DNA from: Alphaproteobacteria bacterium | GTDB taxonomy: Bacteria > Pseudomonadota > Alphaproteobacteria > DSM-16000 > Inquilinaceae | DNA: 64,000 nt | Reading direction: 5' to 3' | Assembly: GCA_028284045.1 (NCBI GenBank) | Contig: JANQSN010000063.1 | Location: 1 to 64,000, forward strand | Part shown: one piece after another, positions 1 through 64,000 of the stretch | Position numbering within the stretch: the first letter of the stretch is position 1 | How the letters are laid out: the number at the start of each line of letters is the position of its first letter | Program-made: the position numbers and the translations under genes | Notes under the pieces: model-generated | Databases searched by the model: none | What the model saw: only the letters and a program-made list of their open reading frames with translations | What the model was told of the DNA's origin: nothing

Positions 1-108
1 CGCCCCTGTCGCATCCCTTCGCCGAGGGCGGGCGGGCGACCGATGCCAAGCGCCGCCCTGCCCACCCGCGCCGCCTTGCCGCCGCCTTGCCGACGAGCCC
101 GTATCCGC

Positions 109-987
109 ATGATCGCCGACCCCGCCTTCCCGACTGTCCGACATCGCCGCGCCGCCTCGTCCGGGGCCTGGCGCCCGGGCGTCGGCCTGCTGGTCCTGCT
201 GGCGGCCCTGCTGGCCGCGGCTCCGCCGTCGGCGCGGGCCCAGCCGGCGGCGCCGCAAGATGCGGTGGAAGCCGAAGCCCAGGCGATGGCCGACTTCATG
301 GAGCGCTACTACCGCAACCCCCAGCCGATGGAAGCGGTCAACCGGATGGTGGACCTCGACATCGACACCTTCATCCAGGCCGCGCGCGAGGCGGCGGAGG
401 CGCAAGGCATCGCCATCCTCAGCACCTTCATCGCCCATGTGCTGCATGCCAATCCCGATCTGGTGCCGGTGCTGGCCGGGCGGTTGGCCGCGGCGCGCCG
501 TCCGCAGAACGCCCTGGTCGGCGCCCATGCGATCGTCACCTCCGGCGTGTCGGCCGAGGCGGCCTTGGACATGCTGGCCGAGGCGGGGCTGCTCGATGCC
601 GAGACGCGCGCCGGTCTGGCCGCCGCACCGCCCTATCCGTTCCGCGCGATGCGCCCGCGCACCCATTTCGACATCGACATCTTCTGGACGTCGTTCTTCG
701 CCACCGGCGACCGGCTCTATGTGGAGAAGGTCGCCGAGGCGCTGACCTATTGGGAGAGCGAGGCGATGGAGCGCCTGCCGCGCGAGTACCCGGCGCTGAG
801 CGACCAAGCCCAGGCCATGGCGATCGTCGAGGTCACCATGGCGATCGTCGCTCATGGCACGCTGACCAGCAACGCGCGGCGCCATCCGGCCGTCTTGTCG
901 GCGCTGGACGGTCTCTCGGCTACGCGGACGGACAAGGTCGGCGTGATCGCCGGTTCCATCGCGGCCAATGTCCGGGCCGGCGGCTAG
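109..987 (+). CDS. Secreted hypothetical protein
   Basis: Predicted 292-residue protein with an N-terminal signal peptide: a basic stretch, a Leu/Ala-rich hydrophobic core at about residues 25-43, and an Ala-Arg-Ala end that fits signal peptidase I cleavage. The mature part is mostly helical, rich in Ala and acidic residues, and has no domain I recognise. An in-frame ATG at 43 would add 22 residues and put the hydrophobic core unusually far in, so I prefer 109, although neither start has a clear ribosome site. It probably acts in the periplasm. The next gene is a chemoreceptor 240 bases downstream with no sign of co-transcription. Function unknown. Confidence 0.6.
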   Translation: MIADPAFPTVRHRRAASSGAWRPGVGLLVLLAALLAAAPPSARAQPAAPQDAVEAEAQAMADFMERYYRNPQPMEAVNRMVDLDIDTFIQAAREAAEAQGIAILSTFIAHVLHANPDLVPVLAGRLAAARRPQNALVGAHAIVTSGVSAEAALDMLAEAGLLDAETRAGLAAAPPYPFRAMRPRTHFDIDIFWTSFFATGDRLYVEKVAEALTYWESEAMERLPREYPALSDQAQAMAIVEVTMAIVAHGTLTSNARRHPAVLSALDGLSATRTDKVGVIAGSIAANVRAGG

Positions 988-1229
988 TCCGGAAGAGGCT
1001 TGGCGAGCCTGCGATTTTGGGGCGGGTCGAGTCCGAGAACCACATCTTTTCAGATAGGGTATGCCCGTGAACTGCGCGTCCGATTGACGCAAGCCCGCCT
1101 GGGAATGCTGTCCGGTTTTACGGTTTACCGACTCTTCATCCCCGCCGGGACACAGTCCGCTCACCATTCGGTCGCCTGCCGGGTCTTGCGCTTGAGACCC
1201 GGGATGACCGTCGATGAAGGAGCGGTCCC

Positions 1230-2909
1230 ATGGTCGGTCGGTCGCGTTCCATCAGCATCCAACAGCGCTTGTTGATCCTGACCGCCCTTGTCGGTGTCGG
1301 CATGGTGACGATCGGCGGTGTGGCGCTCTACAGCCTGTACGACAAGCTGTTGGAGGAACGGCGCGAGCAGACCCGCCGGATGGTCGAGGTGGGCCACAGC
1401 CTGCTGGTCGATTTCCACCGCCTCGCCGAGCAGGGCGTGCTGTCGCAGGAGGAGGCGCGCCAGGAAGCCGGCGATCGGTTGGCCGCGCTGCGCTACGACG
1501 GCGACCAGTATTTCTGGATCAACGATATGGACGGCGTGATGCAGATCCACCCGTCCGTCGCCCCCGGCACGCAGGTGCTGACGATTCGCGATGCCCACGA
1601 CGAAGCCGTGTTCGCCGACATCATCGACCTGGTCGAGCGCGAAGGCGGCGGCACCTACGACTATTGGTGGCCGCCGGGTGAGACGGCGCAGCTCAAGACC
1701 TCCTATGTGCGGGGGTTCGAGCCCTGGGGCTGGGTCGTCGGCAGCGGCGTCTATGTCACCGATGTCGTCGAGACATTTTGGCAGGGCGCCGCGGTGCTGG
1801 CTGGCATTGCCTTGGCGCTGGTGGTCGGCGTGTCGGTGGTGGCGATCTCGATCAGCCGCGGCATCGCCGGATCGATCGCCGCCATGACGGCGGCGATGCG
1901 CCGGCTGGCGGAGGGCGACCTCAAGGTCGACATCCCGGCGCGCACCCGCACCGACGAGGTCGGCCAGATGGCGGCGGCGCTGGACGTCTTCAAGGAAAGC
2001 CTGATCGAGCGGGAGCATCTGAACCAGGCCGCCCAGGCCGAACAGGCCGCCCGGGACGCGCGCGCCGCCCAGGTCCAGTCGCTGACCGAGGACTTCGACC
2101 GCCGGATCGGCACGGCGGTCGGCGCCGTGGTCGACGCGGCGGGCGGCCTGCAATCCACCGCCGACGACTTGGCCCAAGCGTCGGAGGATGGGGCCGGTCA
2201 GGCGCGCGCGGCGGCCGATGCCTCGCAGCAGTCCACCTCCAGCGTGCAGACCGTGGCGACCGCGACGGAGGAGCTGAGCCGTTCGATCACCGAGATCGCG
2301 CGGCAGGTCGGCGACCAGGCGGAGATGGCGGGCCAGGCGACCGCCGTGGCGTCGGACAGCACCACCCGGGTGCGCGGACTGGAGGGCAAGGCCCAGTCGA
2401 TCGGATCGGTGCTCGACTTGATCTCCACCATCGCGGCCCAGACCAACCTGCTGGCGCTGAACGCCACCATCGAGGCGGCCCGCGCCGGCGAGGCGGGCCG
2501 CGGCTTCGCCGTCGTCGCCAACGAGGTCAAGACGCTGGCCAGCGAGACCGCCAAGGCGACGGAGGAGATCGCCGGCCTGATCCAGGACATGCAGAGCGAG
2601 ACCGGCGGGGTCGTGCAGGCGATGGACCAGATTGCCGAGAAGATCGCCGCGATCGACAGCATCGCCCGCGAGGTCGCGACCTCCGTGGAGCAGCAGAGCG
2701 CGGCGACCCAGGAGATTTCGCGCAGCGTTCGCGATGCGGCCAGCGGGGCGGAGCGCGTCGCCCAAGGCATCGCCGCCACCAGCGAGGCGACCGATCATGC
2801 CGGGACGGCGGCCCAGCAGGTGCTGGACGCTGCCGCCGGCCTGAAATCCAGCGCCGATGAGGTGCGGGCCGATGTCACCCGCTTCCTGGCGGATGTGCGC
2901 ACCGCCTGA
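1230..2909 (+). CDS. Methyl-accepting chemotaxis protein, single-Cache type
   Basis: 559-residue transmembrane chemoreceptor. Order seen: short cytoplasmic tail, first membrane helix at about 13-33, periplasmic single-Cache domain at about 40-180 (with a YFWIND motif and a [10 protein letters not shown] end typical of sCache_2), second membrane helix at about 185-210, HAMP domain at about 211-265, then the coiled-coil signalling domain. The conserved signalling tip ([17 protein letters not shown]) lies near residues 405-422. It would bind a small ligand, often an organic acid in this family, and steer CheA activity. No CheB/CheR-tethering pentapeptide is visible at the C-terminus. It stands alone, without che genes nearby. 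The ligand cannot be read from sequence. Confidence 0.93.
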
Positions 2910-3041
2910 CCCGGTCCTGCGGTCTCGCGGGCGGCGCAATCGCGTCTGCCCCTCGCCCGGCGGCAGACCGGCTGCTATGGTGGCGTCCGCCGCGGCCCGG
3001 GGGTACCGGGTCGCCGGATCGTGACGCCAAAGGGTGACCTC

Positions 3042-3107
3042 ATGGATATCGCGCTGCTGCTCGCCTTCTTCATCGTCATGTTCCTGCACGCCGAAGAGAT
3101 CATCTGA
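3042..3107 (+). CDS. Possible 21-residue membrane microprotein
   Basis: A short frame encoding 21 residues: Met-Asp, a run of hydrophobic residues (ALLLAFFIVMFL), then His-Ala-Glu-Glu-Ile-Ile and a stop. A purine-rich AAAGGGTGA lies just upstream of the ATG. The shape, one membrane helix with an acidic tail, matches known bacterial small membrane proteins. It sits 34 bases before the FMN reductase gene and could be a small leader cistron of that transcript. Such a short frame can arise by chance; conservation in relatives would decide. Confidence 0.3.
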   Translation: MDIALLLAFFIVMFLHAEEII

Positions 3108-3141
3108 GCCGCGCGGCCGGCGCGATTGGGGATCGCCGAGC

Positions 3142-3720
3142 ATGCCGCTCACCTTCACCGTGCTGTACGGATCGCATCGGTCCGACCGCAAGGGCATCCG
3201 GCTGGTCCGCTATCTGGCCCGGGCGCTTGAGGCACGCGGCCACGGCGCCGATGTCGTGGACAGCTTGGCCGTCGGACTGCCGATCCTGGACCGGATGTAC
3301 AAGGAGTATCCGGCGGGCGCGGCGCCGGCGCCGCTGGCGGACCTGGCCCGGAGGCTTGCCGCCAGCGACGGCTTCATCGTGGTGACCGGGGAGTACAACC
3401 ACGGCGTACAGCCCGGCCTGAAGAACCTGATGGACCATTTCCTGGAAGAGTACTTCTATCGCCCGTCGGCGATCGCGGCCTACTCGCCGGGTCCGTTCGG
3501 CGGCGTGCGGGCGGCGATGTCGTGGCGCATGATCCTGGGCGAGATGGGCGCGCCCAGCATTCCGACGATCTTCGCGGTGCCGCAGATCAGCCGCGCGCTG
3601 GACGACGAGGGCGTGCCGGCCGACCCGTCGGCGATGGACCGGCGGGCCGGCCGCTTCCTTGGCGAGCTGGAATGGTATGCGGCGGCGCTGCAGGCGGCGC
3701 GCGCCGCCGGCACGCCTTAG
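3142..3720 (+). CDS. NADPH-dependent FMN reductase family protein
   Basis: 192-residue flavodoxin-like oxidoreductase. The N-terminus carries a beta strand followed by a phosphate-binding loop (YGSHRSDRKG, residues about 8-17) that grips FMN phosphate. A middle motif (VTGEYNHGVQPGLKNLMDH) is typical of the NADPH:FMN reductase / chromate-quinone reductase group. It would reduce flavin, quinones or other acceptors in the cytoplasm. The frame stays open upstream to 3034, but those residues are low-complexity and the ATG at 3142 opens the recognisable fold. Physiological substrate unknown. Confidence 0.87.
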   Translation: MPLTFTVLYGSHRSDRKGIRLVRYLARALEARGHGADVVDSLAVGLPILDRMYKEYPAGAAPAPLADLARRLAASDGFIVVTGEYNHGVQPGLKNLMDHFLEEYFYRPSAIAAYSPGPFGGVRAAMSWRMILGEMGAPSIPTIFAVPQISRALDDEGVPADPSAMDRRAGRFLGELEWYAAALQAARAAGTP

Positions 3721-3738
3721 CGCGCGCGCCGCGCCGGC

Positions 3739-4263
3739 ATGGTCGCGCCGTCGCCGCCGGCCGCGGAAATCGTTACCGGCCGGGCGGTCGCGGCGCTCTT
3801 GGGCGCCGGCGTTCTGGGCGAGGTGGTGTTCGAGGCGCTGGCCTGGCTGGTCGCCCCGGCGTTGTTCGGGATGGCGCTGCAACCGGCTTTCCTGATCGCC
3901 AAGCTCGCCGACCGCTGGGTCGGCCAGGATCTCGGCTACGGCGCCGCCTTCATCCTGCATTTCCTGGCCGGCGTGGTGGTCTTTCCGATCCTCTACCGGC
4001 TGGTCTTCGGGGCCGCGGCGCGCCGGCGCTGGCTGTCGGCGGGCGTGGCCTGGGGGTTGGCGCTGTGGGCAGCGTCGGAAGGGTTGCTGGCACCGCTGGC
4101 GGGCCTGTCCTTCATGGCCGATTTCGGCGTCTACACCTGGGCCGTGGGTGCGGCGCATGTCGCCTATGCGCTGACCGTCGCCGCGGCCTATCCGCGCCTG
4201 CTGGCATGGATGACCCGGCCGCTGGACGGGCTCGCACCAACGGCACCCGAGCGCCCCGGCTGA
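3739..4263 (+). CDS. Hypothetical integral membrane protein
   Basis: 174-residue protein with about four hydrophobic helices (near residues 17-45, 65-88, 98-120 and 125-150) joined by short loops and a Pro-rich cytoplasmic tail. It starts 18 bases after the FMN reductase stop on the same strand, so the two are probably co-transcribed. I do not recognise the family; bacterial multi-spanning proteins of this size are often annotated only as hypothetical. A redox or membrane-stress role by association with the flavin reductase would be a guess. Confidence 0.6.
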   Translation: MVAPSPPAAEIVTGRAVAALLGAGVLGEVVFEALAWLVAPALFGMALQPAFLIAKLADRWVGQDLGYGAAFILHFLAGVVVFPILYRLVFGAAARRRWLSAGVAWGLALWAASEGLLAPLAGLSFMADFGVYTWAVGAAHVAYALTVAAAYPRLLAWMTRPLDGLAPTAPERPG

Positions 4264-4272
4264 GGTCGCACC

Positions 4273-4445
4273 CCGTCGTCTCCGCGCGGGCGGGAACCTT
4301 CCGCCGCCTGTACCCCTGTCCGTCGTTCCCGCGCAGGCGGGGGCCCTTCACCGCCTGTACCCCTGTCCGTCGTTCGCGCGAAAGCGGGAACCTTCCTGAT
4401 AGGGGCAGCGCCTTGTCGGTGACAGGTTCCCGTTTTCGCGGGAAT
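4273..4445. repeat. Tandem REP-like palindromic repeats
   Basis: Two nearly identical copies of a 47-base unit begin at 4304 and 4351 (each opens CCGCCTGTACCCCTGTCC), and a degenerate third copy precedes them at about 4273. Each unit ends in a short palindrome of the kind CCCGCG-CAGG-CGGG. A related inverted copy (CCCGTTTTCGCGGG) follows at about 4428. The array fills the space between two convergent genes, a common place for intergenic palindromic repeats of alphaproteobacteria. It may act as a transcription or mRNA boundary. Confidence 0.65.
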
Positions 4446-4473
4446 CACGGGTTTTTCGGCACAAGCACGCGCA

Positions 4474-5082
4474 TCAGCGGCCCGGCTTGTCGCCCTTGTG
4501 GCCGCCCTTGCCCTTGGCTTTGCCGGTCGCCTTGGCGACCTTGCCGCCGAGGCGGGCGAGCTGGGCCAATGTCGGGTGCGGCAGGGCTGCGATATCCCGG
4601 AACGCGTGGTCGAGTTCGCCGAGGAAGGTGCTGAGCGCGTCCAGCCGCGCCTGGCTCGCCGCATCGCCGCCGCTGTCCGCCAGATCCGCCCGCGCGCGGC
4701 GCACCAGCTCCATCAGCGGGTCGAACTCCCGCGCCTTGCGTTGAGCGGCCAGCGCCAGGAGGGCCGACCAGAGATCCGCCTCCGCCGCGAAATGGTCGCG
4801 CCGGTCGCCGCGATGCGGCACCTTGTGGATCAGCCCCCATTGCATCAGCTCGCGCAGGCTGACGCTGACATTGGAGCGGGCGATGGCCAGACGCTCGGCG
4901 ATCTCGTCGGCCGGCATCGGGCGGCCGACCAGATAGAGCAGGCCGTGGATCTGGGCGACCGACCGGCTGACGCCCCAACGGCCGCCCATCTCCCCCCAGC
5001 TCAAGACCGCGCGGTCGAGCGCCGGATCGAGCGGTGTCAGCGCCGGCCGGGCGGCCGCGGGTCGGGTCGGGGATCGGGCCAT
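4474..5082 (-). CDS. GbsR/MarR-family transcriptional regulator
   Basis: 202-residue DNA-binding protein. A winged helix-turn-helix spans about residues 37-100, with the recognition part around ERLAIARSNVSVSLREL and the wing around HRGDRRDHF. This is the GbsR branch of the MarR superfamily, known for regulating osmoprotectant uptake and synthesis in Bacillus. The C-terminal third is helical and ends in a Lys/Gly-rich tail. The gene is divergent from a SLAC1-type channel gene, and the 146-base gap holds a strong palindrome at 5101-5120 that probably serves as its operator and controls both genes. Ligand unknown. Confidence 0.85.
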   Translation of the reverse strand: MARSPTRPAAARPALTPLDPALDRAVLSWGEMGGRWGVSRSVAQIHGLLYLVGRPMPADEIAERLAIARSNVSVSLRELMQWGLIHKVPHRGDRRDHFAAEADLWSALLALAAQRKAREFDPLMELVRRARADLADSGGDAASQARLDALSTFLGELDHAFRDIAALPHPTLAQLARLGGKVAKATGKAKGKGGHKGDKPGR

Positions 5083-5100
5083 AAGGGTCTGCGCCTAGAA

Positions 5101-5120
5101 ATTTCTGACATTTCAGAAAT
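5101..5120. promoter_or_regulatory. Operator candidate for the GbsR-like regulator
   Basis: A perfect inverted repeat: arms ATTTCTGA and TCAGAAAT separated by CATT. It lies 18 bases upstream of the regulator start and about 110 bases before the divergent channel gene, in a locally AT-rich patch of a GC-rich genome. MarR-type dimers bind such palindromes. Binding by this particular protein is inferred from position. Confidence 0.65.
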
Positions 5121-5228
5121 ACTTGAAGACAAGATGCGGGTCAACCGATCCGCCGGCACGGTCTATGATGCCGCCTTTAGGGCAACAGACCGCCGCCGGC
5201 CGGCGGCGGGGAACCGCCGGGGGACATC

Positions 5229-6224
5229 GTGACAGCTTCGGGCCAGGCGGCGCCTGCGGACAAGGGGCAATCGGCATCGTGGCTGGCGCATGTGCCCATC
5301 CCGCTGTTCGCGGTGGTCATGGGCGTGGGGGGGCTGGGGCTCGCCTGGCGGCGGGCGCATGCGGTGCTGGCGGTGCCGGCGTGGATCGGCGAGGCGCTGT
5401 TGGCCCTGGCGGCCGTCGTCTTCGTCGCGCTCGGCCTGCTCTACGCGGCCAAGGCGGCGCGCCATTGGGCGGCGGTCGTCGGCGAGTTCGACCATGTCGT
5501 GCGGGTGAACTTCTTTCCCACCGTGTCGATCGGGCTGTTGATCCTGGCGGCGGCGGCACTGCCCTACGGCCAGGCCCTCGCCGAGCCGCTGTGGGTCGCC
5601 GGGGCCGCCCTGCACCTGCTGTTGTCGCTGGTGGTGGTCAACCGGTGGATCACCCGCGGCTATGAGGTCCAGCACGCCAACCCGGCCTGGTTCATCCCCG
5701 TGGTCGGCAACATCCTGGTGCCGATCGCCGGGGTGCCGCTGGGCCATGGCGAGGTGTCCTGGTTCTTCTTCGCCGTCGGCCTGGTCTTCTGGATCCTGCT
5801 GTTCGCCATCGTGCTCTACCGGATCATCTTCCACGACCCGCTGCCCGCCCGGCTGCTGCCGACGCTGTTCATCCTGCTGGCGCCGCCGGCTATCGGCTTC
5901 GTCGCCTATACGCGCCTCGCCGGGGCGGAACTGGATGCCGGCGGCCGGCTGCTCTATTTCAGTGCGCTGTTCCTCGCCCTGGTCCTGGTCACGCTGGCGC
6001 CGCGTTTCGCCCGGCTGCCGTTCTTCGTGAGCTGGTGGGCCTACACCTTCCCGTCCGCCGCGCTGGCGATCGCGGCGCTGGTCTATTGCGAGTTGAAGCC
6101 CGGCTGGGCGAGCGAAGCCATCGCCGCCGGCCTGCTGGCTGTGGTGACGGTGCTGATCGTCACGGTCTGGGTGGCCACCGCGCGGGCGCTGGTCGCCGGG
6201 CGCCTGTTCGTGCCGGAGGGGTGA
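5229..6224 (+). CDS. SLAC1/TehA-type (TDT family) anion channel or transporter
   Basis: 331-residue integral membrane protein with about ten hydrophobic helices in the arrangement of the tellurite-resistance/dicarboxylate transporter family, whose structurally known member is TehA and whose plant relative is SLAC1. Conserved-looking parts include the early MGVGGLGLAWRRAH segment and the NPAWFIPVVGNILVP segment. It would move small monovalent anions, tellurite or C4-dicarboxylates across the inner membrane; the substrate cannot be told from sequence. The start is a GTG. Divergent transcription from a GbsR-like regulator suggests control by it. Confidence 0.85.
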   Translation: MTASGQAAPADKGQSASWLAHVPIPLFAVVMGVGGLGLAWRRAHAVLAVPAWIGEALLALAAVVFVALGLLYAAKAARHWAAVVGEFDHVVRVNFFPTVSIGLLILAAAALPYGQALAEPLWVAGAALHLLLSLVVVNRWITRGYEVQHANPAWFIPVVGNILVPIAGVPLGHGEVSWFFFAVGLVFWILLFAIVLYRIIFHDPLPARLLPTLFILLAPPAIGFVAYTRLAGAELDAGGRLLYFSALFLALVLVTLAPRFARLPFFVSWWAYTFPSAALAIAALVYCELKPGWASEAIAAGLLAVVTVLIVTVWVATARALVAGRLFVPEG

Positions 6225-6230
6225 CGGGGC

Positions 6231-6259
6231 GGGTGAGCGGCGTCGCGCGCCGCTCACCC
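6231..6259. terminator. Bidirectional hairpin terminator candidate
   Basis: A perfect 12-bp stem (GGGTGAGCGGCG with CGCCGCTCACCC) around a TCGCG loop lies between two convergent genes, just after the channel gene. There is no T-run, so termination could be weak or Rho-assisted. The position suits transcripts coming from either side. Confidence 0.6.
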
Positions 6260-6277
6260 CTGTTCCCGTGCAGAGCG

Positions 6278-7945
6278 TCAGGCGGGGACGCCCAGCTCCT
6301 CGCCGAAGAAGAAGTATTGCGGGTGCATCACATAGCCCGCCACCGCCTCGGCGAACACGGTGCTGATCGCCCGCCACACCGGCTGGGCGATCGGGCCGTC
6401 CTGCTGCATCAGGGTCTGGATGTCGCGGAAGACTTCCCGCCGCTCTCCCACATCCAGGGCCGCCGCCGCCTGGTCCAACAGGGCGTCGAACTCCGCGTTC
6501 GACCATTCTGGCGCGTTCCACGGCACGCCGGAGCGGAAGCCGAGATTGAGCACCGTCAGCCCGCCCGGCCGGTGCGCCCATTCCACGAAGCCCAGCGGCA
6601 CCTTGTCCCAGTTGTCCCAGAAGGTGGCGCCGGGGACGTTGTTGATGGCCATGTTGATGCCCGCTTCGGCGTATTGCTCGGCGATCACCTGCACCGCGGC
6701 CAGCTCCCACGGCGGATCGGCCTTGGCGGTCATGGTGATGTCGATGCCGTCGGGATAGCCGGCCTCCGCCAGCAGCGCGCGCGCCCGCTCCGGATCCCGT
6801 GTCATCTCGTCCAGCGGATAGTATTCGGGGTGGATCGGGCAGACGAAATGGTGCTCGGCCGGCAGGCCGCGGCCCTGCACCGCCAGCTCCAGGACGCGGT
6901 TGGAATCCATCGCGTAGCGCATGGCCAGCCGCACCCGCGGGTCGTCGAAGGGCGCCTCGGTGACCTTCATCTGCACGACCGAGGTGGCCGAGGTCACCGC
7001 GTTATGGACCACCAGACCCGGCATGTCGGCGACCACCGGCAAGAACTGAGCGTCGAGCTGGTAGAGCCCGTGCACTTGGCCCGAGGCGATGGCGGCGATC
7101 CAGGCCGACGGGTCGTCGCCGAGATCGACATATTCCAGCATGTCCAGCGCCGGGGCGCCGCCCCAGTAGTCGGGACGCGCCCGCAGGACCGCCCGCTCGC
7201 CGACGGCGACGTCCTCCAACGCGAACGGCCCGGTGCCGTTGGCGCCGGGGGCGAAGCTGCCGCCCTCCTCCGGATCCAGCATGATCATCGGGTAGAAGAA
7301 CAGGTCTTCCGGCAGCGTCACCGTCGGGGCCTTGAGGTTGAAGCGCACGGTTTTGTCGTCGACCTTCTCCACCGCGTTGGCGTCCCACAGCTCCATGGTG
7401 GTGACGGGGTTGCCGTCCTCGTCGGTCTCGCCGGTCTCCACCTCGTTCAGGAGATAGCTGCCGATCAGGCCGACGGCGGAGGATCCGGTCTCCGGCGCGA
7501 CGATATGGCCGATGTTCCAGATGACATCGTCGGCGGTGAAGGGCCGGCCGTTCGCCCAGGTGGCCTCGGGCCGCAGCCGGAAGGTCCAGGTGCGGATGTC
7601 GTCCGACGCCTCCCAGCTCGCCGCCAGCAGCGGTACCACCGTGTTGTCCTGGGTGATCCGGGTCAGGGTCTGCGCCACGTTCATGGTGATGTTGGCCGGC
7701 TGCACCCAGCTGATGGCGTGCGGGCTGGTCACTTCCATGACCCGCATGCCGATGCGCAGATGCCCGCCGCGCGGCAGGTCTTGCGCCCGCGCCGCGGCCA
7801 GCGGCGTCACCCCGGCAGCGGCCAGCGCGGCCCCGGCCGACAGGCCCAGGCAGGTCGACAGCGTCAGGAACTCGCGGCGGTCGAGACGTCCGCCTTTCAC
7901 GGCCTCTATAAGGCCCGGTAGGGCCGGATGTGACTTGCGCGCCAT
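6278..7945 (-). CDS. ABC transporter substrate-binding protein, peptide/nickel (family 5) type
   Basis: 555-residue periplasmic binding protein of the DppA/OppA family. It has a twin-arginine signal (RLDRREFLTL) followed by a hydrophobic Ala-rich helix, so it is probably exported folded by Tat. Family-5 features include the segment around TFRLRPEATWANGRPFTADDV and the later MRYAMDS..RVLE region. Its ligands may be peptides, opines or small amines. The ATG at 7945 has a clean AGAGGAAA ribosome site; the frame is open to 8023. No permease or ATPase genes lie next to it, so its transporter must be elsewhere or shared. The next gene on this strand is a methylated-glycine dehydrogenase, suggesting a linked substrate. 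Confidence 0.87.
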   Translation of the reverse strand: MARKSHPALPGLIEAVKGGRLDRREFLTLSTCLGLSAGAALAAAGVTPLAAARAQDLPRGGHLRIGMRVMEVTSPHAISWVQPANITMNVAQTLTRITQDNTVVPLLAASWEASDDIRTWTFRLRPEATWANGRPFTADDVIWNIGHIVAPETGSSAVGLIGSYLLNEVETGETDEDGNPVTTMELWDANAVEKVDDKTVRFNLKAPTVTLPEDLFFYPMIMLDPEEGGSFAPGANGTGPFALEDVAVGERAVLRARPDYWGGAPALDMLEYVDLGDDPSAWIAAIASGQVHGLYQLDAQFLPVVADMPGLVVHNAVTSATSVVQMKVTEAPFDDPRVRLAMRYAMDSNRVLELAVQGRGLPAEHHFVCPIHPEYYPLDEMTRDPERARALLAEAGYPDGIDITMTAKADPPWELAAVQVIAEQYAEAGINMAINNVPGATFWDNWDKVPLGFVEWAHRPGGLTVLNLGFRSGVPWNAPEWSNAEFDALLDQAAAALDVGERREVFRDIQTLMQQDGPIAQPVWRAISTVFAEAVAGYVMHPQYFFFGEELGVPA

Positions 7946-8227
7946 CCCTGTTTCCTCTTGGTGTTCGTTGACGGGGGCGGCTCCGCCCGGACGGACGGGC
8001 GCCGATCGAGAGCATACCCCCATGGCGCCCCCCTTGAACCCCCGATGCGCGTCTCCCGCTACCGGATGCGCGACAGTCTTGTCGGCGAGCCACTCACGTG
8101 ACTCGCCTTCTTGTTCCTCAATCGCCGGCGGGCCCCTCGCGGGCCCTTGGCTTTCGCGCCCATTGGGGCGCGGCGCCTCAACGGCGCATCCCGCGAGCCG
8201 ATGAATGGTCTCATCGGCCCGCTGGTA

Positions 8228-10645
8228 TCAGGCCCGCACGCGCGCGTTCTCCGGGTCGTAGCGGCAGGGCGGCACGACGCGGGCCGGGACGGCCTGGCCC
8301 AGCAGCAGGACGGCGAGGTCCGTGCCGTCCGTTGCCTGGTCGGGGTCGACGAAGGCCATGGCGAGGTTCTCGCCCACCCGATGACCCCAGGCGGCCGACG
8401 TGACGGTGCCGACCACCCGGTCGCCGGCCAGCACGCTGTCGCCCGGCTGGGCCGGCGCGTCGGTTGTGTCGAGCACCAGCGTGACGAAGCGGCGGCGCGG
8501 CGGCTGCCCCTGTCGGGCCAGCAAGGCCGCGCGGCCCGGGAAATCGGGCTTGTCGAGGCGCACGAAGCGGTCCAGCGCGCTCTCGAACGGGTCGTATTCG
8601 GTGATCAGGTCGGCGCGCCAGTGGCGGTAGCCCTTCTCGATGCGCATCGACTCCGCCGCGAACAGGCCGAAGGGCGCCATGTCGTAGGCTGCGCCCGCGT
8701 CGCACAGCACGGCGTAGGCGCCTGCGGCCTGCTCCACCGGCACATGGACCTCATAGGCCAGCTCCCCGGAATAGCTGACCGACATCGCCACCGCGGCGAC
8801 CGGGCCGACGAAGATGCGGCGCACCGACAGCCACGGGAAGTCCGTCCAATCGGTGCGCGGCGCCGCGGTCGCCATCACGTCGCGGGCGCGCGGGCCGGCC
8901 ACCACCAGGATGGTGTGGCTGGTGGTGCGCTCGGTCAGCCGGATCGACCCGTCTGCCGGCACGTGCCCGGCCAGCCAGTCCCAGTCATGCCGCGCCGCCG
9001 CGGCGGCGGAGCCCCACCAGACCGTCGCCTCGTCGAGGACAGCCAAGGTCGCCTCGCCCAGCACGTCGCCGCGGTCGGTCAGGCAGTAGGCGAGGCCGAC
9101 CCGGCCGACCCGGCGCGGCACCCGTCCGCACATCAGCCGGTCCAGCCAGTCGATGGCGCCGGCGCCCGTGATCTCGATGCGGTTGAAGCCGTTGACCTCC
9201 ATCAGGCCGACCCGGCTCTGCACGGCCGCCACCTCGCGGGCGACGACGTCATGCCAGCTCGGCCAGCGAAAGCTGGGGGTCTTCGGGAAGTCCGGCGTGG
9301 GCTTGAAGAAGCCCGCCCGCTCCCACCCATCGACCACGGCGAAGGCTGCGCCCCGCGCCGCCAGGATCGGCGTCAGCGGCGTGGTGCGCGCCGGCCGGCC
9401 GGCGGGCCGGTGCTCGTGCGGGCGGTGGAAGCGGAACTCGTTCTGATAGTCCTCGATCGCCTTCAAGGCCGTGTACTCGACGGTCGCATAGTCGGCGAAG
9501 CGCCTCGGGTCGAGGCACCAGGTGTCATAGATCGCCTGGCCGTGCACCATCTCCTGGGCCAGCAGCCAGCCATGCCCACCGCCTTCGCCCAGGCCGGCGC
9601 GCAAGCCGGTGATGCACCAGGCGTTGCGCCGGCCCGGCACCCGCCCGACCAGCGGCAGCCCGTCGGGCGTGTAGGTGATCGGGCCGTTGACGATGGTATG
9701 GATGCCGGCTTCCGTCAGGCAGGGCAGGCGGCGAAAGACGTTCTCCAGAACCGGCAGCACCCGGTCGGGGTCGTTCGGGCACAGCGCCATGGTGAACCCC
9801 GGATCGATGCCGTCCAGGCCCCAGGTCCGGCAGTCCTGCTCGTAGAAGCCGACCAGCAGGCCCTGCTTCTCCTGGCGGGCGTAGAAATCGTCGGCCGGGC
9901 AGCGGATCAGTGGCACGCGGTGGTCCAGCGCTTCGATGGCCGCCAGCGGCTCGGTCAGGAAGTATTGATGCTCCAGCGAGGCGACGGGATGGGTCACGCC
10001 CATCATCGCGCCCACCTCGTTGCAGCGGTAGCCGGCGGCGTTGACGATGTGCTGGGTGCGGATGTCGCCGCCGTCGGTATGCACGGTCCAGCGCCCGTCG
10101 TCGTGCTGGGTCAGTCCGGCGACGGGCGTGTGGCGGCGCACCTCCGCCCCGGCCTTGCGGGCGCGGCGCGCCAGCGCCTGGCAGAGCTGGGCGGGATCGA
10201 CATCGCCGTCCAGCGGATCCCACAGCGCGCCGGCCAGGCCGTCGGGGTCGACCAGCGGGTGCCGGCGGGCGCATTCCGCGGCGTCGAGGATCTCGAACTC
10301 GACGCCCATGCCCTTCGCCAGCGACTGGAAATGCCGGTAGCCGTCGAGATGTTCCGCCGTCGTCGCCAGGCGCAGGCCGCCGTCGCCATGGTGGTAGTTG
10401 ATCGGGTAGTCGGGGTCGTCCGCCAGTTCCTTGTAGAGGCGGATGGAGTGGCTCTTCAGCCCGACCATGGTCTGCACCGCGCCGAAATTGGTGACCTGGG
10501 CGGCGGAATGCCAGGTGGTGCCGGAGGTCAGCTCGTCGCGCTCCAGCAGCACGACATCGGTCCAGCCTTCCTGGGTCAGGTGATAGAGGGCGGAACAGCC
10601 GGCGATACCGCCGCCGATCACCACCGCGCGGGCCTCTGTGCGCAT
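8228..10645 (-). CDS. Dimethylglycine/sarcosine dehydrogenase-like FAD enzyme with GcvT domain
   Basis: 805-residue two-module flavoenzyme. The N-terminal DAO-type half (about 1-370) opens with a Rossmann FAD motif (VVIGGGIAGCSALYHL) and a GTTWH segment; the matching His in mammalian dimethylglycine and sarcosine dehydrogenases carries covalent FAD. A short FAO-M linker follows, then a GcvT aminomethyltransferase-type half (about 430-800) that binds folate and takes up the one-carbon unit. Likely reaction: oxidative N-demethylation of a methylated glycine to give methylene-tetrahydrofolate. Start: an in-frame TTG at 10666 is possible, but ATG at 10645 is more ordinary. The neighbouring MttB-family gene, divergently transcribed, supports a betaine/methylamine theme. 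Confidence 0.88.
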   Translation of the reverse strand: MRTEARAVVIGGGIAGCSALYHLTQEGWTDVVLLERDELTSGTTWHSAAQVTNFGAVQTMVGLKSHSIRLYKELADDPDYPINYHHGDGGLRLATTAEHLDGYRHFQSLAKGMGVEFEILDAAECARRHPLVDPDGLAGALWDPLDGDVDPAQLCQALARRARKAGAEVRRHTPVAGLTQHDDGRWTVHTDGGDIRTQHIVNAAGYRCNEVGAMMGVTHPVASLEHQYFLTEPLAAIEALDHRVPLIRCPADDFYARQEKQGLLVGFYEQDCRTWGLDGIDPGFTMALCPNDPDRVLPVLENVFRRLPCLTEAGIHTIVNGPITYTPDGLPLVGRVPGRRNAWCITGLRAGLGEGGGHGWLLAQEMVHGQAIYDTWCLDPRRFADYATVEYTALKAIEDYQNEFRFHRPHEHRPAGRPARTTPLTPILAARGAAFAVVDGWERAGFFKPTPDFPKTPSFRWPSWHDVVAREVAAVQSRVGLMEVNGFNRIEITGAGAIDWLDRLMCGRVPRRVGRVGLAYCLTDRGDVLGEATLAVLDEATVWWGSAAAAARHDWDWLAGHVPADGSIRLTERTTSHTILVVAGPRARDVMATAAPRTDWTDFPWLSVRRIFVGPVAAVAMSVSYSGELAYEVHVPVEQAAGAYAVLCDAGAAYDMAPFGLFAAESMRIEKGYRHWRADLITEYDPFESALDRFVRLDKPDFPGRAALLARQGQPPRRRFVTLVLDTTDAPAQPGDSVLAGDRVVGTVTSAAWGHRVGENLAMAFVDPDQATDGTDLAVLLLGQAVPARVVPPCRYDPENARVRA

Positions 10646-10813
10646 GCTCGTCTCGACGCTCCCCAAGCCAAGGCTCCCCAGGACGACTGCCTAAAGCCTG
10701 ACGGTCAATCGGGCTGAGCGCGTTTCGGGAAAGCCGATCCCTGCCGTCGGAAATTCCCAACGCCGACCGCGACCGCTTGCCCCGACCCCGCCGGGTGACG
10801 GATCGTCGAGACC

Positions 10814-12352
10814 ATGCAACAGCCCCGCCAGGTCCGCCGCGGCGGTGGGCGCGCCGCCCGGGTGGCGGCCCGCACCGCCGAGACGCCGGCCGTCAATGCC
10901 GCGCCGCCGGGCCAGGTCGGCGGGCACTACCGGCCGCTTGCCGAGCCGGATATCCGGGCGATCTACGACACCGCGCTGACCATCCTGGCGGAGCTGGGGA
11001 TGGGCGGCGCGCCGCCGCTCTTGGTGGAGACGGCGTTCGCCCGGGGGGCTGAGGTGACGGCCGCCGGCCGCCTCGCCTTCCCCCGCGCGCTGGTGGAGGA
11101 CCTGGTGGCCGGCGCGGCCAAGCGCTTCGTCCTGCCCGGCCGCGACCCGCGCCATGATATCGAGGTGGGGGACGACCGGGTCTGGTTCGGCACCGGTGGT
11201 GCGGCGGTGCGGACGCTGGACCTCGATACCGGACGCTACCGGCCGTCCACGCTGAAGGACCTGCACGACTTCACCCGCCTCGCCGACCGGCTGGCGAATG
11301 TGAGCTGGTTCACCCGCTGCTGTGTGGCGACGGATCTGCCGGATATCCGCGATCTCGACATCAACACGGCGTACGCGCTGGTCAGCGGCACGACGAAGCC
11401 GGTGGGCACCTCGATCACGCTGGGCGCCCATGTCGATCCGATCGTCGACCTGTTCGATATGGTCTTGGGGGGCGCGGGGCGGTTCCGGGAGCGGCCCTTC
11501 TGCAAGGCGCATATCAGCCCGGTGGTCTCGCCGCTGCGCTATGGCGAGGATGCGGTCGAGGTCACGGTCGCCTGCATCCGCCGCGGCATGCCGATCAACT
11601 GCATCATCGCCGCCCAGTCGGGGGCGACGGCGCCGGCGACGCTGGCCGGGTTCCTGGCGCAGTCGCTGGCGGAGACGTTGGCCGGGCTGGCGCTGGTCAA
11701 TCTGTTCCAGCCCGGCTATCCGATGATCTTCTCCAACTGGCCGCTGGTCATCGACCTGCGCACCGGCGCCTTCGCCGGCGGCGGCGGCGAGAGCAGCGTG
11801 CTGAACGCCGCGTCGGCCCAGGTGTCGAACTGGCTGGGCCTGCCGTCGGGCGTCGCCAGTTCCATGGCCGACGCCAAGGCGGTCGACGCCCAGATGGGCG
11901 CGGAGAAGGCGCTGTCGGCGCTCGCAGCCGGGCTGGCCGGGGCGAACATGGTCTATGAGAGCGCGGGCATGATGGCCAGCCTGCTCGGCGCCAGCTTCGA
12001 AGCCTTCGTGCTGGACGACGAGATGCTGGGCCATGTCCAGCGCATCCTGCGCGGCGTGGAGGTCAGCGAGGAGACCTTGGGCCTCGCCGCGATCCGCGAG
12101 GCGGTGACGGGCGAGGGCCATTTTCTGGGCGGCGCCCATACGCTGGCGGCGATGCAGCGCGACTATGTCTACCCGGCACTGGCCGACCGGGATCCGCCGG
12201 ATCTGTGGGGGGCGAAGGGCGCGCCGGACATCTGGCAGCGGGCGCGCGACAAGGTGCGGACCCTGTTGAACGACCCCGGGCCGGTGCTGGTGCCGCCGGA
12301 CGTCGATGCCCGCATCCGCGACCGCTACCGCATCCTATATCCCGATCGGTAG
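10814..12352 (+). CDS. MttB-family (trimethylamine methyltransferase-like) protein, non-pyrrolysine
   Basis: 512-residue member of the trimethylamine:corrinoid methyltransferase superfamily, near the usual 480-500 residues plus a short basic N-tail. The archaeal founders need pyrrolysine at an amber codon; this frame has no in-frame TAG, so it belongs to the larger non-pyrrolysine group, some of which demethylate glycine betaine, carnitine or other quaternary amines. Conserved-looking stretches are HYRPLAEPDIRAIYD near the N-terminus and GGGGESSVLNAASAQ in the middle. No corrinoid protein (MttC-like) gene is adjacent, so the methyl acceptor must be encoded elsewhere. It is divergent from the demethylating flavoenzyme and overlaps a convergent LysR gene by 18 bases. 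Confidence 0.86.
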   Translation: MQQPRQVRRGGGRAARVAARTAETPAVNAAPPGQVGGHYRPLAEPDIRAIYDTALTILAELGMGGAPPLLVETAFARGAEVTAAGRLAFPRALVEDLVAGAAKRFVLPGRDPRHDIEVGDDRVWFGTGGAAVRTLDLDTGRYRPSTLKDLHDFTRLADRLANVSWFTRCCVATDLPDIRDLDINTAYALVSGTTKPVGTSITLGAHVDPIVDLFDMVLGGAGRFRERPFCKAHISPVVSPLRYGEDAVEVTVACIRRGMPINCIIAAQSGATAPATLAGFLAQSLAETLAGLALVNLFQPGYPMIFSNWPLVIDLRTGAFAGGGGESSVLNAASAQVSNWLGLPSGVASSMADAKAVDAQMGAEKALSALAAGLAGANMVYESAGMMASLLGASFEAFVLDDEMLGHVQRILRGVEVSEETLGLAAIREAVTGEGHFLGGAHTLAAMQRDYVYPALADRDPPDLWGAKGAPDIWQRARDKVRTLLNDPGPVLVPPDVDARIRDRYRILYPDR

Positions 12353-13402
12353 GGCGGTGGCGGCGGGCGCGCGCGCCTCGGCCGCGTCGAGCACCCGGAT
12401 CTCCGCCCCGAGCCAAGGGGCCGCGGCGCGGGCCGGGTCCACGCAATGCTCGGCGATCGACCGGCGCAGCAGCGCCGCGGCGCGGGCCGGCAGCCCGCCC
12501 AGGACGTCGCGCCGCGCATAGAGCGACAGCGTGCGCGCGAAGCCGCTGAACGGCAGCGGCCGGATCTCCAGCGTATCGCCCGCGCCGCCGCCGCAAAGCA
12601 GGCCGAGCGGCGTGGTCACCGCCCAGCCGCCGCTCTGCGCCACCATCGCCATCACCGCGGCATTGGTGTCGAAGACGAAGCGGCGCGGCGGGGCGAGGCG
12701 CAGGCGGCGCAGATGCGCTTCGATCTGCTGGCCCATCAGTTGGGCGGCGGTGTAGCGCACCATCGGCGCCGCCAGCAGCCGCGCCAAGGTGTCGCCGTCG
12801 CCGTCGAGCAGGCCGCGCGCCGTCACCAGGACGTAAGGGTCGCGGACCAGCGCATGCTGTTCCACCCAATCCGGCGGAGCGGCGATGCGCGCGGCGGTCA
12901 CCAGGTCGACCGCGCGCGCCTCCAGGGCGGCGAGGTTGGCGTGGCTGGGTCCGCCCTGGGCGATCAGGGTGCAGTCGGGCAGGGCCGCGGCCAGGCCCAG
13001 CGCCAGATCCGGCAGGACGCCGCGATCGAAATCCTCCACCACCGCGAGGCGAAGCTGGGGCAGCCGGGCGAGCGCCAGCTCCGCCAGCTCCGTCCGCGCG
13101 CGGGCCGCCTCGTCCAGCATCGCCAGCGCCCGGCGGTGGAAGACATGGCCCGCCGGCGTCGGCGCCGCGGGCCGCGCCGCCCGGTCGATCAGCCGGGCGC
13201 CCAGCGCGGCTTCCAGATTGCTGAGCTGTTGGGAGACGGTCGACGCGCTGGCCCCCAGCCGGCGCGCCCCGGCGGCGACGGAGCCTTCCTCCAGCACTGC
13301 GACGAACACCTCGATCGCCCGCAGCGTCAGCCGTGCCGGATCACCGGCGGTCACGACCGGCGCCCTACCCGCCATGCCGCGCCGGTCGGGCGGGCAGGCC
13401 AT
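12335..13402 (-). CDS. LysR-family transcriptional regulator
   Basis: 355-residue regulator. The N-terminal helix-turn-helix is at about residues 27-86 (VAVLEEGSVAAGARRLGASASTVS read with SNLEAALGARLIDR) and a periplasmic-binding-like effector domain follows. An alternative ATG at 13375 would trim nine residues. Its 3' end overlaps the convergent MttB-family gene by 18 bases, making it the natural candidate regulator of the methylated-amine block; this is inference from position. The C-terminal tail is Ala-rich and longer than in typical LysR proteins (about 300 residues). Confidence 0.88.
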   Translation of the reverse strand: MACPPDRRGMAGRAPVVTAGDPARLTLRAIEVFVAVLEEGSVAAGARRLGASASTVSQQLSNLEAALGARLIDRAARPAAPTPAGHVFHRRALAMLDEAARARTELAELALARLPQLRLAVVEDFDRGVLPDLALGLAAALPDCTLIAQGGPSHANLAALEARAVDLVTAARIAAPPDWVEQHALVRDPYVLVTARGLLDGDGDTLARLLAAPMVRYTAAQLMGQQIEAHLRRLRLAPPRRFVFDTNAAVMAMVAQSGGWAVTTPLGLLCGGGAGDTLEIRPLPFSGFARTLSLYARRDVLGGLPARAAALLRRSIAEHCVDPARAAAPWLGAEIRVLDAAEARAPAATALPIGI

Positions 13403-13485
13403 CCCATGGTCAAGCCAACTTGCATAAGGCGGGATTCCCGCTCCATGTTAAACGCTGCGTTTAATAAGCATGCCGACTCCGCGCC

Positions 13486-14676
13486 ATGTTCAAGGCTGAC
13501 GATAGTATGGAACCACCGCAAGCGCCGCCCGAGCCGGGACGCAGCGGCCGCTATGTCCGCCAACCGGGCCGCTATCGGGCCTTCCTGCCCAACCCGCTAC
13601 CGCCGGATCCCCCGGTGCGGATCGACGGCAACCTCCAGCGTCGCCTGTCGGAAGCCGACTTGGCGCTCGGACGTCTCGACGGGTCCATACAGACACTGCC
13701 CAATCCCGATCTCTTCGTCCTCATGTATGTGCGCAAGGAGGCCGTTCTTTCGAGCCAGATCGAGGGAACCCAGAGTTCGCTTCAGGATCTCCTGGCCGCC
13801 GAGGCGCGGATCTTCAGGTTGCGAAGATTCCAGGATGTCGATGAAGTCATCAACTACGTATCGGCGATGAACCATGGTCTTCAGCGACTGGCGGAGATCC
13901 CTGTATCCGTCCGGCTGATCCGCGAGATCCACGGGAAGCTGCTTCAGGGCGTGCGCGGGTCGCATCTGACGCCGGGTGAACTGCGCCGCTCCCAGAACTG
14001 GATCGGCGCTGTGGGTTGCTCGCTCAACGAAGCCACCTTCGTACCGCCGCCGCCATCGGTCCTGTCCGATGCCCTCGGCGACCTGGAGACGTTTCTACAC
14101 CGCGACGACGACCTTCCCGTCCTCGTCAAGATCGGCCTGGCGCACGCACAGTTCGAAACCATCCACCCATTTCTCGACGGCAATGGTCGCGTCGGCCGCC
14201 TGCTCATCACATTCTTGTTGTGTGAAAGGGAGATTCTGCAAAAGCCGGTACTTTATCTTTCCCATTTCTTCAAGAGAAACCGAGAAAAGTACTATGATCT
14301 GCTGCAGGGAACGCGGGACAGTGGGGATTTCGAGGGTTGGCTCGATTTCTTCCTGCAGGGCGTCGGCGAGGTCAGCCGACAGGCCGCCGAGACCGCCCGG
14401 CGCATTCTCTCGCTGCGGGAAGAGCACCGGGGGCAGATCGCCGATGGGCTCGGTCGGGCCGCCGGCAACGGGCACCGGCTGCTCGAACATCTCTTCGAGC
14501 AGCCGATCGTGTCGGTGCCGGATGTCGAGCGGGTCCTGGGGACGACCTATCAGGCGGCGAATACGCTGGTGAGCCGGATGGTGTCGCTGGACCTGCTTCA
14601 GGAGATGACCGGCCAGGCGCGCAACCGCCTCTTCCGCTACGAGCCCTATCTCAGACTGTTCGATGAAGAGCCGTGA
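13486..14676 (+). CDS. Fic-domain protein (probable AMP transferase), class II
   Basis: 396-residue Fic protein. The catalytic motif HPFLDGNGRVGR lies at about residues 227-238 and matches HPFx(D/E)GNGRxxR, with the His as general base and Asp/Asn for metal and phosphate. An N-terminal inhibitory helix motif S-SQI-EG (S89 to G94) fits (S/T)xxxE(G/N), which makes this a self-inhibited class II enzyme. A winged-helix C-terminus (about 320-390) is usual in this group. It probably adds AMP to, and may remove it from, a host protein. No separate antitoxin gene is seen. ATG at 13507 is an alternative start. Slightly lower GC than its neighbours. Confidence 0.93.
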   Translation: MFKADDSMEPPQAPPEPGRSGRYVRQPGRYRAFLPNPLPPDPPVRIDGNLQRRLSEADLALGRLDGSIQTLPNPDLFVLMYVRKEAVLSSQIEGTQSSLQDLLAAEARIFRLRRFQDVDEVINYVSAMNHGLQRLAEIPVSVRLIREIHGKLLQGVRGSHLTPGELRRSQNWIGAVGCSLNEATFVPPPPSVLSDALGDLETFLHRDDDLPVLVKIGLAHAQFETIHPFLDGNGRVGRLLITFLLCEREILQKPVLYLSHFFKRNREKYYDLLQGTRDSGDFEGWLDFFLQGVGEVSRQAAETARRILSLREEHRGQIADGLGRAAGNGHRLLEHLFEQPIVSVPDVERVLGTTYQAANTLVSRMVSLDLLQEMTGQARNRLFRYEPYLRLFDEEP

Positions 14677-14824
14677 CCGCCCGCCCATTGGGTCCGGAAC
14701 CGACGTCACCTGACCGCAATGGTCGTTGAGTCGGGTCGCCGTCCGCGCCAACATGGGCAGTACGCCACAGCGCAAGAATGCGCGTGGAGCTGGCAACAAA
14801 AACGATTTGGGGGAGGACACCACC

Positions 14825-15124
14825 ATGTGCCGGATATTCGCCGGCCAGGATCCGGCGAGCTATGAGTATGTGACCCAATCCCTGCGCCTGAACGGGCAAT
14901 GCACCTCGATCCGTCTGGAACGCGCCTTCTGGGAGACGCTGGGCGAGATCGCCGGGGCGGAGGGCATCTCCATCGGCCAGTTCATCTCCAAGCTGCATAC
15001 GGAGGTGCTGGATCTGCACGGCGAGGTGCGCAATTTCACCTCGCTCCTGCGCTGCGCCTGCCTGATCCATCTGCGCCGGGACGCCGCCGCCCAGAACGAC
15101 GCCACTCGGATCGCTGCGGCGTAG
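14825..15124 (+). CDS. Ribbon-helix-helix domain protein
   Basis: 99-residue protein resembling the RHH_4 family of alphaproteobacteria. A beta strand (CTSIRLERAFWETLGEIA) leads into helices (ISIGQFISKLHTEVLDLHGEVRNFTSLLRCACLIHL), the typical MetJ/Arc-like DNA-binding fold. It probably dimerises and binds DNA, or acts as an adaptor. A strong GGGGGAGGA ribosome site precedes the ATG; the open frame upstream to 14726 lacks the domain. The stop codon TAG interrupts a pentapeptide-repeat pattern that goes on in frame (see the following repeat). Confidence 0.82.
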   Translation: MCRIFAGQDPASYEYVTQSLRLNGQCTSIRLERAFWETLGEIAGAEGISIGQFISKLHTEVLDLHGEVRNFTSLLRCACLIHLRRDAAAQNDATRIAAA

Positions 15125-15168
15125 ATCGCCGCGGCCCAGATCAGCGCGGCCCAGATCAACGCCGCGTA
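15109..15168 (+). repeat. Four tandem 15-base repeats crossing the RHH gene stop
   Basis: Four copies of a 15-base unit (GATC-N-N-CGCGGCC-CA type) run from the last codons of the ribbon-helix-helix gene into the intergenic space. Read in the gene's frame they encode Ile-Ala-Ala-Ala/Ser-type pentapeptides, with TAG or CAG at the fifth position. The annotated stop is thus a CAG-to-TAG variant inside the array, and the frame ends for good at two TAG codons about 15 codons later. Confidence 0.7.
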
Positions 15169-15248
15169 GTAGCCGGGTAACACCCGGCCTTGGTCACGAC
15201 TGCCTAAGCTGACCGACCCTACCGGGTCGACTATCAGCAGGAGGCGTC

Positions 15249-15653
15249 GTGGCCAAGGCCATTCACATGATGATCCGGGTGCTGGACGAACAGCGCTCCG
15301 TCGATTTTTACAGCCGGGCGTTCGGCTTGACCGTCGCCCAGCGGCTTGATTTCGAGTCCTTCACGCTCGTCTATCTGCGCAATGCGGAGAACGACTTCGA
15401 GGTCGAGCTGACGATCAACAAGGATCGCAGCGAGCCTTACGAGCACGGCGACGGCTATGGCCATGTCGCCTTCACCGTCGACGATCTCGACGCCGAGCAC
15501 GCCCGCTTCGAGGCCGCCGGCCTCAACCCCCGCAAGCTGGTGGACTTCGCGCCCGGCGGCCCCGGCACGCCGCCGATCGCCCGGTTCTTCTTCGTGGCGG
15601 ATCCCGACGGCTACCAGATCGAGGTGCTGCAGCGCGCCGGCCGCTACCAGTAG
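15249..15653 (+). CDS. Lactoylglutathione lyase-like (glyoxalase I / VOC) protein
   Basis: 134-residue vicinal-oxygen-chelate protein. Two beta-alpha-beta-beta-beta modules are visible. The likely metal ligands H6, E53, H72 and E125 fall where Escherichia coli GloA has H5, E56, H74 and E122, which supports true glyoxalase I chemistry (methylglyoxal-glutathione hemithioacetal to S-lactoylglutathione). The start is GTG at 15249 with a perfect AGGAGG ten bases upstream. It lies 112 bases before a Tat-exported dehydrogenase subunit and may share a transcript with it. Confidence 0.9.
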   Translation: MAKAIHMMIRVLDEQRSVDFYSRAFGLTVAQRLDFESFTLVYLRNAENDFEVELTINKDRSEPYEHGDGYGHVAFTVDDLDAEHARFEAAGLNPRKLVDFAPGGPGTPPIARFFFVADPDGYQIEVLQRAGRYQ

Positions 15654-15765
15654 CGGGCGCGCGGAGGCCCGATCGTTGCCCCCGCGGCAACCGCATCAGA
15701 CCCATCCAGATCAAGACAAAGAATCCGGGACGAGAACCCGGCAAGTCCATGAGGGAGAGGAAACG

Positions 15766-16305
15766 ATGACCCACCAGTCGCAATTGCGCGGCCTGTCACG
15801 CCGCGACCTGATGAGCCGGGGCACCGCCCTCGGCGCCGCCTTTGTGGTCGGGCAGGGTTTCTTGCTGCACGCCCGGACCGGCCTGGCCTTGGAGACCCAG
15901 GCGCTGGACCCCGGCACCATGGCCACCCTGGTCCAGCTCGCCCGCGACATCTACCCGCACGACCGGATCCCGGACGACGCCTATCTGCGCGCCGTCGCCG
16001 GCCATGACGAGCGAGCCGCCGGGGACGAGGCCCACAAGGCGCTGATCGAGGACGGCGTGGCGGCGCTGGATGCGATGGCCGAGTCCGCCGGCGCCAGCGG
16101 CTATCTCGGGCTCGGCTGGGAGGACGACCGGGTCGCCCTGCTGCGCCAGATCGAAAGCGGATCCTTCTTCCAAGCCGTCCGCGGCGATCTCGTCGTCAGT
16201 CTCTACAACCAGAAGGAGGTGTGGCCGCTGTTCGGCTACGAGGGCTCGTCCTTCGAGCATGGCGGCTATCTCGAACACGGCTTCGACGACATCACCTGGA
16301 TCTGA
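15766..16305 (+). CDS. Small subunit of a GMC-type dehydrogenase (gluconate 2-dehydrogenase subunit 3 family)
   Basis: 179-residue exported protein with a twin-arginine signal (GLSRRDLMSRG) and hydrophobic helix, followed by a helical domain of the gluconate-2-dehydrogenase gamma/subunit-3 family (segments LVQLARDIYPHD, YNQKEVWPLFGYEG). This subunit commonly carries its cofactor-bearing flavoprotein partner through Tat. The start at 15766 has a GAGAGGAAAC ribosome site. The flavoprotein gene follows 91 bases later, giving a two-gene operon. Confidence 0.88.
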   Translation: MTHQSQLRGLSRRDLMSRGTALGAAFVVGQGFLLHARTGLALETQALDPGTMATLVQLARDIYPHDRIPDDAYLRAVAGHDERAAGDEAHKALIEDGVAALDAMAESAGASGYLGLGWEDDRVALLRQIESGSFFQAVRGDLVVSLYNQKEVWPLFGYEGSSFEHGGYLEHGFDDITWI

Positions 16306-16396
16306 ACGAGACGATCGGGGGGCGGCTTCGCGCGCCGGACTCAAGCGCGGCGGCGCCTGACCCCTCGCCAAGAAGACGTATGGGAGGACCCGAACA

Positions 16397-17968
16397 ATGG
16401 CGGCACCTTTTGACCAGAACGACGACAGCGTCGTCGTCATCATCGGCTCCGGCGCGGGCGGCGGCACGCTGGCCAACGAGCTGGCCCAGAAGGGCATCGA
16501 CGTGGTGGTGCTGGAGGCCGGCGGCCGGCACCTGCCGGAAGACTACGTCAACGACGAATGGGACAGCTTCGCCCAGCTCGCCTGGCTGGACATGCGCACC
16601 ACCTCCGGCGGCTGGCGGGTCGCCCGCGACTTCCCCAATCTGCCGGCCTGGATCGTCAAGGCGGTGGGCGGGTCGACGACCCATTGGGCCGGCGCCTCGC
16701 TGCGCTTCCAGGAGCATGAATGGCGGGTGCTCAGCGAGTATGGGTCGATCCCCGGCGCCAACCTGCTCGACTGGCCGATCACCGCGGCGGAGATGGACCC
16801 GTGGTATGCCGCGGCCGAGCACAAGATGGGCGTGACCCGCACCAACGGCATCCCCGGCCTGCCCGGCAACAACAACTTCAAGGTGATGGAGGCCGGGGCC
16901 AAGGCGCTGGGCTATCAGGACGTCCATACCGGCCGGATGGCGATCAACAGCGAGATCCGCGACGGGCGGACCTATTGCCACCAGCTCGGCTTCTGCTTCC
17001 AGGGCTGCAAATACGGCGCCAAATGGTCGACCGCCTATACCGAGATCCCGGCGGCGGAGGTCACCGGCCATTGCGAGGTGCGCGAGCACGCCCATGTGCT
17101 GATGATCGAGCATGACGATGCGGGCAAGGTCAGCGGCGTGATCTACGCCGATGCCGACGGCAACCACCAGCGCCAGGCGGCCCGGGTGGTGGCCGTCGCC
17201 GGCAACTCGATCGAGAGCCCGCGGCTTCTGCTGAACTCCGCGTCGGCGATGTTCCCCGACGGTCTGGCGAACTCCTCGGGCCAGGTGGGGCGCAACTACA
17301 TGCGCCACATGACCGGGTCGGTCTACGCCATCTTCGAGCAGCCGGTGCGCATGTGGCGCGGGACCACCATGGCCGGCATCATCACGGACGAGTCGATCAA
17401 CGATCCGGCGCGCGGCTTCGTCGGCGGCTACGAGATGGAGACGCTGTCGATCGGCGTGCCGTTCATGGCCGCCTTCCTCGATCCCGGCGGCTGGGGGCGG
17501 AGCTTCGCCTCGGCCATGGACGGCTATGAGAACATGGCCGGCATGTGGCTGGTCGGCGAGGACATGCCGCAGGCGTCCAACCAGGTGACGCTGCACCCGA
17601 CGCTGACCGACCAGCACGGGATGCCGGTGCCGAACGTGCACTTCACCGACCATCCCAACGACATCGCCATGCGCAACCACGCCTATGCGCAAGGGGCGGC
17701 GGTCTACGAGGCGGTGGGGGCGACCCGCACCTTTCCCACGCCGCCCTACCCGTCGACCCACAATCTCGGCACCAACCGGATGGCGGAGAACCCGCGCGAC
17801 GGCGTGGTCAACAAATGGGGCCAGGCGCACGACGTGGCGAACCTGTTCATCTCCGACGGCTCGCAGTTCACCACCGGTGCGGCGGAGAACCCGACCCTGA
17901 CCATCGTCGCGCTGGCGATCCGCCAGGCCGACCACATCGCCTCGCAGATGGCGGCGGGGACGTTGTAG
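16397..17968 (+). CDS. GMC-family FAD oxidoreductase (dehydrogenase large subunit)
   Basis: 523-residue glucose-methanol-choline oxidoreductase. The FAD loop IIGSGAGGGTLANELA is at about residues 14-29, the ATWA-like segment near 90-110 reads GGSTTHWAGAS, and the C-terminal catalytic region has HNLGTNRM followed by GAAENPTLTI, matching the His/Asn pair of the family. It has no signal of its own and pairs with the Tat-signal small subunit upstream, so it is probably exported by hitch-hiking and oxidises a sugar or polyol in the periplasm. The usual third, cytochrome c, subunit is not encoded next door. Substrate unknown. Confidence 0.92.
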   Translation: MAAPFDQNDDSVVVIIGSGAGGGTLANELAQKGIDVVVLEAGGRHLPEDYVNDEWDSFAQLAWLDMRTTSGGWRVARDFPNLPAWIVKAVGGSTTHWAGASLRFQEHEWRVLSEYGSIPGANLLDWPITAAEMDPWYAAAEHKMGVTRTNGIPGLPGNNNFKVMEAGAKALGYQDVHTGRMAINSEIRDGRTYCHQLGFCFQGCKYGAKWSTAYTEIPAAEVTGHCEVREHAHVLMIEHDDAGKVSGVIYADADGNHQRQAARVVAVAGNSIESPRLLLNSASAMFPDGLANSSGQVGRNYMRHMTGSVYAIFEQPVRMWRGTTMAGIITDESINDPARGFVGGYEMETLSIGVPFMAAFLDPGGWGRSFASAMDGYENMAGMWLVGEDMPQASNQVTLHPTLTDQHGMPVPNVHFTDHPNDIAMRNHAYAQGAAVYEAVGATRTFPTPPYPSTHNLGTNRMAENPRDGVVNKWGQAHDVANLFISDGSQFTTGAAENPTLTIVALAIRQADHIASQMAAGTL

Positions 17969-18092
17969 AGCGGGCGCGGCCGGGGCGGCGGCATTTTCGC
18001 TGCCGTCTCGGACCCAGCCCACGAGTCAGGCGTGGAGGTCTTGGCAAGCGCTGAAGGTGACCAACACGTCGACCCGGTGGCCGGTTCGGTGG

Positions 18093-18308
18093 TCATCGCT
18101 CAGGTAGGTCTTGGCCGCGCCGATCGGTCTCGACCAAGCCGGCGATACGGTTGTGCACGGCCTGCTTGTCGGGGAAGAACCAGCCGCTGAGCCACAAGAC
18201 CACCGCGATGCCGATCAGCAGACAGAATACGCTCATCACCATCATCAGCCCGATAAGCGCCAAGGCGGGCCCTGGTATCAGGATGAGTGCCCAATACCCG
18301 GTGATCAT
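18093..18308 (-). CDS. Small hypothetical membrane protein
   Basis: 71-residue frame with one long or two close hydrophobic helices (about residues 5-45: ILIPGPALALIGLMMVMSVF and LLIGIAVVLWLSGWFF) and a charged C-terminal tail. The upstream sequence is G-rich but has no strong ribosome site. It lies between the GMC gene and a GNAT gene. No family recognised; coding status is moderately supported by its amino-acid composition. Confidence 0.4.
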   Translation of the reverse strand: MITGYWALILIPGPALALIGLMMVMSVFCLLIGIAVVLWLSGWFFPDKQAVHNRIAGLVETDRRGQDLPER

Positions 18309-18339
18309 GCCGGCCCGCCCGGCCGCGCGCCGCCAACCG

Positions 18340-18765
18340 TTACGGTGTTTTGAAGAATTGCTCTGGGTCGCCGGTGTCTAGGCCATCCAGCTCACCGCAA
18401 TACCGCCAACCTGATTTCTCCAACAAGGCACGCATTGCAGCGTTGGACCGGTTGGTCGACGTCCAAGTTCCCTGCCGTCCTTGGCTGTTGAACGAGAGCA
18501 AGCTGAATCCCAGGCCACATCTCCTGGCTCTTGGGTCGACGATGAGCAATGAAATAAAGGGCTTCTCAAAGAAGTATTGATGATCGAGGCAGCAAAAAGC
18601 TCGAATCTCGTTTTGTTGGGTCGCTACGCTCAGGCCGCCGCGTGCAGCAACGGACAAGATGTACTTAGATCGGTATTCAGATCCGATCGCCATCTCATCT
18701 ACTGCAATCGCACGATCGATTTCGGATTGCGTCGTTGCCCATCGCGTTGTCAACACACCATCCAC
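18340..18765 (-). CDS. GNAT-family N-acetyltransferase
   Basis: 141-residue acyltransferase-like protein. Motif A, the acetyl-CoA pyrophosphate loop, is seen as ISLLIVDPRARRCGLG (about residues 71-86), and motif B as STNRSNAAMRALLEKSGW near 101-118. It would move an acetyl group from acetyl-CoA to an unidentified amine. Base composition is less GC-rich than in neighbouring genes, and a palindromic repeat element abuts its 5' side, so this may be an acquired patch. Confidence 0.78.
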   Translation of the reverse strand: MDGVLTTRWATTQSEIDRAIAVDEMAIGSEYRSKYILSVAARGGLSVATQQNEIRAFCCLDHQYFFEKPFISLLIVDPRARRCGLGFSLLSFNSQGRQGTWTSTNRSNAAMRALLEKSGWRYCGELDGLDTGDPEQFFKTP

Positions 18766-18773
18766 AATTCGTC

Positions 18774-18916
18774 AGTGTCCGTTTGAGATTGCCATGGCCG
18801 GGCCTCTCCCCCGCCCGGCCCCCCAACGACAGTATCCTGGAATGGGGAGCCGGGCGGGGGAGAGGGCCGGCGTCGGCCGGGAGAATGGGGCTTTGCCCCA
18901 TTCTCAAACGGACACT
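18774..18916. repeat. 143-base MITE-like palindromic element
   Basis: The ends are a perfect 15-base inverted repeat (AGTGTCCGTTTGAGA and its complement). Inside, a second imperfect palindrome rich in CTCCCCCGCCCGGC folds around a CAGTATCCTGGAAT core. There is no coding capacity. A related core recurs at 51708-51770 and a lone copy of the 15-base end, with one mismatch, at 46890-46904, so this is a dispersed family. Structure and size fit a miniature inverted-repeat element or large REP unit. Confidence 0.7.
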
Positions 18917-18941
18917 CAGCAGTCATGAGCGGATCCGGACC

Positions 18942-20147
18942 CTAAGTCAGATGGTGGTGGGCGCGGTAGTCTTCGGCCTGCATCTCGACGATGCGGCTGA
19001 TCGTGCGCTCGAACTCGAATTGGTGGGTCTCCAGCGCGCTCAGACGGTCGGGCGGGGCCTCGGCCGCCAGCACGGCATAGGCGCGGTGCTCGTAGAGCGC
19101 GTCGATCAGGGTGATGAAGCGCTTCGCCTCGTTGCGCAGCGCCTCGGTGAAGCGCGGCACGCCGTCCACCAGCACCGTGTGGAAATGGGTGGCCAGCGCC
19201 AGATAGTCCGCCGCCCCCAGGGGCCGCGCGCACAGACTGTCGAAGTCGAACCAGGCGACGCCGCCGGCCGCCCGCGGCACCGTCAGCGTGCGGCCCTTCA
19301 AGATCAGGTCGAAGGGTTTGGGATCCCGCTCCCCCGTCAGATCGGCGAAGGTGCGGGCCAGCGCCGCGGAGGCCTGTCGCCCCAGAGGGTGGTGATAGAG
19401 GCTCGCCCCCTTCAGCCGGTCGAGCCGGTAGTCGACGCCGTGGTCGAGCTCCAGCACATCCGTGCGCGCCTTCAGGAGCTGAATGAACGGCACGAACAGA
19501 TGGCGCTGCAGGCCGTCCTTGTAGAGGTCGTCGGGCGCCCAGTTCGACGTCGCCACCATGACCACGCCGAGGTCGAACAGCCGGGTGAACAGCCGAGCGA
19601 GGATCATCGCGTCGGCGATGTCGACGACGTGGAACTCGTCGAAGCACACCAGGCTCATCTCGCCGGCCAGGGCCTGCGCCAGAAGGGCGACGTCGTCCCC
19701 GGCCTTCTCGCCGCGGGGCCGCGGCGTCCGTCCGCTGCGCCAGCCATGCAGGCGGTCATGCACCTCCGCCATGAAGGCGTGGAAATGCACCCGCCGCTTC
19801 GCCGCCACCGGCGCGCCGTCGAAGAACAGGTCCATCAGCAGCGATTTGCCGCGCCCGACGCCGCCGAACAGGTAGAGGCCCTGCGGCGCATCGGCCTTGG
19901 GCCGCCGGGCGAGGCCGAGGCGGGCGCGCCAGCCGGCCGGCCCCGAATCGGCCCGGTAGCCGGCCAGCGCGTGGTGCAGGCTCTCCAGTTTCTCTGCCGC
20001 GAGTTCCTGTTCCGGATCGGGGCGGAGCTGGCCCGACCGCCGGAGCGTGCGGTAGCGGGCGATCGGCCCGTCGCCGGGCGCGCCCTGCCCGTCGCGCGGA
20101 TGGGGTCCGCCGTCCGCTGCCCCGGCCTGATTGCTGGCGCCGTCCAT
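18942..20147 (-). CDS. zapE: Cell division/stress ATPase of the AFG1/ZapE family
   Basis: 401-residue AAA-like ATPase. Walker A GGVGRGKS is at residues 95-102 and Walker [10 protein letters not shown] about 90 residues later, followed by a sensor region [19 protein letters not shown] typical of AFG1/ZapE. In E. coli ZapE binds the Z-ring under low oxygen; the mitochondrial relative AFG1 handles respiratory subunits. The ATG at 20147 is chosen because the family similarity begins soon after it; the open frame upstream to 20423 is low-complexity. Monocistronic, with a repeat element immediately downstream. Confidence 0.88.
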
Positions 20148-20512
20148 GTGTATCTCGTCGTCATGCTTGACGTTTCGGGCCGCAGTATGCCGCAGTGCAG
20201 CAAGCCTTGTCCAAGCGCCCGTCGCGGCCCGGGACCGTTGCCTGCCCGGCAAGACAGCCGTTTCCGGCCGAATTGTTGCGCAGGCTCGATGATCCGGCGA
20301 TACTGCATCGCAACCATAAGGTCCGGCCGGGCGTGTCGGGTCGGCCGTTTCTCGCCTGAGAGCAGGCGGTGCGGCTGGCGCCGCTCGCGCGTCAAGGCCG
20401 GCGCCAACAGGGATGGGTGTCACTGGGATCGTCCTCGGGCCGGACCGGCGGTTGAGCCGGGGCGGAACGGCGGGTGTCGAGTCGCCGTGACCCCCTTTGC
20501 GGGGACAGGGTC
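20148..20512. other. Divergent intergenic region without a recognised gene
   Basis: This 365-base stretch lies between the zapE-like gene (leftward) and a LysR gene (rightward). It must hold promoters for both. I see no convincing -35/-10 pair, hairpin or conserved short frame. Confidence 0.4.
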
Positions 20513-21409
20513 ATGGATTGGGACAAGCTGCGGGTCTTTCATGCCGTGGCGGATGCCGGCAGCTTCACGCATGCCGGCGAGAAGCTGAATCTCAGCCAGT
20601 CGGCGGTCAGCCGGCAGATCAGCGCGCTGGAAGAAAGCCTGAACGTGCCGCTGTTCCACCGGCACGCCCGTGGCCTGCTGCTGACCGAGCAGGGCGAGCT
20701 GCTCTACCGCACCGCCCGCGACGTCTTCGCCAAGCTGTCGATGGCGGAAAGTCAGCTCCAGGAAAGCCGGGAGAAGGCGCAAGGCCCGCTGCGCATCACC
20801 ACGACGGTCGCCTTCGGGTCGGGCTGGCTGACGCCGCGGGTGCGCGAGTTCCTGACGCTCTATCCGGATATCGAGCTGGCGGTGCTGATCGACGATGCGG
20901 AAGTCGACCTCGGCATGCGTCATGCCGATGCGGCGATTCGCTTCACCCAGCCGCGCCAACCCGATCTGATCCAGCGCCATCTGACCACCGTCGGGCTGCA
21001 CATCTACGGGTCGGTCGACTATCTGAAGCGGCGCGGCATCCCGCAGACCATGGACGATCTGGCCCAGCATGACCTGATCATCTTCGGCTATGGCAGCCGG
21101 CCGCCGGCGGAGAACGTCAACTGGCTGGTCGAGGTCGGCGATCCTGCACCGGGCACGCGCAAGGTGGTGCTGGAGGTGAACAACCAATACGCCATCTACC
21201 GCGCGGTCAGCAGCGGTCTCGGCCTGGCCGCGCTGCCCGACTTCATGGTCAATCAGAGCCAGAACCTGGTGCGCGTCCTGCCGCAGATCGCCGGCCCGCC
21301 GGCAGAGGCCTATTTCGTGTATGCGGAGGAGCTGAAGCACTCCAAGCGGATTGCGGTATTCCGCGATTTTCTCGTCCGAAAGGTGCAGGAAAGCCGGTTC
21401 AACGGGTGA
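20513..21409 (+). CDS. LysR-family transcriptional regulator
   Basis: 298-residue regulator with an N-terminal winged helix (VFHAVADAGSFTHAGEKLNLSQSAVS at about residues 8-33, then RQISALEESLNVPLFHRHARG). The effector domain opens with GPLRITTTVAFGSGWL. The ATG at 20513 opens the usual MDWDKLRVFH start; a frame open to 20474 adds only non-conserved residues. This type, often found alone in Rhodospirillales, has no obvious target gene here; the divergent zapE-like gene is possible but unproven. Confidence 0.9.
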   Translation: MDWDKLRVFHAVADAGSFTHAGEKLNLSQSAVSRQISALEESLNVPLFHRHARGLLLTEQGELLYRTARDVFAKLSMAESQLQESREKAQGPLRITTTVAFGSGWLTPRVREFLTLYPDIELAVLIDDAEVDLGMRHADAAIRFTQPRQPDLIQRHLTTVGLHIYGSVDYLKRRGIPQTMDDLAQHDLIIFGYGSRPPAENVNWLVEVGDPAPGTRKVVLEVNNQYAIYRAVSSGLGLAALPDFMVNQSQNLVRVLPQIAGPPAEAYFVYAEELKHSKRIAVFRDFLVRKVQESRFNG

Positions 21410-21689
21410 GGCGGGCACGCCGGGCGATTTACCGAAATCGCGCGCCGGGCCCGTGATCTCAAGTAATCGCCGGTAGCGAATCGCCGGTTCCCCGTTGCGA
21501 CTCTCCCCGATCCGCTGTTGGACGGCGGCGGCGCCAAGACTCCGGCAAAAATGCCTGATAATGGCGGTCGCGAATACGATCGGATGAGCGGTTGGAGGGC
21601 CGGCACCTTTAGGTTTTCGGAAGCTATGCAGTTTACGCATATTAGAACTTCTACAAAATCAATGGCTGGACGCCGGGCGCCAACTCATA

Positions 21690-21837
21690 TTGAGCCCTGG
21701 GTGTGTCGCTTCCCGACACGCCTGGAGCCTCGCGGTGTTTGTCCCGCGGGGCGGGGCCTTCGGGTCCTACGTCTCCCAGACGTGAAGCCTCCCTGTTCAA
21801 CTCGCCGCTGGTCCCACCGGACCGGCGGCTTTTTTTT
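21690..21837 (+). ncRNA. Structured small RNA, possibly 6S RNA
   Basis: About 148 bases of non-coding sequence rich in nested hairpins: GTGTCG/CGACAC at 21703-21719, a UUCG tetraloop hairpin at 21744-21757, and ACGTCT-CCC-AGACGT at 21759-21773, ending in an intrinsic terminator. The segment GAAGCCTCCCTGTTCAA, able to pair loosely with TTGAGCCCTGG at the 5' end, together with the overall length, recalls alphaproteobacterial 6S RNA, which binds the sigma-70 RNA polymerase. Identity is tentative: the fold is visible, the family assignment is from memory. It could instead be the structured leader of the FkbM gene that follows. Confidence 0.45.
21804..21837 (+). terminator. Strong intrinsic terminator
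   Basis: An 11-bp stem (GCCGCTGGTCC with GGACCGGCGGC, one wobble pair) around a CACC loop is followed by eight T residues. It is the clearest Rho-independent terminator in the window and ends the structured RNA just before the FkbM gene. Confidence 0.88.
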
Positions 21838-21864
21838 GCGCCGGCGGCGCCGGCCCGGCCGGGG

Positions 21865-22650
21865 ATGGCGATGAGCCTCGATCCGGCGATGGCAGCCGGC
21901 GGGCGGGTGCCGCTGGCGGCTTGGGCCGGGCTGGCGCGCTCTCTCTATCTCTATTACGGACAACCTTGGACGATCGGGCGGCTCGCCCGCTTCTATGCCG
22001 GGATGGTCGGGCCGGGGGATCTCGCGTTCGACATCGGCGCGCATGTCGGCAACCGGACCCGGGCGCTGCGGCGCGCGGGGGCGGCCGTGGTGGCGGTGGA
22101 GCCGCAGACGCTGTTCCACGGCTTCCTCGCCCGTACCCTGCCGCGCGATGGCGTGACGCTGGTCCGCGCGGCGATCGGGGCGGCGGCGGGGACGGCGACG
22201 CTGGCGGTGTCCAGCCGCCATCCGACGGTGACGACTGGCGCGGCCGACTGGCGGGCCGCGGTGTCGGACGCCGACGGCTTCCGCCAGGTGGTCTGGGACC
22301 GGGCGGAGCGGGTGCCCCAGACCACGCTCGACCGGCTGATCGCCGCGCATGGCGTGCCGCGATTCGTGAAGATCGACGTGGAGGGGATGGAGCCGGAGAT
22401 CCTCGCCGGCCTCAGCCAGCCGCTGGCCTGGGTGGCGATGGAGTACATCCCGGCCTCCCTGTCCCACACCGCAGCGGCCGTGGCGCGTCTCGACCGCCTC
22501 GGCGCCTATCGCTGGAACCTGATCCCCGGCGAGGCCACGCACTTCGCCTGGGACGACTGGAAGACCTCGGCCGCGGCGCTGGACGCCCTGGCCGTCCAGG
22601 CCCGCGACGGCCGGTCGGGCGACCTGTACGCGCGGTTGGATGCGGGGTAG
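21865..22650 (+). CDS. FkbM-family SAM-dependent methyltransferase
   Basis: 261-residue methyltransferase. The SAM-binding motif I reads LAFDIGAHVGNRTRAL, followed by an acidic strand end (VVAVEPQ); the FkbM signature later shows FVKIDVEGMEPEILAGL. The family methylates hydroxyl groups of sugars or polyketides, often in surface polysaccharide pathways. ATG at 21865 or 21871 are both possible; a frame open further upstream runs through the RNA terminator and is unlikely. No glycan genes are adjacent, so the substrate is unknown. Confidence 0.86.
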   Translation: MAMSLDPAMAAGGRVPLAAWAGLARSLYLYYGQPWTIGRLARFYAGMVGPGDLAFDIGAHVGNRTRALRRAGAAVVAVEPQTLFHGFLARTLPRDGVTLVRAAIGAAAGTATLAVSSRHPTVTTGAADWRAAVSDADGFRQVVWDRAERVPQTTLDRLIAAHGVPRFVKIDVEGMEPEILAGLSQPLAWVAMEYIPASLSHTAAAVARLDRLGAYRWNLIPGEATHFAWDDWKTSAAALDALAVQARDGRSGDLYARLDAG

Positions 22651-22669
22651 GCGCCTCGCGCGCGGGTCC

Positions 22670-24727
22670 CTACTGTCCGACCAGCCCGGTCAGGCCAGCG
22701 ACAAATAGGGAGACCAGCAGGAAGCCGACAATGTGCTGGACGTGGAAGTACCCACCACGCCAGCCGGTCGCCCGCCGGAACTTGTGGCTTTCGTCGAGCT
22801 GGAGGAATGGAATAGCCTGATCGAGGCTGTACCAGAACGGCCCGAAAAGCCGGTTCCGCCAGGTCCGGCCCCAGTAGAGCCCGCGATCAGATCGGGCGAT
22901 TGCGGCGCCGATCAGGACCAAAGCCGCCAACTCAATCATTGCCAGCCAAGTGCGATAGCCATAGCCGATGGTGGCCCAGCCGACCCATAGCAGCGCCTCG
23001 GTCGTCCAATGCGTGGGGGACGCATCGCGGCGGTGGTTGTTCGCAGCGATCAGGATCCGGTTCGCCTTGTCAGGGTACCCCTGCGCCCGCAGAGTATCGG
23101 CGAGCTGTTGGAAGGGCTGCGGGAAGTAGCCATCGCCGAAGTTCTCCTGCAGGCCGATCCACTCGATCATCCAACGGACATCCCGGCTGGCCATGGTCCC
23201 GCCGGGGATGGCGTGGAGTCCGCCAAAATCCTCGTAGGTGAAGCCCACGAGGTCGACACGTCCCTGTAGGCCGTCCCAGGCCTCAGGTGTGTCCTGTAGT
23301 GCACCGACGGAGACGTTCCGCAAAGAAAGCTCAGCACCGTCCAGCCATTCCGGCGCCCTCACGCGATCGCTCAGAACCAAGTCGCGACCGACCTGCGTGC
23401 CACTCGCATCGAAACTGCCCGAGAAGCGACTGCCCCGAATCTGCAGGGTCTCACCTATAGTCGCGACTAACAGGCGAACATCCTGAAATTCTGCGCCGTA
23501 TCGGAAAAGAACGGAGTCATTCACGGCCAGCCCGTCCGCGTGGAAGACATCGTTGAAGACGGAACTGTTGGCTTCGAGACTGCCGTTGATCGAGGCGCCT
23601 ATCAGATTGACCTCCTGAAACGCCGCTCTGTCTCGGAAGAAGACGGAACCATTCACGGTCAGCCTGTCCGCGTCGAAGACATCGTTGAAGGTGGACCTGT
23701 CGGCTTCGAGACTGCCGCCGATCGAGGCGCGCCGAAGAATGACGCCTTGAAACTCCGCTCTGTCTCGGAGGAAAACGGAACCATTCACGGTCAGCGCGCT
23801 CGCGTCGAAGACATCGTTGAAGGTGGACCTGTCGGCGTCGAGACTACCGTTGATTGAGGCACCTACCAGATTGACCTCCTGGAACTCCGCACCGTCTCCG
23901 AAGAAAACGGAGCCGTTCACGGTCAGCCCGCTCGCGTTGAAGACACCCTTGAAGGTGGAACTAATGGCTTCGAGATTGCCGCCGATCGAGGCGCGCCGAA
24001 GAATGACCCCTTGGAACTCCGCACCATCTCGGAAGAAAACGGAGCCATTCACGGTCAGCTGGTCCGCGTCGAAGACATCCTTGAAGGCTGAGCCGGTGGC
24101 ACTGAGGCTGCCGCCGATTGTTGCGCCGAGGAGTTCTACCGTCTGAAACTGCGCCTGCCCTCTCAGTATAAGGTCGTGACCGACGCGCATGCGGTAAGCG
24201 ATAACGGAACCGGTGACATGCGAGCCGGCGAGACTGAGGTTGTGGTCGATTTGAAGGTCGTGCGCATAGATGTCGTTCGAGAAGTAACTGTGTGCGACAA
24301 ATAGATCGTGGGCGAAGTGTCCGCCTGAGAGATCCAATGTCTCATCGAACCGAGCGCAGCGAAGATGGACGCCCCGTTGAGTGTAGGCGCTGCGAAAGGG
24401 TTCGTGGAACAGGACAGTTTGGAGGAAGCTGGAGGTGAGGACGCGGTCTTCCGGCCAGTCTTCGCCGTTTGCCGGCTCGCAGTCTCCGCCGGCACCGCCA
24501 CGGCGACGCGAGAGATCCGCCGATCTGCCCAGGCAGATCCGCTCGTTCCACGCCCACTCTTCTTGCTGCGACCATGGTCCCGGTGCGTGGTCGGCGAGCG
24601 GGGTTGGGCACTCAGTCTCGTTGGGAAAAGCCGGCCGCGGCCCCTCCGGCAGGTCGGCCAGGGCGCCAGGCGCAATCGAGAGAGCAATGCTGGTGAGGAG
24701 CGCCAGGCGGCGCCAACCAACGAGCAT
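22670..24727 (-). CDS. Exported beta-helix-type repeat protein with C-terminal membrane domain
   Basis: 685 residues. Signal peptide at 1-24 (ending APGALAD); an N-terminal region with four Cys residues (40, 65, 83 and 124); six 44-residue repeats at 181-444, each with a TVNGSVFF..GAEFQ..L..ASI.GSL pattern that suggests two 22-residue coils of a right-handed beta helix; then a conserved-looking C-terminal part with FQQLADTLRAQGYPDKANRIL, the motif IGYGYRTWL, and two membrane helices (about 590-610 and 664-682). Similar C-terminal parts occur in actinobacterial proteins loosely annotated as membrane-associated oxidoreductases; I see no cofactor site here. It is probably membrane-anchored with the repeat domain outside the cytoplasm. 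Function unknown. Confidence 0.8.
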   Translation of the reverse strand: MLVGWRRLALLTSIALSIAPGALADLPEGPRPAFPNETECPTPLADHAPGPWSQQEEWAWNERICLGRSADLSRRRGGAGGDCEPANGEDWPEDRVLTSSFLQTVLFHEPFRSAYTQRGVHLRCARFDETLDLSGGHFAHDLFVAHSYFSNDIYAHDLQIDHNLSLAGSHVTGSVIAYRMRVGHDLILRGQAQFQTVELLGATIGGSLSATGSAFKDVFDADQLTVNGSVFFRDGAEFQGVILRRASIGGNLEAISSTFKGVFNASGLTVNGSVFFGDGAEFQEVNLVGASINGSLDADRSTFNDVFDASALTVNGSVFLRDRAEFQGVILRRASIGGSLEADRSTFNDVFDADRLTVNGSVFFRDRAAFQEVNLIGASINGSLEANSSVFNDVFHADGLAVNDSVLFRYGAEFQDVRLLVATIGETLQIRGSRFSGSFDASGTQVGRDLVLSDRVRAPEWLDGAELSLRNVSVGALQDTPEAWDGLQGRVDLVGFTYEDFGGLHAIPGGTMASRDVRWMIEWIGLQENFGDGYFPQPFQQLADTLRAQGYPDKANRILIAANNHRRDASPTHWTTEALLWVGWATIGYGYRTWLAMIELAALVLIGAAIARSDRGLYWGRTWRNRLFGPFWYSLDQAIPFLQLDESHKFRRATGWRGGYFHVQHIVGFLLVSLFVAGLTGLVGQ
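23396..24187 (-). repeat. Six in-frame 132-base repeats with a doubled two-unit period
   Basis: These encode the six 44-residue units (residues 181-444) of the repeat membrane protein. Units 2 and 4 share one flavour (GVILRRASIGG) and units 3 and 5 another (EVNL.GASINGSL), so the latest event was duplication of a 264-base pair of units. Units 1 and 6 have diverged more. The length never breaks the reading frame. Confidence 0.85.
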
Positions 24728-24996
24728 GACGGTCAGACGTCACCAGAAAGATGGGCACGCATCGCGACGCCACGCTCTGCGGTCGCCGCGCAACGCGATA
24801 GTCGCCGAAACCGATTCGTTCGCGCGACCGGTGCAGCCGACACGATGAATTCCGGCGAGAGCAAACTAACCACACCCTGCGATCAGACGGGATCTCTATT
24901 TCTCGGATTCGGTAAGGCCAATCGGCTTGACGACGTCGGCACGGCCGGAGGACGGTCGGTGGCAGTGTGCGCTGCGCGATCGCATGGACCGTGCCC

Positions 24997-25275
24997 ATGA
25001 CGCTCGACCGAATCGTCTCCTCCCTCTCCGCCCCGGCACCGGACGGCCCCTCGCCGGTGGAGCGCGCCCGCATGGGGTTCCTGGAGTGGCTGACGGCGCT
25101 GCCGGCCGATGCGGATGTTGCGGCGGCGGCGCGAGAGGCGGACGCCCGCGTCGCCGACAGTGGCGAGACCGGGCCGGCGGTCGAGGCGTTTCGCAAGTTG
25201 CTGCGCGAGGCGACCCAGGCGCCGGCCGCCCCCGCCCGGCGGGGCGGTTTCCGGCGCCGGCGCGGGCCGGCCTGA
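24997..25275 (+). CDS. Small hypothetical protein
   Basis: 92-residue frame starting at the second ATG of a slightly longer open frame (first start 24967). It begins MTLDRIVSSLS, is Ala-rich and helical in the middle, contains the segment GFLEWLTALPADADV, and ends in an Arg-rich tail (RRGGFRRRRGPA) that could bind nucleic acid. It is convergent with rnhA, separated by 8 bases. No family recognised. Coding is supported by codon-like composition and by the lack of any other gene in the space. Confidence 0.5.
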   Translation: MTLDRIVSSLSAPAPDGPSPVERARMGFLEWLTALPADADVAAAAREADARVADSGETGPAVEAFRKLLREATQAPAAPARRGGFRRRRGPA

Positions 25276-25283
25276 TCGGCGGC

Positions 25284-25757
25284 TCAGTTCGCGTCTCGGG
25301 ACAACCTCGCAATCGCCGCGCGGGCCAGCGCGTCGGCGCGTTCGTTTTCCGGGTGGCCGGCATGGCCGCGTACCCAGTGCCAGTCGACCCGGTGAGGGGC
25401 GGCGGCGGCCTCCAGGCGTTGCCAGAGGTCCTGGTTCTTCACTGGCTTCTTGTCGGCGGTCTTCCAGCCGCGCGCCTTCCAGCCGGCGAGCCATTGGGTG
25501 ATGCCCTGGCGGACATATTGGCTGTCTGTGGTCAGCGACACGGCCATGGGCCGCTTCAGGGCCGTCAGGGCCTCGATCGCCGCGGTCAGCTCCATGCGGT
25601 TGTTGGTGGTCTCGGCTTCCGCGCCGGACAACTCCCGCTCCCGCCCCTGCCAGCGCAGGATGGCGCCCCAGCCGCCGGGGCCCGGATTGCCGGTGCAGGC
25701 GCCGTCGGTGAAGATCTCCACGGTCTCTCCGCCCGCATCGCCCGTCCCGCCGGTCAT
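25284..25757 (-). CDS. rnhA: Ribonuclease HI
   Basis: 157-residue RNase H type 1, close to the E. coli length of 155. The four catalytic acids are present at D18 (FTDGAC), E56 (NRMEL), D78 (TTDSQYV) and D142 (ERADALA), with the flexible-loop His at H132. It cuts the RNA strand of RNA-DNA hybrids in the cytoplasm. Its start codon overlaps the stop of the homoserine kinase gene by four bases (ATGA), which implies translational coupling in a thrB-rnhA operon, an arrangement common in alphaproteobacteria. Confidence 0.97.
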
Positions 25758-26719
25758 GGGTCGAGCCCATAGGCGCCGACACCCGTCACCTGCTGGTGGA
25801 AGCGCAGCTTCGCCCAGTATTCCAGCGGGTCCTTCGGCTGGACGAAGGCGCCCGGCGGGTGGTGCAGCCAGTCATAGAGGCGGGTCAGCAGGAAGCGCAG
25901 CGCCGCCCCGCGGGCCAGCAGCGGCAGGGCCGCCAGCTCGTCGGCGCTCACGGGGCGCACCTTCGTGTAGCTGCGCAGCAGCCCGCGCGCCTTGGTGACG
26001 TTGAACTGGCCGTCGGGCTCGAAGCACCAGGCGTTCAGGCATACCGCCAGGTCGTAGGCCAGGAAATCGGTGCAGGAGAAGTAGAAGTCGATGAAGCCGC
26101 TGAGCTCGGTCCCCTTGAAGAAGACGTTGTCGGGGAACAGGTCGGCATGCACCAGGCCGGTGGGCAGGCCGGCCGGCCAGGCGGATTCGAGATGGGCCAG
26201 CTCCGTCTCCAGCATCTCCGCGAGATCGGCGCGCACCTCATGGGCGCGGGCGCGCGAGCGGTCGAGCAGCGGGCGCCACCCGGCGACCGACAGGTCGTTG
26301 GCCCGCGCCATCGCGAAATCCGCGCCCGCCAGATGCATGGCGGCGAGACCGGCGCCGAGGCGCTGGCAATGCTCCGGCGTGACCCGGCGCGGCCACAGCC
26401 CCTCCAGGAAGCTGATCACCGCCGCTGGCCGCCCGGCCAGCCGGCCGAGCGCAGCCCCGTCGCGCGCCGCCACCGGCTGCGGGCAGGCGATGCCGCGCCC
26501 CGCCAGATGCTGCATGACGGCGATGAAGAAGGGCAGGTCCGCTTCGTTCACCCGCTTCTCGTAGAGCGTCAGGATGAACGGTCCGCGCTCCGTCACCATC
26601 AGGTAGTTGGAGTTCTCCACCCCTTCGGCGATACCCTTCAGCGACAACAGGCGGCCGAGGTCGTACCCGGCGACGAACCGGGCGGCTTCCTCGTCGGTCA
26701 CTTCGGTGTAGACAGCCAT
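25754..26719 (-). CDS. thrB: Homoserine kinase, aminoglycoside-phosphotransferase type
   Basis: 321-residue kinase of the alphaproteobacterial ThrB family, which has a choline-kinase/APH fold rather than the GHMP fold. Characteristic parts: [22 protein letters not shown] at the N-terminus, [13 protein letters not shown] for nucleotide binding, [12 protein letters not shown] carrying the catalytic Asp, and GFIDFYFSC for metal binding. It phosphorylates homoserine for threonine synthesis. It is followed by rnhA with a four-base overlap and is divergent from polA. Confidence 0.95.
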
Positions 26720-26844
26720 GACGCCGGGCGGGTGACGGGCAGGGCGCCGCGGGCGAGCGGGCGATTTCTCCGTATAGCACCATCCGGGCCGGTCCGGGCA
26801 ACCGAGCGGCGGCGAGCGGTCTTGAGGGCGACAAGGGCGAGGCG

Positions 26845-29655
26845 ATGACCACCGAGGACGATCTGATCGGCACGGCCGGCGAGGCCGCGAACCTGCCCGC
26901 CCCCTTGAGCGACGACGCGCCCGTCTACTATCTGATCGACGGCTCGGGCTACATCTTCCGCGCCTATCACGCGATCCCCGACAGCTTCCGCCGGGCCGAC
27001 GGCACGCTGGTCAACGCGGTGCACGGCTTCGCCGCCATGCTGATGAAGCTGCTGGGCGAGGTGCAGGCGAGCCACATGGCCGTCATCTTCGACGCCGCGC
27101 GGGTCAATTTCCGCAACGAGATCTACCCCGACTACAAGGCCAACCGCGACGATCCGCCCGAAGACCTGGTGCCGCAATTCGCCCTGATCCGCGAGGCGAC
27201 GCGCGCCTTCAACCTGGCCCAGGTGGAGGTCGAAGGCTATGAGGCCGACGACCTGATCGCCACCTATTGCCGCCTGGCGCGCGCCACCGGCGCGCGGGTC
27301 GTCGTGGTGTCGTCGGACAAGGACCTGATGCAGCTCGTCGGTGACGGCGTCAGCCTGCTGGACCCGATGAAGAACCGCTCGATCGGCCCGGCGGAGGTGG
27401 CGGAGAAGTTCGGCGTGGCGCCGGACCGGGTGGTCGACGTCCAGGCGCTGGCCGGCGACAGCATCGACAATGTGCCGGGCGTGCCGGGCATCGGCATCAA
27501 GACGGCCGCGCAACTGATCACCCAGTTCGGCGATCTCGACACGCTGCTGGACCGCGCGGGCGAGATCCCGCAGCCCAAGCGCCGCCAGAACCTGATGGAG
27601 CATGCCGAGGCGGCGCGCCTGTCGCGCCGGCTGGTGGCGCTGGCGGACGACGCGCCGGTGCCGCTCGGCCTCGACGCGCTGGCGGTGCAGCCGATCGATG
27701 TCGACGCGCTGACCGGGTTTCTGGCGACCCAAGGCTTCCGCACCATCACCCAGCGGGCGCGCGAGCAGTTCGGCGGCAACGCCCCGGCGCCGGCGCCCGC
27801 GCCGGCCGGCGCACCGGTCGCCGCGGACTATGAGCTTGTGCAGGACGAAGACCGGCTGGACGCCTGGATCGCCGACGCCACGGCGGCCGGCATCGTCGCC
27901 GTGGATACGGAGACGACGTCGCTGAACGCGATGACCGCCCGGCTGGTCGGGGTCTCGCTGGCGATCGCGCCGAGCCGCGCCTGCTACATCCCGCTCGCGC
28001 ATGATCCGGCCGGCGGCGGTCTGGCGCTGGAGGCCGGCGACGCGCGGCCCCGGCAGATCCCGATGGACCGGGCGCTCGCCCGGCTGAAGACGCTGCTGGA
28101 GGACGACAGCGTCCTGAAGGTGGCGCAGAACCTGAAATACGACTGGCTGGTGCTGGTCCGCCACGGCATCCGCATCGCCCCGGCCGACGACACCATGCTG
28201 ATGTCCTATGCGCTGGACGGCGGACGCCACGGCCACGGCATGGACGAGCTGGCGCGCCGCCATCTCGACCACGAGACCATTCCCTATTCGTCGGTGTGCG
28301 GCAGTGGCCGCCAGCAGATCACCTTCGACCAGGTGCCGCTGGACAAGGCGCGCGACTATGCCGCCGAAGATGCCGACGTCACGCTGCGCCTGCACGGCCT
28401 GTTCCGCCGCCGTTTGGTGGCGGATCGCATGACCGAGGTCTACGAGACGCTCGACCGGCCGCTGCCCGCCATCGTCGCCGCCATGGAACAGACCGGCGTC
28501 AAGGTCGACCGGGCGGTGCTGGCGCGGCTGTCGGGCGAGTTCGCCGAGCGCCTGGCCGCGCTGGAGGCAACGGTGCACGAGCTGGCCGGCACGCCATTCA
28601 ATCTCGGCTCGCCCAAGCAGCTTGGCGAGGTGCTGTTCGACCGGCTTGGCCTGCCCGGCGGCAAGAAGGGCAAGGCCGGCGCCTATTCGACCGATGTCAG
28701 CGTGCTGGAGCCGCTGGCCGCCCAAGGCCATGACGTGGTCGCGCGGCTTCTCGACTGGCGCCAGCTCGCCAAGCTGAAGAGCACCTATACCGATGCCCTG
28801 ATCGGCGAGATCCATCCCGAGACCGGCCGGGTCCACACCTCCTACGGGCTGGCGGCGACGAATACCGGGCGGCTGTCCTCCACCGATCCCAATCTGCAGA
28901 ATATCCCGATCCGCACCGAAGAGGGCCGGAAGATCCGCGAGGCCTTCGTGGCGGAAGACGGCTGGCGCCTGGTCTCCGTCGACTATTCGCAGATCGAACT
29001 GCGCCTGGTCGCCCATATCGCCGGCATCGAGGCGCTGAAGCAGGCGTTCCGCGACGGCGTCGACATCCACGCCAAGACGGCGGCGGAGGTGTTCGGCGTG
29101 CCGCTGGCCGAGATGACCGGGGAGCTGCGCCGCCAGGCCAAGGCGATCAATTTCGGCATCATCTACGGCATCTCGGCCTTCGGTCTGGCCAACCAGCTCG
29201 GCATCGCGCAAGGCGAGGCCGCCGCCTTCATCAAGACCTATCTCGCCCGCTTCGGCGAGCTGAAGGCGTGGATGGACGCCACCAAGAAGGCGGGCCACGA
29301 GAAGGGGTTCGTGACCACCCTGTGGGGCCGCAAGGTGCATCTGCCGTCGATCGCCGACAAGAACCCGGCGCGGCGCGGCTTCGCGGAACGCCAGGCGATC
29401 AACGCGCCGATCCAGGGCACCGCCGCCGACATCATGAAGCGGGCGATGATCCAGGTGGCCCGCGCCCTGCCGCGCTCGGGCCTGCAGGCGCGCATGCTCC
29501 TGCAGGTGCATGACGAGCTGCTGTTCGAGGCGCCGGCGGCAGAGGTGGAAGAGACCAAGGCCCTGGTCCGCCGCGAGATGGAACGCGCCGCCCCCCTCGA
29601 CATCCCCCTGGTCGCCGACGCCGGCGACGGCCCCACCTGGGCCGCGGCGCATTGA
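26845..29655 (+). CDS. polA: DNA polymerase I
   Basis: 936-residue family A polymerase. The N-terminal 5'-nuclease domain (about 25-310, with YKANRDDPPEDL and a DSIDNVPGVPGIG helix-hairpin-helix) is followed by a proofreading exonuclease with an intact DTETTSL motif near residue 354. The polymerase domain has motif A DYSQIELR near 713, motif B RRQAKAINFGIIYG near 763, and motif C QVHDELLFE near 888. All activities therefore look functional: Okazaki fragment processing and repair synthesis. The N-terminus has about 25 extra residues. A single gene divergent from thrB. Confidence 0.98.
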   Translation: MTTEDDLIGTAGEAANLPAPLSDDAPVYYLIDGSGYIFRAYHAIPDSFRRADGTLVNAVHGFAAMLMKLLGEVQASHMAVIFDAARVNFRNEIYPDYKANRDDPPEDLVPQFALIREATRAFNLAQVEVEGYEADDLIATYCRLARATGARVVVVSSDKDLMQLVGDGVSLLDPMKNRSIGPAEVAEKFGVAPDRVVDVQALAGDSIDNVPGVPGIGIKTAAQLITQFGDLDTLLDRAGEIPQPKRRQNLMEHAEAARLSRRLVALADDAPVPLGLDALAVQPIDVDALTGFLATQGFRTITQRAREQFGGNAPAPAPAPAGAPVAADYELVQDEDRLDAWIADATAAGIVAVDTETTSLNAMTARLVGVSLAIAPSRACYIPLAHDPAGGGLALEAGDARPRQIPMDRALARLKTLLEDDSVLKVAQNLKYDWLVLVRHGIRIAPADDTMLMSYALDGGRHGHGMDELARRHLDHETIPYSSVCGSGRQQITFDQVPLDKARDYAAEDADVTLRLHGLFRRRLVADRMTEVYETLDRPLPAIVAAMEQTGVKVDRAVLARLSGEFAERLAALEATVHELAGTPFNLGSPKQLGEVLFDRLGLPGGKKGKAGAYSTDVSVLEPLAAQGHDVVARLLDWRQLAKLKSTYTDALIGEIHPETGRVHTSYGLAATNTGRLSSTDPNLQNIPIRTEEGRKIREAFVAEDGWRLVSVDYSQIELRLVAHIAGIEALKQAFRDGVDIHAKTAAEVFGVPLAEMTGELRRQAKAINFGIIYGISAFGLANQLGIAQGEAAAFIKTYLARFGELKAWMDATKKAGHEKGFVTTLWGRKVHLPSIADKNPARRGFAERQAINAPIQGTAADIMKRAMIQVARALPRSGLQARMLLQVHDELLFEAPAAEVEETKALVRREMERAAPLDIPLVADAGDGPTWAAAH

Positions 29656-29669
29656 GAGGGGCTCAGCCC

Positions 29670-30458
29670 CTATTTCGGCGCCAGCCTGGGCAGTAGGCGA
29701 GCGAGCAGGCTGGGGGCGAGGCGTTTCAGGTACCAGGCGAAGACTTCCTTGCCGCCGATGACCACCAGCCGGTCGCCGTACTCCACGGCGCGCAGGAGGC
29801 GCCGAGCGACGCGTTCCGGCGCGACGCCGCCGGCCCGGGCGGCGGCGGCCCCGGCGGCGCGGCCGTCCGGCGCCAAGGCGGCTTCGGCGAAGCCGGTGGC
29901 GACATAGCCGGGGCAGACCAGGGTGACGGCGACGCCGGACCCCGCCAACTCCGCCTCCAGCGACTCGAAAAACCCGTGCAGCGCGTGCTTGGACGCCGCG
30001 TAGCCGCTGCGCCGCGGCGGGCCGATCATGCCGGCCAGGCTGCTGACCGCCACCAGCCGGCCGAAGCCGCGGGCGATCATGCCCGGCAGCACCGCCTTGG
30101 TCAGGCCGATGGGGGCGAGCGTGTTGACCGCAATCAGCCGCCGGTCGACGGCGAAATCGGTTTCCGCCGCGGTCCCGCGCTGGCCGATGCCCGCGGCATG
30201 GACGACGACGTCGATGCGCCCGGCCACGGCCTCCGCCGCCGCTGCGAGATCGGCGAGGCTGTCGAGATCTTCCAGATCACCGGGCAGGGGCCTGGCCGCG
30301 TTCCCGGCGGCCCGGCAGGTGTCGTCGAGCGGCCCGCGGCGGCGCGCCGTGGCGATCACCTGGGCCCCGCCGGCTGCCGCGTCGATGGCGACGGCAGCAC
30401 CGATGCCCGACGATGCACCGGTCACCCACCAGATCTGGCCGGCGAAGGGCTGCGGCAT
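29670..30458 (-). CDS. Short-chain dehydrogenase/reductase
   Basis: 262-residue SDR. The NAD(P)-binding motif TGASSGIG is at residues 13-20 and the catalytic pair YAASK follows a conserved Ser-rich strand (VAVSSLAG). The Gly-rich insert after GYVATGF and a hydrophobic C-terminus hint at a membrane-associated lipid or steroid-type substrate, as in the DltE-like SDR group. It reads toward polA (convergent, 14-base gap with a small hairpin) and follows the peroxiredoxin gene by 15 bases, so the two may form an operon. Substrate unknown. Confidence 0.9.
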
Positions 30459-30473
30459 GGGGTCGGTCCGCGC

Positions 30474-30974
30474 CTACAGGGCGGCCAGCACCTTCTCCGC
30501 GCTGGTGGCGTCGAGGCCGCTTTCGTCGACGGCGATGTGCCGCACGACGCCGTCCTCGACGATCATGGCGAAGCGCTTGCAGCGCAGGCCGAGGCCGGCG
30601 CCGCGGGCATCCTTCTCCAACCCCAGCACGCGGGTGAAGTCGCCATTGCCGTCTGGCAGCATCTCCACCGCCGCGCCCGCGCCTTGCGCGTCGGCCCAGG
30701 CGGCCATCACGAAGGGGTCGTTGACCGACAGGCAGGCAATGCGGGCGACGCCGCGCGCGCGCAACGCCGCGGCCTGCTCGATGAAGCCCGGCAGGTGCCG
30801 GCCGGAGCAGGTCGGCGTGAACGCGCCGGGCACGCCGAACAGCACGCTGGTGCCCGCCGCGAACAGCGCCGCGGTGTCCAGCGTCTCCATGCCGTCGGGG
30901 CCGAGCCGCTTCAGGGCGACCGAGGGCAGGCGGGCGCCCACCGCGATCGGCATCGCCGGAACCGGGGTATCCAT
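30474..30974 (-). CDS. Peroxiredoxin, Prx5-like
   Basis: 166-residue atypical peroxiredoxin. The peroxidatic Cys56 sits in PGAFTPTC, the Prx5/AhpE-type signature, and further Cys residues at 81 and 132 could resolve the sulfenate. It reduces hydrogen and organic peroxides using glutaredoxin, thioredoxin or glutathione. The ATG at 30974 gives a normal N-terminus for the family. Upstream of, and probably co-transcribed with, the SDR gene. Confidence 0.93.
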
Positions 30975-31214
30975 GGCGGTCGTCGTCTCCTGCCCGTCTT
31001 AGCCTCACGCCTCCTGCCCGGGATGCGCGCCGGCCCAGAAGGTGGCGGCGATCGACCCGCCTGTCCAGTCTCGCGACGGCGGCGGTCGGGGGCGAACGCC
31101 CCGGGAATTGGGGGGTGGCGGCCGGCCGGCGCTGATGCCATGTTCTGTCGATGGGTGGAGATTTCCCGGCCGGTTCCAGCGCGGGCCGGTGCCCCGGCGA
31201 CCACCCCCCAACCG

Positions 31215-31811
31215 ATGCCCCGACCGGGAACAGGCAAGCCCTTGTACCTCACCGGCCAGTTGCTGATCGCCATGCCGACGATGACGGACCCGCGCTTCGA
31301 GCGCACCGTCATCTACCTGTGCGCCCACAACGACGAGGGCGCGATGGGGCTGGTGGTGAACAAGCCGATGGCGTCGATCACCTTCACCGAGCTGTTGGAC
31401 CAGCTCGACATCCCGGCCGGCGAGCCGGCGATGATGGACCAGCTCGTGCTGTTCGGCGGCCCGGTGGAGAGCGGCCGCGGCTTCGTGCTGCACAGCGGCG
31501 ACTTCGTGCGCGAGGGCACGATGATGGTCGATGAAGAGGCGCTGGGCGACGGCGTGGCGCTGACCGCGACCTTGGACATCCTGCGCGCCATCGCCGACGG
31601 CCAGGGGCCGCGCTGCCACGCGCTGGCGCTGGGCTATGCCGGCTGGGCGCCGGGGCAGCTCGACGGCGAGATGCAGGCCAATGGCTGGCTGACCGCCCCG
31701 GCGGACGAATCGATCCTGTTCGACCGGGATCTTTCGACCAAATGGGAACGCGCCATCGCCAAGCTCGGCATCAGCCCGGCGATGCTGTCGGGCGAGAGCG
31801 GTCACGCGTAA
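31215..31811 (+). CDS. YqgE/AlgH family protein
   Basis: 198-residue protein of the YqgE/AlgH family: begins [18 protein letters not shown], with [23 protein letters not shown] and the later [15 protein letters not shown] and [15 protein letters not shown] motifs. The family has a two-domain alpha/beta fold of unclear role; AlgH was first linked to alginate regulation in Pseudomonas. I chose the ATG at 31215 because conservation starts right after it; the frame is open far upstream only because of GC bias. Confidence 0.93.
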
Positions 31812-31829
31812 GCGGCAGTTCCCGCCGGC

Positions 31830-32672
31830 TCAGGCCGCCCGGTCGCCGTCCAGGCGGCCGTCTTCGATCGGCGCCACCCGATCGGCGCCCACGCGGGCGG
31901 CATGCCGGTCGGCCACCGCGGCAGCGAACGCCTCGAACAGGGCCGAGGACGGCGCATCCTCCCAATACCGCCATTCCGGGTGCCATTGAATGCCGAGCGC
32001 GAAGCCGTCCGCGCGGGTCACCGGCGCGTCGTCATAGGCGGTGACCCGCACCGCCTCGATCTGGCCGTCCGGCGCGAGAGCCTCCACCGCCAGGCCGGGG
32101 GCGAGCCGGTCGATCCCCTGCCAGTGCAGCGAGTTGACCGCGTACCGGGCGGCACCCGTGATCTGGCGCAGCCGGCCGTCGGCCGCGGTCGTCACCTCAT
32201 GCGCAGGGGCGAACTTGACGGCGCGCGGCTGGTCGGGCGGTGCGCGGTGGTCGATGCGGCCGGGCTCTTCATGCACCTTCTGATAGAGCGTGCCGCCCAG
32301 CGCCACGTTCAGCTCCTGAATGCCGCGGCAGATCGCCAGGATCGGCAGGCGGGCGGCGACGGCGGCGCGAACCAGCGGCAGTGTCGTCGCATCGCGCGCC
32401 GGATCGACCTCCGTGCCCGCGTCCAGCGGCGGGCCGTCGTAATAGCCGGGCTCCACCATCGACAGGCCCCCGGTCAGGAACAGGCCGTCGATCTGGGCGA
32501 TGATCGCCTCGGCCTCGATCGCCCCGCCCAGCGCCGGCATCAGCCAGGGCAGGGCGCGGGCGCCGTCGGCCACCGCTGCGACATATTTGTCGCCGACCGC
32601 GTGGAAGGGGCTGTCCGTCACCGTCTTGATGCAGCAGGGGATGAGGACGATGGGTCGTGAGGACTGCGTCAT
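31830..32672 (-). CDS. Gamma-glutamyl-GABA hydrolase-type glutamine amidotransferase (peptidase C26)
   Basis: 280-residue class I glutamine amidotransferase of the PuuD/C26 group. The catalytic nucleophile is C115 in LAICRGIQE and the His/Glu of the triad lie in GIQWHPEWR near residue 248. Such enzymes split gamma-glutamyl conjugates made in polyamine (putrescine) breakdown. No other puu genes are nearby. The ATG at 32672 starts a normal protein; the open frame upstream to 33386 overlaps the divergent gene and is rejected. Confidence 0.9.
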   Translation of the reverse strand: MTQSSRPIVLIPCCIKTVTDSPFHAVGDKYVAAVADGARALPWLMPALGGAIEAEAIIAQIDGLFLTGGLSMVEPGYYDGPPLDAGTEVDPARDATTLPLVRAAVAARLPILAICRGIQELNVALGGTLYQKVHEEPGRIDHRAPPDQPRAVKFAPAHEVTTAADGRLRQITGAARYAVNSLHWQGIDRLAPGLAVEALAPDGQIEAVRVTAYDDAPVTRADGFALGIQWHPEWRYWEDAPSSALFEAFAAAVADRHAARVGADRVAPIEDGRLDGDRAA

Positions 32673-32759
32673 GCAACGGCCGCCCGCTCGCAAAGAGTTG
32701 TCGTCGGTCCGCCCCAGCCTTGGTTTGCCCGGCGGGCGGATCTGCGCCATATCCCAAGC

Positions 32760-33560
32760 ATGTTGGACGTCGTCTCGCAAGAACTGCTGACCTGGCGCGG
32801 CGCGGTGATCGCCGGCTGGGTGGCGCTGCTGTTCGCGGCGGAACGCTGGGTGCCGGCCGCCCTGGCGCCGGCCGGCGACGGCTGGCTGGGCTGGCGCCGG
32901 GTGCTGCGCAACGGCGTCTTCTGGGCGATGACCTTCGGTCTCTCGCCGCTGGTCGTGCTGCCGATCACGGTGGCGGCGGCGGGGCTGACCATCGGTCCGG
33001 TGGGCGACTGGCGGCCGGAGTGGTGGGGCGGCTGGTGGGGCTTGGCGCTGGATATCCTGCTGTTGGACCTGTTCATCTATTGGTGGCACCGGGCCAACCA
33101 CGCGCTGCCGCTGCTGTGGCGCTTCCACGAGGTGCACCATCTCGACCAGTTCCTCGACACCACGTCGGCGCTGCGCTTCCACTTCGGCGAATTGGTGTTG
33201 AGCGGGCTGGTGCGCGGCCTGGTCATCATCGCCGCCGACGTGCCGCTGACCTCCGTCCTCGTCTTCGAAGGGCTGGTGGTGGTGGCCACGGTGTTCCACC
33301 ACAGCAATCTGCGGCTGCCGGCGCGGCTGGAGCGGATGTTGTCGGCGGTGATCATCACGCCGTCGATCCATTGGGTGCACCATCACGCGATCCGCGCCGA
33401 TACCGACAGCAACTACGGCACGCTGTTGTCGTGCTGGGACCGGCTGTTCGCCAGCAAGAGCCGGACCCGGCGCTGGGCCGCCATGCCGATCGGCGTGGAG
33501 CGGGAGCGGGACCTGCCCGTCGGCCGGCTGCTGCTGCGCCCCTTCCGGCGGATCCGCTGA
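32760..33560 (+). CDS. Fatty-acid hydroxylase / sterol desaturase family membrane protein
   Basis: 266-residue integral membrane di-iron enzyme. Histidine clusters are visible in order: HRANH near residue 110, HEVHH near 123, HHS near 180 and VHHHAIRADTDSNYG near 206, all facing the cytoplasm between about four membrane helices. The family hydroxylates or desaturates lipids, sterols, hopanoids, carotenoids or ornithine lipids using oxygen. Substrate is not predictable here. The start is separated by 87 bases from the divergent amidotransferase gene. Confidence 0.9.
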   Translation: MLDVVSQELLTWRGAVIAGWVALLFAAERWVPAALAPAGDGWLGWRRVLRNGVFWAMTFGLSPLVVLPITVAAAGLTIGPVGDWRPEWWGGWWGLALDILLLDLFIYWWHRANHALPLLWRFHEVHHLDQFLDTTSALRFHFGELVLSGLVRGLVIIAADVPLTSVLVFEGLVVVATVFHHSNLRLPARLERMLSAVIITPSIHWVHHHAIRADTDSNYGTLLSCWDRLFASKSRTRRWAAMPIGVERERDLPVGRLLLRPFRRIR

Positions 33561-33574
33561 GGGGCCTTCGCCCC
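33561..33574. terminator. Short hairpin between convergent genes
   Basis: GGGGC and GCCCC arms around a CTTC loop follow directly on the desaturase-family stop codon, facing the lolA end. There is no T-run, so at most a weak bidirectional terminator. Confidence 0.4.
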
Positions 33575-33577
33575 CGC

Positions 33578-34198
33578 CTACTGCTCGCGCAACACCGATG
33601 TCGCAGAGACGAACAGGTCGTCCGACAGGGCGACGCCGTAGCGGGCGTCGTTCAAGATGACCTCCGTCGCCGTGCCCTCGGTGTCCACCACCATCCAGCT
33701 TACGAGCTGCATCGGGTTGGGCGTCAGGCGCAGCGACAGGGTGCCGGCCGACGGATCGTCGGTCTGCACCAGCTCGATCTCGATCAACTGGCCGGTATTG
33801 ACAGCCGACTGCACGGTGACGTCGCCGCTCAGCGTGATGTCCTCGCGGGTGATGAAGTCGGCGAGCGAGGTGCCGAGCACGATGTCGGAACGCTGCTCCA
33901 GCTCACCGTCCCAGAAGGTCAGCATGAAGCCGTCGGCGACGTAGAGATAGGGCACCGGCGGGTCGTAATCGATGCGCATCCGCCCCGGCCGCCACAGGAA
34001 GAAGTCGCCCTGGGCCACCGCGCCGCTCTCGTGCACCTGGGTGAAGCGCGCCTGCATCGTGGTGATGCCGTTGAGGAAGGCGGAGACGCGGGCGAGCAGG
34101 CCCGGGTCGATCCCTTGGGCGCCTGCCGGGCTGGCGGTGGCGAGCACGGTGACGAACAGGGCGGCCAGCAGCGAACGGATCGGCGTCATCGGTCTCAT
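33578..34198 (-). CDS. lolA: Outer-membrane lipoprotein carrier protein LolA
   Basis: 206-residue periplasmic chaperone. Signal peptide at 1-27 (ends PAGAQG), then the LolA beta-barrel pattern: AFLNGITTMQARFTQVHESG, GRMRIDYDPPVPYLYVADG and a Pro-rich NPMQLVSWMVVD strand. It ferries lipoproteins from LolCDE to the outer membrane. In many alphaproteobacteria it lies right after ftsK, as here except for the inserted amidotransferase gene. Confidence 0.93.
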   Translation of the reverse strand: MRPMTPIRSLLAALFVTVLATASPAGAQGIDPGLLARVSAFLNGITTMQARFTQVHESGAVAQGDFFLWRPGRMRIDYDPPVPYLYVADGFMLTFWDGELEQRSDIVLGTSLADFITREDITLSGDVTVQSAVNTGQLIEIELVQTDDPSAGTLSLRLTPNPMQLVSWMVVDTEGTATEVILNDARYGVALSDDLFVSATSVLREQ

Positions 34199-34301
34199 CG
34201 GTCCCGGGGGGCGGCGCGGTCTTACTCAATCGATAGGTAGACGCTTCGCCATGGCGCCGCAAAGGCGAGATGATGGCGGCACCATGGAAGCGGTCGCCCG
34301 G

Positions 34302-35003
34302 TCAGCCGTTCAGGCCGGCCAGCCAGTCGGTGAGGCAGCGCCGGCCCGCCGCGCCGGTCGCGGGACCGAAGCGGGCGGCATCGGCGCGCAGCGCTGCGAC
34401 GCCGAGGCCCGGGACATGGGCGATCTCCACGGCATGGCCGATCAGCCAGCGCTCGAAGCCCTGGCCGTCGGCCTCGGGGTGGAACTGCAGGGCGAGCGCG
34501 TGGTGCCCGACGGCAAAGGCCTGGTTGGGCGTCACCGCGGTCGAGGCAAGCCGGACCGCGCCCGCGGGCAGGTCGAAGGCGTCGCCGTGCCAATGCAGCA
34601 CCGGCAGCCCTTGAAGATGGGTGAGCGGCCCGGCGACCCCCGCGTCGGTCAGGTCGACCGGCGCCCAGCCGATCTCGCGGTGCCCGCCGCTTGTCACCGC
34701 GGCGCCGAGCGCGCGGGCCATCAACTGCGCGCCGAGGCAGAGGCCCAGCGTCGGCCGGCCGGCGGCCAGGCGCCGGCCGAGGGCGGCAATCTCGTCGGCC
34801 AGGAACGGGTAGAGCGCGGTGTCGTTGGCGCCGATCGGCCCGCCCAGCACGACCAGCAGGTCGGCCGCCTCCAGCGCCGCCGGGGACACGTCGTCGACGC
34901 CGGCGTCGAGGTAGCGGATGGCATAGCCGGCGTCGGTCAGTGGCTCGGCGAAGGCGCCGAGATCCTCGAACGGCACATGACGGACGGCCAGCACGGTCGG
35001 CAT
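34302..35003 (-). CDS. Type 1 glutamine amidotransferase (GMP synthase-like)
   Basis: 233-residue class I amidotransferase. Nucleophile C89 is in GLCLGAQLMARALG, and the His-x-Glu of the triad in ALQFHPEADG near residue 172. Proteins of this group act alone on gamma-glutamyl compounds or supply ammonia to a partner. A good AGGGGAAAG ribosome site precedes ATG 35003. It is placed between ftsK and lolA on the same strand, 49 bases after ftsK, and may share that transcript. Partner and substrate unknown. Confidence 0.88.
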   Translation of the reverse strand: MPTVLAVRHVPFEDLGAFAEPLTDAGYAIRYLDAGVDDVSPAALEAADLLVVLGGPIGANDTALYPFLADEIAALGRRLAAGRPTLGLCLGAQLMARALGAAVTSGGHREIGWAPVDLTDAGVAGPLTHLQGLPVLHWHGDAFDLPAGAVRLASTAVTPNQAFAVGHHALALQFHPEADGQGFERWLIGHAVEIAHVPGLGVAALRADAARFGPATGAAGRRCLTDWLAGLNG

Positions 35004-35052
35004 GGGCGCTTTCCCCTGACAGGAAGATCGGCGGGCGCCTTCGGGTCCCGCG

Positions 35053-37659
35053 CTATTCGTCCCAGTCGTCGGTGCTGCGCACCAGCACCTCGCGCTTGCC
35101 GACATGGTTGGCGCGGCCGACCACGCCTTCGGCCTCCATGCGCTCGATCAGCCGGGCGGCGCGGTTGTAGCCGATCTGCAGATGGCGCTGGATGAAGCTG
35201 GTGGACGCCTTGCGCTCGCGCGCCACCAGGGCGACCGCCCGGTCGTAGAGGTCGTCGCCGGAGCTGCCGGCGATCCCCTCGTCGCCGGAGAAGGCGCCGG
35301 TCTCCTCGTCCTCTTCCAGCACCTGGTCGTTGTAGTCCGGCTCGCCCTGGGTCTTCAGGTAGCGCACCACGGTCTCGACATCGCGGTCGCTGGCGAAGCA
35401 GCCATGCACGCGGGCCAGCCGGCCGGAGCCGGGCATGAACAGCATGTCGCCGAGGCCGAGGAGCTGTTCGGCCCCCTGCTCGCCCAGGATGGTGCGGCTG
35501 TCGATCTTGCTGGTCACCTGGAAGCTGATGCGGGTCGGGAAATTCGCCTTGATGGTGCCGGTGATGACGTCGACCGAGGGCCGCTGGGTCGCCATGATCA
35601 GATGGATGCCGGCGGCGCGCGCCATCTGGGCGAGGCGCTGGATCGCCGCCTCGATGTCCTTGCCGGCGACCAGCATCAGATCCGCCATCTCGTCGACCAC
35701 CACGACGATATAGGGCAGCTCCGTCAGGTCCATCGGCTGCTCTTCGAACAGCGGCTTGCCGGTGTCCGGGTCGAAGCCGATCTGGACGCGCCGCGTCAGT
35801 ACCTCGCCCTGCTCGCGCGCCAGCGCCAGGCGCTGGTTGAAGCCGTCGATATTGCGCACGCCCAGCTTGGCCATGGCGCGGTAGCGGTTCTCCATCTCCC
35901 GCACCGTCCATTTCAGCGCCACGACGGCCTGCTTGGGGTCGGTGACGACCGGCGTCAGCAGATGCGGGATGCCGTCATAGACCGACAGCTCCAGCATCTT
36001 CGGATCGACCATGATGAAGCGCACCCGGTCCGGCGGCAGCCGGTAGAGCAGCGATAAGATCATCGTGTTGATCGACACCGACTTGCCGGAGCCGGTCGTG
36101 CCGGCGACGAGCAGATGCGGCATGCGCGCAAGGTCGGTGATCACCGGCTGCCCGCCGATATCCTTGCCCAGCACCAGCGACAGCCGCCCGGCGTTCTTCT
36201 CATAGGCTTGGCTGGCGAGCAGCTCGCGCAAATACACGGTCTCGCGCCGGCTGTTGGGCAGCTCGATGCCGATGGCGTTGCGGCCGGGCACCACGGCGAC
36301 GCGGGCCGACACGGCGCTCATCGACCGGGCGATGTCGTCGGCCAGGCTGATCACCCGGCTGGACTTGATGCCCGGCGCCGGTTCCAACTCGTAGAGCGTG
36401 ACCACCGGGCCGGGATTGATGCGCACGATCTGGCCGCGCACCCCGAAATCGCCGAGCACGCCTTCCAGCAGTTCCGCATTGGCGGCAAGCGCGGCGTCGT
36501 CCGGGCGCGGCACGGCGTTCTTGGGATCCGGCGCGTCCAGGAGGTCGACGGGCGGAAGCTGGTAGGCCGTGGGTTCGTCGAAGTCCAGGCGCGGCTGGCG
36601 TGCCTCCCCGGCGCGGCGGCCTTCCGGCAGCGGCTGGGTGCGCGGCGCGACGACGCTGCCGGCGCGGGCCACGGGCGCTATCCCGGCGGCCGGCGGCATG
36701 GCCGGCTGGGGGTCGACGACGCGCGGGGGCTCGCCGCGCATCACCGGCGGGGGTCGGTAGGCCGCGCCCGGCGTCACGCTGACCCGCGCCGGGGCGAGGC
36801 CCAGGCGGGCGGCCAGCCGCTCGGCCAGCCGTTCCGCCCAGGCGGCGGCCGGCGCCAAGAGGTGGACCGGCAGGCGCAGGCGCGGTGCGGCGGTCGGCGC
36901 GCGTCCGCGCCCGGGATCACGGCCGGACTGCCCGCGCATCAGGCGGCGGACCAGGCCATCGGCGCGCTGCCCGACGGCTGCCAGCAGCGGCACCAAGCGT
37001 TGCAGCAGGCGCCAGGCGAGCCGGCCGGCCGTCGCCACGAGATGGGCCAGCATCAGCGCGATGTATCGCCACTGGGCGAAGCTGAGCCCGATCGCCACCA
37101 GCCACAGGAAGCCGGCCAGCGCCAGGGCCAGGGGGCTTGCCCAGGCCGGCTCGCCCATGCCGAAGCGCAACAGCAGGGTCTCCGCCAGCGCCGTGGCCAG
37201 CAGATCGCCGACCGCGCCGCCGAGGCCGACCGGGCTGGTCCAATCCACCGGCGAGGCCATGGGTGCCAGACCCAGGCTGGTTGCCAGCAGGGCCAGCGGC
37301 AGCGCCAGCGCCCGCAGCCAGGGCCGCGGCCCGCCGCCGCCCCACAGCATCTGCCAGGCCCACACGCCGAACACCACCGGGAGCATGAAAACGCCGAGCC
37401 CCAGCGTCTGGATCAGCAGATCCGCCGGGTAGGCGCCGAAGCCACCCAACAGGTTGCGGGTCGGCCCGTCGGCCGCCGTGTTCCAGGAGGGGTCGGCCGG
37501 GTGATAGCTGGCCAGCATCAACAGGACCGCCAGCGCCAATGCCGCCCAGGCGAGCGCCCCCGCGTCGCGGGTGCGTCGGACCAGGAACTCGCGCAAGCCC
37601 GCGGGCAGGAAGCGGTGTTGGCCGCCACCGGCCGCGGCGCGGGCACCGGACTTGGCCAT
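35053..37659 (-). CDS. ftsK: DNA translocase FtsK
   Basis: 868-residue septal DNA pump. Four to five N-terminal membrane helices (to about residue 190) anchor it at the septum, a Pro/Ala/Arg-rich linker follows (about 200-370), then the RecA-like motor with Walker A GTTGSGKS near 520 and Walker B VVVDEMADLML. The C-terminal gamma winged helix (STSFIQRHLQIGYNRAARLIERME) reads KOPS sites. It moves chromosome ends through the closing septum and activates XerCD at dif. ATG 37659 is preceded by AAGGAAGGAA; the longer frame is ignored. Confidence 0.97.
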   Translation of the reverse strand: MAKSGARAAAGGGQHRFLPAGLREFLVRRTRDAGALAWAALALAVLLMLASYHPADPSWNTAADGPTRNLLGGFGAYPADLLIQTLGLGVFMLPVVFGVWAWQMLWGGGGPRPWLRALALPLALLATSLGLAPMASPVDWTSPVGLGGAVGDLLATALAETLLLRFGMGEPAWASPLALALAGFLWLVAIGLSFAQWRYIALMLAHLVATAGRLAWRLLQRLVPLLAAVGQRADGLVRRLMRGQSGRDPGRGRAPTAAPRLRLPVHLLAPAAAWAERLAERLAARLGLAPARVSVTPGAAYRPPPVMRGEPPRVVDPQPAMPPAAGIAPVARAGSVVAPRTQPLPEGRRAGEARQPRLDFDEPTAYQLPPVDLLDAPDPKNAVPRPDDAALAANAELLEGVLGDFGVRGQIVRINPGPVVTLYELEPAPGIKSSRVISLADDIARSMSAVSARVAVVPGRNAIGIELPNSRRETVYLRELLASQAYEKNAGRLSLVLGKDIGGQPVITDLARMPHLLVAGTTGSGKSVSINTMILSLLYRLPPDRVRFIMVDPKMLELSVYDGIPHLLTPVVTDPKQAVVALKWTVREMENRYRAMAKLGVRNIDGFNQRLALAREQGEVLTRRVQIGFDPDTGKPLFEEQPMDLTELPYIVVVVDEMADLMLVAGKDIEAAIQRLAQMARAAGIHLIMATQRPSVDVITGTIKANFPTRISFQVTSKIDSRTILGEQGAEQLLGLGDMLFMPGSGRLARVHGCFASDRDVETVVRYLKTQGEPDYNDQVLEEDEETGAFSGDEGIAGSSGDDLYDRAVALVARERKASTSFIQRHLQIGYNRAARLIERMEAEGVVGRANHVGKREVLVRSTDDWDE

Positions 37660-37894
37660 GGATCGGTTCCTTCCTTCGCGCCTCAAGGGCGCCCGCGCCT
37701 GACGCGCGAGTGCCGACCGCGCATCACCCGGATTGAGGGCGTCGCGTGTCCGCCAATGGTAGCCGCCGGGCCCCCTGTCTGACAACGGGTCGGGTGCGAA
37801 GAAACACAATCAAGCCATTGTATTGAGGGGTATCGCTGAGTCAGGACTCAAGTCTGATCCGGTGATTCGGCATCCTAGGATCATAAGAAGAACA

Positions 37895-38869
37895 TCAGGC
37901 CGCCGGGGTTTCGCCCGACAGCACCCGGCGCAGCACGGCCAGGTCGATATTGCCGCCGCACAGGATGACGCCGGCGCGGCTACCGGCGAGGCGGTGGCGT
38001 TCTTGGGCCAGCGCCGCCAGGGCGGCCGCCCCGGCCCCTTCGGCCAGGTTGTGGGTTGCGCGGTGGTAGAGGCGGATGGCCTCGGCGATCTCGTCCTCGC
38101 TGACGGTGACGATGCGCGCCGCCCCTTGGCGGATGATCTCGAAGGCGTCGGGTTGCGGTTCCCGGCACGCCATGCCGTCGGCGAAGGTGCGCGCTGTCTC
38201 GGTGGTGATGATGCGGCCGGCCTGGACCGACAGGGCGAAGGCCGGGGCGGCTTCGGCGACCACGCCGACGATCTCGGTCTTCAGGCCGAGCAGGTCGCGC
38301 AGGGTGATCAGGCCGGCGAGGCCGGAGCCCATGCCGATCGGCGCGTAGACGGTGTGGAGGTCCGGGTGGTCGGCGAACAGCTCCGCGGCATAGGTGGCGA
38401 CACCGCGCACCAGGTCGCGGTGGAAGGACGGGACGTAGAGGAATCCCCGCTCCCGCTCGATCGCCGCGGCGGTCACCCGGCTCTCGTCGAAGTCGCGGCC
38501 GGCCACGACAAGCTCCGCCCCGAAGGCGCGCATGGCCGCGTTCTTCTCTTCCGCATTGCCGTCCGGCACCACGACGATCGCGGGCAGGCCCGCCCGCGTC
38601 GCCGCCAGGGCGACCGACTGGCCGTGATTGCCCCGGGTGGCGGTGACCAGGCCGCGGAGGTCGGGGCGCGCGCGCCGGACGGCCTCGACATAGACCGGCC
38701 CACCCCGCGCCTTGAAGGACCCGGTGGGCGTATGGTTCTCGTGCTTCACCACGACCTCGACGCCCAACGCCTCGCGCAACAGCGGCCAGGCATAGGCCGG
38801 CGTCCGCGGCACCAGCGCCCCCACGATCGCCGCGGCGTCGTTGAGGTCGTCGAGGGTGAACAGGGGCAT
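37895..38869 (-). CDS. Threonine/serine dehydratase-like PLP enzyme
   Basis: 324-residue fold-type II PLP enzyme. The cofactor Lys is K53 in TGSFKARGG, the substrate-carboxylate Asn loop reads ATRGNHGQSVA, and the phosphate loop GMGSGLAG. There is no C-terminal ACT domain, so it is not the feedback-regulated biosynthetic IlvA; it resembles catabolic threonine dehydratase and EutB-like enzymes that deaminate hydroxyamino acids. A single gene between ftsK and the DUF2188/toxin region. The exact substrate is uncertain. Confidence 0.9.
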   Translation of the reverse strand: MPLFTLDDLNDAAAIVGALVPRTPAYAWPLLREALGVEVVVKHENHTPTGSFKARGGPVYVEAVRRARPDLRGLVTATRGNHGQSVALAATRAGLPAIVVVPDGNAEEKNAAMRAFGAELVVAGRDFDESRVTAAAIERERGFLYVPSFHRDLVRGVATYAAELFADHPDLHTVYAPIGMGSGLAGLITLRDLLGLKTEIVGVVAEAAPAFALSVQAGRIITTETARTFADGMACREPQPDAFEIIRQGAARIVTVSEDEIAEAIRLYHRATHNLAEGAGAAALAALAQERHRLAGSRAGVILCGGNIDLAVLRRVLSGETPAA

Positions 38870-39006
38870 GGGGGTGTCCTCGGGCAGTGTCGCAAGGGTC
38901 GCCGCCTGGGTAGCATCAGTCTCTGCGAAGGACCTTCCCAGCCCGCGCCTTCTGACGCTTCGCCCCTAGGCAGATCGCTTCTTGTCGGTCCACGCTGGCA
39001 CCGCGC

Positions 39007-39231
39007 CTACCCCTTCGGCGGATGCGGATCATTGCCGTAGCTGTTGCGCCCCCTGATCCGGCCCCGTTGATCGTGGACCAGCATTTCCGAGCGGTTCTTG
39101 ATCGCAATCTGCCGCGCGGCCCCTATCGCCTCGCGCTGCGTTGGGTGGACGGACGTGGCACGCCGGTTGCCGGCTCCCTTGACTGCCCAATCGTCGCCAT
39201 GCGGTACCACGTGCTGATTCTTACTCGCCAT
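39007..39231 (-). CDS. DUF2188 domain protein
   Basis: 74-residue protein matching the DUF2188 pattern: HVVPHGDDWAVKGAGNRRATSVHPTQREAIGAA, then a beta-rich part with DQRGRIRGRNSYGNDPHPPKG. The family is found widely in bacteria, often beside stress or mobile genes, and has no known function. It is divergent from the Xre-ImmA gene. Confidence 0.88.
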   Translation of the reverse strand: MASKNQHVVPHGDDWAVKGAGNRRATSVHPTQREAIGAARQIAIKNRSEMLVHDQRGRIRGRNSYGNDPHPPKG

Positions 39232-39257
39232 ACGACTCCTCCAAACGCTTCGGAATC

Positions 39258-39286
39258 TTGACAGAATCCAACTGTGAGTTTATAGA
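39258..39286 (+). promoter_or_regulatory. Sigma-70-type promoter of the Xre-ImmA/PIN operon
   Basis: A consensus -35 TTGACA is separated by 17 bases from TATAGA, 49 bases before the ATG. TATAGAT at 39281 is mirrored by ATCTATA at 39318-39324, an inverted repeat flanking the likely start of transcription, where the Xre domain could bind to repress its own operon. Confidence 0.75.
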
Positions 39287-39334
39287 TAACAGAGCATATA
39301 AGAAACATCAACCGATGATCTATAGGGGGATCTG

Positions 39335-40417
39335 ATGTTCGGGGCACGGCTGCGATTGGCGCGGAAGCGAGCGGGGTTATCGATGCATGCGCTGGCGAAC
39401 CGGATCGAGCCATCGATATCGGCCCAGGCGATCAGCAAGTACGAGGCCGGCCGGATGATGCCCAGCTCGGCCGTGTTGGTCGGTCTCGGCAGGGCGCTCG
39501 AAGTCTCGCTCGATTTCCTGATGGGAGGTCAGGTTGAAACCTTGGCTCGCATCGAATTTCGCAAACATTCAAGCACTTCTGCGAAAGATCGAGCAATTGC
39601 AGAATCGATCGTGATCGAAAAAGTCGAAGATTATCTTGCTATCGAGGATATCCTTTATATTGAACCACTTAAAGATCCGTTCGAAATCATCAGATGCGAT
39701 CGCGTCGCCAGCTTCGAAGAGGCGGAGTCCAAGGCGCTGGAGCTGCGCCGCCAATGGAATCTCGGTATCGATCCGATTCCGAGCATGACCGCTCTTCTGG
39801 AAGACAAAGGCATCCGGGTGATCGAAGCGGATCTTCCCAATCGCTTCGACGGCCTTGCCTGTGAAGTGAAGCTGAGCGGCGGCCGGCCCGATACCCAGAT
39901 CGTCGTGGTTTCGAGCCGCACCAATATCGAGCGCAAGCGGTTCAACGAAGCTCATGAGCTTGCTCACCGGGTCATCCGAGGATCGGGCAATCCGGAGATC
40001 AAGCTGGAGAAGGCTATGCACCGTTTCGCCGCAGCCTTCCTGGTTCCCGCGGAGCATTTGCGCCAGGAGGTCGGAGACAACCGGCAGGGTATCACCTATC
40101 ACGAGGTGATTCGCCTCAAGAAGTTCTATGGCATCTCCGCCGCGGCGCTGCTGATCCGCCTGCGCGATGTCGGCCTTCTCCCGGCATCGACCGTGGAGTA
40201 TGCCTTCCGCAGCTATGCGCGGTCCTGGCGCACCCAGGAGCCGCAGGAGATTGCGGCAGATGAAGGCCTCGGGGCGTTCGAGAAGCCGGTGCGCTACGAG
40301 CGTTTGGTCTGGCGCGCCCTTGGCGAGGAACTGATCTCGCCGGTCAGGGCGGCCCAGCTTCTCAAGCTTCCCCTGGACACGGTTGAACAGGGGATCAGAG
40401 GGCCACGCGCATCGTGA
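39335..40417 (+). CDS. Xre-type HTH plus ImmA/IrrE metallopeptidase protein (probable antitoxin)
   Basis: 360 residues. An N-terminal Xre helix-turn-helix (about 3-62) is followed by a linker and an ImmA/IrrE peptidase domain with HELAH (H207 to H211, E208), a zincin site that looks intact. Xre-COG2856 proteins are known antitoxin candidates that pair with PIN or other toxins, and ImmA-type proteases cut repressors on induction. The PIN-like gene downstream overlaps by four bases (GTGA), arguing for tight co-expression. A strong promoter with an inverted repeat lies upstream. Composition is less GC-rich than in neighbours, consistent with transfer. Its target protein is unknown. Confidence 0.88.
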   Translation: MFGARLRLARKRAGLSMHALANRIEPSISAQAISKYEAGRMMPSSAVLVGLGRALEVSLDFLMGGQVETLARIEFRKHSSTSAKDRAIAESIVIEKVEDYLAIEDILYIEPLKDPFEIIRCDRVASFEEAESKALELRRQWNLGIDPIPSMTALLEDKGIRVIEADLPNRFDGLACEVKLSGGRPDTQIVVVSSRTNIERKRFNEAHELAHRVIRGSGNPEIKLEKAMHRFAAAFLVPAEHLRQEVGDNRQGITYHEVIRLKKFYGISAAALLIRLRDVGLLPASTVEYAFRSYARSWRTQEPQEIAADEGLGAFEKPVRYERLVWRALGEELISPVRAAQLLKLPLDTVEQGIRGPRAS

Positions 40418-40917
40418 CCTGCGTCATCGTCCACGATGCCTGCTCACTGATCGACCTGCGCAAGGGGCAGCTTCTGCAGGTGATGCTCAAGCTGCCCTAC
40501 CGCTTTGTCGTGCCTTTACCGATCCGCCTCTCCGAGCTCCTGGACTTCACTGATCGGGAATGGCGGATGCTCGATGACGGCGGTGTTGCCACCTTCGATC
40601 TGCCGGCCGACCGCGTCCGCGAGGCCGTCGATCTCCGCGCCCGGCATACCCGTCTTTCCGCCAATGACTGCTTCTGTCTGGTGTCTGCCTGCTGCCACGA
40701 AGGGAGCATCCTGCTCACCGGGGACAAGCAGTTGCGCCGTGTCGCCGTTCAAAGTGGCGTGGCGGTGCACGGTGTGCTGTGGATCGTCGATGAGCTGAGG
40801 AACACAGGGGCTTGCCCCGATGATCTATTGGCCCGTGCTCTCGAGTCCTGGCTGGCCGATATCAGTGTGTTTCTGCCGAAGGCCGATATCGAAACACGAC
40901 TGCGGGGTCTGCGTTAG
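40414..40917 (+). CDS. PIN-like nuclease (probable toxin)
   Basis: 167-residue protein with the acidic pattern of PIN RNases: D8 (IVHDACSLIDL), E41 (LSELLDF), D85 (SANDCFCLVSA) and D104 (LLTGDKQLRRVA). PIN toxins cleave tRNA or mRNA with Mg2+. It starts with a GTG that overlaps the Xre-ImmA stop by four bases, so it is translated after its likely antitoxin. Longer than VapC (about 130 residues) because of a helical C-terminal extension. Toxicity is inferred from family and context. Confidence 0.8.
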   Translation: MTCVIVHDACSLIDLRKGQLLQVMLKLPYRFVVPLPIRLSELLDFTDREWRMLDDGGVATFDLPADRVREAVDLRARHTRLSANDCFCLVSACCHEGSILLTGDKQLRRVAVQSGVAVHGVLWIVDELRNTGACPDDLLARALESWLADISVFLPKADIETRLRGLR

Positions 40918-41035
40918 GAGCGGGAACCCTATCCGATCCGCCCCTCCTGCCGCCCTCGTTCGACCGCGACCCCCGAATGGAAGGACGGCCGCCGGGGTGT
41001 CCCGACGGCCGTGCTTCAACACGTGCTCCGGAAAC

Positions 41036-41061
41036 CCCCGCCCGGGTCGCCCCGGGCGGGG
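41036..41061 (-). terminator. Hairpin after amtB
   Basis: A perfect 11-bp stem (CCCCGCCCGGG with CCCGGGCGGGG) around a TCGC loop lies eight bases beyond the amtB stop. On the minus strand only a short TTT follows, so it may stall or protect the transcript rather than fully terminate it. Confidence 0.55.
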
Positions 41062-41069
41062 ATCCGGCC

Positions 41070-42560
41070 TCAGATCCGTTGGGATCCCTGGCCGAACTCC
41101 GGATAGGCTTCCAGGCCCAGCTCGATCTTGTCGAGGCCGGCGTCCTCCTCCTCGTCGGAGACGCGAAGGCCGATGGTCGCCTTCAGGGCCAGCCAGACGA
41201 TCGCGCTGGTGACCACCACGAAGGCACCGATGGCGACGATGCCGATGGCCTGGGTGACGATGCTGACGTCCTCATTGCTGCTGAAGATGCCGACGGCCAA
41301 CGTTCCCCAGATGCCCGCCACCAAGTGGGCGGAGATCGCGCCGACCACGTCGTCAATCTTCAACTTGTCGAGCAGTGGTACGGAAACCACAACCAACGCA
41401 CCACCGATGGCACCAATGAGGATAGCATAGAGGTGGTTCTGCAGATCCGGCCCGGCGGTGATGGAGACCAGACCGGCAATCGCGCCGTTCAGCACGAGGG
41501 TCAGGTCCATCTTGCCGTAGAGGATCTGGCTGAGCGCCATCGCCGCCACCACGCCGGCCGCGGCGGCCAGGTTGGTGTTGACGTAGACGATCGCCATGGC
41601 CGAGGCGTCCGCGGCCGACCCGAGCGCGAGCTGCGAGCCGCCGTTGAAGCCGAACCAGCCGAGCCACAGGATGAAGGTGCCCAGCGTGGCCAGCGGCAGG
41701 TTCGCGCCCGGCATCGGGTTGACCGCCCCGCCCGGCCCGTATTTGCCGGTGCGGGCGCCGAGGATGATGGCGCCGGTCAACGCCGCCCAGCCGCCCACCG
41801 AGTGCACGATGGTCGAGCCGGCGAAGTCGCTGAAGCCCATCTCGTAAAGCCAGCCGCTGCCCCAGGTCCAAGAGCCCTGGATCGGGTAGAGCACACCGGT
41901 CAGGATCACCACGAAGACCAGGAACGGCCAGACCTTGATGCGCTCCGCCAGCGTGCCGGAGACGATGGAGGCCGCCGTGGCGACGAACACCATCTGGAAG
42001 AACCAGTCCGACATCGACGAATAGGCCGCGCCGCCGTCGGCGATCAGCAGCGCCTCCAGCGTCCCTTCGCCGTTGATCAGGTCCAGCTCCGTCTGTGCCG
42101 GGTTGTACAGGAGCGACAGCGAGCCGATGTAGCCGCCATCGACGTCGGTATACATCAGGTCGTAGCCGATCAAGTAATACATGATGCCGGCGATCGAATA
42201 GAGCGCGATGTTCTTCAAGCAGATCGCCGCGGTGTTCTTCGACCGCACCAGCCCGCTTTCGAGCATGGCGAAGCCCGCCGCCATCCACATCACCAGGAAG
42301 CCGGAGACGAGGAAGGCGAAGGTGTTGAAGACGAAAGCGGATTCGAGGCTGACGGTGGTCAGTTCCACGGTCTCCTCGGCGGCGGCTTCCTCAGCGGCGG
42401 CCTCCTCGGTCGCCGCCTCTTCGGTCGCCGCCTCTTCGGTGGCGGGCTCCTCGGCGGTATCCGTCTGGGCGTAGGCCGGCCCCGCGGCGGCGAAGGCCGA
42501 GATCAGGAGGGCCGCGACCAGCACCCCCAGGTATTTCAGGTCGAACCACTTCATGATCAC
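41070..42560 (-). CDS. amtB: Ammonium transporter AmtB
   Basis: 496-residue Amt channel with eleven predicted helices. Family motifs are present: an early AGFAMLESGLVRSKNT, DFAGSTIVHSVGGWAAL, GWFGFNGGSQL and a late GAISAHLVAGIWGTLAVG. A signal peptide at 1-31 is followed by an unusual repeat of TEEAA-type pentapeptides (about 36-65) before the first helix, which would sit in the periplasm. It imports ammonium and is blocked by GlnK. Its start overlaps the glnK stop by four bases, giving a glnK-amtB operon read from a sigma-54-type promoter. Confidence 0.97.
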   Translation of the reverse strand: MIMKWFDLKYLGVLVAALLISAFAAAGPAYAQTDTAEEPATEEAATEEAATEEAAAEEAAAEETVELTTVSLESAFVFNTFAFLVSGFLVMWMAAGFAMLESGLVRSKNTAAICLKNIALYSIAGIMYYLIGYDLMYTDVDGGYIGSLSLLYNPAQTELDLINGEGTLEALLIADGGAAYSSMSDWFFQMVFVATAASIVSGTLAERIKVWPFLVFVVILTGVLYPIQGSWTWGSGWLYEMGFSDFAGSTIVHSVGGWAALTGAIILGARTGKYGPGGAVNPMPGANLPLATLGTFILWLGWFGFNGGSQLALGSAADASAMAIVYVNTNLAAAAGVVAAMALSQILYGKMDLTLVLNGAIAGLVSITAGPDLQNHLYAILIGAIGGALVVVSVPLLDKLKIDDVVGAISAHLVAGIWGTLAVGIFSSNEDVSIVTQAIGIVAIGAFVVVTSAIVWLALKATIGLRVSDEEEDAGLDKIELGLEAYPEFGQGSQRI

Positions 42561-42895
42561 AAGGCCTCCGCGTCGGTCTCGCCGGTGCGGATGCGCACCG
42601 CCTGATTGATGTCCATGACAAAGATCTTGCCGTCGCCGATGCGCCCTGTATTGGCTGCCTTCTGGATCGCATCGATCGCCCGGTCGGCCATATCCGCCGG
42701 AACGGCGACTTCGATCTTCACCTTCGGCAGGAAGTTCACGGAGTACTCGGCCCCCCGGTAGATCTCCGTCTGCCCTTTTTGCCGTCCGAAGCCTTTGACT
42801 TCACTGACGGTCAATCCCGACAAGCCGAGCGCGGTCAGGGATTCCCTGACCTCGTCCAGCTTGAACGGCTTGATGATTGCGATGATCAGTTTCAT
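42557..42895 (-). CDS. glnK: Nitrogen regulatory P-II protein GlnK
   Basis: 112-residue PII signalling protein. The T-loop Tyr51 (RGAEYSVNF), target of GlnD uridylylation, is present, as are the C-terminal GRIGDGKIFV and an Arg-x-Arg end of the ATP/2-oxoglutarate pocket. It senses nitrogen and energy state and shuts the neighbouring AmtB channel by membrane docking. GlnK rather than GlnB is chosen because of the amtB operon. Confidence 0.95.
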   Translation of the reverse strand: MKLIIAIIKPFKLDEVRESLTALGLSGLTVSEVKGFGRQKGQTEIYRGAEYSVNFLPKVKIEVAVPADMADRAIDAIQKAANTGRIGDGKIFVMDINQAVRIRTGETDAEAL

Positions 42896-43029
42896 TCCGT
42901 GCTTCCTCTACCGTCGCGTCGCTCCTGTCGTCGCGGCTCGCGCTTGGGTCCCCTCGTGTCCGGCACCATGTCGCCCCGCCGGTCCGCCCGACCGGAATCC
43001 GGGTCGTGTGCGGCCCGCCCGCCCTCGCT

Positions 43030-43046
43030 AACAAGATCCGTGCCAG
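43030..43046 (-). promoter_or_regulatory. Sigma-54 (RpoN) promoter of glnK-amtB
   Basis: Reads CTGGCACGGATCTTGTT on the minus strand: the -24 TGGCAC and -12 TTGTT boxes have the right spacing, with one mismatch from the usual TTGCW. It lies about 135 bases before glnK. Sigma-54 needs an activator such as NtrC under nitrogen starvation. A perfect palindrome CGGCACGTGCCG at 43142-43153, about 100 bases upstream, could be an activator site. The rest of the 42896-43270 gap holds the 5' leader and nothing else recognised. Confidence 0.75.
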
Positions 43047-43270
43047 TTTTTCGCGCCGTGATTCGCCATTAAGAATCAGGTAACTATTGGAGGGCTGGGG
43101 ATATGCTCGCGAATCGACCCTGACGCACCTGCCCAAAAATGCGGCACGTGCCGTCAGGCGCTCGATTCTTGTGCAGTTGCGAGAGGCCGCCTGCGGCCGC
43201 CCGCCCGATCGACACCGGCGACACGGCCCCCAGATCGCTGGTAGGAACGGCAGAGGGCTGGCTTGGGAGC

Positions 43271-44512
43271 ATGGCGGCAATGGCGGATCTGAGAACCCAG
43301 GTGCTGGTGGTCGGCGGCGGCTTGGCCGGGCTGGCGCAGGCCGCCCATCTCGGCCGCTACGGCATCGAGGTGGTGGTGGTCGACCAGGCGCCGCGGGCGG
43401 CGCACACGGACGCCGCCTATGACGGCCGGACTACGGCGATCGCGCTGGGCACCCGGCGCATCCTGGAGGCGGCGGGTGTCTGGCAACGGGTCGCCGACGA
43501 CGCCTCGCCGATCCTGGAGATCCGCATCACCGATGCCGGCCGGCCGGTGCAACTGCATTTCGACCATGCCGAGGTCGGCGACGAGCCGTTCGGCCATATC
43601 GTCGACAACCGCCTGTTGCGCCTGCGCCAGTTCGAGCTGCTCGACGATCTGGCCAGCGTGCGCCATCTGGCGCCGGCCAAGGTCACCGACCTCGATCTCG
43701 GTCCCGGTCTGGCGACCGTCACACTCGACGACGGCAGCCGCATCCGCGCGGAGCTGGTGATCGGCGCCGACGGCCGGCAAAGCTTCGTGCGCCGCGCCGC
43801 CGGCATCGACACCTATGGCTGGCGCTATCCGCAAAGCGCGCTGGTGCTGACCATGGCGCATGAGGAACCGCACAACGGCGTCGCGCTGGAGCATTTCCGG
43901 CGCACCGGCCCGTTCGCCGTGCTGCCGATGACCGATGATGCGGACGGGCGCCATCGCAGCTCCGTCGTCTGGTCGGAACGGCCGGACCGCGCGGACGCCT
44001 TCCTGCGCCTCAACGACCGCGACTTCACGGCGGAGCTGCAGGCGCGCGTCGGCGATTGGTTGGGCGCGGTGGCGACAGTCGGCCGCCGCTTCGTCTATCC
44101 GCTGTCGGTGTTGCAGGCGCGGCGCTATACGGCGCAGCGGCTGGCGCTGATCGGCGAGGCGGCGCACGCCATCCACCCGATCGCGGGCCAAGGCCTCAAT
44201 CTCGGCCTGCGCGACGCGGCGGCGCTGACCGATGCGGTCGTGGCGGCGGCCCGCCTCGGCCTCGACATCGGCGCGCCGGCGCTGCTGAGCGAGTATCAGC
44301 GGGTGCGCCAGCCCGACAATCTGATGATGCTGGCTGCGACCGACGGGCTGTTGCGCCTGTTCTCCAACGCCGTCCCGCCGGTCCGCCTGGTGCGCGGCCT
44401 GGGGCTGGAGGCGGTCGGCCGACTGCCGCCGGTCAAGCGCTTCTTCATGAGCCACGCCATGGGCACCGGCGGCTTGGTGCCCCGGCTGGAGGACGACGCC
44501 GACGCGGCGTGA
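43271..44512 (+). CDS. UbiH/UbiF/COQ6-type FAD monooxygenase
   Basis: 413-residue flavin monooxygenase. The N-terminal FAD loop VLVVGGGLAGLAQAAHLG is followed by a mid DG motif (VIGADGRQSFVRRAAGI) and the C-terminal GD motif with GEAAHAIHPIAGQGLNLGLRDAAAL, all classic for ubiquinone ring hydroxylases. It probably adds one hydroxyl in ubiquinone synthesis; which ring position cannot be read. ATG 43271 gives the family start and has GGGAGC before it; ATG 43280 is also possible. Confidence 0.92.
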   Translation: MAAMADLRTQVLVVGGGLAGLAQAAHLGRYGIEVVVVDQAPRAAHTDAAYDGRTTAIALGTRRILEAAGVWQRVADDASPILEIRITDAGRPVQLHFDHAEVGDEPFGHIVDNRLLRLRQFELLDDLASVRHLAPAKVTDLDLGPGLATVTLDDGSRIRAELVIGADGRQSFVRRAAGIDTYGWRYPQSALVLTMAHEEPHNGVALEHFRRTGPFAVLPMTDDADGRHRSSVVWSERPDRADAFLRLNDRDFTAELQARVGDWLGAVATVGRRFVYPLSVLQARRYTAQRLALIGEAAHAIHPIAGQGLNLGLRDAAALTDAVVAAARLGLDIGAPALLSEYQRVRQPDNLMMLAATDGLLRLFSNAVPPVRLVRGLGLEAVGRLPPVKRFFMSHAMGTGGLVPRLEDDADAA

Positions 44513-44525
44513 CGCGTTGCTCGGT

Positions 44526-45275
44526 CTACTTGGCCGGCAGGCGTAGCGCGCGCCGCCGGATCCGCTCGGTCGCCGGGTTCGGGGTCTCCGCCTGCCAGCG
44601 GTCGACCAAGGCCGCCACCCAGTCGGGGCGGTCCTTCCGGGCGTCGTTCAGCCAGTTGGCGACGCTGTCCTGAACGTAACGTGACGGGTCGGCGCGCAGC
44701 GGCGCCAAGATCGGCAGACCGAGTTCGGGGCGATCCTTCAGCACCGGCAGATGCGCCGACCAGACGCCGCGCGGGCGGGTCGCTTCGACGGCGAACCGGC
44801 GCACCCGGTCGGAGGGCGCATCGGTCCAGCCGGACAAGACGGCGATCGCCGCTTCCGGCGCGGCCGCGATGTGCGGGCGGACCGCCAGCCAGGCCCATTC
44901 GCGCACGCCGAAATGGGGGTCATCGGCGAACCGCCGCACGGCATCGAGACGCCCCGTCAGCGGGAGATCCGGCAGATGCCCGACGGCGAAGCAGGCGGCG
45001 CCGCGCAGCATGTCCGATCGATGGTCCGCCAGGGCCGCGCGCGCGTCTTCGCTCAACCGCTCCACCAAGAGCTGGCCCAGCAGGGCCATGCGTCGTGTGA
45101 TGCCCGCCTTGCCGGCCGCCCGCAGTTGGTCGAGCGCGGCCGCATCGAACTGAGGCACTGAGGCGGCCGCCAGCGCCGCCAGATCGATCGCCAGGCTTTC
45201 CGCCAGCATGGCGGTCTCCGCCTCTCCGGCCGTCAGCGCCGCCAGGCGGTCCGGCGGGATCTCGGTCACCTTCAT
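44526..45275 (-). CDS. DNA-alkylation-repeat (HEAT-like) protein
   Basis: 249-residue all-helical protein with HEAT-like repeats, resembling the DNA alkylation repair family (AlkC/AlkD-related). Segments such as FGVREWAWLAVRPHI, RRFAVEATRPRGVWSAHL and YVQDSVANWLNDARKD fit. AlkC/AlkD relatives excise alkylated bases by wrapping DNA; whether this one does is unproven. Its start codon region overlaps the thpR stop by four bases. The frame open to 45941 upstream overlaps thpR and is not real. Confidence 0.82.
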   Translation of the reverse strand: MKVTEIPPDRLAALTAGEAETAMLAESLAIDLAALAAASVPQFDAAALDQLRAAGKAGITRRMALLGQLLVERLSEDARAALADHRSDMLRGAACFAVGHLPDLPLTGRLDAVRRFADDPHFGVREWAWLAVRPHIAAAPEAAIAVLSGWTDAPSDRVRRFAVEATRPRGVWSAHLPVLKDRPELGLPILAPLRADPSRYVQDSVANWLNDARKDRPDWVAALVDRWQAETPNPATERIRRRALRLPAK

Positions 45276-45859
45276 GGCGTCACGCTTGCATCGACGTCGG
45301 CCTCGGCTTCGTCGACCAACGGATAGTCGGCGAGCGGCTGGTAGACCGGGCCGTCGGGCTTCAGGAAGCTGCGGTAGAGCACGAAACGGTCGATCCCGAT
45401 CGGCCCGATATTGATGAGATTGTGCTGGGCGTGCCAGCCGAACAGCCGGTCGCCCGGCCGGCCGGCGAAGCGCGCCAGGGTGACATGCGGCACGAAGCGC
45501 CGCGTGTCCGGGGCCAGCCCGGCCGCCACGCCGGCGCGGTCGACCTTCGCCTGCAGATGCATCAGCCCGGGGTCCGGCTTGGCCGACACGACGAGCTGGC
45601 GCGGCTTGCGCTCGTCGCCGAACCAGGCGACGCCGGACAGCCACAGAAGGGCCGGCGGGCCACCTGGCCGGGCGAAGGCATGGGCCAGCGCATCGTCCAG
45701 GTCGTGCGCCACGGGGTCTTCGACCTCGCCGAAGAACCGCAAGGTCAGGTGCAGATTGCGCCGCGCCACCCAGCGCGCGCCGGGCACCCCGGCCTGCAGG
45801 GGTTCCAGCCGGTCGGCCACCGCCTCGGGCAGGTCGAGCGCTGCGAACAATCGCATCAT
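45272..45859 (-). CDS. thpR: RNA 2',3'-cyclic phosphodiesterase
   Basis: 195-residue 2H phosphoesterase. Two HxTL motifs: H37-L-T39-L40 and H125-V-T127-L128, plus the start RLFAALDLP typical of ThpR/LigT. It opens 2',3'-cyclic phosphates on RNA. Two ATGs at the start (45859 and 45856) are equivalent. Overlaps the next gene by four bases, so an operon. Confidence 0.95.
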   Translation of the reverse strand: MMRLFAALDLPEAVADRLEPLQAGVPGARWVARRNLHLTLRFFGEVEDPVAHDLDDALAHAFARPGGPPALLWLSGVAWFGDERKPRQLVVSAKPDPGLMHLQAKVDRAGVAAGLAPDTRRFVPHVTLARFAGRPGDRLFGWHAQHNLINIGPIGIDRFVLYRSFLKPDGPVYQPLADYPLVDEAEADVDASVTP

Positions 45860-46262
45860 GGTCCCCGAAGCTCCTCTTGAGGAGGGCGCCCACCGGCGGT
45901 TCCCGATCCCGCTTCTCGCCAGTCGGCCGGCGGCTTGTCAACCGATGCGCGGATCCGGATGTACGGGATTTTCGGCAATTGTTCCTAAATAATACATCGA
46001 GGTGAGTTCTTGAGACGTTAACGATTTAATTACGCATTGTCTTACCGGCTCAACTGATTCTTAAGACAACGACGCTATCATCGAAGACAGTGAGTCGGGA
46101 TCCCGCGATGTGACGGCGGGCACAGCCGATCGGCCGAGCGCCGGTCCAGGATGGACACGAAGGCACCGACGGATCCCGAGGCTCCGATCGTCAACCCACC
46201 GGGCCACCGCCCGCCGGAGACGGCGCGACTGGCCCGGCCTTCGCGAACGAGGGGGAGAAACC
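45860..46262. other. Intergenic region with an AT-rich centre and inverted repeat
   Basis: About 400 bases without a recognised protein gene. The centre (45975-46085) is clearly AT-rich. It holds an inverted repeat, TTGTCTTA at 46037-46044 and TAAGACAA at 46062-46069, spaced by 17 bases, which could be a regulator site for thpR or the small gene at 46263. The right part is GC-rich and reads in frame into that small gene but lacks protein-like content. Confidence 0.5.
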
Positions 46263-46352
46263 ATGCTTGTTCGCTCGATCTTGTGGATGTACGCGGTCTT
46301 CTGGGGCCTGCATCTGATGGCCAGCGGCTCCGTCGCCGGCCTGGCGGGCTGA
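46263..46352 (+). CDS. Putative 29-residue membrane microprotein
   Basis: Encodes 29 residues, Met-Leu-Val-Arg followed by one membrane helix (SILWMYAVFWGLHLMASGSV) and a short GLAG tail. A strong purine-rich ribosome site (GAGGGGGAGA) is placed correctly. It lies 100 bases before folB on the same strand and after an AT-rich promoter-like stretch. Too short for family matching; the ribosome site and helix shape make coding plausible. Confidence 0.5.
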   Translation: MLVRSILWMYAVFWGLHLMASGSVAGLAG

Positions 46353-46452
46353 GGCGCCGCCGCGCCGCATCGCCGCCGGCTTGGCGCCGCGTCGGACCGA
46401 TCGCCGCTTGGCCTTGCAGGCGGCCCGTCGGCCGTGCTAGGCGCCGGCCGTC

Positions 46453-46890
46453 ATGACCAGCGCTTCGGCTCCGCCCGTCCCCATCCCGCCGCAGGTCTCG
46501 TGGCGCGATGATGCGGACACCACCGTCCAGCTTTTCGTGCGCGACCTGGTGCTGGCCGCCGCCATCGGCATCCATCCGCATGAGCACAACCGCCGGCAGC
46601 GGGTGCGCCTCAATCTCGACCTGACGGTGCAGGACTGGGCCGCCGGTCCCCCCCTGGTGCCCGAGCAGATCGACGAGGTGGTCAGCTACGAGACCTTGGT
46701 GGAGGCCGCCCGGCGCCTGGTGGCGGAGCGGCACTGGCCGCTGGTGGAGACGCTGGCGGAGCGCCTGGCCGCGGCCGCCCTGGCCGACCGCCGCGTGCTG
46801 AGCGTGCGGGTGCGGGTGGAGAAGCTCGACGCCTTCGCCGAGGCGGCGGCGGTCGGCGTGGAGATCGTCCGCCACCGACCGCCGGTCTGA
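46453..46890 (+). CDS. folB: Dihydroneopterin aldolase family protein
   Basis: 145-residue tunnel-fold enzyme: VRDLVLAAAIGIHPHEHNRRQRV start, then VVSYETLVEAARRLV with the conserved Tyr/Glu, and VRVRVEKLDAFAEA with the catalytic Lys. It converts dihydroneopterin to 6-hydroxymethyl-dihydropterin in folate synthesis. The N-terminal 25 residues before the fold are extra. Its stop codon begins a copy of the 15-base end of the repeat element found at 18774. Confidence 0.9.
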   Translation: MTSASAPPVPIPPQVSWRDDADTTVQLFVRDLVLAAAIGIHPHEHNRRQRVRLNLDLTVQDWAAGPPLVPEQIDEVVSYETLVEAARRLVAERHWPLVETLAERLAAAALADRRVLSVRVRVEKLDAFAEAAAVGVEIVRHRPPV

Positions 46891-46962
46891 GTGTCCATTT
46901 GAGACGGCCCAGACCGGCCCTCGCTCGCCTGCTTTTGTCCCGGATACCCGCCCGGATACCCG

Positions 46963-48390
46963 TCAGTGCGCCAGATAGCCGTGCGACGGGAACCGCGTGG
47001 TCGCATCGCCCAGCCACAGCCAGTCCGGCGGGGAGAACTGCATCACGTCGAGGCGACGATTGGTGAACAGCAGGACCGTGTTGATGTTGTAGACGATCTT
47101 GCACAGGTCCTGGATCTCCTCGTCGGAGATCTTGACCCCGGCCTTCCACAGGTCGCGGTTCGTGAAGAAGCCGAAATCGTCGTACATGCCGATGTCGAGC
47201 GCGCCGTCGGCGGCCAGTCCGTCCCAGATCTTCGAACCCGGGATGGTGTTGAACCATTGCAGGTAGATGCGCACGCCATAGCGGACCATCAGCGAACTGG
47301 CGAACTCGATGGTGCGCATGCAGTCGCCATGGGTCTCGAACGGGAAGCCGATGATGAACGAGAACACCGTCTCATGCGCGATTCCGGCGTCCTGCAGCCG
47401 CCGTGCTGCGTCCTGCAGGATCTTCGTCGTACAGCCCTTCTTGATCCGGCGCAGGCCCTCGTCGTAGCCGCATTCCGCGCCGATCAGCATATGGTTGGTG
47501 ATCGGCGCCAGCGCGTCGGCCACGCCGCCTTGCACGACATCGGTGGCGCGGGCGTCGATGGTCGCCTTGACCTCCAGGCCGCGGGTTTCCAGGGCGCGCG
47601 TGATCTCGCACACCCGGTCGTTGTCGTAGGTGTAGAGGTCGTCGACGAAGCTGAACACCTGATGCGTGGTGCGCGCGAGGTATGGGGCCATGCGCTCCAA
47701 CCGGGCGACGAAGGTGTCGGCGCCGATGCCGCGCCAGGAGCCGCGGAACTTGGTGGAGCAGAAGGTGCAGTTGAAGCGGCAGCCGCGCGCCGACTCCACC
47801 GACAGGGATTCGTAGACACCCCACGGCAGCAGGTCGTAGGCCGGATCGGGCAGGTCCTCCAGAGCGGGGACGCTGAGCATCGTCGCCGGGTCGCGGAAGA
47901 TCGGCCCCTCGGCGCTGCGCCGGCACAAGCTGGGCACCGCGTCCAGCGATCCGCGGCCCGACAGCGCGTCGAGCAGCGCCAGGAAGGGCTGTTCGCCCTC
48001 GCCGCGGACGATGTAGTCGACGGCGGTGACGGCGAAGACATGGGCCGGGTAATGCGTGCCGTGCAGCCCGCCCAGCACCACCGGCAGATCCGGATGGGCG
48101 TCCTTCACCGCGGCGATCACCCGCTTCGCCGAAGGCCAGCTCAGCGAATTCGCCGAGACGCCGACCAGGTCGACCGCGCCGGCGCGCGTGGCGATCTCCG
48201 CCGGGTCGAGCCGGCCGGCGGCGATCAGGTCGAGCATGTCGACCTCATGGCCGGCGTGCCTCAGGATGGCGGTCAGCCAGTAGACGCCCAGCGGCGGACT
48301 GGTCCGGTTGCGATCCATGGCGATCGGCGCCAGCGTGCCGGCGTCGTCGATGTAATCCATCATGGGGGCGGGGATCAGAAGGACACGCAT
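46963..48390 (-). CDS. Cobalamin-binding radical SAM enzyme
   Basis: 475 residues. An N-terminal B12-binding Rossmann domain (about 1-140, VGVSANSLSWPSAKRVI and VVLGGLHGTHYPAHV) is followed by the radical SAM barrel with the cluster motif C204-RFN-C208-TF-C211. The C-terminal part (about 400-475) is unlike SPASM or Twitch domains. B12-radical SAM proteins methylate unactivated carbons or rearrange rings. The gene lies 106 bases after a small leader-type gene, suggesting peptide modification rather than small-molecule work. ATG 48390 opens the domain; the upstream frame to 48453 does not. Substrate unproven. Confidence 0.9.
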   Translation of the reverse strand: MRVLLIPAPMMDYIDDAGTLAPIAMDRNRTSPPLGVYWLTAILRHAGHEVDMLDLIAAGRLDPAEIATRAGAVDLVGVSANSLSWPSAKRVIAAVKDAHPDLPVVLGGLHGTHYPAHVFAVTAVDYIVRGEGEQPFLALLDALSGRGSLDAVPSLCRRSAEGPIFRDPATMLSVPALEDLPDPAYDLLPWGVYESLSVESARGCRFNCTFCSTKFRGSWRGIGADTFVARLERMAPYLARTTHQVFSFVDDLYTYDNDRVCEITRALETRGLEVKATIDARATDVVQGGVADALAPITNHMLIGAECGYDEGLRRIKKGCTTKILQDAARRLQDAGIAHETVFSFIIGFPFETHGDCMRTIEFASSLMVRYGVRIYLQWFNTIPGSKIWDGLAADGALDIGMYDDFGFFTNRDLWKAGVKISDEEIQDLCKIVYNINTVLLFTNRRLDVMQFSPPDWLWLGDATTRFPSHGYLAH

Positions 48391-48496
48391 CGGCCGGAAC
48401 TCCCGATGCCTGCCGTGGGGCTTCGGCAGGCGGCTGGTGGGATCGCGTGACAAGCGGGGGTGGGCAACGGGCCGGTGCGCCCGTTGCCCGGTCCGC

Positions 48497-48919
48497 CTAC
48501 AGGTCCCGCATCTTCAGCGTTTCCGCGAAGGACAGCTCTTCCAGCGTCTTCGCCCGGACGGCGAAGGTGCTGGAGCCGGTGACGACGTTGACGCCGACCC
48601 GCACACCCGGCTGGGTGCCCGGATTGGTGCCGACGCGGATGGCGGGCGCGACGCCGGGCGTGGCCAGCGCGGCCACGCCGGCCCCGCCGCCGGCGCTCTC
48701 CAGGGCTTCGGCGATCAACGCGGGGTTGATCTTGCGCCGCACCTCCTCCGAAACGGTGATCCCGGCCTCCGCCAGGAACTCCGCGGGGTTCTCCTCGAAC
48801 GCCTTGCGGAACTCCTTGTTCGCCGAGAGGTCGTGGAACAGTCGGGCGAGGATGGCCGGATCGGCATCGACGCTAACGGAACCGGATTGCAGGACAACCC
48901 GGGGGGCACCTTCTTTCAT
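48497..48919 (-). CDS. Possible RiPP precursor with nitrile-hydratase-like leader
   Basis: 140 residues. The N-terminal part (about 19-62) reads like an NHLP leader: ILARLFHDLSANKEFRKAF, then ENPAEFLAEAGITVSEEV. A helical bridge ends at a Gly-Gly-Gly stretch (77-79), a possible cleavage point. The C-terminal part (80-140) has RVG repeats with Asn/Thr/Gly/Pro (RVGTNPGTQPGVRVGVNVVTG), then a helical end. A GAGGAG site precedes ATG 48919, and a clear promoter lies upstream. Placed before a B12-radical SAM gene, it fits a ribosomal peptide made for modification. It could instead be an unrelated small regulatory protein. Confidence 0.55.
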   Translation of the reverse strand: MKEGAPRVVLQSGSVSVDADPAILARLFHDLSANKEFRKAFEENPAEFLAEAGITVSEEVRRKINPALIAEALESAGGGAGVAALATPGVAPAIRVGTNPGTQPGVRVGVNVVTGSSTFAVRAKTLEELSFAETLKMRDL

Positions 48920-48958
48920 GGCAGGCTCCTCATAAGCCGGTGAAGGTGAATGGACGGT

Positions 48959-48986
48959 ATCATACGATATCATATCTTTCAATCAA
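48959..48986 (-). promoter_or_regulatory. Promoter of the leader-peptide/radical SAM operon
   Basis: On the minus strand, TTGATT (-35) and TATGAT (-10) are 16 bases apart, 40 bases before the start codon, inside a 270-base AT-rich intergenic region. The -10 is part of a direct repeat TATGATA-TCG-TATGATA, a possible regulator site. AT-richness stands out from the surrounding GC-rich DNA. Confidence 0.6.
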
Positions 48987-49190
48987 AAAGGGTTAAAACA
49001 ACATTAAATTACAATATAACTTTGTGTCTCCTCAGAGTTACGATTGAATGTCGGGCATTATAAGCTCATATTGACTCTCTATTAGCGCTAAAATGTTTGT
49101 GTATCCGCTGATGTTGCAGTGATTAGAACAAATGATGCATGGAGCCCGAACAGGACTCCGACCCGTCGGTGAAGGAAAAGGGAGGGCAGG

Positions 49191-49895
49191 TTGGGGGCTC
49201 GGTCGTCATTCATCTCCTTCGCGGCGGCGGTTTGCGTCGCCGTGTTGCTGCCGGCCTTGCTGCTGCTTGCGGAGGGACGGTGGCCATGGTTGGCCTGGGG
49301 GGCGGTCGCTTGGGTGATCGCCATCGTCTTGAAGATCCCGGCGAGCATCCTGGTGGCCGTCGTCCTCAACCGCGCCGGGAAGGTGGCGCAGAACGTGGCG
49401 CTCGGCCTGGTCTCCGCGGCCTCGGAGTTGGGGGTCGCCGCCGCCATCCTGGTCTACGCGGCGGATCGGCCGCTGAGCACCGCGGACCTGGCACTGTTCG
49501 CGGTGGCCGCCGGGGCGACGGAGTTGTTGGTGCTGGCGGCGGTCGCGCTGTTCGCCAAGACCGACGAGGCCGTGGTGGCCCGCTGGCAGGCGGGTGCGCG
49601 CGCCTCGCTGCTGGTGCGCCACACCTTCTTCGTGGAGCGGATGATCGCGCTGGCCGGGCACAGCGGGTCGCGCGGCCTGGTCGGCCTGACGGTGCTGGGT
49701 GGGCCGGTCTGGGCGGCGGCGATCGCGGTCGTCGGCTTCGCGGCGACCGACGGCCTGGCCGGCTATGGCCAGGCGCGCGGCTGGGACTGGTCGGACCCGG
49801 CGCTGTGTCGGCGCGCCTTCGGCGCCTTCGCTGCCGTCTCCGCGGTCGAGCTGGGCGCGTTCCTGGCGCTCCTGTGGTCGGCCCCGGCCGCGTGA
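49191..49895 (+). CDS. Multi-spanning membrane protein, possibly YhfC-like
   Basis: 234 residues with about six membrane helices. The TTG start at 49191 has AAGGGAGGG before it. A mid segment FFVERMIALAGHSGSRGLVGL contains the Glu-Arg and His spacing seen in YhfC-type proteins, a group proposed to be glutamic intramembrane proteases; the match is weak and the other motif (SELG) is degenerate. It is divergent from the leader-peptide gene. Role unknown; a processing role for that peptide is only a possibility. Confidence 0.6.
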   Translation: MGARSSFISFAAAVCVAVLLPALLLLAEGRWPWLAWGAVAWVIAIVLKIPASILVAVVLNRAGKVAQNVALGLVSAASELGVAAAILVYAADRPLSTADLALFAVAAGATELLVLAAVALFAKTDEAVVARWQAGARASLLVRHTFFVERMIALAGHSGSRGLVGLTVLGGPVWAAAIAVVGFAATDGLAGYGQARGWDWSDPALCRRAFGAFAAVSAVELGAFLALLWSAPAA

Positions 49896-50024
49896 GCCGA
49901 ACGCCGCGAACGGCGCATTTGCCGCTTGAGGCCGCGCCCCCGCTCCTGGCACGGTGTTGACAGCAGGCCGCCGGACGCCTACACCCCGGCGCGCTGATCT
50001 CGCGGCCCCGCCGCGCCGCGAGGG

Positions 50025-50111
50025 GCCCAGGTGGCGGAATTGGTAGACGCGCAGGTTTCAGGTACCTGTGGCCGCAAGGCCGTGGAAGTTCGAGTCTTCT
50101 CCTGGGCACCA
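50025..50111 (+). tRNA. tRNA-Leu (CAG anticodon)
   Basis: 87 bases with a 7-bp acceptor stem (GCCCAGG with CCTGGGC), D-arm with GGTAGAC, anticodon loop TTCAGGT giving CAG (reads CUG), a class II long variable arm (TGGCCGCAAGGCCGT), T-arm with TTCGAGT, discriminator A and encoded CCA. It reads the most-used Leu codon of GC-rich genomes. Confidence 0.97.
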
Positions 50112-50115
50112 TACT

Positions 50116-50195
50116 TATCTGCGCTATCGGGCGTTGCCCTGCTTGAGCGCGAGTCTATCTGCGCTATCGGGCGTTGCCCTGCTTGAGCGCGGGTC
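50116..50195 (+). repeat. Two tandem 40-base hairpin repeats behind tRNA-Leu
   Basis: Two near-identical 40-base units (one mismatch, near the 3' end) start five bases after the tRNA CCA. Each folds as GCGCT...AGCGC enclosing GGGC-GTT-GCCC. The next 30 bases contain GCGGGT ... ACCCGC followed by ACCA, with a small GGAG/CTCC hairpin inside, like a degenerate acceptor stem. This could be a tRNA transcript trailer or the trace of an old insertion. Confidence 0.75.
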
Positions 50196-50552
50196 CGGGT
50201 TCGGAGTTTCACTCCTCACCCGCACCACTTAGAACTGATCACTGATCTCAGCGAATTCGGGCGGTCACGGTCCACGCGCCGGCCGCGTCCGTCAGGACGA
50301 CCGTCGCCCGCACCTGGGGCGGCCCGGCGCCGCTTGAAGACCCTCCGACCGCAGCCCACATAAGGGTTTTCCAACGCGGAGACTTCATGTCCCGGTGAGG
50401 TGGGGAGGCGACACGCCTCCCGTCGCAATATCAACGATTGAATGGCACTGCCGACCTCCGTTTGGCGGGCACGTTGGTTTGCGATCTCAGACCTGACACC
50501 GATCCTTTGAGCCCGAGCCTCGCTCGTGGCTCGGACATGAGAGCCTTCCCCA
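50196..50552. other. Intergenic region between tRNA-Leu repeats and rsgA
   Basis: About 350 bases without a convincing gene. The first part holds the acceptor-like fold described with the tandem repeats. The remainder is mixed-GC sequence leading to the rsgA promoter. No integrase remnant or att-like direct repeat of the tRNA 3' end was found. Confidence 0.45.
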
Positions 50553-51650
50553 ATGAAACGGGACTATTCCAGTTTCCTGCCGCTCGGCCCGAACGGCGGC
50601 GGCACCGACCGTAGTGCGTCACCGCTCGAAGCGCTCGGTTGGCGGCCCTTCTTCTCCCAACAGATCAGCATGGATGCATTGGCGGAGCGGCCGCCGGTGC
50701 GCATCGTCGAAGTGCACCGCAGCGCGCTGCAGGTCGTCGGCGATGGCATCGACGAGCGGATCCCGCCCCTGCCGGATGCGACGGTGGGCGACTGGGTGCT
50801 GCTGGATCGCGCGCATCCAGGATCGAGCCGGGTCTTGGACCGCAACAGCCTCATAAAACGCCGCGCCGCGGGAACCGGCCGGCACATCCAGTTGATTGCC
50901 GCGAATATCGACACGGTGTTCGTCGTGTCGTCCTGCAATGCGGACTTCAACGTCGCGCGCCTGGAACGCTACATCGCCCTGGCGTTCGAAGCGGCCATCA
51001 CGCCGGTGATCGTCCTGACGAAAGCCGATCTGACCGCCGCGGTTCCGGACTACGTCGATCAGGCACGCGCGATCTCCGACCTGGTCCCCGTCGTCACCCT
51101 GGATGCGCGCGGCGAAGAGCCGGAGGCGAAGCTGGCGGACTGGTGCCGATCGGGCGAGACGGTCGCGTTTCTCGGGTCGTCCGGCGTGGGCAAGTCGACC
51201 CTGACCAACGCCCTGGTCGGCACCCAATCGATCGCCACGCAAGCCATCCGGGAAGACGATGCCAAAGGCCGCCACACCACCACGCGACGGCAGTTGCATC
51301 GCGTGCCGGGCGGCTGCCTGGTGTTGGACACGCCGGGGATGCGCGAGCTGCAACTGACCGATGCCGCGTCCGGGATCGACGATGTCTTTGCGGACCTGCA
51401 CCATCTCTCGACCCTGTGCCGGTTCAACGATTGCCGCCACGATACGGAACCGGGATGCGCGGTTCGCGAGGCGATAGCGCGCGGCGACATCGACGAGGCG
51501 CGGTTGCGGCGATGGCGCAAGCTACTGGCGGAAGAGGCCTTCAACGCGGCCAGCCTCGCCGAACGCCGGAGCAGGGATCGGGCGTTCGGCAAGATGGTGC
51601 GCACCGTCATGAAGCAGAAGACGGCAAGACGCTGGCGCACCGACGAATGA
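50553..51650 (+). CDS. rsgA: Ribosome small-subunit GTPase RsgA
   Basis: 365-residue circularly permuted GTPase. An N-terminal OB fold is followed by G4 TKAD near residue 156, then G1 GSSGVGKST near 208 and a DTPG G3 (VLDTPGMREL), the permuted order that marks this family. A C-terminal zinc site is seen as CRFNDCRHDTEPGC. It helps mature 30S ribosomes. The N-terminus is longer than in E. coli YjeQ by a short tail. Single gene after tRNA-Leu. Confidence 0.95.
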   Translation: MKRDYSSFLPLGPNGGGTDRSASPLEALGWRPFFSQQISMDALAERPPVRIVEVHRSALQVVGDGIDERIPPLPDATVGDWVLLDRAHPGSSRVLDRNSLIKRRAAGTGRHIQLIAANIDTVFVVSSCNADFNVARLERYIALAFEAAITPVIVLTKADLTAAVPDYVDQARAISDLVPVVTLDARGEEPEAKLADWCRSGETVAFLGSSGVGKSTLTNALVGTQSIATQAIREDDAKGRHTTTRRQLHRVPGGCLVLDTPGMRELQLTDAASGIDDVFADLHHLSTLCRFNDCRHDTEPGCAVREAIARGDIDEARLRRWRKLLAEEAFNAASLAERRSRDRAFGKMVRTVMKQKTARRWRTDE

Positions 51651-51707
51651 GCCGACCGGGGCGAACCGGTCGTGCCCCACCCGAGCGCCCTTTCGCTTGA
51701 TGCTGAA

Positions 51708-51770
51708 CCGCCCGGCCCGCCCCCCGCGGCAGTCTCCTGAAGGGAGGCCGGGCGGGGAAGCGGGCCGGCG
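51708..51770. repeat. Degenerate relative of the 18774 palindromic element
   Basis: About 63 bases with the arms CCGCCCGGCCCG and CGGGCCGGCG and the core CAGTCTCCTGAAGGG, matching the interior of the 18774-18916 element (CAGTATCCTGGAATGGG) without its 15-base ends. Located between rsgA and the chemoreceptor gene. Confidence 0.6.
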
Positions 51771-51924
51771 CCGACAACACGATGGCGCAAAGCCCGCGAA
51801 CGCTCGACATCGTCAAATCTCGGCAAGACGACAAAAGTTAACGGATTGATAACCGATCTCGCTCGATAGTCCCGTTCTAGGTGGCCAAATTGTCGCATCT
51901 AGAAACAATCCAGGGAGTGCAGAA

Positions 51925-54108
51925 ATGTCGGCGGCGTCGTCCGGCAGCATCGGATGGTTCTTCAAGGCGCGCCTCAGCATCGGCAAGACGGTGCCTCTCG
52001 CCATCATCGGCGGTGTTGCCGTTGCGGCTGTCTCCGCCGGCTTGGTTGGTTATCTGGGGGCGCGCGCCTCGCTGGAATCGGCAACCGAGGCGAAGCTGGA
52101 GGCGGTGCTGGGCGCCAGGCATACCGCCTTGTCGCACTATCTCGACGCCATCCGGGCGGATCTGCGGTTGCAGAGCAGCAACCCGATCGTGCACGACGCG
52201 CTCGGCGCCTTCATCGACGGCTGGCAGGCGCTGGATGGCAACCCGACCGAGACGCTGCAAAGCCTCTATATCGAGGACAACCCGCACCCGACGGGGCAGA
52301 AGGAGAACCTCGACGCGGCATCGGACGGGTCCGCCTACAGCCAGGCACATGCCCGCTATCACCCGTGGATTCGCCGCTTCCTGCGCGAGCGTGGCTATTA
52401 CGACATCTTCCTTTTCGATCCGGACGGCAACCTCGTCTACACCGTCTTCAAGGAACTGGACTACGCGACCAACCTCGCTTCCGGCCCCTGGGCGGAGACC
52501 GACCTCGCCAAGGCCTTCCGCGCGGCGCGCGACAATCCCGAGGCCGATCATCAGGCGTTCTTCGACTTCCAGCCCTACGCGCCGAGCCACGGCGCGCCGG
52601 CCGGCTTCATCTCGACACCGATGCTTGGCGAGGATGGCGCGCTGTCCGGCGTCCTGGTCTTCCAGATGCCGATCGACGAACTGAACGCCTTGATGCAACA
52701 GGTGGATGGACTGGGTCGGACGGGCGAGACCTATTTCATCGGCCAAGACCTGCTGATGCGCAGCGACTCCCGCTTTTCCGAGACCTCGACCATCCTCGCC
52801 CGGCGCATCGATACCGAACCCGCCAGGGCGGTCGTGACGGGTGCGGCGGGTGTCGTCACGGCGGACGACTATCGCGGCGTTGCCGTGGTCTCCGCCTACG
52901 CGCCGCTGGAGTTTCTGGGCACCCGCTGGGGCATCCTGGCCGAGCAGGATGTCGGCGAAGCGCTGGCCGCGGTCGGAAAGGTGCGCAACGAGCTGCTGTT
53001 GCAGGTGGCGGTGGTTCTGGCGGTCCTCACGGTCCTGGGCGTGTTGATCGGCCGGGGCATCTCGCGGCCCGTCGTGCGGATGACGACGGCCATGCGCGCC
53101 ATCGCCGAAGGCGACAACCGTGTCGCCGTACCGTCGCGCGAGCGCGGCGACGAAATCGGCGAGATGGCCGCGGCGGTGCAGGTGTTCAAGGACAACGCCA
53201 TCCGCATGGACCAGATGCGCGCCGAACAGGCAGACGCCGAGGCGCAGGCCGAGCAGGACAAACGCGCCGCCATGAACCGGCTGGCCGACGCGTTCGAGGC
53301 CAAGGTCGGACATGTCGTTCAGTCGGTCTCCGCAGCGTCCACACAGATGCGCTCAACCGCGGAGTCGCTGTCGGCGATCGCCGAAGAGACAACCAGTCAG
53401 TCGGCCACCGTCGCCAACGCCTGCGAGCAGGCCTCCGCCAATGTCGAGTCCGTTGCATCGGCCGCCGAGGAACTCGCCAGCTCCATCGGCGAGATCAGCC
53501 AGCAGGTCCAGCGCCAGGCGGCCATGGCCGAACAGGCGGCCACGGTGGCCGACAGCAGCAACCGGCAAGTGCAGAGCCTGGCGGACCGAGCCGACACGAT
53601 CGGCGAGGTCGTCAGCCTGATCACCGGAATCGCCGAACAGACCAACCTGCTGGCCCTCAACGCCACCATAGAGGCGGCCCGCGCCGGCGACGCCGGCAAG
53701 GGGTTCGCCGTGGTCGCCGGCGAGGTGAAGTCGCTTGCCGTTCAGACCGCCCGGGCGACCGAGCAGATCGCCGGTCAGATCAAGGATGTCCAGGATCAGA
53801 CGGAATCGACCGTCGATGCCATCCGGCTGATCGACGAGAAGATCACGGTCATGAAGGAGATCGCGGTCGCCATCGCCTCGGCGATCGAGGAACAGAACGC
53901 CGCGATGCAAGAGATCGGCCGCAGCGCCCAGGGAGCCTCGGTCGGCACGCGTGAGGTCTCCGACGCCATCGGCGACGTCACCAAGGCGGCCGGCGAGGCG
54001 GGGCAAGGCTCGTCCGACGTCCTTAACGCCGCCCGTGCGTTGTCCGAGCAGGCCGAGATGCTGTCGTCGGAGGTCGGTGCCTTCATCAGCCAGGTGCGCG
54101 TGGCTTGA
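51925..54108 (+). CDS. Methyl-accepting chemotaxis protein, double-Cache type
   Basis: 727-residue chemoreceptor: membrane helix at about 20-42, large periplasmic sensor at about 45-350 with dCache features ([20 protein letters not shown] and the later [17 protein letters not shown]), second helix at about 352-375, HAMP at about 376-430, signalling domain to the end with the tip [17 protein letters not shown] near 572-588. Good AGGGAG ribosome site. The cytoplasmic half resembles the other MCP at 1230 but the sensor is unrelated, so the two read different ligands. No che operon nearby. Confidence 0.93.
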
Positions 54109-54121
54109 GGGGGCCGCACCA

Positions 54122-55024
54122 CTAGGAGATGCCGAACTGCCCCAGATGCGCCACGAAGCGCGCCTTCAACGGTGTCATCGGGTCGGTCAGCCAGACGGCC
54201 AGCGTGGGCACCGTCCGCGCGCAGTCGGCGATCGGGCGGAACACCAGACCCTTGCGGAAATAGTTCTCCACGCAGGCCGCCTGGATCGACACGCCCATCC
54301 CGCAGGCGATCAGGCCGAAGATCCCCTCGTTGTTGGAGGCGTGCTGCACCACCTGCGGCGTGAAGCCGGCCGACCGGCACAGCTCGAACAGATGGGCGTG
54401 GAAGTGCTCCCACGACGCCGGCTCGCCTAGCACGAACGGCTCGTCCGCCAGATCGGCCAGGGTGACGATGGCGCGCTCCGCCAGCCGGTGACCTTCCGGC
54501 AGCACCGCAACGTAGCGGTCGTGTTGCACCGGCAACGCGTCGTAGGCGGGCTGCGATACCGGGCCGGTGACGAATCCGAGATCCAGTTTGCCCGCCTCCA
54601 GGTCCTCGAACTGGGCGCGGGTGCAGCCGTGGCGCGCCTGCACCACGATCTCCGGATGGCATCGGCGGAACGACTGCACGATCTCCGGCAGCCGGCCGGC
54701 GATGGCGAAGTCGGTATAGCCCAGGGTCAGGTAGCCCTGCTGGCCGCTGTGCAGCTTGCGCGCCTGGTCGACCGCGCCGTCCAGCGCCGCCAGCGCCGTG
54801 GTGCAGCCGTCCAACAGCCGCGCGCCCGCCGGCGTCAGCACGACGGACCGGTTGGTGCGCTCGAACAAGGTGGCGCCGACCGCCTCCTCCAACCGGCCGA
54901 TCGCCCGGCTGAGCGCCGGCTGGGACAGGTTCAAGCGCTCCGCAGCGCGGCGGAAATGCAGCTCCTCCGCCACCGCGACGAAATACCGGACCTGACTCAA
55001 CCCCAATGTCATGATGACGTTCAT
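54122..55024 (-). CDS. LysR-family regulator of the TRAP/deacylase locus
   Basis: 300-residue regulator with winged helix at about 8-65 (QVRYFVAVAEELHFRRAAERLNLSQPALSRAI) and an effector domain of the CatM/BenM-like type (YLTLGYTDFAI opening). It is divergent from the TRAP binding-protein gene, and an inverted repeat covers its own start codon. A role in controlling dctPQM and the deacylase is inferred from layout. Confidence 0.92.
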   Translation of the reverse strand: MNVIMTLGLSQVRYFVAVAEELHFRRAAERLNLSQPALSRAIGRLEEAVGATLFERTNRSVVLTPAGARLLDGCTTALAALDGAVDQARKLHSGQQGYLTLGYTDFAIAGRLPEIVQSFRRCHPEIVVQARHGCTRAQFEDLEAGKLDLGFVTGPVSQPAYDALPVQHDRYVAVLPEGHRLAERAIVTLADLADEPFVLGEPASWEHFHAHLFELCRSAGFTPQVVQHASNNEGIFGLIACGMGVSIQAACVENYFRKGLVFRPIADCARTVPTLAVWLTDPMTPLKARFVAHLGQFGIS

Positions 55025-55061
55025 GCATCAATAAGCGCTCGAATGATATTATATTATGCAT
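55023..55061. promoter_or_regulatory. LysR operator candidate between lysR and dctP
   Basis: ATGCATCAATA and TATTATGCAT form an imperfect inverted repeat (one base missing) over 39 bases, overlapping the LysR start codon and about 57 bases before dctP. LysR proteins bind such spaced palindromes and often repress themselves. The AT-rich centre may also hold the dctP promoter. Confidence 0.5.
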
Positions 55062-55117
55062 GCCTCGTCGGCTATCCTCCCGCCTTCAACCCCATGAGAG
55101 AGCAGGGAGGGGAAAAA

Positions 55118-56122
55118 ATGAATCGATCCATCACCCGCGCCATCGCGCTGACGGCGGGCCTGTTGCCGGCGGTCTGGCTGGCCCCGGCGGCTGCCGATGA
55201 CCAGATCGTCATGAATGTCGGCTGGGCGACGCCCTTGGACTCCAACTACGGCATCCTGGCCGTGGAGTTCGAGCGCCTGGTGGAGGAGTACACCGAGGGC
55301 GCGATTGACGTGCGGCTGCATTGCTGCGCCCAGATCGGCACCGAGGACGATGCCTTCCGGGCCATGCAGCTCGGCACCATCGACGCCTATTTCATCTCGC
55401 AGAACAACGTCTCGCCGCATTGGCCGCTGATGGACGTGTTCGTGCTGCCCTACATCTTCCAGAACAACGAACACCTCCTGGCGGTGTCGGAAGGCCCGGT
55501 CGGCGAGAGCATCCGCGCGAGCATCCAGGCGGATACCGGGGTGCACCTGCTGACCTTCGGCGGCCCCAGCTATCGCGACATGTTCAACTCCCACCACGCC
55601 ATCGAGACCATCGAGGATCTCGACGGGCTGAAGCTGCGGGTGCCGCGCAACGAGGTGATGCTGGCGACCTTCGAGGCGTTCGGGGCGGAGCCGGTGCCGT
55701 TGGCCTGGTCGGAGACGCCGACGGCGCTGCAGACCGGCACCATCGACGGCGGCGACAACGGCACCTCGGTGATCCGCGACATGCGCTTTTATGAGTATGC
55801 GGAGCATCTGACGATCCTCGACCACTTCTCCGGCTTCGCGCCGCTCTTCGCGTCGGAGCGGTTCATCGGCGGTCTCAGCGACGAACTCCGTGCCCTTGTC
55901 CTGCAGGCGGCTGGCGAGGCCGGCCAGTACCACACCACGGTGACGCTGGAAGAGACGGAGGAGATCCGGAGCTGGCTGGAGGCGGAAGGCGGCATGGTCG
56001 TCACCCGGCCGGAGCGTGGCCCCTTCATCGCCGCCGCGCAGACCGTCCAGCAGGCCATCGCCGCGGAGCGCAGCGAGGACTTCCAGGCGCTGGTGGACGA
56101 GATCCAGGCGGCCGCCGAATAG
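55118..56122 (+). CDS. TRAP transporter substrate-binding protein (DctP type)
   Basis: 334-residue periplasmic receptor. Signal peptide at 1-26 ends PAAADD. The TRAP P-family pattern is seen in ERLVEEYTEGAIDVRL, AMQLGTIDAYFIS, the Arg-bearing LKLRVPRNEVML that grips the carboxylate, and WSETPTALQTGTIDGGDNG. A very good AGGGAGGGG site precedes ATG 55118; the long frame upstream is antisense to lysR. With the deacylase gene downstream, N-acyl amino acids or related carboxylates are likely ligands. Confidence 0.93.
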   Translation: MNRSITRAIALTAGLLPAVWLAPAAADDQIVMNVGWATPLDSNYGILAVEFERLVEEYTEGAIDVRLHCCAQIGTEDDAFRAMQLGTIDAYFISQNNVSPHWPLMDVFVLPYIFQNNEHLLAVSEGPVGESIRASIQADTGVHLLTFGGPSYRDMFNSHHAIETIEDLDGLKLRVPRNEVMLATFEAFGAEPVPLAWSETPTALQTGTIDGGDNGTSVIRDMRFYEYAEHLTILDHFSGFAPLFASERFIGGLSDELRALVLQAAGEAGQYHTTVTLEETEEIRSWLEAEGGMVVTRPERGPFIAAAQTVQQAIAAERSEDFQALVDEIQAAAE

Positions 56123-56237
56123 CGGCCGACCGGTCGGCCGGCCGGGCCGCAGCGCTTCCCCCACGCGCGGCCCGGCGGCTGTTCCTTTTCCTCTCGACCG
56201 ACTGCCCGTGACATCCGGCATGCCTGGAGGCCCGGCG

Positions 56238-56774
56238 ATGCTCAGCCGCGTGGGCGTACTCCTGGAACGGCATTTCGAGGAAGTGCTCGCCTGCACCGGC
56301 CTCGTCGTCGTCGTGGTCTGCGTCTTCCTGCAGGTCATCATGCGCTACGTCTTCCACAGCGCCCTGCAATGGACCGAAGAAGTCGCCGCCATCGCCATGG
56401 TCTGGGCGGTCTATATGGGCGCGGCCCTGGGCGTGCGCGAGCGCTTCCACATCCGCATCCTGGCCGGGGTGATGCTGCTGCCGCGCCCGGCCGCCCGCGC
56501 CGTCGTCATCTTCTCCGACATCGTCTGGCTGGCCTTCATGGTGCTGATGGTCGGCTTCGCCTGGAACTATCTGGGCGTGTTGTGGGAGCACACCTCGCGC
56601 ACGCCGCGCCTCGGCATCAATGAGTTCTATCCGCAATCGATCGTGTTCATCGGCTATGCGCTGATGATCGTGCGCCTCTTCCAAATCTACTGGCTGTGGA
56701 CGCGCGCTGGCTGCATCGGCATCCCGGGCATGCGCCCGGAATATGAGCAGACCCAGCTGGAGGTCGAGCGATGA
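56238..56774 (+). CDS. TRAP transporter small permease subunit (DctQ type)
   Basis: 178 residues, four membrane helices, with the DctQ pattern QVIMRYVFHSALQWTEEVAAIAMVWAVYMGAA. It pairs with the large permease encoded next, whose start overlaps its stop by four bases. ATG 56238 has GGAGG at the right distance; ATG 56220 is an alternative adding six residues. It lies 115 bases after dctP. Confidence 0.9.
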   Translation: MLSRVGVLLERHFEEVLACTGLVVVVVCVFLQVIMRYVFHSALQWTEEVAAIAMVWAVYMGAALGVRERFHIRILAGVMLLPRPAARAVVIFSDIVWLAFMVLMVGFAWNYLGVLWEHTSRTPRLGINEFYPQSIVFIGYALMIVRLFQIYWLWTRAGCIGIPGMRPEYEQTQLEVER

Positions 56775-58063
56775 ACGACCTTCTGCTGATCGCGCTGTGC
56801 TTCACCGTCCTGACGGTCATCGGCGTCCCGCTGTTCGCCGCGGTCGGCGTCACGACCATCCTGGCGCTGTTCCTGATCGACATCCCGTACACGCTGATGG
56901 CGCAGACGGGCTACAACAGCCTGACGCCGTTTCCGCTGCTGACCATTCCGCTGTTCATCCTGGCCGGCCGGCTGATGGAGGTCGGCGGCATGGCCAACCG
57001 GCTGATCGGCATCGCCACCAGCCTGGTCGGCGCCTATCGCGGCAGCCTCGGCCTGGTCACGGTGTTTGCCTGCATGCTGTTCGCCGCGCTCTCCGGCTCC
57101 GGCCCGGCGACCACGGCGGCCATCGGCTCCGTCACCATCCCGGCGATGCGGCGGGAGGGCTATTCCACCCCGTTCGCCGCGGCGATCGCCGCGTCGGCCG
57201 GCGCGCTGGGCAGCCTGGTGCCGCCCAGCAACCTGATGATCATCTACGGCCTGGTGTCGGAGACCTCGATCCCGCGGCTGTTCCTGGCCGGTTTCGTGCC
57301 CGGCTTCGTGGTCACCGCGCTGTTGATGATCACCACCTACCTGATCGCGCGCCGGCGCAACTATGGCGGCACCGGCGAGCCCTTCAACTGGCGGCCCTTC
57401 CTGGAGGCGCTGTGGGCCGGCAAATGGGCGATCGGCGCGCCGGTGCTGATCCTCGGCGGCATCTATGGCGGCGCCTTCACGCCGACGGAGGCGGCGTCGG
57501 TCGCGGTCATCTACGCGCTTCTGGTCGGCACCGTGGTCTATGGCGAGCTGACGCTGGCCAAGGTCATCGAGGCCCTGCGCTTCACTGCGCTGATGGCCGG
57601 CCTGTTGATCCTGCTGACGCCGACGCTGGCGTTCGGCCAGCTCTCCGCTTTCTACAATGTGCCGGCGGCGGTGGAGGCGGGGATTACCGCGATCACCGAG
57701 AACCCGATCCTGGTGATGATGCTGATCGGCGTCTTCTACATCATCATCGGCACCTTCATGGAGTCGCTGGCCCAGATCATCCTGTTCACCGCGGTCTTCC
57801 TGCCGGTGGTCACTCATCTCGGCATCGACCCGGTGCTGTTCGGCGTGTTCACGGTGATCACCTGCGAGATCGGCTTCCTGACCCCGCCGCTGGGCGGCAA
57901 CCTGAACGTCGCCGCGCGCATCTCCGGTGCCACCATCGAGCAGATATCGGTCGCCGTGCTGCCGTTCATCGTGGCCTACGTGCTGGGGCTCCTGTTCCTG
58001 ATCTTCTGGCCCGAAGCCACCTTGTGGCTGCCGAACCTGGTCTACGGCCCAAGCCTGTCCTGA
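56771..58063 (+). CDS. TRAP transporter large permease subunit (DctM type)
   Basis: 430-residue, about twelve-helix membrane protein of the TRAP DctM/SiaM family. Signatures: IPLFILAGRLMEVGGMANRL, SGSGPATTAAIGSV, GSLVPPSNLMIIYG and GGIYGGAFTPTEAASVAVIYAL. It moves the substrate with sodium. Overlaps dctQ by four bases and is followed, after 67 bases, by the deacylase gene. Confidence 0.95.
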   Translation: MNDLLLIALCFTVLTVIGVPLFAAVGVTTILALFLIDIPYTLMAQTGYNSLTPFPLLTIPLFILAGRLMEVGGMANRLIGIATSLVGAYRGSLGLVTVFACMLFAALSGSGPATTAAIGSVTIPAMRREGYSTPFAAAIAASAGALGSLVPPSNLMIIYGLVSETSIPRLFLAGFVPGFVVTALLMITTYLIARRRNYGGTGEPFNWRPFLEALWAGKWAIGAPVLILGGIYGGAFTPTEAASVAVIYALLVGTVVYGELTLAKVIEALRFTALMAGLLILLTPTLAFGQLSAFYNVPAAVEAGITAITENPILVMMLIGVFYIIIGTFMESLAQIILFTAVFLPVVTHLGIDPVLFGVFTVITCEIGFLTPPLGGNLNVAARISGATIEQISVAVLPFIVAYVLGLLFLIFWPEATLWLPNLVYGPSLS

Positions 58064-58130
58064 GCCCCGAACGGCCCAAAAGTTCAGACTCTGATCTGTT
58101 GCTGGTCCCCGGTAGAGAGGAACGCCCCCC

Positions 58131-59726
58131 ATGTTCGACATCGTCATCGCCGGCGGCACGCTGATCGACGGCACCGGCGGCCCTTCGGCGACCGGCGATC
58201 TCGCCATCTCCGGCGAGCGCATCGCCGCCATCGGCGATCTGGCCGGGGCGGAGGCGAAGACGCGGATCCCGGCGGCGGGACTGGCGGTGGCGCCCGGCTT
58301 CATCGACCTGCACACCCATTCCGACTTCACGCTGGCCGCCAACGGCCGCGCGGAAAGCCAGGTGCATCAGGGCGTGACGACGGAGGTCGTCGGCCAATGC
58401 GGCGTCAGTTGCGCCCCGGCGCGCAGCCTGCGCGATGTGGAGGTGATGGCCCCGGGCTATGTCGCGGGCGCGGTGGACATCGGCTGGCGCGGCTTCGGCG
58501 AGTATCTCGACCATCTCGACGGCATGCCGCTGGGCGTCAATGTCGCGGCCTTCGTCGGCCACGGCACCATCCACCGCGCCGTCCTGGGCGATGCCCGTCG
58601 GCCGGCGGACGAGGACGAGCTGGAGGAGATGGCCGGCCTTCTGGAGCAGTCGCTGGACGAGGGCGCCTACGGCTTCTCCACCGGTCTGGAATACTGGCCG
58701 GGCAGCCTGGCGACGCCGGACCAGGTGGCGGCGCTGTGCCGGGTGGCGGCGAAGAAGGACGTGCTCTACGCCACCCATGTCCGCAACCGAGACGTGTTCT
58801 ACGATCTCGGCTTCACCGAGGCGCTGGCCTGCGCACGCGATTCCGGCGCGCGGCTGCAGATCTCGCATATCCAGCCCAAATTCGGCGCGCCGGCGCACGC
58901 CATGGCGCACACCATCGAGATGCTGGACCAGGCGCGCCGCTACGGCGTCGACGTCGCCTGCGACGTCATTCCCCATGACTGGTCGCACACGCGGGTGACG
59001 GCGATCCTGCCGCAATGGGCGCTGGAAGGCGGGGTCGAGCGCATCGCTGAACGAATGCAGGACGCCGAGGCGCGCGCCCGCATCAAGCGCAACCCGCGGC
59101 CGATGTGGCGCCTGGTCAGTGCCGGCATCTGGGACCGCATCGTGCTGATGCGCTCCGACGCCAATGCCGATCTGGTGGGGCTAACCTTCGAGGAGATCGG
59201 CCGGCGCCGCGGGGTCGACCCCTATGACGCGGTGTTCGACCTGATCCTGGAGGAAGGCCCTGAGATGAACCATCTGATGTGGACCTCGCAGTCCTTCCAG
59301 GACGCCGATATCCGCCTGGCGCTGGCGGAGGCCGAGTGCGCGGTGATCTCCGACACCCTGGCGCTGGCGCCCTATGGCTGCCTGAAGCACCAGATCGGCT
59401 CGCTCAGCGGCTATGGCTGGGCGGCGCGCTTCCTGCAGCACTATGTGCGCGACGGCGGCGTGCTGACGCTGGAGGAGGCGGTGCGCCGCCTGACCGCCCT
59501 GCCGGCGAGCCGGCTGGGGCTGACCGACCGCGGCACGCTGACCCCCGGCCATTTCGCCGACGTGACCGTCTTCGACGCCGAAGCGATCGCCAGCCACTGC
59601 ACGGTGGCGGAGCCGCGGCGCTATGCCAGCGGCATCGCGCATGTGCTGGTAAACGGCCAGCCCGCCTTCCGCGACGGCGTTCGCACGGAAACTGATGCGG
59701 GCCGGGTGCTGCGGCGGGGGGCGTAG
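58131..59726 (+). CDS. N-acyl-D-amino-acid deacylase-like amidohydrolase
   Basis: 531-residue metal-dependent amidohydrolase. The first metal motif FIDLHTHSD is near residue 57, a GQCGVS segment that commonly carries a Cys ligand in D-aminoacylases is near 88, and THVRNRD and QISHIQPK hold later His ligands. It would split N-acyl-D-amino acids (D-aminoacylase) or the related D-glutamate deacylation. The TRAP genes and LysR beside it make an uptake-and-hydrolysis locus for a D-amino conjugate. Substrate not proven. Confidence 0.9.
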   Translation: MFDIVIAGGTLIDGTGGPSATGDLAISGERIAAIGDLAGAEAKTRIPAAGLAVAPGFIDLHTHSDFTLAANGRAESQVHQGVTTEVVGQCGVSCAPARSLRDVEVMAPGYVAGAVDIGWRGFGEYLDHLDGMPLGVNVAAFVGHGTIHRAVLGDARRPADEDELEEMAGLLEQSLDEGAYGFSTGLEYWPGSLATPDQVAALCRVAAKKDVLYATHVRNRDVFYDLGFTEALACARDSGARLQISHIQPKFGAPAHAMAHTIEMLDQARRYGVDVACDVIPHDWSHTRVTAILPQWALEGGVERIAERMQDAEARARIKRNPRPMWRLVSAGIWDRIVLMRSDANADLVGLTFEEIGRRRGVDPYDAVFDLILEEGPEMNHLMWTSQSFQDADIRLALAEAECAVISDTLALAPYGCLKHQIGSLSGYGWAARFLQHYVRDGGVLTLEEAVRRLTALPASRLGLTDRGTLTPGHFADVTVFDAEAIASHCTVAEPRRYASGIAHVLVNGQPAFRDGVRTETDAGRVLRRGA

Positions 59727-59782
59727 ATTTTAGGGGTGCCAGGCACCTAGATTGCCCTTTTTAAGTTGTACCAAATACGCAT

Positions 59783-61333
59783 CTATCCAAACGCTTTTAG
59801 CACCGCAGGATGGACTATTACTTCTCCATTCGCGTGGTAGTTTCTATTCCCCCGATGGTAGCTATGGAAGATATCTTGTTCACGAGCATCTCGACGCCTC
59901 GTGGAGAAAATCCCCAATGTGTATAAGAGTCTCATGAAATGATCGAAGCTGTAAAAATTATCGAGATTTCCTTTTGCCAACCTATATGTTCTTTCAAATA
60001 ATTTTCCAAAAGATCTAACATTATATTTAACGCTTCCATCAAATATATTTGGAACAATCTTTGAAAATACCTCTTCGAAATGTGCGAGCGCTGTCGGAGG
60101 TAAGAATGGGCTCGCTGAGCTTTTAATCTCTTTCCAAGATTCTTGCGCATAGAGTCTCCAGACCGCGTTTGACTGATCAAGATTTAGCCGCGATCTATGA
60201 GGGTACATGGTTTTTGCGCACTTAAAGAAACGTATGAAGTCTCGTGGCTTTGACCAGGTTCTTTCAAGGAAAAGTCGCGGATCAGTGTTTGTCATGTAAA
60301 CAGAGAAAAATTGATTTCTGCTCAAAGCGCGATCCATTCCATCTTTAAAGCGCTTGAACGCAATATCGAATAATGGATGTGATTTATTCATCGGAAAATG
60401 TGACCAGATGAGATCGAATCCGACAGATTCGACAGCATGATTAATATCTGCGGTTGCAATTATTGGGTGATCTAAATACTCTGATCGAACAGCCAAATAA
60501 ATTATGACATCAAGTTTTTCTTCAGCAAATCTATCATTCAATGCTTGTGTTGCCAATATTGTATCTCTGACAAGAATTGCATCTTGTTGCAAGCTATCTT
60601 CAGTCCTATAAGCAAAGTGAATTTCATCAAGATATATTCTTATGCATTGTTTTTCTGCTTTTGCTTTTCTAATAAAGAATTTAAGCAAATCATCATTACC
60701 TCTTTTTATCAAGCGCCCACCTTCTATTAAAAGTTTTTCATCTGTCGATTTCCTTAAGTCAATCTTAAGTGAACTAAATATGCTTGCGATTGAGTCAAGC
60801 CCAAATCGTATGACATCACCGACTGTCGAGTCAGCCACTGATTTAATCAGATTGCGCAACACGTGATCGTTAACTTCATTTTCTGTAACTTCTTCACGCG
60901 CACCCAGAGTTTTGCTAATACATAGCAGCACCAACAAACGCTTTATCGCATGATGAAAGTGTTTAAATCTCTTAATTTCATCTTCATCCACCAATAAAGG
61001 TGTTTTTGCGAAATCCTGTATGTCAATATCCTGAAGAAATGATTTTCTGAATATCAAAAACTCAGTTGCATATTGTTTGCGTGAGCAACTTTCTAAGTAC
61101 CTTAAGACGGATGTTTTTCCTGTTCCTTTTTGACCATATATAATGTATTTCTCTCCACAAAGGAAACTTTTTTCGGGAAAATGTGGCAATGCCAAGAATG
61201 AGTTCAGGAATATCGGAGCTTCATCTTTTCTGAGCGCAGCGAAATACTCAGCATTGGCGTCAGGCTCACCGATCTGAATCTCTCCATAAGGAGGAAAATC
61301 GCTGGGAGTGTGAGAGCGCTGCCGCATATTCAT
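59783..61333 (-). CDS. P-loop ATPase of an AT-rich island (Sll1717-like)
   Basis: 516-residue ATPase. Walker A GQKGTGKT is at residues 67-74 and Walker B IRIYLDEIHF at 231-240, with an acidic Glu placed for catalysis. The N-terminal ...DEAPIFLNSFLALPHF lead and the lack of other domains resemble bacterial P-loop ATPases of the Sll1717 group, which are of unknown role and often turn up alone in mobile DNA. Base composition is far more AT-rich than all surroundings, and codon use differs. AGAGGAACG precedes ATG 61333. A lone defence or mobile-DNA gene is the best guess. Confidence 0.78.
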   Translation of the reverse strand: MNMRQRSHTPSDFPPYGEIQIGEPDANAEYFAALRKDEAPIFLNSFLALPHFPEKSFLCGEKYIIYGQKGTGKTSVLRYLESCSRKQYATEFLIFRKSFLQDIDIQDFAKTPLLVDEDEIKRFKHFHHAIKRLLVLLCISKTLGAREEVTENEVNDHVLRNLIKSVADSTVGDVIRFGLDSIASIFSSLKIDLRKSTDEKLLIEGGRLIKRGNDDLLKFFIRKAKAEKQCIRIYLDEIHFAYRTEDSLQQDAILVRDTILATQALNDRFAEEKLDVIIYLAVRSEYLDHPIIATADINHAVESVGFDLIWSHFPMNKSHPLFDIAFKRFKDGMDRALSRNQFFSVYMTNTDPRLFLERTWSKPRDFIRFFKCAKTMYPHRSRLNLDQSNAVWRLYAQESWKEIKSSASPFLPPTALAHFEEVFSKIVPNIFDGSVKYNVRSFGKLFERTYRLAKGNLDNFYSFDHFMRLLYTLGIFSTRRRDAREQDIFHSYHRGNRNYHANGEVIVHPAVLKAFG

Positions 61334-61833
61334 CGTTCCTCTAAGGAAGTTACTCCTCTAGAGCTATCTTAAGGACTCGAACGGAGATCATCAAGATAGA
61401 TCCAGCATCAATATGCCCTCATATAGTGCATTCTCCACGTGAGATATGGATAGAGGGTGCCGTATAAATGTAAAATAGAAATAAAGATAGCATCTTTCAA
61501 AATCGAGCGCGACTGAAAGAGCCTTGACTGAGGGATCTGCAAATCAAATAAAATATCTAGAATCTCAAAACCAGAATTGCAGTATGATTTGTGGAATTCC
61601 CCCAAATGAAAGAGATCCGGCGCATGATGGGAACTCCAATTTAGGTTCTTATTGAGCATATTTCAACATCGATTTGGTTCTGTTGCTGTTTCGGGCCTTG
61701 TTGCAGTGAGAATCAGATAATAAGTAGCAGCGTGGTAGACAAGAAGCTCAAGAGCGTCTAGCGTTAGACAGAGAATCTGTAGATTAAGTTCTGCGGCGGC
61801 AGACTATCGCTGCGTATCGTCGAGCCATCCTCC
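61334..61833. other. AT-rich non-coding flank of the ATPase island
   Basis: 500 bases upstream of the ATPase gene. A minus-strand frame at 61408-61659 (83 codons) lacks a ribosome site and recognised features, so I do not call it a gene. The stretch must contain the ATPase promoter. GC returns to the genome norm at about 61790, just before the ribonuclease D gene. No terminal repeats or transposase traces were seen. Confidence 0.5.
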
Positions 61834-62454
61834 ATGACCCATCCCGAGATTCATCTGCATCAGGGCGACCTGCCCGAGGGCCTGACCCTCGGACCCGTCG
61901 TCGCCGTCGACACCGAGACCATGGGGCTCCGGCCGGAACGCGACCGGCTGTGCCTGGTCCAGCTCTCCGCCGGCGACGGCGTGGTGCATCTGGTACAGAT
62001 CGCCGCGGACCCCGCACCGGCACCCCGGCTGACCGCGCTGCTGGAGGACCCGGACGTCCTCAAGCTCTTCCACTATGCGCGCTTCGACGTCGCGGTGATG
62101 ATGGCGCATCTGAACGTCGCTTGCCGGCCGATCTACTGCACCAAGATTGCCAGCAAGCTGACCCGCACCTATACCGACCGGCACGGGCTGAAGGACCTGT
62201 GCCGGGAACTCCTTGGTATCGACGTGTCGAAGACGCAGCAGAGCTCCGACTGGGGGGCGGCGGCGCTGACCCCGCAGCAGCTCGAATACGCGGCCGGCGA
62301 CGTGCTCTACCTGCACCGCCTGCGCGAGCGCCTCGACGCCATGCTGGCACGCGAGCACCGGACGGCGCTGGCCGACGCCTGCTTCGAGTTCATCGCCACG
62401 CGCGCCGCCTTGGACCTGTCCGGCTGGCGCGACGAGGACATTTTCGCCCATTGA
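61834..62454 (+). CDS. Ribonuclease D-like 3'-5' exonuclease
   Basis: 206-residue DEDD nuclease. Exo I is VAVDTETMGL, Exo II is in the HYARFDVAVMM segment, and Exo III YAAGDVLYL carries Tyr and Asp. It lacks the HRDC domain of full-length RNase D, as is common in alphaproteobacteria. It trims RNA 3' ends. It lies 152 bases before kdsD, and this rnd-kdsD-lptC order recurs in alphaproteobacteria. Confidence 0.93.
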   Translation: MTHPEIHLHQGDLPEGLTLGPVVAVDTETMGLRPERDRLCLVQLSAGDGVVHLVQIAADPAPAPRLTALLEDPDVLKLFHYARFDVAVMMAHLNVACRPIYCTKIASKLTRTYTDRHGLKDLCRELLGIDVSKTQQSSDWGAAALTPQQLEYAAGDVLYLHRLRERLDAMLAREHRTALADACFEFIATRAALDLSGWRDEDIFAH

Positions 62455-62606
62455 CGACGGCGCGCCCGGCCGATTTGACGGCGCCGCGGGCCGGTTCCAT
62501 AGTCCGGCCGAGATAGACAGAACGATACGGTCCGCCCGACACCGGTCCCGTCGAGATGGGGCCGCAGTGACCCTTGCCCGGTGCGAACCGATCCCTTGGA
62601 GGCCCG

Positions 62607-63656
62607 ATGACCGCCGACCCCCGTCCCGCCGCCCTTGCCGAGGCTGCGGCACCGCCCGCCGGCGACCCGGCGATCGCCGAGGCGCGGCGCGTGCTGTCGA
62701 CCGAGGCGGCGGCCTTGACGGCGCTGATGGACACCGTCGACGGCCCGGCCTTCGCCCGGGCGCTGGAGGCGGTGGTGGCGTGCGCCGGCCGGGTCATCGT
62801 CACCGGCATCGGCAAGAGCGGCCATGTCGCCAACAAGATCGCCGCGACCCTGGCCTCGACCGGCACCCCGGCCTTCTACATCCATCCCAGTGAGGCCAGC
62901 CACGGCGATCTCGGCATGGTCACGCGCGACGACGTGGTCATCGCCCTGTCGAACTCCGGCAATACCGTGGAGCTGGCGGACATCCTCGCCTACACGCGGC
63001 GCTACGGGCAGCCGCTGATCGGCATCACCTCCCAGGCGCAGTCGACGATCTCGCAATATGCCGACATCCTTCTGGTCCTGCCCCCCGCACCGGAGGCATG
63101 CCCGCACGGCCTGGCGCCCACCACCTCCACGACGATGATGCTGGCGCTGGGCGACGCGCTGTCGATCGCCGCCCTCGACCGCCGCGGCTTCACCCGCGAC
63201 GACTACCGCGTGCTGCACCCGGGCGGCATGCTGGGCCGCCGGCTGCGCCGGGTGTCGGACCTGATGCATGGCGGCGACGCGGTGCCGCTGATCGCGCGCG
63301 ACTGCCCGGTGGGCGAGGCGATCTTGACCATGACGGCGAAGCATTTCGGTTGCGTCGGCGTGGTCGATGCCGACGGCCGGCTGGTCGGCATCATCACCGA
63401 CGGCGATCTGCGCCGGCACATGTCGCCGCCGGGTGCCGGCCGGCCGGGGGAGGGCGCGGCCGACCCGCTCCTGACACAATCGGCCGACAGGATCATGACC
63501 GCCAAGCCCCGCACCATCCGCGCCGACGCCCTGGCTGAGGAGGCGCTGCAGTCGATGAACGCCAATCAGATCACCAGCCTGTTCGTCGCCGGTGCCGACG
63601 GGCGCCCGCTGGGCATCGTGCATGTGCACGACTGCCTGCGCGCCGGACTGACATGA
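62607..63656 (+). CDS. kdsD: Arabinose-5-phosphate isomerase
   Basis: 349-residue sugar-phosphate isomerase with an SIS domain (about 45-180: VTGIGKSGHVANKIAATLASTGTPAF and SNSGNT) and two CBS domains (about 215-349). It converts ribulose-5-phosphate to arabinose-5-phosphate for KDO, an LPS inner-core sugar. ATG 62607 has TTGGAGG before it. Its stop overlaps the lptC start (ATGA), showing a linked LPS operon. Confidence 0.96.
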   Translation: MTADPRPAALAEAAAPPAGDPAIAEARRVLSTEAAALTALMDTVDGPAFARALEAVVACAGRVIVTGIGKSGHVANKIAATLASTGTPAFYIHPSEASHGDLGMVTRDDVVIALSNSGNTVELADILAYTRRYGQPLIGITSQAQSTISQYADILLVLPPAPEACPHGLAPTTSTTMMLALGDALSIAALDRRGFTRDDYRVLHPGGMLGRRLRRVSDLMHGGDAVPLIARDCPVGEAILTMTAKHFGCVGVVDADGRLVGIITDGDLRRHMSPPGAGRPGEGAADPLLTQSADRIMTAKPRTIRADALAEEALQSMNANQITSLFVAGADGRPLGIVHVHDCLRAGLT

Positions 63657-64000
63657 CCGACGGCCCGACCGACCCGCCGACCGGCGGCGCCGGCCCGGCC
63701 GATCCGCGTCCGGCCGATCCCAGCGCCGCCCGGGCAACGCGGCTGCGCCACTTCACGCCGCGCCCGCGCGCCCGGCTGGGCGGTGGGCGCTTCTACAGCC
63801 GGCTGGTCGGCGTCTCCAAGGTGGTGCTGCCGATCCTGGCACTGGCCGGCCTCGGCGTGACCGTGTGGTGGGAGCAGGTGCGCGAGATCACGGTGGCCGA
63901 GCCGATGCGGTCGACCGATCTCCTCGCCGAGTTCGGGCCGACCGACGGCAGCGGGTCCGCCGCCGGGGACGAGGTGATGAACCCCCGGTTCGAGAGTGTC
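63653..64000 (+). CDS. lptC: LPS export protein LptC (partial, cut by window edge)
   Basis: The first 116 residues of LptC. A Pro/Ala-rich cytoplasmic tail (about 1-50) leads into one membrane helix (KVVLPILALAGLGVTVWW) and then the start of the periplasmic beta-jellyroll (MNPRFESV at the window end). LptC links the LptBFG ATPase to LptA in LPS transport. The ATG overlaps the kdsD stop by four bases. The frame stays open to base 64000. Confidence 0.88.
   Translation, partial: MTDGPTDPPTGGAGPADPRPADPSAARATRLRHFTPRPRARLGGGRFYSRLVGVSKVVLPILALAGLGVTVWWEQVREITVAEPMRSTDLLAEFGPTDGSGSAAGDEVMNPRFESV

What the first reader, a model, noticed from the sequence alone, without database searches (positions are those of the whole stretch)
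46963..48919. Unrecognised RiPP-like pair: B12 radical SAM enzyme plus leader-type peptide gene
A 140-residue protein with an NHLP-like leader (FHDLSANKEFRKAF, NPAEFLAEAGI), a Gly-Gly-Gly break and a repeat-bearing tail (RVGTNPG / PGVRVGV) lies directly upstream of a cobalamin-binding radical SAM gene (CxxxCxxC at 204-211) on the same strand, 106 bases apart, with its own AT-rich promoter. The radical SAM protein has no SPASM domain and its cluster motif differs from the known ocin-maturase type (RGCWWG...). Together this looks like a peptide C-methylation or other B12-radical modification system of a kind I do not recognise. No transporter is adjacent; a membrane protein with weak protease-like motifs is divergent at 49191.
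Basis: partly seen in the sequence, partly recalled or inferred. Interest (0 to 1): 0.75.

Follow-up and report, generated by a model that had tools for sequence, protein, structure and literature searches.

The report
Rare B12-radical-SAM peptide modification cassette
A small gene for a peptide precursor, an enzyme that uses vitamin B12 and radical chemistry, and a membrane protein travel together between distant bacteria as a compact cassette that very probably makes a chemically modified peptide; its tail sequence is almost the same in three phyla, which hints at one conserved product rather than a fast-changing toxin.

Summary
A 140-aa protein (48497-48919, minus) lies 106 bp upstream of a B12-binding radical SAM enzyme (46963-48390, minus). 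Its N-terminal part is a weak but reproducible NHLP-clan leader (TIGR04509 E 2e-5, below cut-offs); the tail is predicted disordered. Homologues of both genes are adjacent, in the same order, in an acidobacterial and a clostridial genome (enzyme 57-59% identical). The divergent membrane gene (49191-49895, plus) belongs to the cassette: it is present in Luteitalea and, with the enzyme, as decayed remnants in Myxococcus. It looks like a degenerate YhfC-type membrane protease. More distant enzyme relatives (33-38%) also sit beside NHLP-type leader genes, with unrelated Val/Ala-rich tails. So this is a RiPP-like maturation system, most likely C-methylating the motif RVGTxPGTxPGVxVGV (no Cys, Tyr or Trp in the window precursor, which excludes thioether, thiazole or Tyr cross-link chemistry). 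The cassette is rare and probably horizontally acquired. It is a new variant of a known kind (NHLP leader + B12-rSAM, as in proteusins). Chemistry and biological role are untested.

The parts
48497..48919 (-). precursor-type gene, 140 aa, no Cys, Tyr or Trp
48689..48919 (-). leader region, residues 1-77, NHLP-clan; AlphaFold pLDDT blocks of 50-69 up to residue 60, then 54 and 43
48590..48658 (-). conserved tail block, residues 88-110 PGVAPAIRVGTNPGTQPGVRVGV; predicted disordered (pLDDT about 30)
48462..48489 (-). 11-bp perfect hairpin just after the precursor stop; possible attenuator or mRNA stabiliser (not seen in L006 or L007)
   Evidence: z -2.95 for the whole gap
46963..48390 (-). B12-binding radical SAM enzyme, 475 aa
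47974..48300 (-). cobalamin-binding domain, residues 31-139
47758..47781 (-). CxxxCxxC radical SAM cluster motif, residues 204-211
48959..48996 (-). promoter-like hexamers upstream of the precursor gene
   Evidence: 2 found, 0.2 expected
49191..49895 (+). divergent membrane protein, 234 aa, TTG start with an AGGGAGG ribosome site; third cassette member; degenerate YhfC-like

Best explanation
A compact, horizontally transferred RiPP-type cassette. The small gene encodes a precursor whose folded NHLP-type leader recruits the radical SAM enzyme; the enzyme, with cobalamin, SAM and a [4Fe-4S] cluster, modifies the disordered Gly/Val/Pro/Thr-rich tail (RVGTxPGTxPGVxVGV), most likely by methylating unactivated carbons (beta carbon of Val, or Pro/Thr). 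The membrane protein, a degenerate relative of the YhfC intramembrane proteases, then takes the modified peptide at the membrane: either it still releases the tail from the leader, or it acts as escort, export partner or immunity protein. Shown: the genes, domains, conserved co-occurrence and conserved tail. Inferred: leader-enzyme binding, the reaction and its site, and the role of the membrane protein. The confidence given is for a peptide-modifying (RiPP-like) cassette acting on the tail; for C-methylation in particular I would put about 0.5.
For: Leader model hits; same gene pair, same order and strand, 66-83 bp apart, in Luteitalea (L006) and a Clostridiaceae MAG (L007); membrane homologue beside it in L006 (39% identical) and, in the same divergent arrangement, as a remnant in Myxococcus L008. 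NHLP-clan leader genes with other tails upstream of the 33% (L009) and 38% (L078) enzyme relatives. Tail predicted disordered, leader folded (low confidence). Best-scoring characterised enzyme model is ApyD, a peptide Tyr Cbeta-methyltransferase (PMC11117315); known B12-rSAM RiPP enzymes methylate Val, Pro, Phe, Ile (PMC11285071). Absence of Cys, Tyr, Trp in the window precursor leaves mainly aliphatic C-H chemistry. Weak similarity of the leader profile to thiocyanate hydrolase and nitrile hydratase subunits in the expected stretch (E 0.15-0.55).
Against: All leader-family scores are below curated cut-offs. Only three close precursor sequences exist, and their tail is more conserved than the leader, unlike the hypervariable core described for NHLPs (PMC2887384). 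No C39 peptidase or ABC transporter is adjacent. The enzyme is far below every NCBIfam cut-off, so methylation is not established; B12-rSAM enzymes also do ring and other chemistry. The membrane protein lacks the His of the GHGG motif and the last His of YhfC, so proteolysis is doubtful.
Confidence: 0.72

Rival explanations
1. The enzyme modifies the tail of a small protein that stays inside or on the cell and works there (a modified scaffold, sensor or cofactor protein), not a released peptide product. The leader is then part of the mature protein.
For: Tail block 71% identical across three phyla, more than the leader; no transporter adjacent; no clear active protease.
Against: The leader belongs to a clan known from RiPP precursors; distant enzyme relatives have quite different tails behind similar leaders; the C-terminal 17 residues are not conserved.
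Confidence: 0.18
2. The modification is not methylation but another B12-radical reaction on aliphatic residues of the Thr/Pro/Val tail, such as carbon-carbon ring formation, desaturation or oxidative cleavage.
For: The enzyme belongs to no named NCBIfam subfamily and scores nearly as well against BchE (oxidative cyclase) as against ApyD; the nearest solved structure by profile is OxsB, a ring-contracting enzyme.
Against: The peptide-acting B12-rSAM enzymes reviewed in PMC11285071 and PMC11117315 are C-methyltransferases.
Confidence: 0.3
3. The enzyme acts on a lipid or small molecule (as HpnR, HpnJ and BchE do) and the small gene is an unrelated neighbour.
For: NCBIfam scores to BchE and hopanoid enzymes are of similar size.
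Against: The small gene is directly upstream in all three loci where it occurs, in unrelated phyla, with leader and tail conserved, and it is matched by RiPP leader models.
Confidence: 0.05

Closest known systems
Proteusins (polytheonamide: NHLP leader with B12-rSAM C-methyltransferases PoyB and PoyC)
   Same: Long nitrile-hydratase-like leader, Gly-Gly near the leader end, B12-rSAM enzyme, Val-rich tail
   Different: One enzyme only, no protease or transporter adjacent, short conserved tail; enzyme not in the TIGR03975 family; a membrane partner instead
ApyD of aminopyruvatides (NF050148)
   Same: Best-scoring characterised B12-rSAM peptide methyltransferase model (117 bits)
   Different: Far below the 750-bit cut-off; ApyD acts on Tyr and carries an RRE; the precursor here has no Tyr
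Epipeptide cassettes with the intramembrane M50 protease EpeP (PMC10885120)
   Same: Precursor, one radical SAM enzyme and one intramembrane-protease-type protein
   Different: Not a B12 enzyme (own knowledge), M50 rather than YhfC-like; analogy only, no sequence relation claimed
YhfC intramembrane metalloproteases (PF10086)
   Same: Collinear WGA..KIP, AGxxE and ERxxxxxxH segments; hhalign score 28-31 against at most 20.6 in 60 block shuffles
   Different: Below the Pfam cut-off; the GHGG His and the last His are lost
Class V lanthipeptide-type enzymes LxmK and HopA1-LanC
   Same: Encoded directly upstream of the precursor homologue in the Luteitalea locus L006
   Different: Absent from the window; the own genome has no HopA1 domain

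Membership tests
NHLP leader RiPP precursors (TIGR03793, TIGR04509, NF038399) | Score above the curated cut-off | tested here: not met
   20.3 of 50.9, 24.4 of 34 and 20.8 of 40 bits
NHLP leader RiPP precursors (TIGR03793, TIGR04509, NF038399) | Adjacent peptide-modifying enzyme gene | tested here: met
   B12-rSAM directly downstream in 3 of 3 loci; that it modifies the peptide is inferred
NHLP leader RiPP precursors (TIGR03793, TIGR04509, NF038399) | Gly-Gly at the leader end followed by a hypervariable core | tested here: inconclusive
   GG present in all three near residues 76-78; core conserved in the close family, unrelated in L009 and L078
Proteusins | NHLP leader with a B12-rSAM C-methyltransferase of the TIGR03975 type, plus a leader protease | tested here: not met
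   TIGR03975 44.8 of 281.85 bits; no C39 or C1A protease among the neighbouring genes examined
B12-dependent radical SAM enzymes | Cobalamin-binding domain before a radical SAM domain with CxxxCxxC | tested here: met
B12-rSAM peptide C-methyltransferases | Methyl transfer to a peptide carbon | not testable with these tools
   needs co-expression and mass spectrometry
ApyD (NF050148) | Score above 750 bits | tested here: not met
   116.8 bits
YhfC intramembrane metalloprotease (PF10086) | Score above 24.2 bits | tested here: not met
   14.2 bits, E 0.031 for the L006 homologue; no hit for the window copy
YhfC intramembrane metalloprotease (PF10086) | EE..R, GHGGxE, ER......H and final H motifs | tested here: not met
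   E of GxxE, ER and one H kept; two His positions lost

The most novel reading that the evidence does not exclude
A new RiPP family with a nearly invariant core, carried by horizontal transfer across at least three phyla: the product would be a conserved signal, metal-handling or cofactor-like peptide made by aliphatic C-H chemistry on RVGTxPGTxPGVxVGV and finished by a pseudo-protease escort in the membrane, not an arms-race toxin.
Probability: 0.25. Interest if true: 0.75.

Novelty: new variant of a known kind. Interest (0 to 1): 0.55.

Why it matters
Peptide-acting B12 radical SAM enzymes install modifications that are hard to make chemically, and few have been tested. This one comes with a defined candidate substrate, a short conserved motif free of Cys, Tyr and Trp, and only two partners, so it is a small and directly testable system. 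The conserved core in unrelated bacteria asks what peptide is worth keeping unchanged across phyla, and the eroded YhfC-like partner asks whether intramembrane protease folds have been reused as peptide escorts.

Tried and rejected
Searching the small protein in 96 related genomes, in plasmids and in the 84,980-species contig set gave no relative; the relatives came only through the enzyme. Viral contigs gave only distant B12-rSAM proteins at 21-33% identity. The model of the membrane protein was poor (mean pLDDT 59, no significant fold match), and the precursor model gave no significant match, though Os1348, the borosin precursor SonA and a proteusin precursor appear in the weak list. Empty-site analysis through rsgA failed because the neighbourhood is not kept in the family. 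A defence role was considered: the only PADLOC hit (PDC-M51A, 40 bits) covers only the generic B12-rSAM part and no other defence gene is adjacent. Lanthionine, thiazole, sactipeptide and Tyr cross-link chemistry were rejected for the window precursor because it has no Cys, Tyr or Trp.

Full report
Check of the observation. The small gene runs from 48919 down to 48497 (140 aa) and the radical SAM gene from 48390 down to 46963 (475 aa), with 106 bases between. The enzyme has a B12-binding domain at residues 31-139 and a radical SAM domain with CxxxCxxC at 204-211, no SPASM domain, and is not of the TIGR03975 ocin-maturase type. The N-terminal part of the small protein scores against three models of nitrile-hydratase-like leader peptides, the best at E 2e-5, all below the curated cut-offs. 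AlphaFold, on an alignment of only three sequences, gives a low- to middle-confidence helical leader with short strands and a disordered tail (pLDDT near 30 after residue 80). The divergent region is AT-rich and holds two promoter-like matches for the small gene.

Relatives. The small protein has no detectable relative in 96 related genomes, in the plasmid set, or by a peptide-word scan of 84,980 species; that scan uses exact short words and misses diverged copies. Scanning with the enzyme instead gave three relatives at 57-59% identity and two distant ones. In Luteitalea (L006, Acidobacteria) and in a Clostridiaceae MAG (L007) a homologue of the small gene lies directly upstream, same strand, 83 and 66 bases from the enzyme. 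Profile searches of those two genomes find each precursor once. In Myxococcus sp. CA023 (L008) the enzyme lacks its first 58 residues and is joined to the reversed membrane gene, so the precursor gene and the promoter region are gone; a second Myxococcota genome (G235, L080) carries a still shorter remnant of both genes. I read these as decayed copies of the same divergent arrangement as in the window.

The third gene. Its homologues (39% identical) stand beside the enzyme in L006 (same strand, downstream) and in L008 (divergent), so it belongs to the cassette. It could not be looked for upstream in L007 because the contig ends 107 bases before the precursor; it is absent downstream. It looks like a degenerate relative of YhfC intramembrane metalloproteases: the L006 copy matches PF10086 weakly (E 0.031; the only PF10086-like stretch in that genome), and profile comparison with three true YhfC proteins scores 28-31, against 13.7 for the reversed profile and at most 20.6 in 60 block-shuffled controls. 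The alignment is collinear: WGA...KIP, then AGxxE opposite GHGGxE, then ERxxxxxxH. The His of GHGG and the last His are not kept, so an active protease is doubtful.

Tail and leader. In the three close precursors, residues 88-110 (PGVAPAIRVGTNPGTQPGVRVGV in the window) are 71% identical on average with 14 of 23 positions invariant; the leader 1-77 is 37% identical with 18 invariant; the last 17 residues are not conserved. This is the reverse of the hypervariable core described for NHLPs (PMC2887384). The window precursor has no Cys, Tyr or Trp. Among more distant enzyme relatives, L009 (33%) and L078 (38%, an alphaproteobacterium) each have a leader-type gene upstream with quite different, hydrophobic tails (GPQYIVAVAVVAAIF and GVVAVAIGVTIVLSGVAVAVVVII); the L078 leader independently matches TIGR04509 and NF038399 at E 5e-5 to 8e-5. 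So the enzyme group seems to serve NHLP-clan leaders with exchangeable tails, while the window type keeps one tail. With only three sequences this statement on conservation is provisional.

Distribution. No other of the 17 genomes held for its family has a close relative; among about 1,800 genomes searched, in its class, its phylum and the phyla of the relatives, no further close intact member appeared beyond those named. Identity of 55-69% between the enzymes of four phyla and this patchiness point to horizontal transfer. The cassette stands between folB and a tRNA-Leu gene at 50025-50111, a common kind of site for acquired genes; an empty site could not be shown.

Mechanism. What is known of peptide-acting B12 radical SAM enzymes favours C-methylation: the best characterised model hit is ApyD, which methylates the beta carbon of Tyr (PMC11117315), and PoyC and the bottromycin enzymes methylate Val, Ile, Pro and Phe (PMC11285071). 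The conserved tail offers Val, Pro and Thr. The family scores are however close to those of oxidative cyclases (BchE) and the profile's nearest solved structure is OxsB, so other radical chemistry is open. In L006 a class V lanthipeptide-type kinase (LxmK model, E 1.8e-27, below its cut-off) and a HopA1-LanC fusion stand just upstream on the same strand; as that precursor has no Cys, they could at most dehydrate its Thr and Ser residues, or serve another peptide. The window's own genome has no HopA1 domain, so this is not part of the core cassette. Membrane proteases do act in other small peptide systems, for example EpeP and MroQ (PMC10885120) and TmcP with its escort TmcE (PMC13252029); these are functional analogies, not relatives.

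Verdict. This is a rare, apparently mobile RiPP-type cassette of three genes, a new variant of the NHLP plus B12-rSAM kind, with a conserved tail and a YhfC-like partner as its distinctive features. Product, reaction and role are untested.

Noticed in passing
L006 3451-7004 (+): APH-type kinase (class V LxmK-like) overlapping a HopA1-LanC fusion protein, directly upstream of the precursor homologue: a possible dehydratase pair acting on a Cys-free precursor.
   Followed up: partly
L078 7210-9344 (-): B12-rSAM (38% identical) with an upstream NHLP-clan leader protein whose tail is a membrane-spanning Val/Ala/Ile stretch followed by RRRRR, next to what looks like a nar-type nitrate reductase operon.
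   Followed up: partly
L008 7361-9353 and L080 around 7868-8653: Decayed copies of the cassette in two Myxococcota genomes, precursor gene missing and the enzyme truncated.
   Followed up: yes
window 50025-50195 (+): tRNA-Leu(CAG) followed at once by two tandem 40-bp repeats (98% identical), beside the cassette.
   Followed up: no
window 48462-48489 (-): 11-bp perfect hairpin directly after the precursor stop codon; not seen in L006 or L007.
   Followed up: partly
L007 2481-3884 (+): A serine recombinase gene about 490 bases downstream of the precursor-enzyme pair in the clostridial MAG, in keeping with mobility.
   Followed up: no
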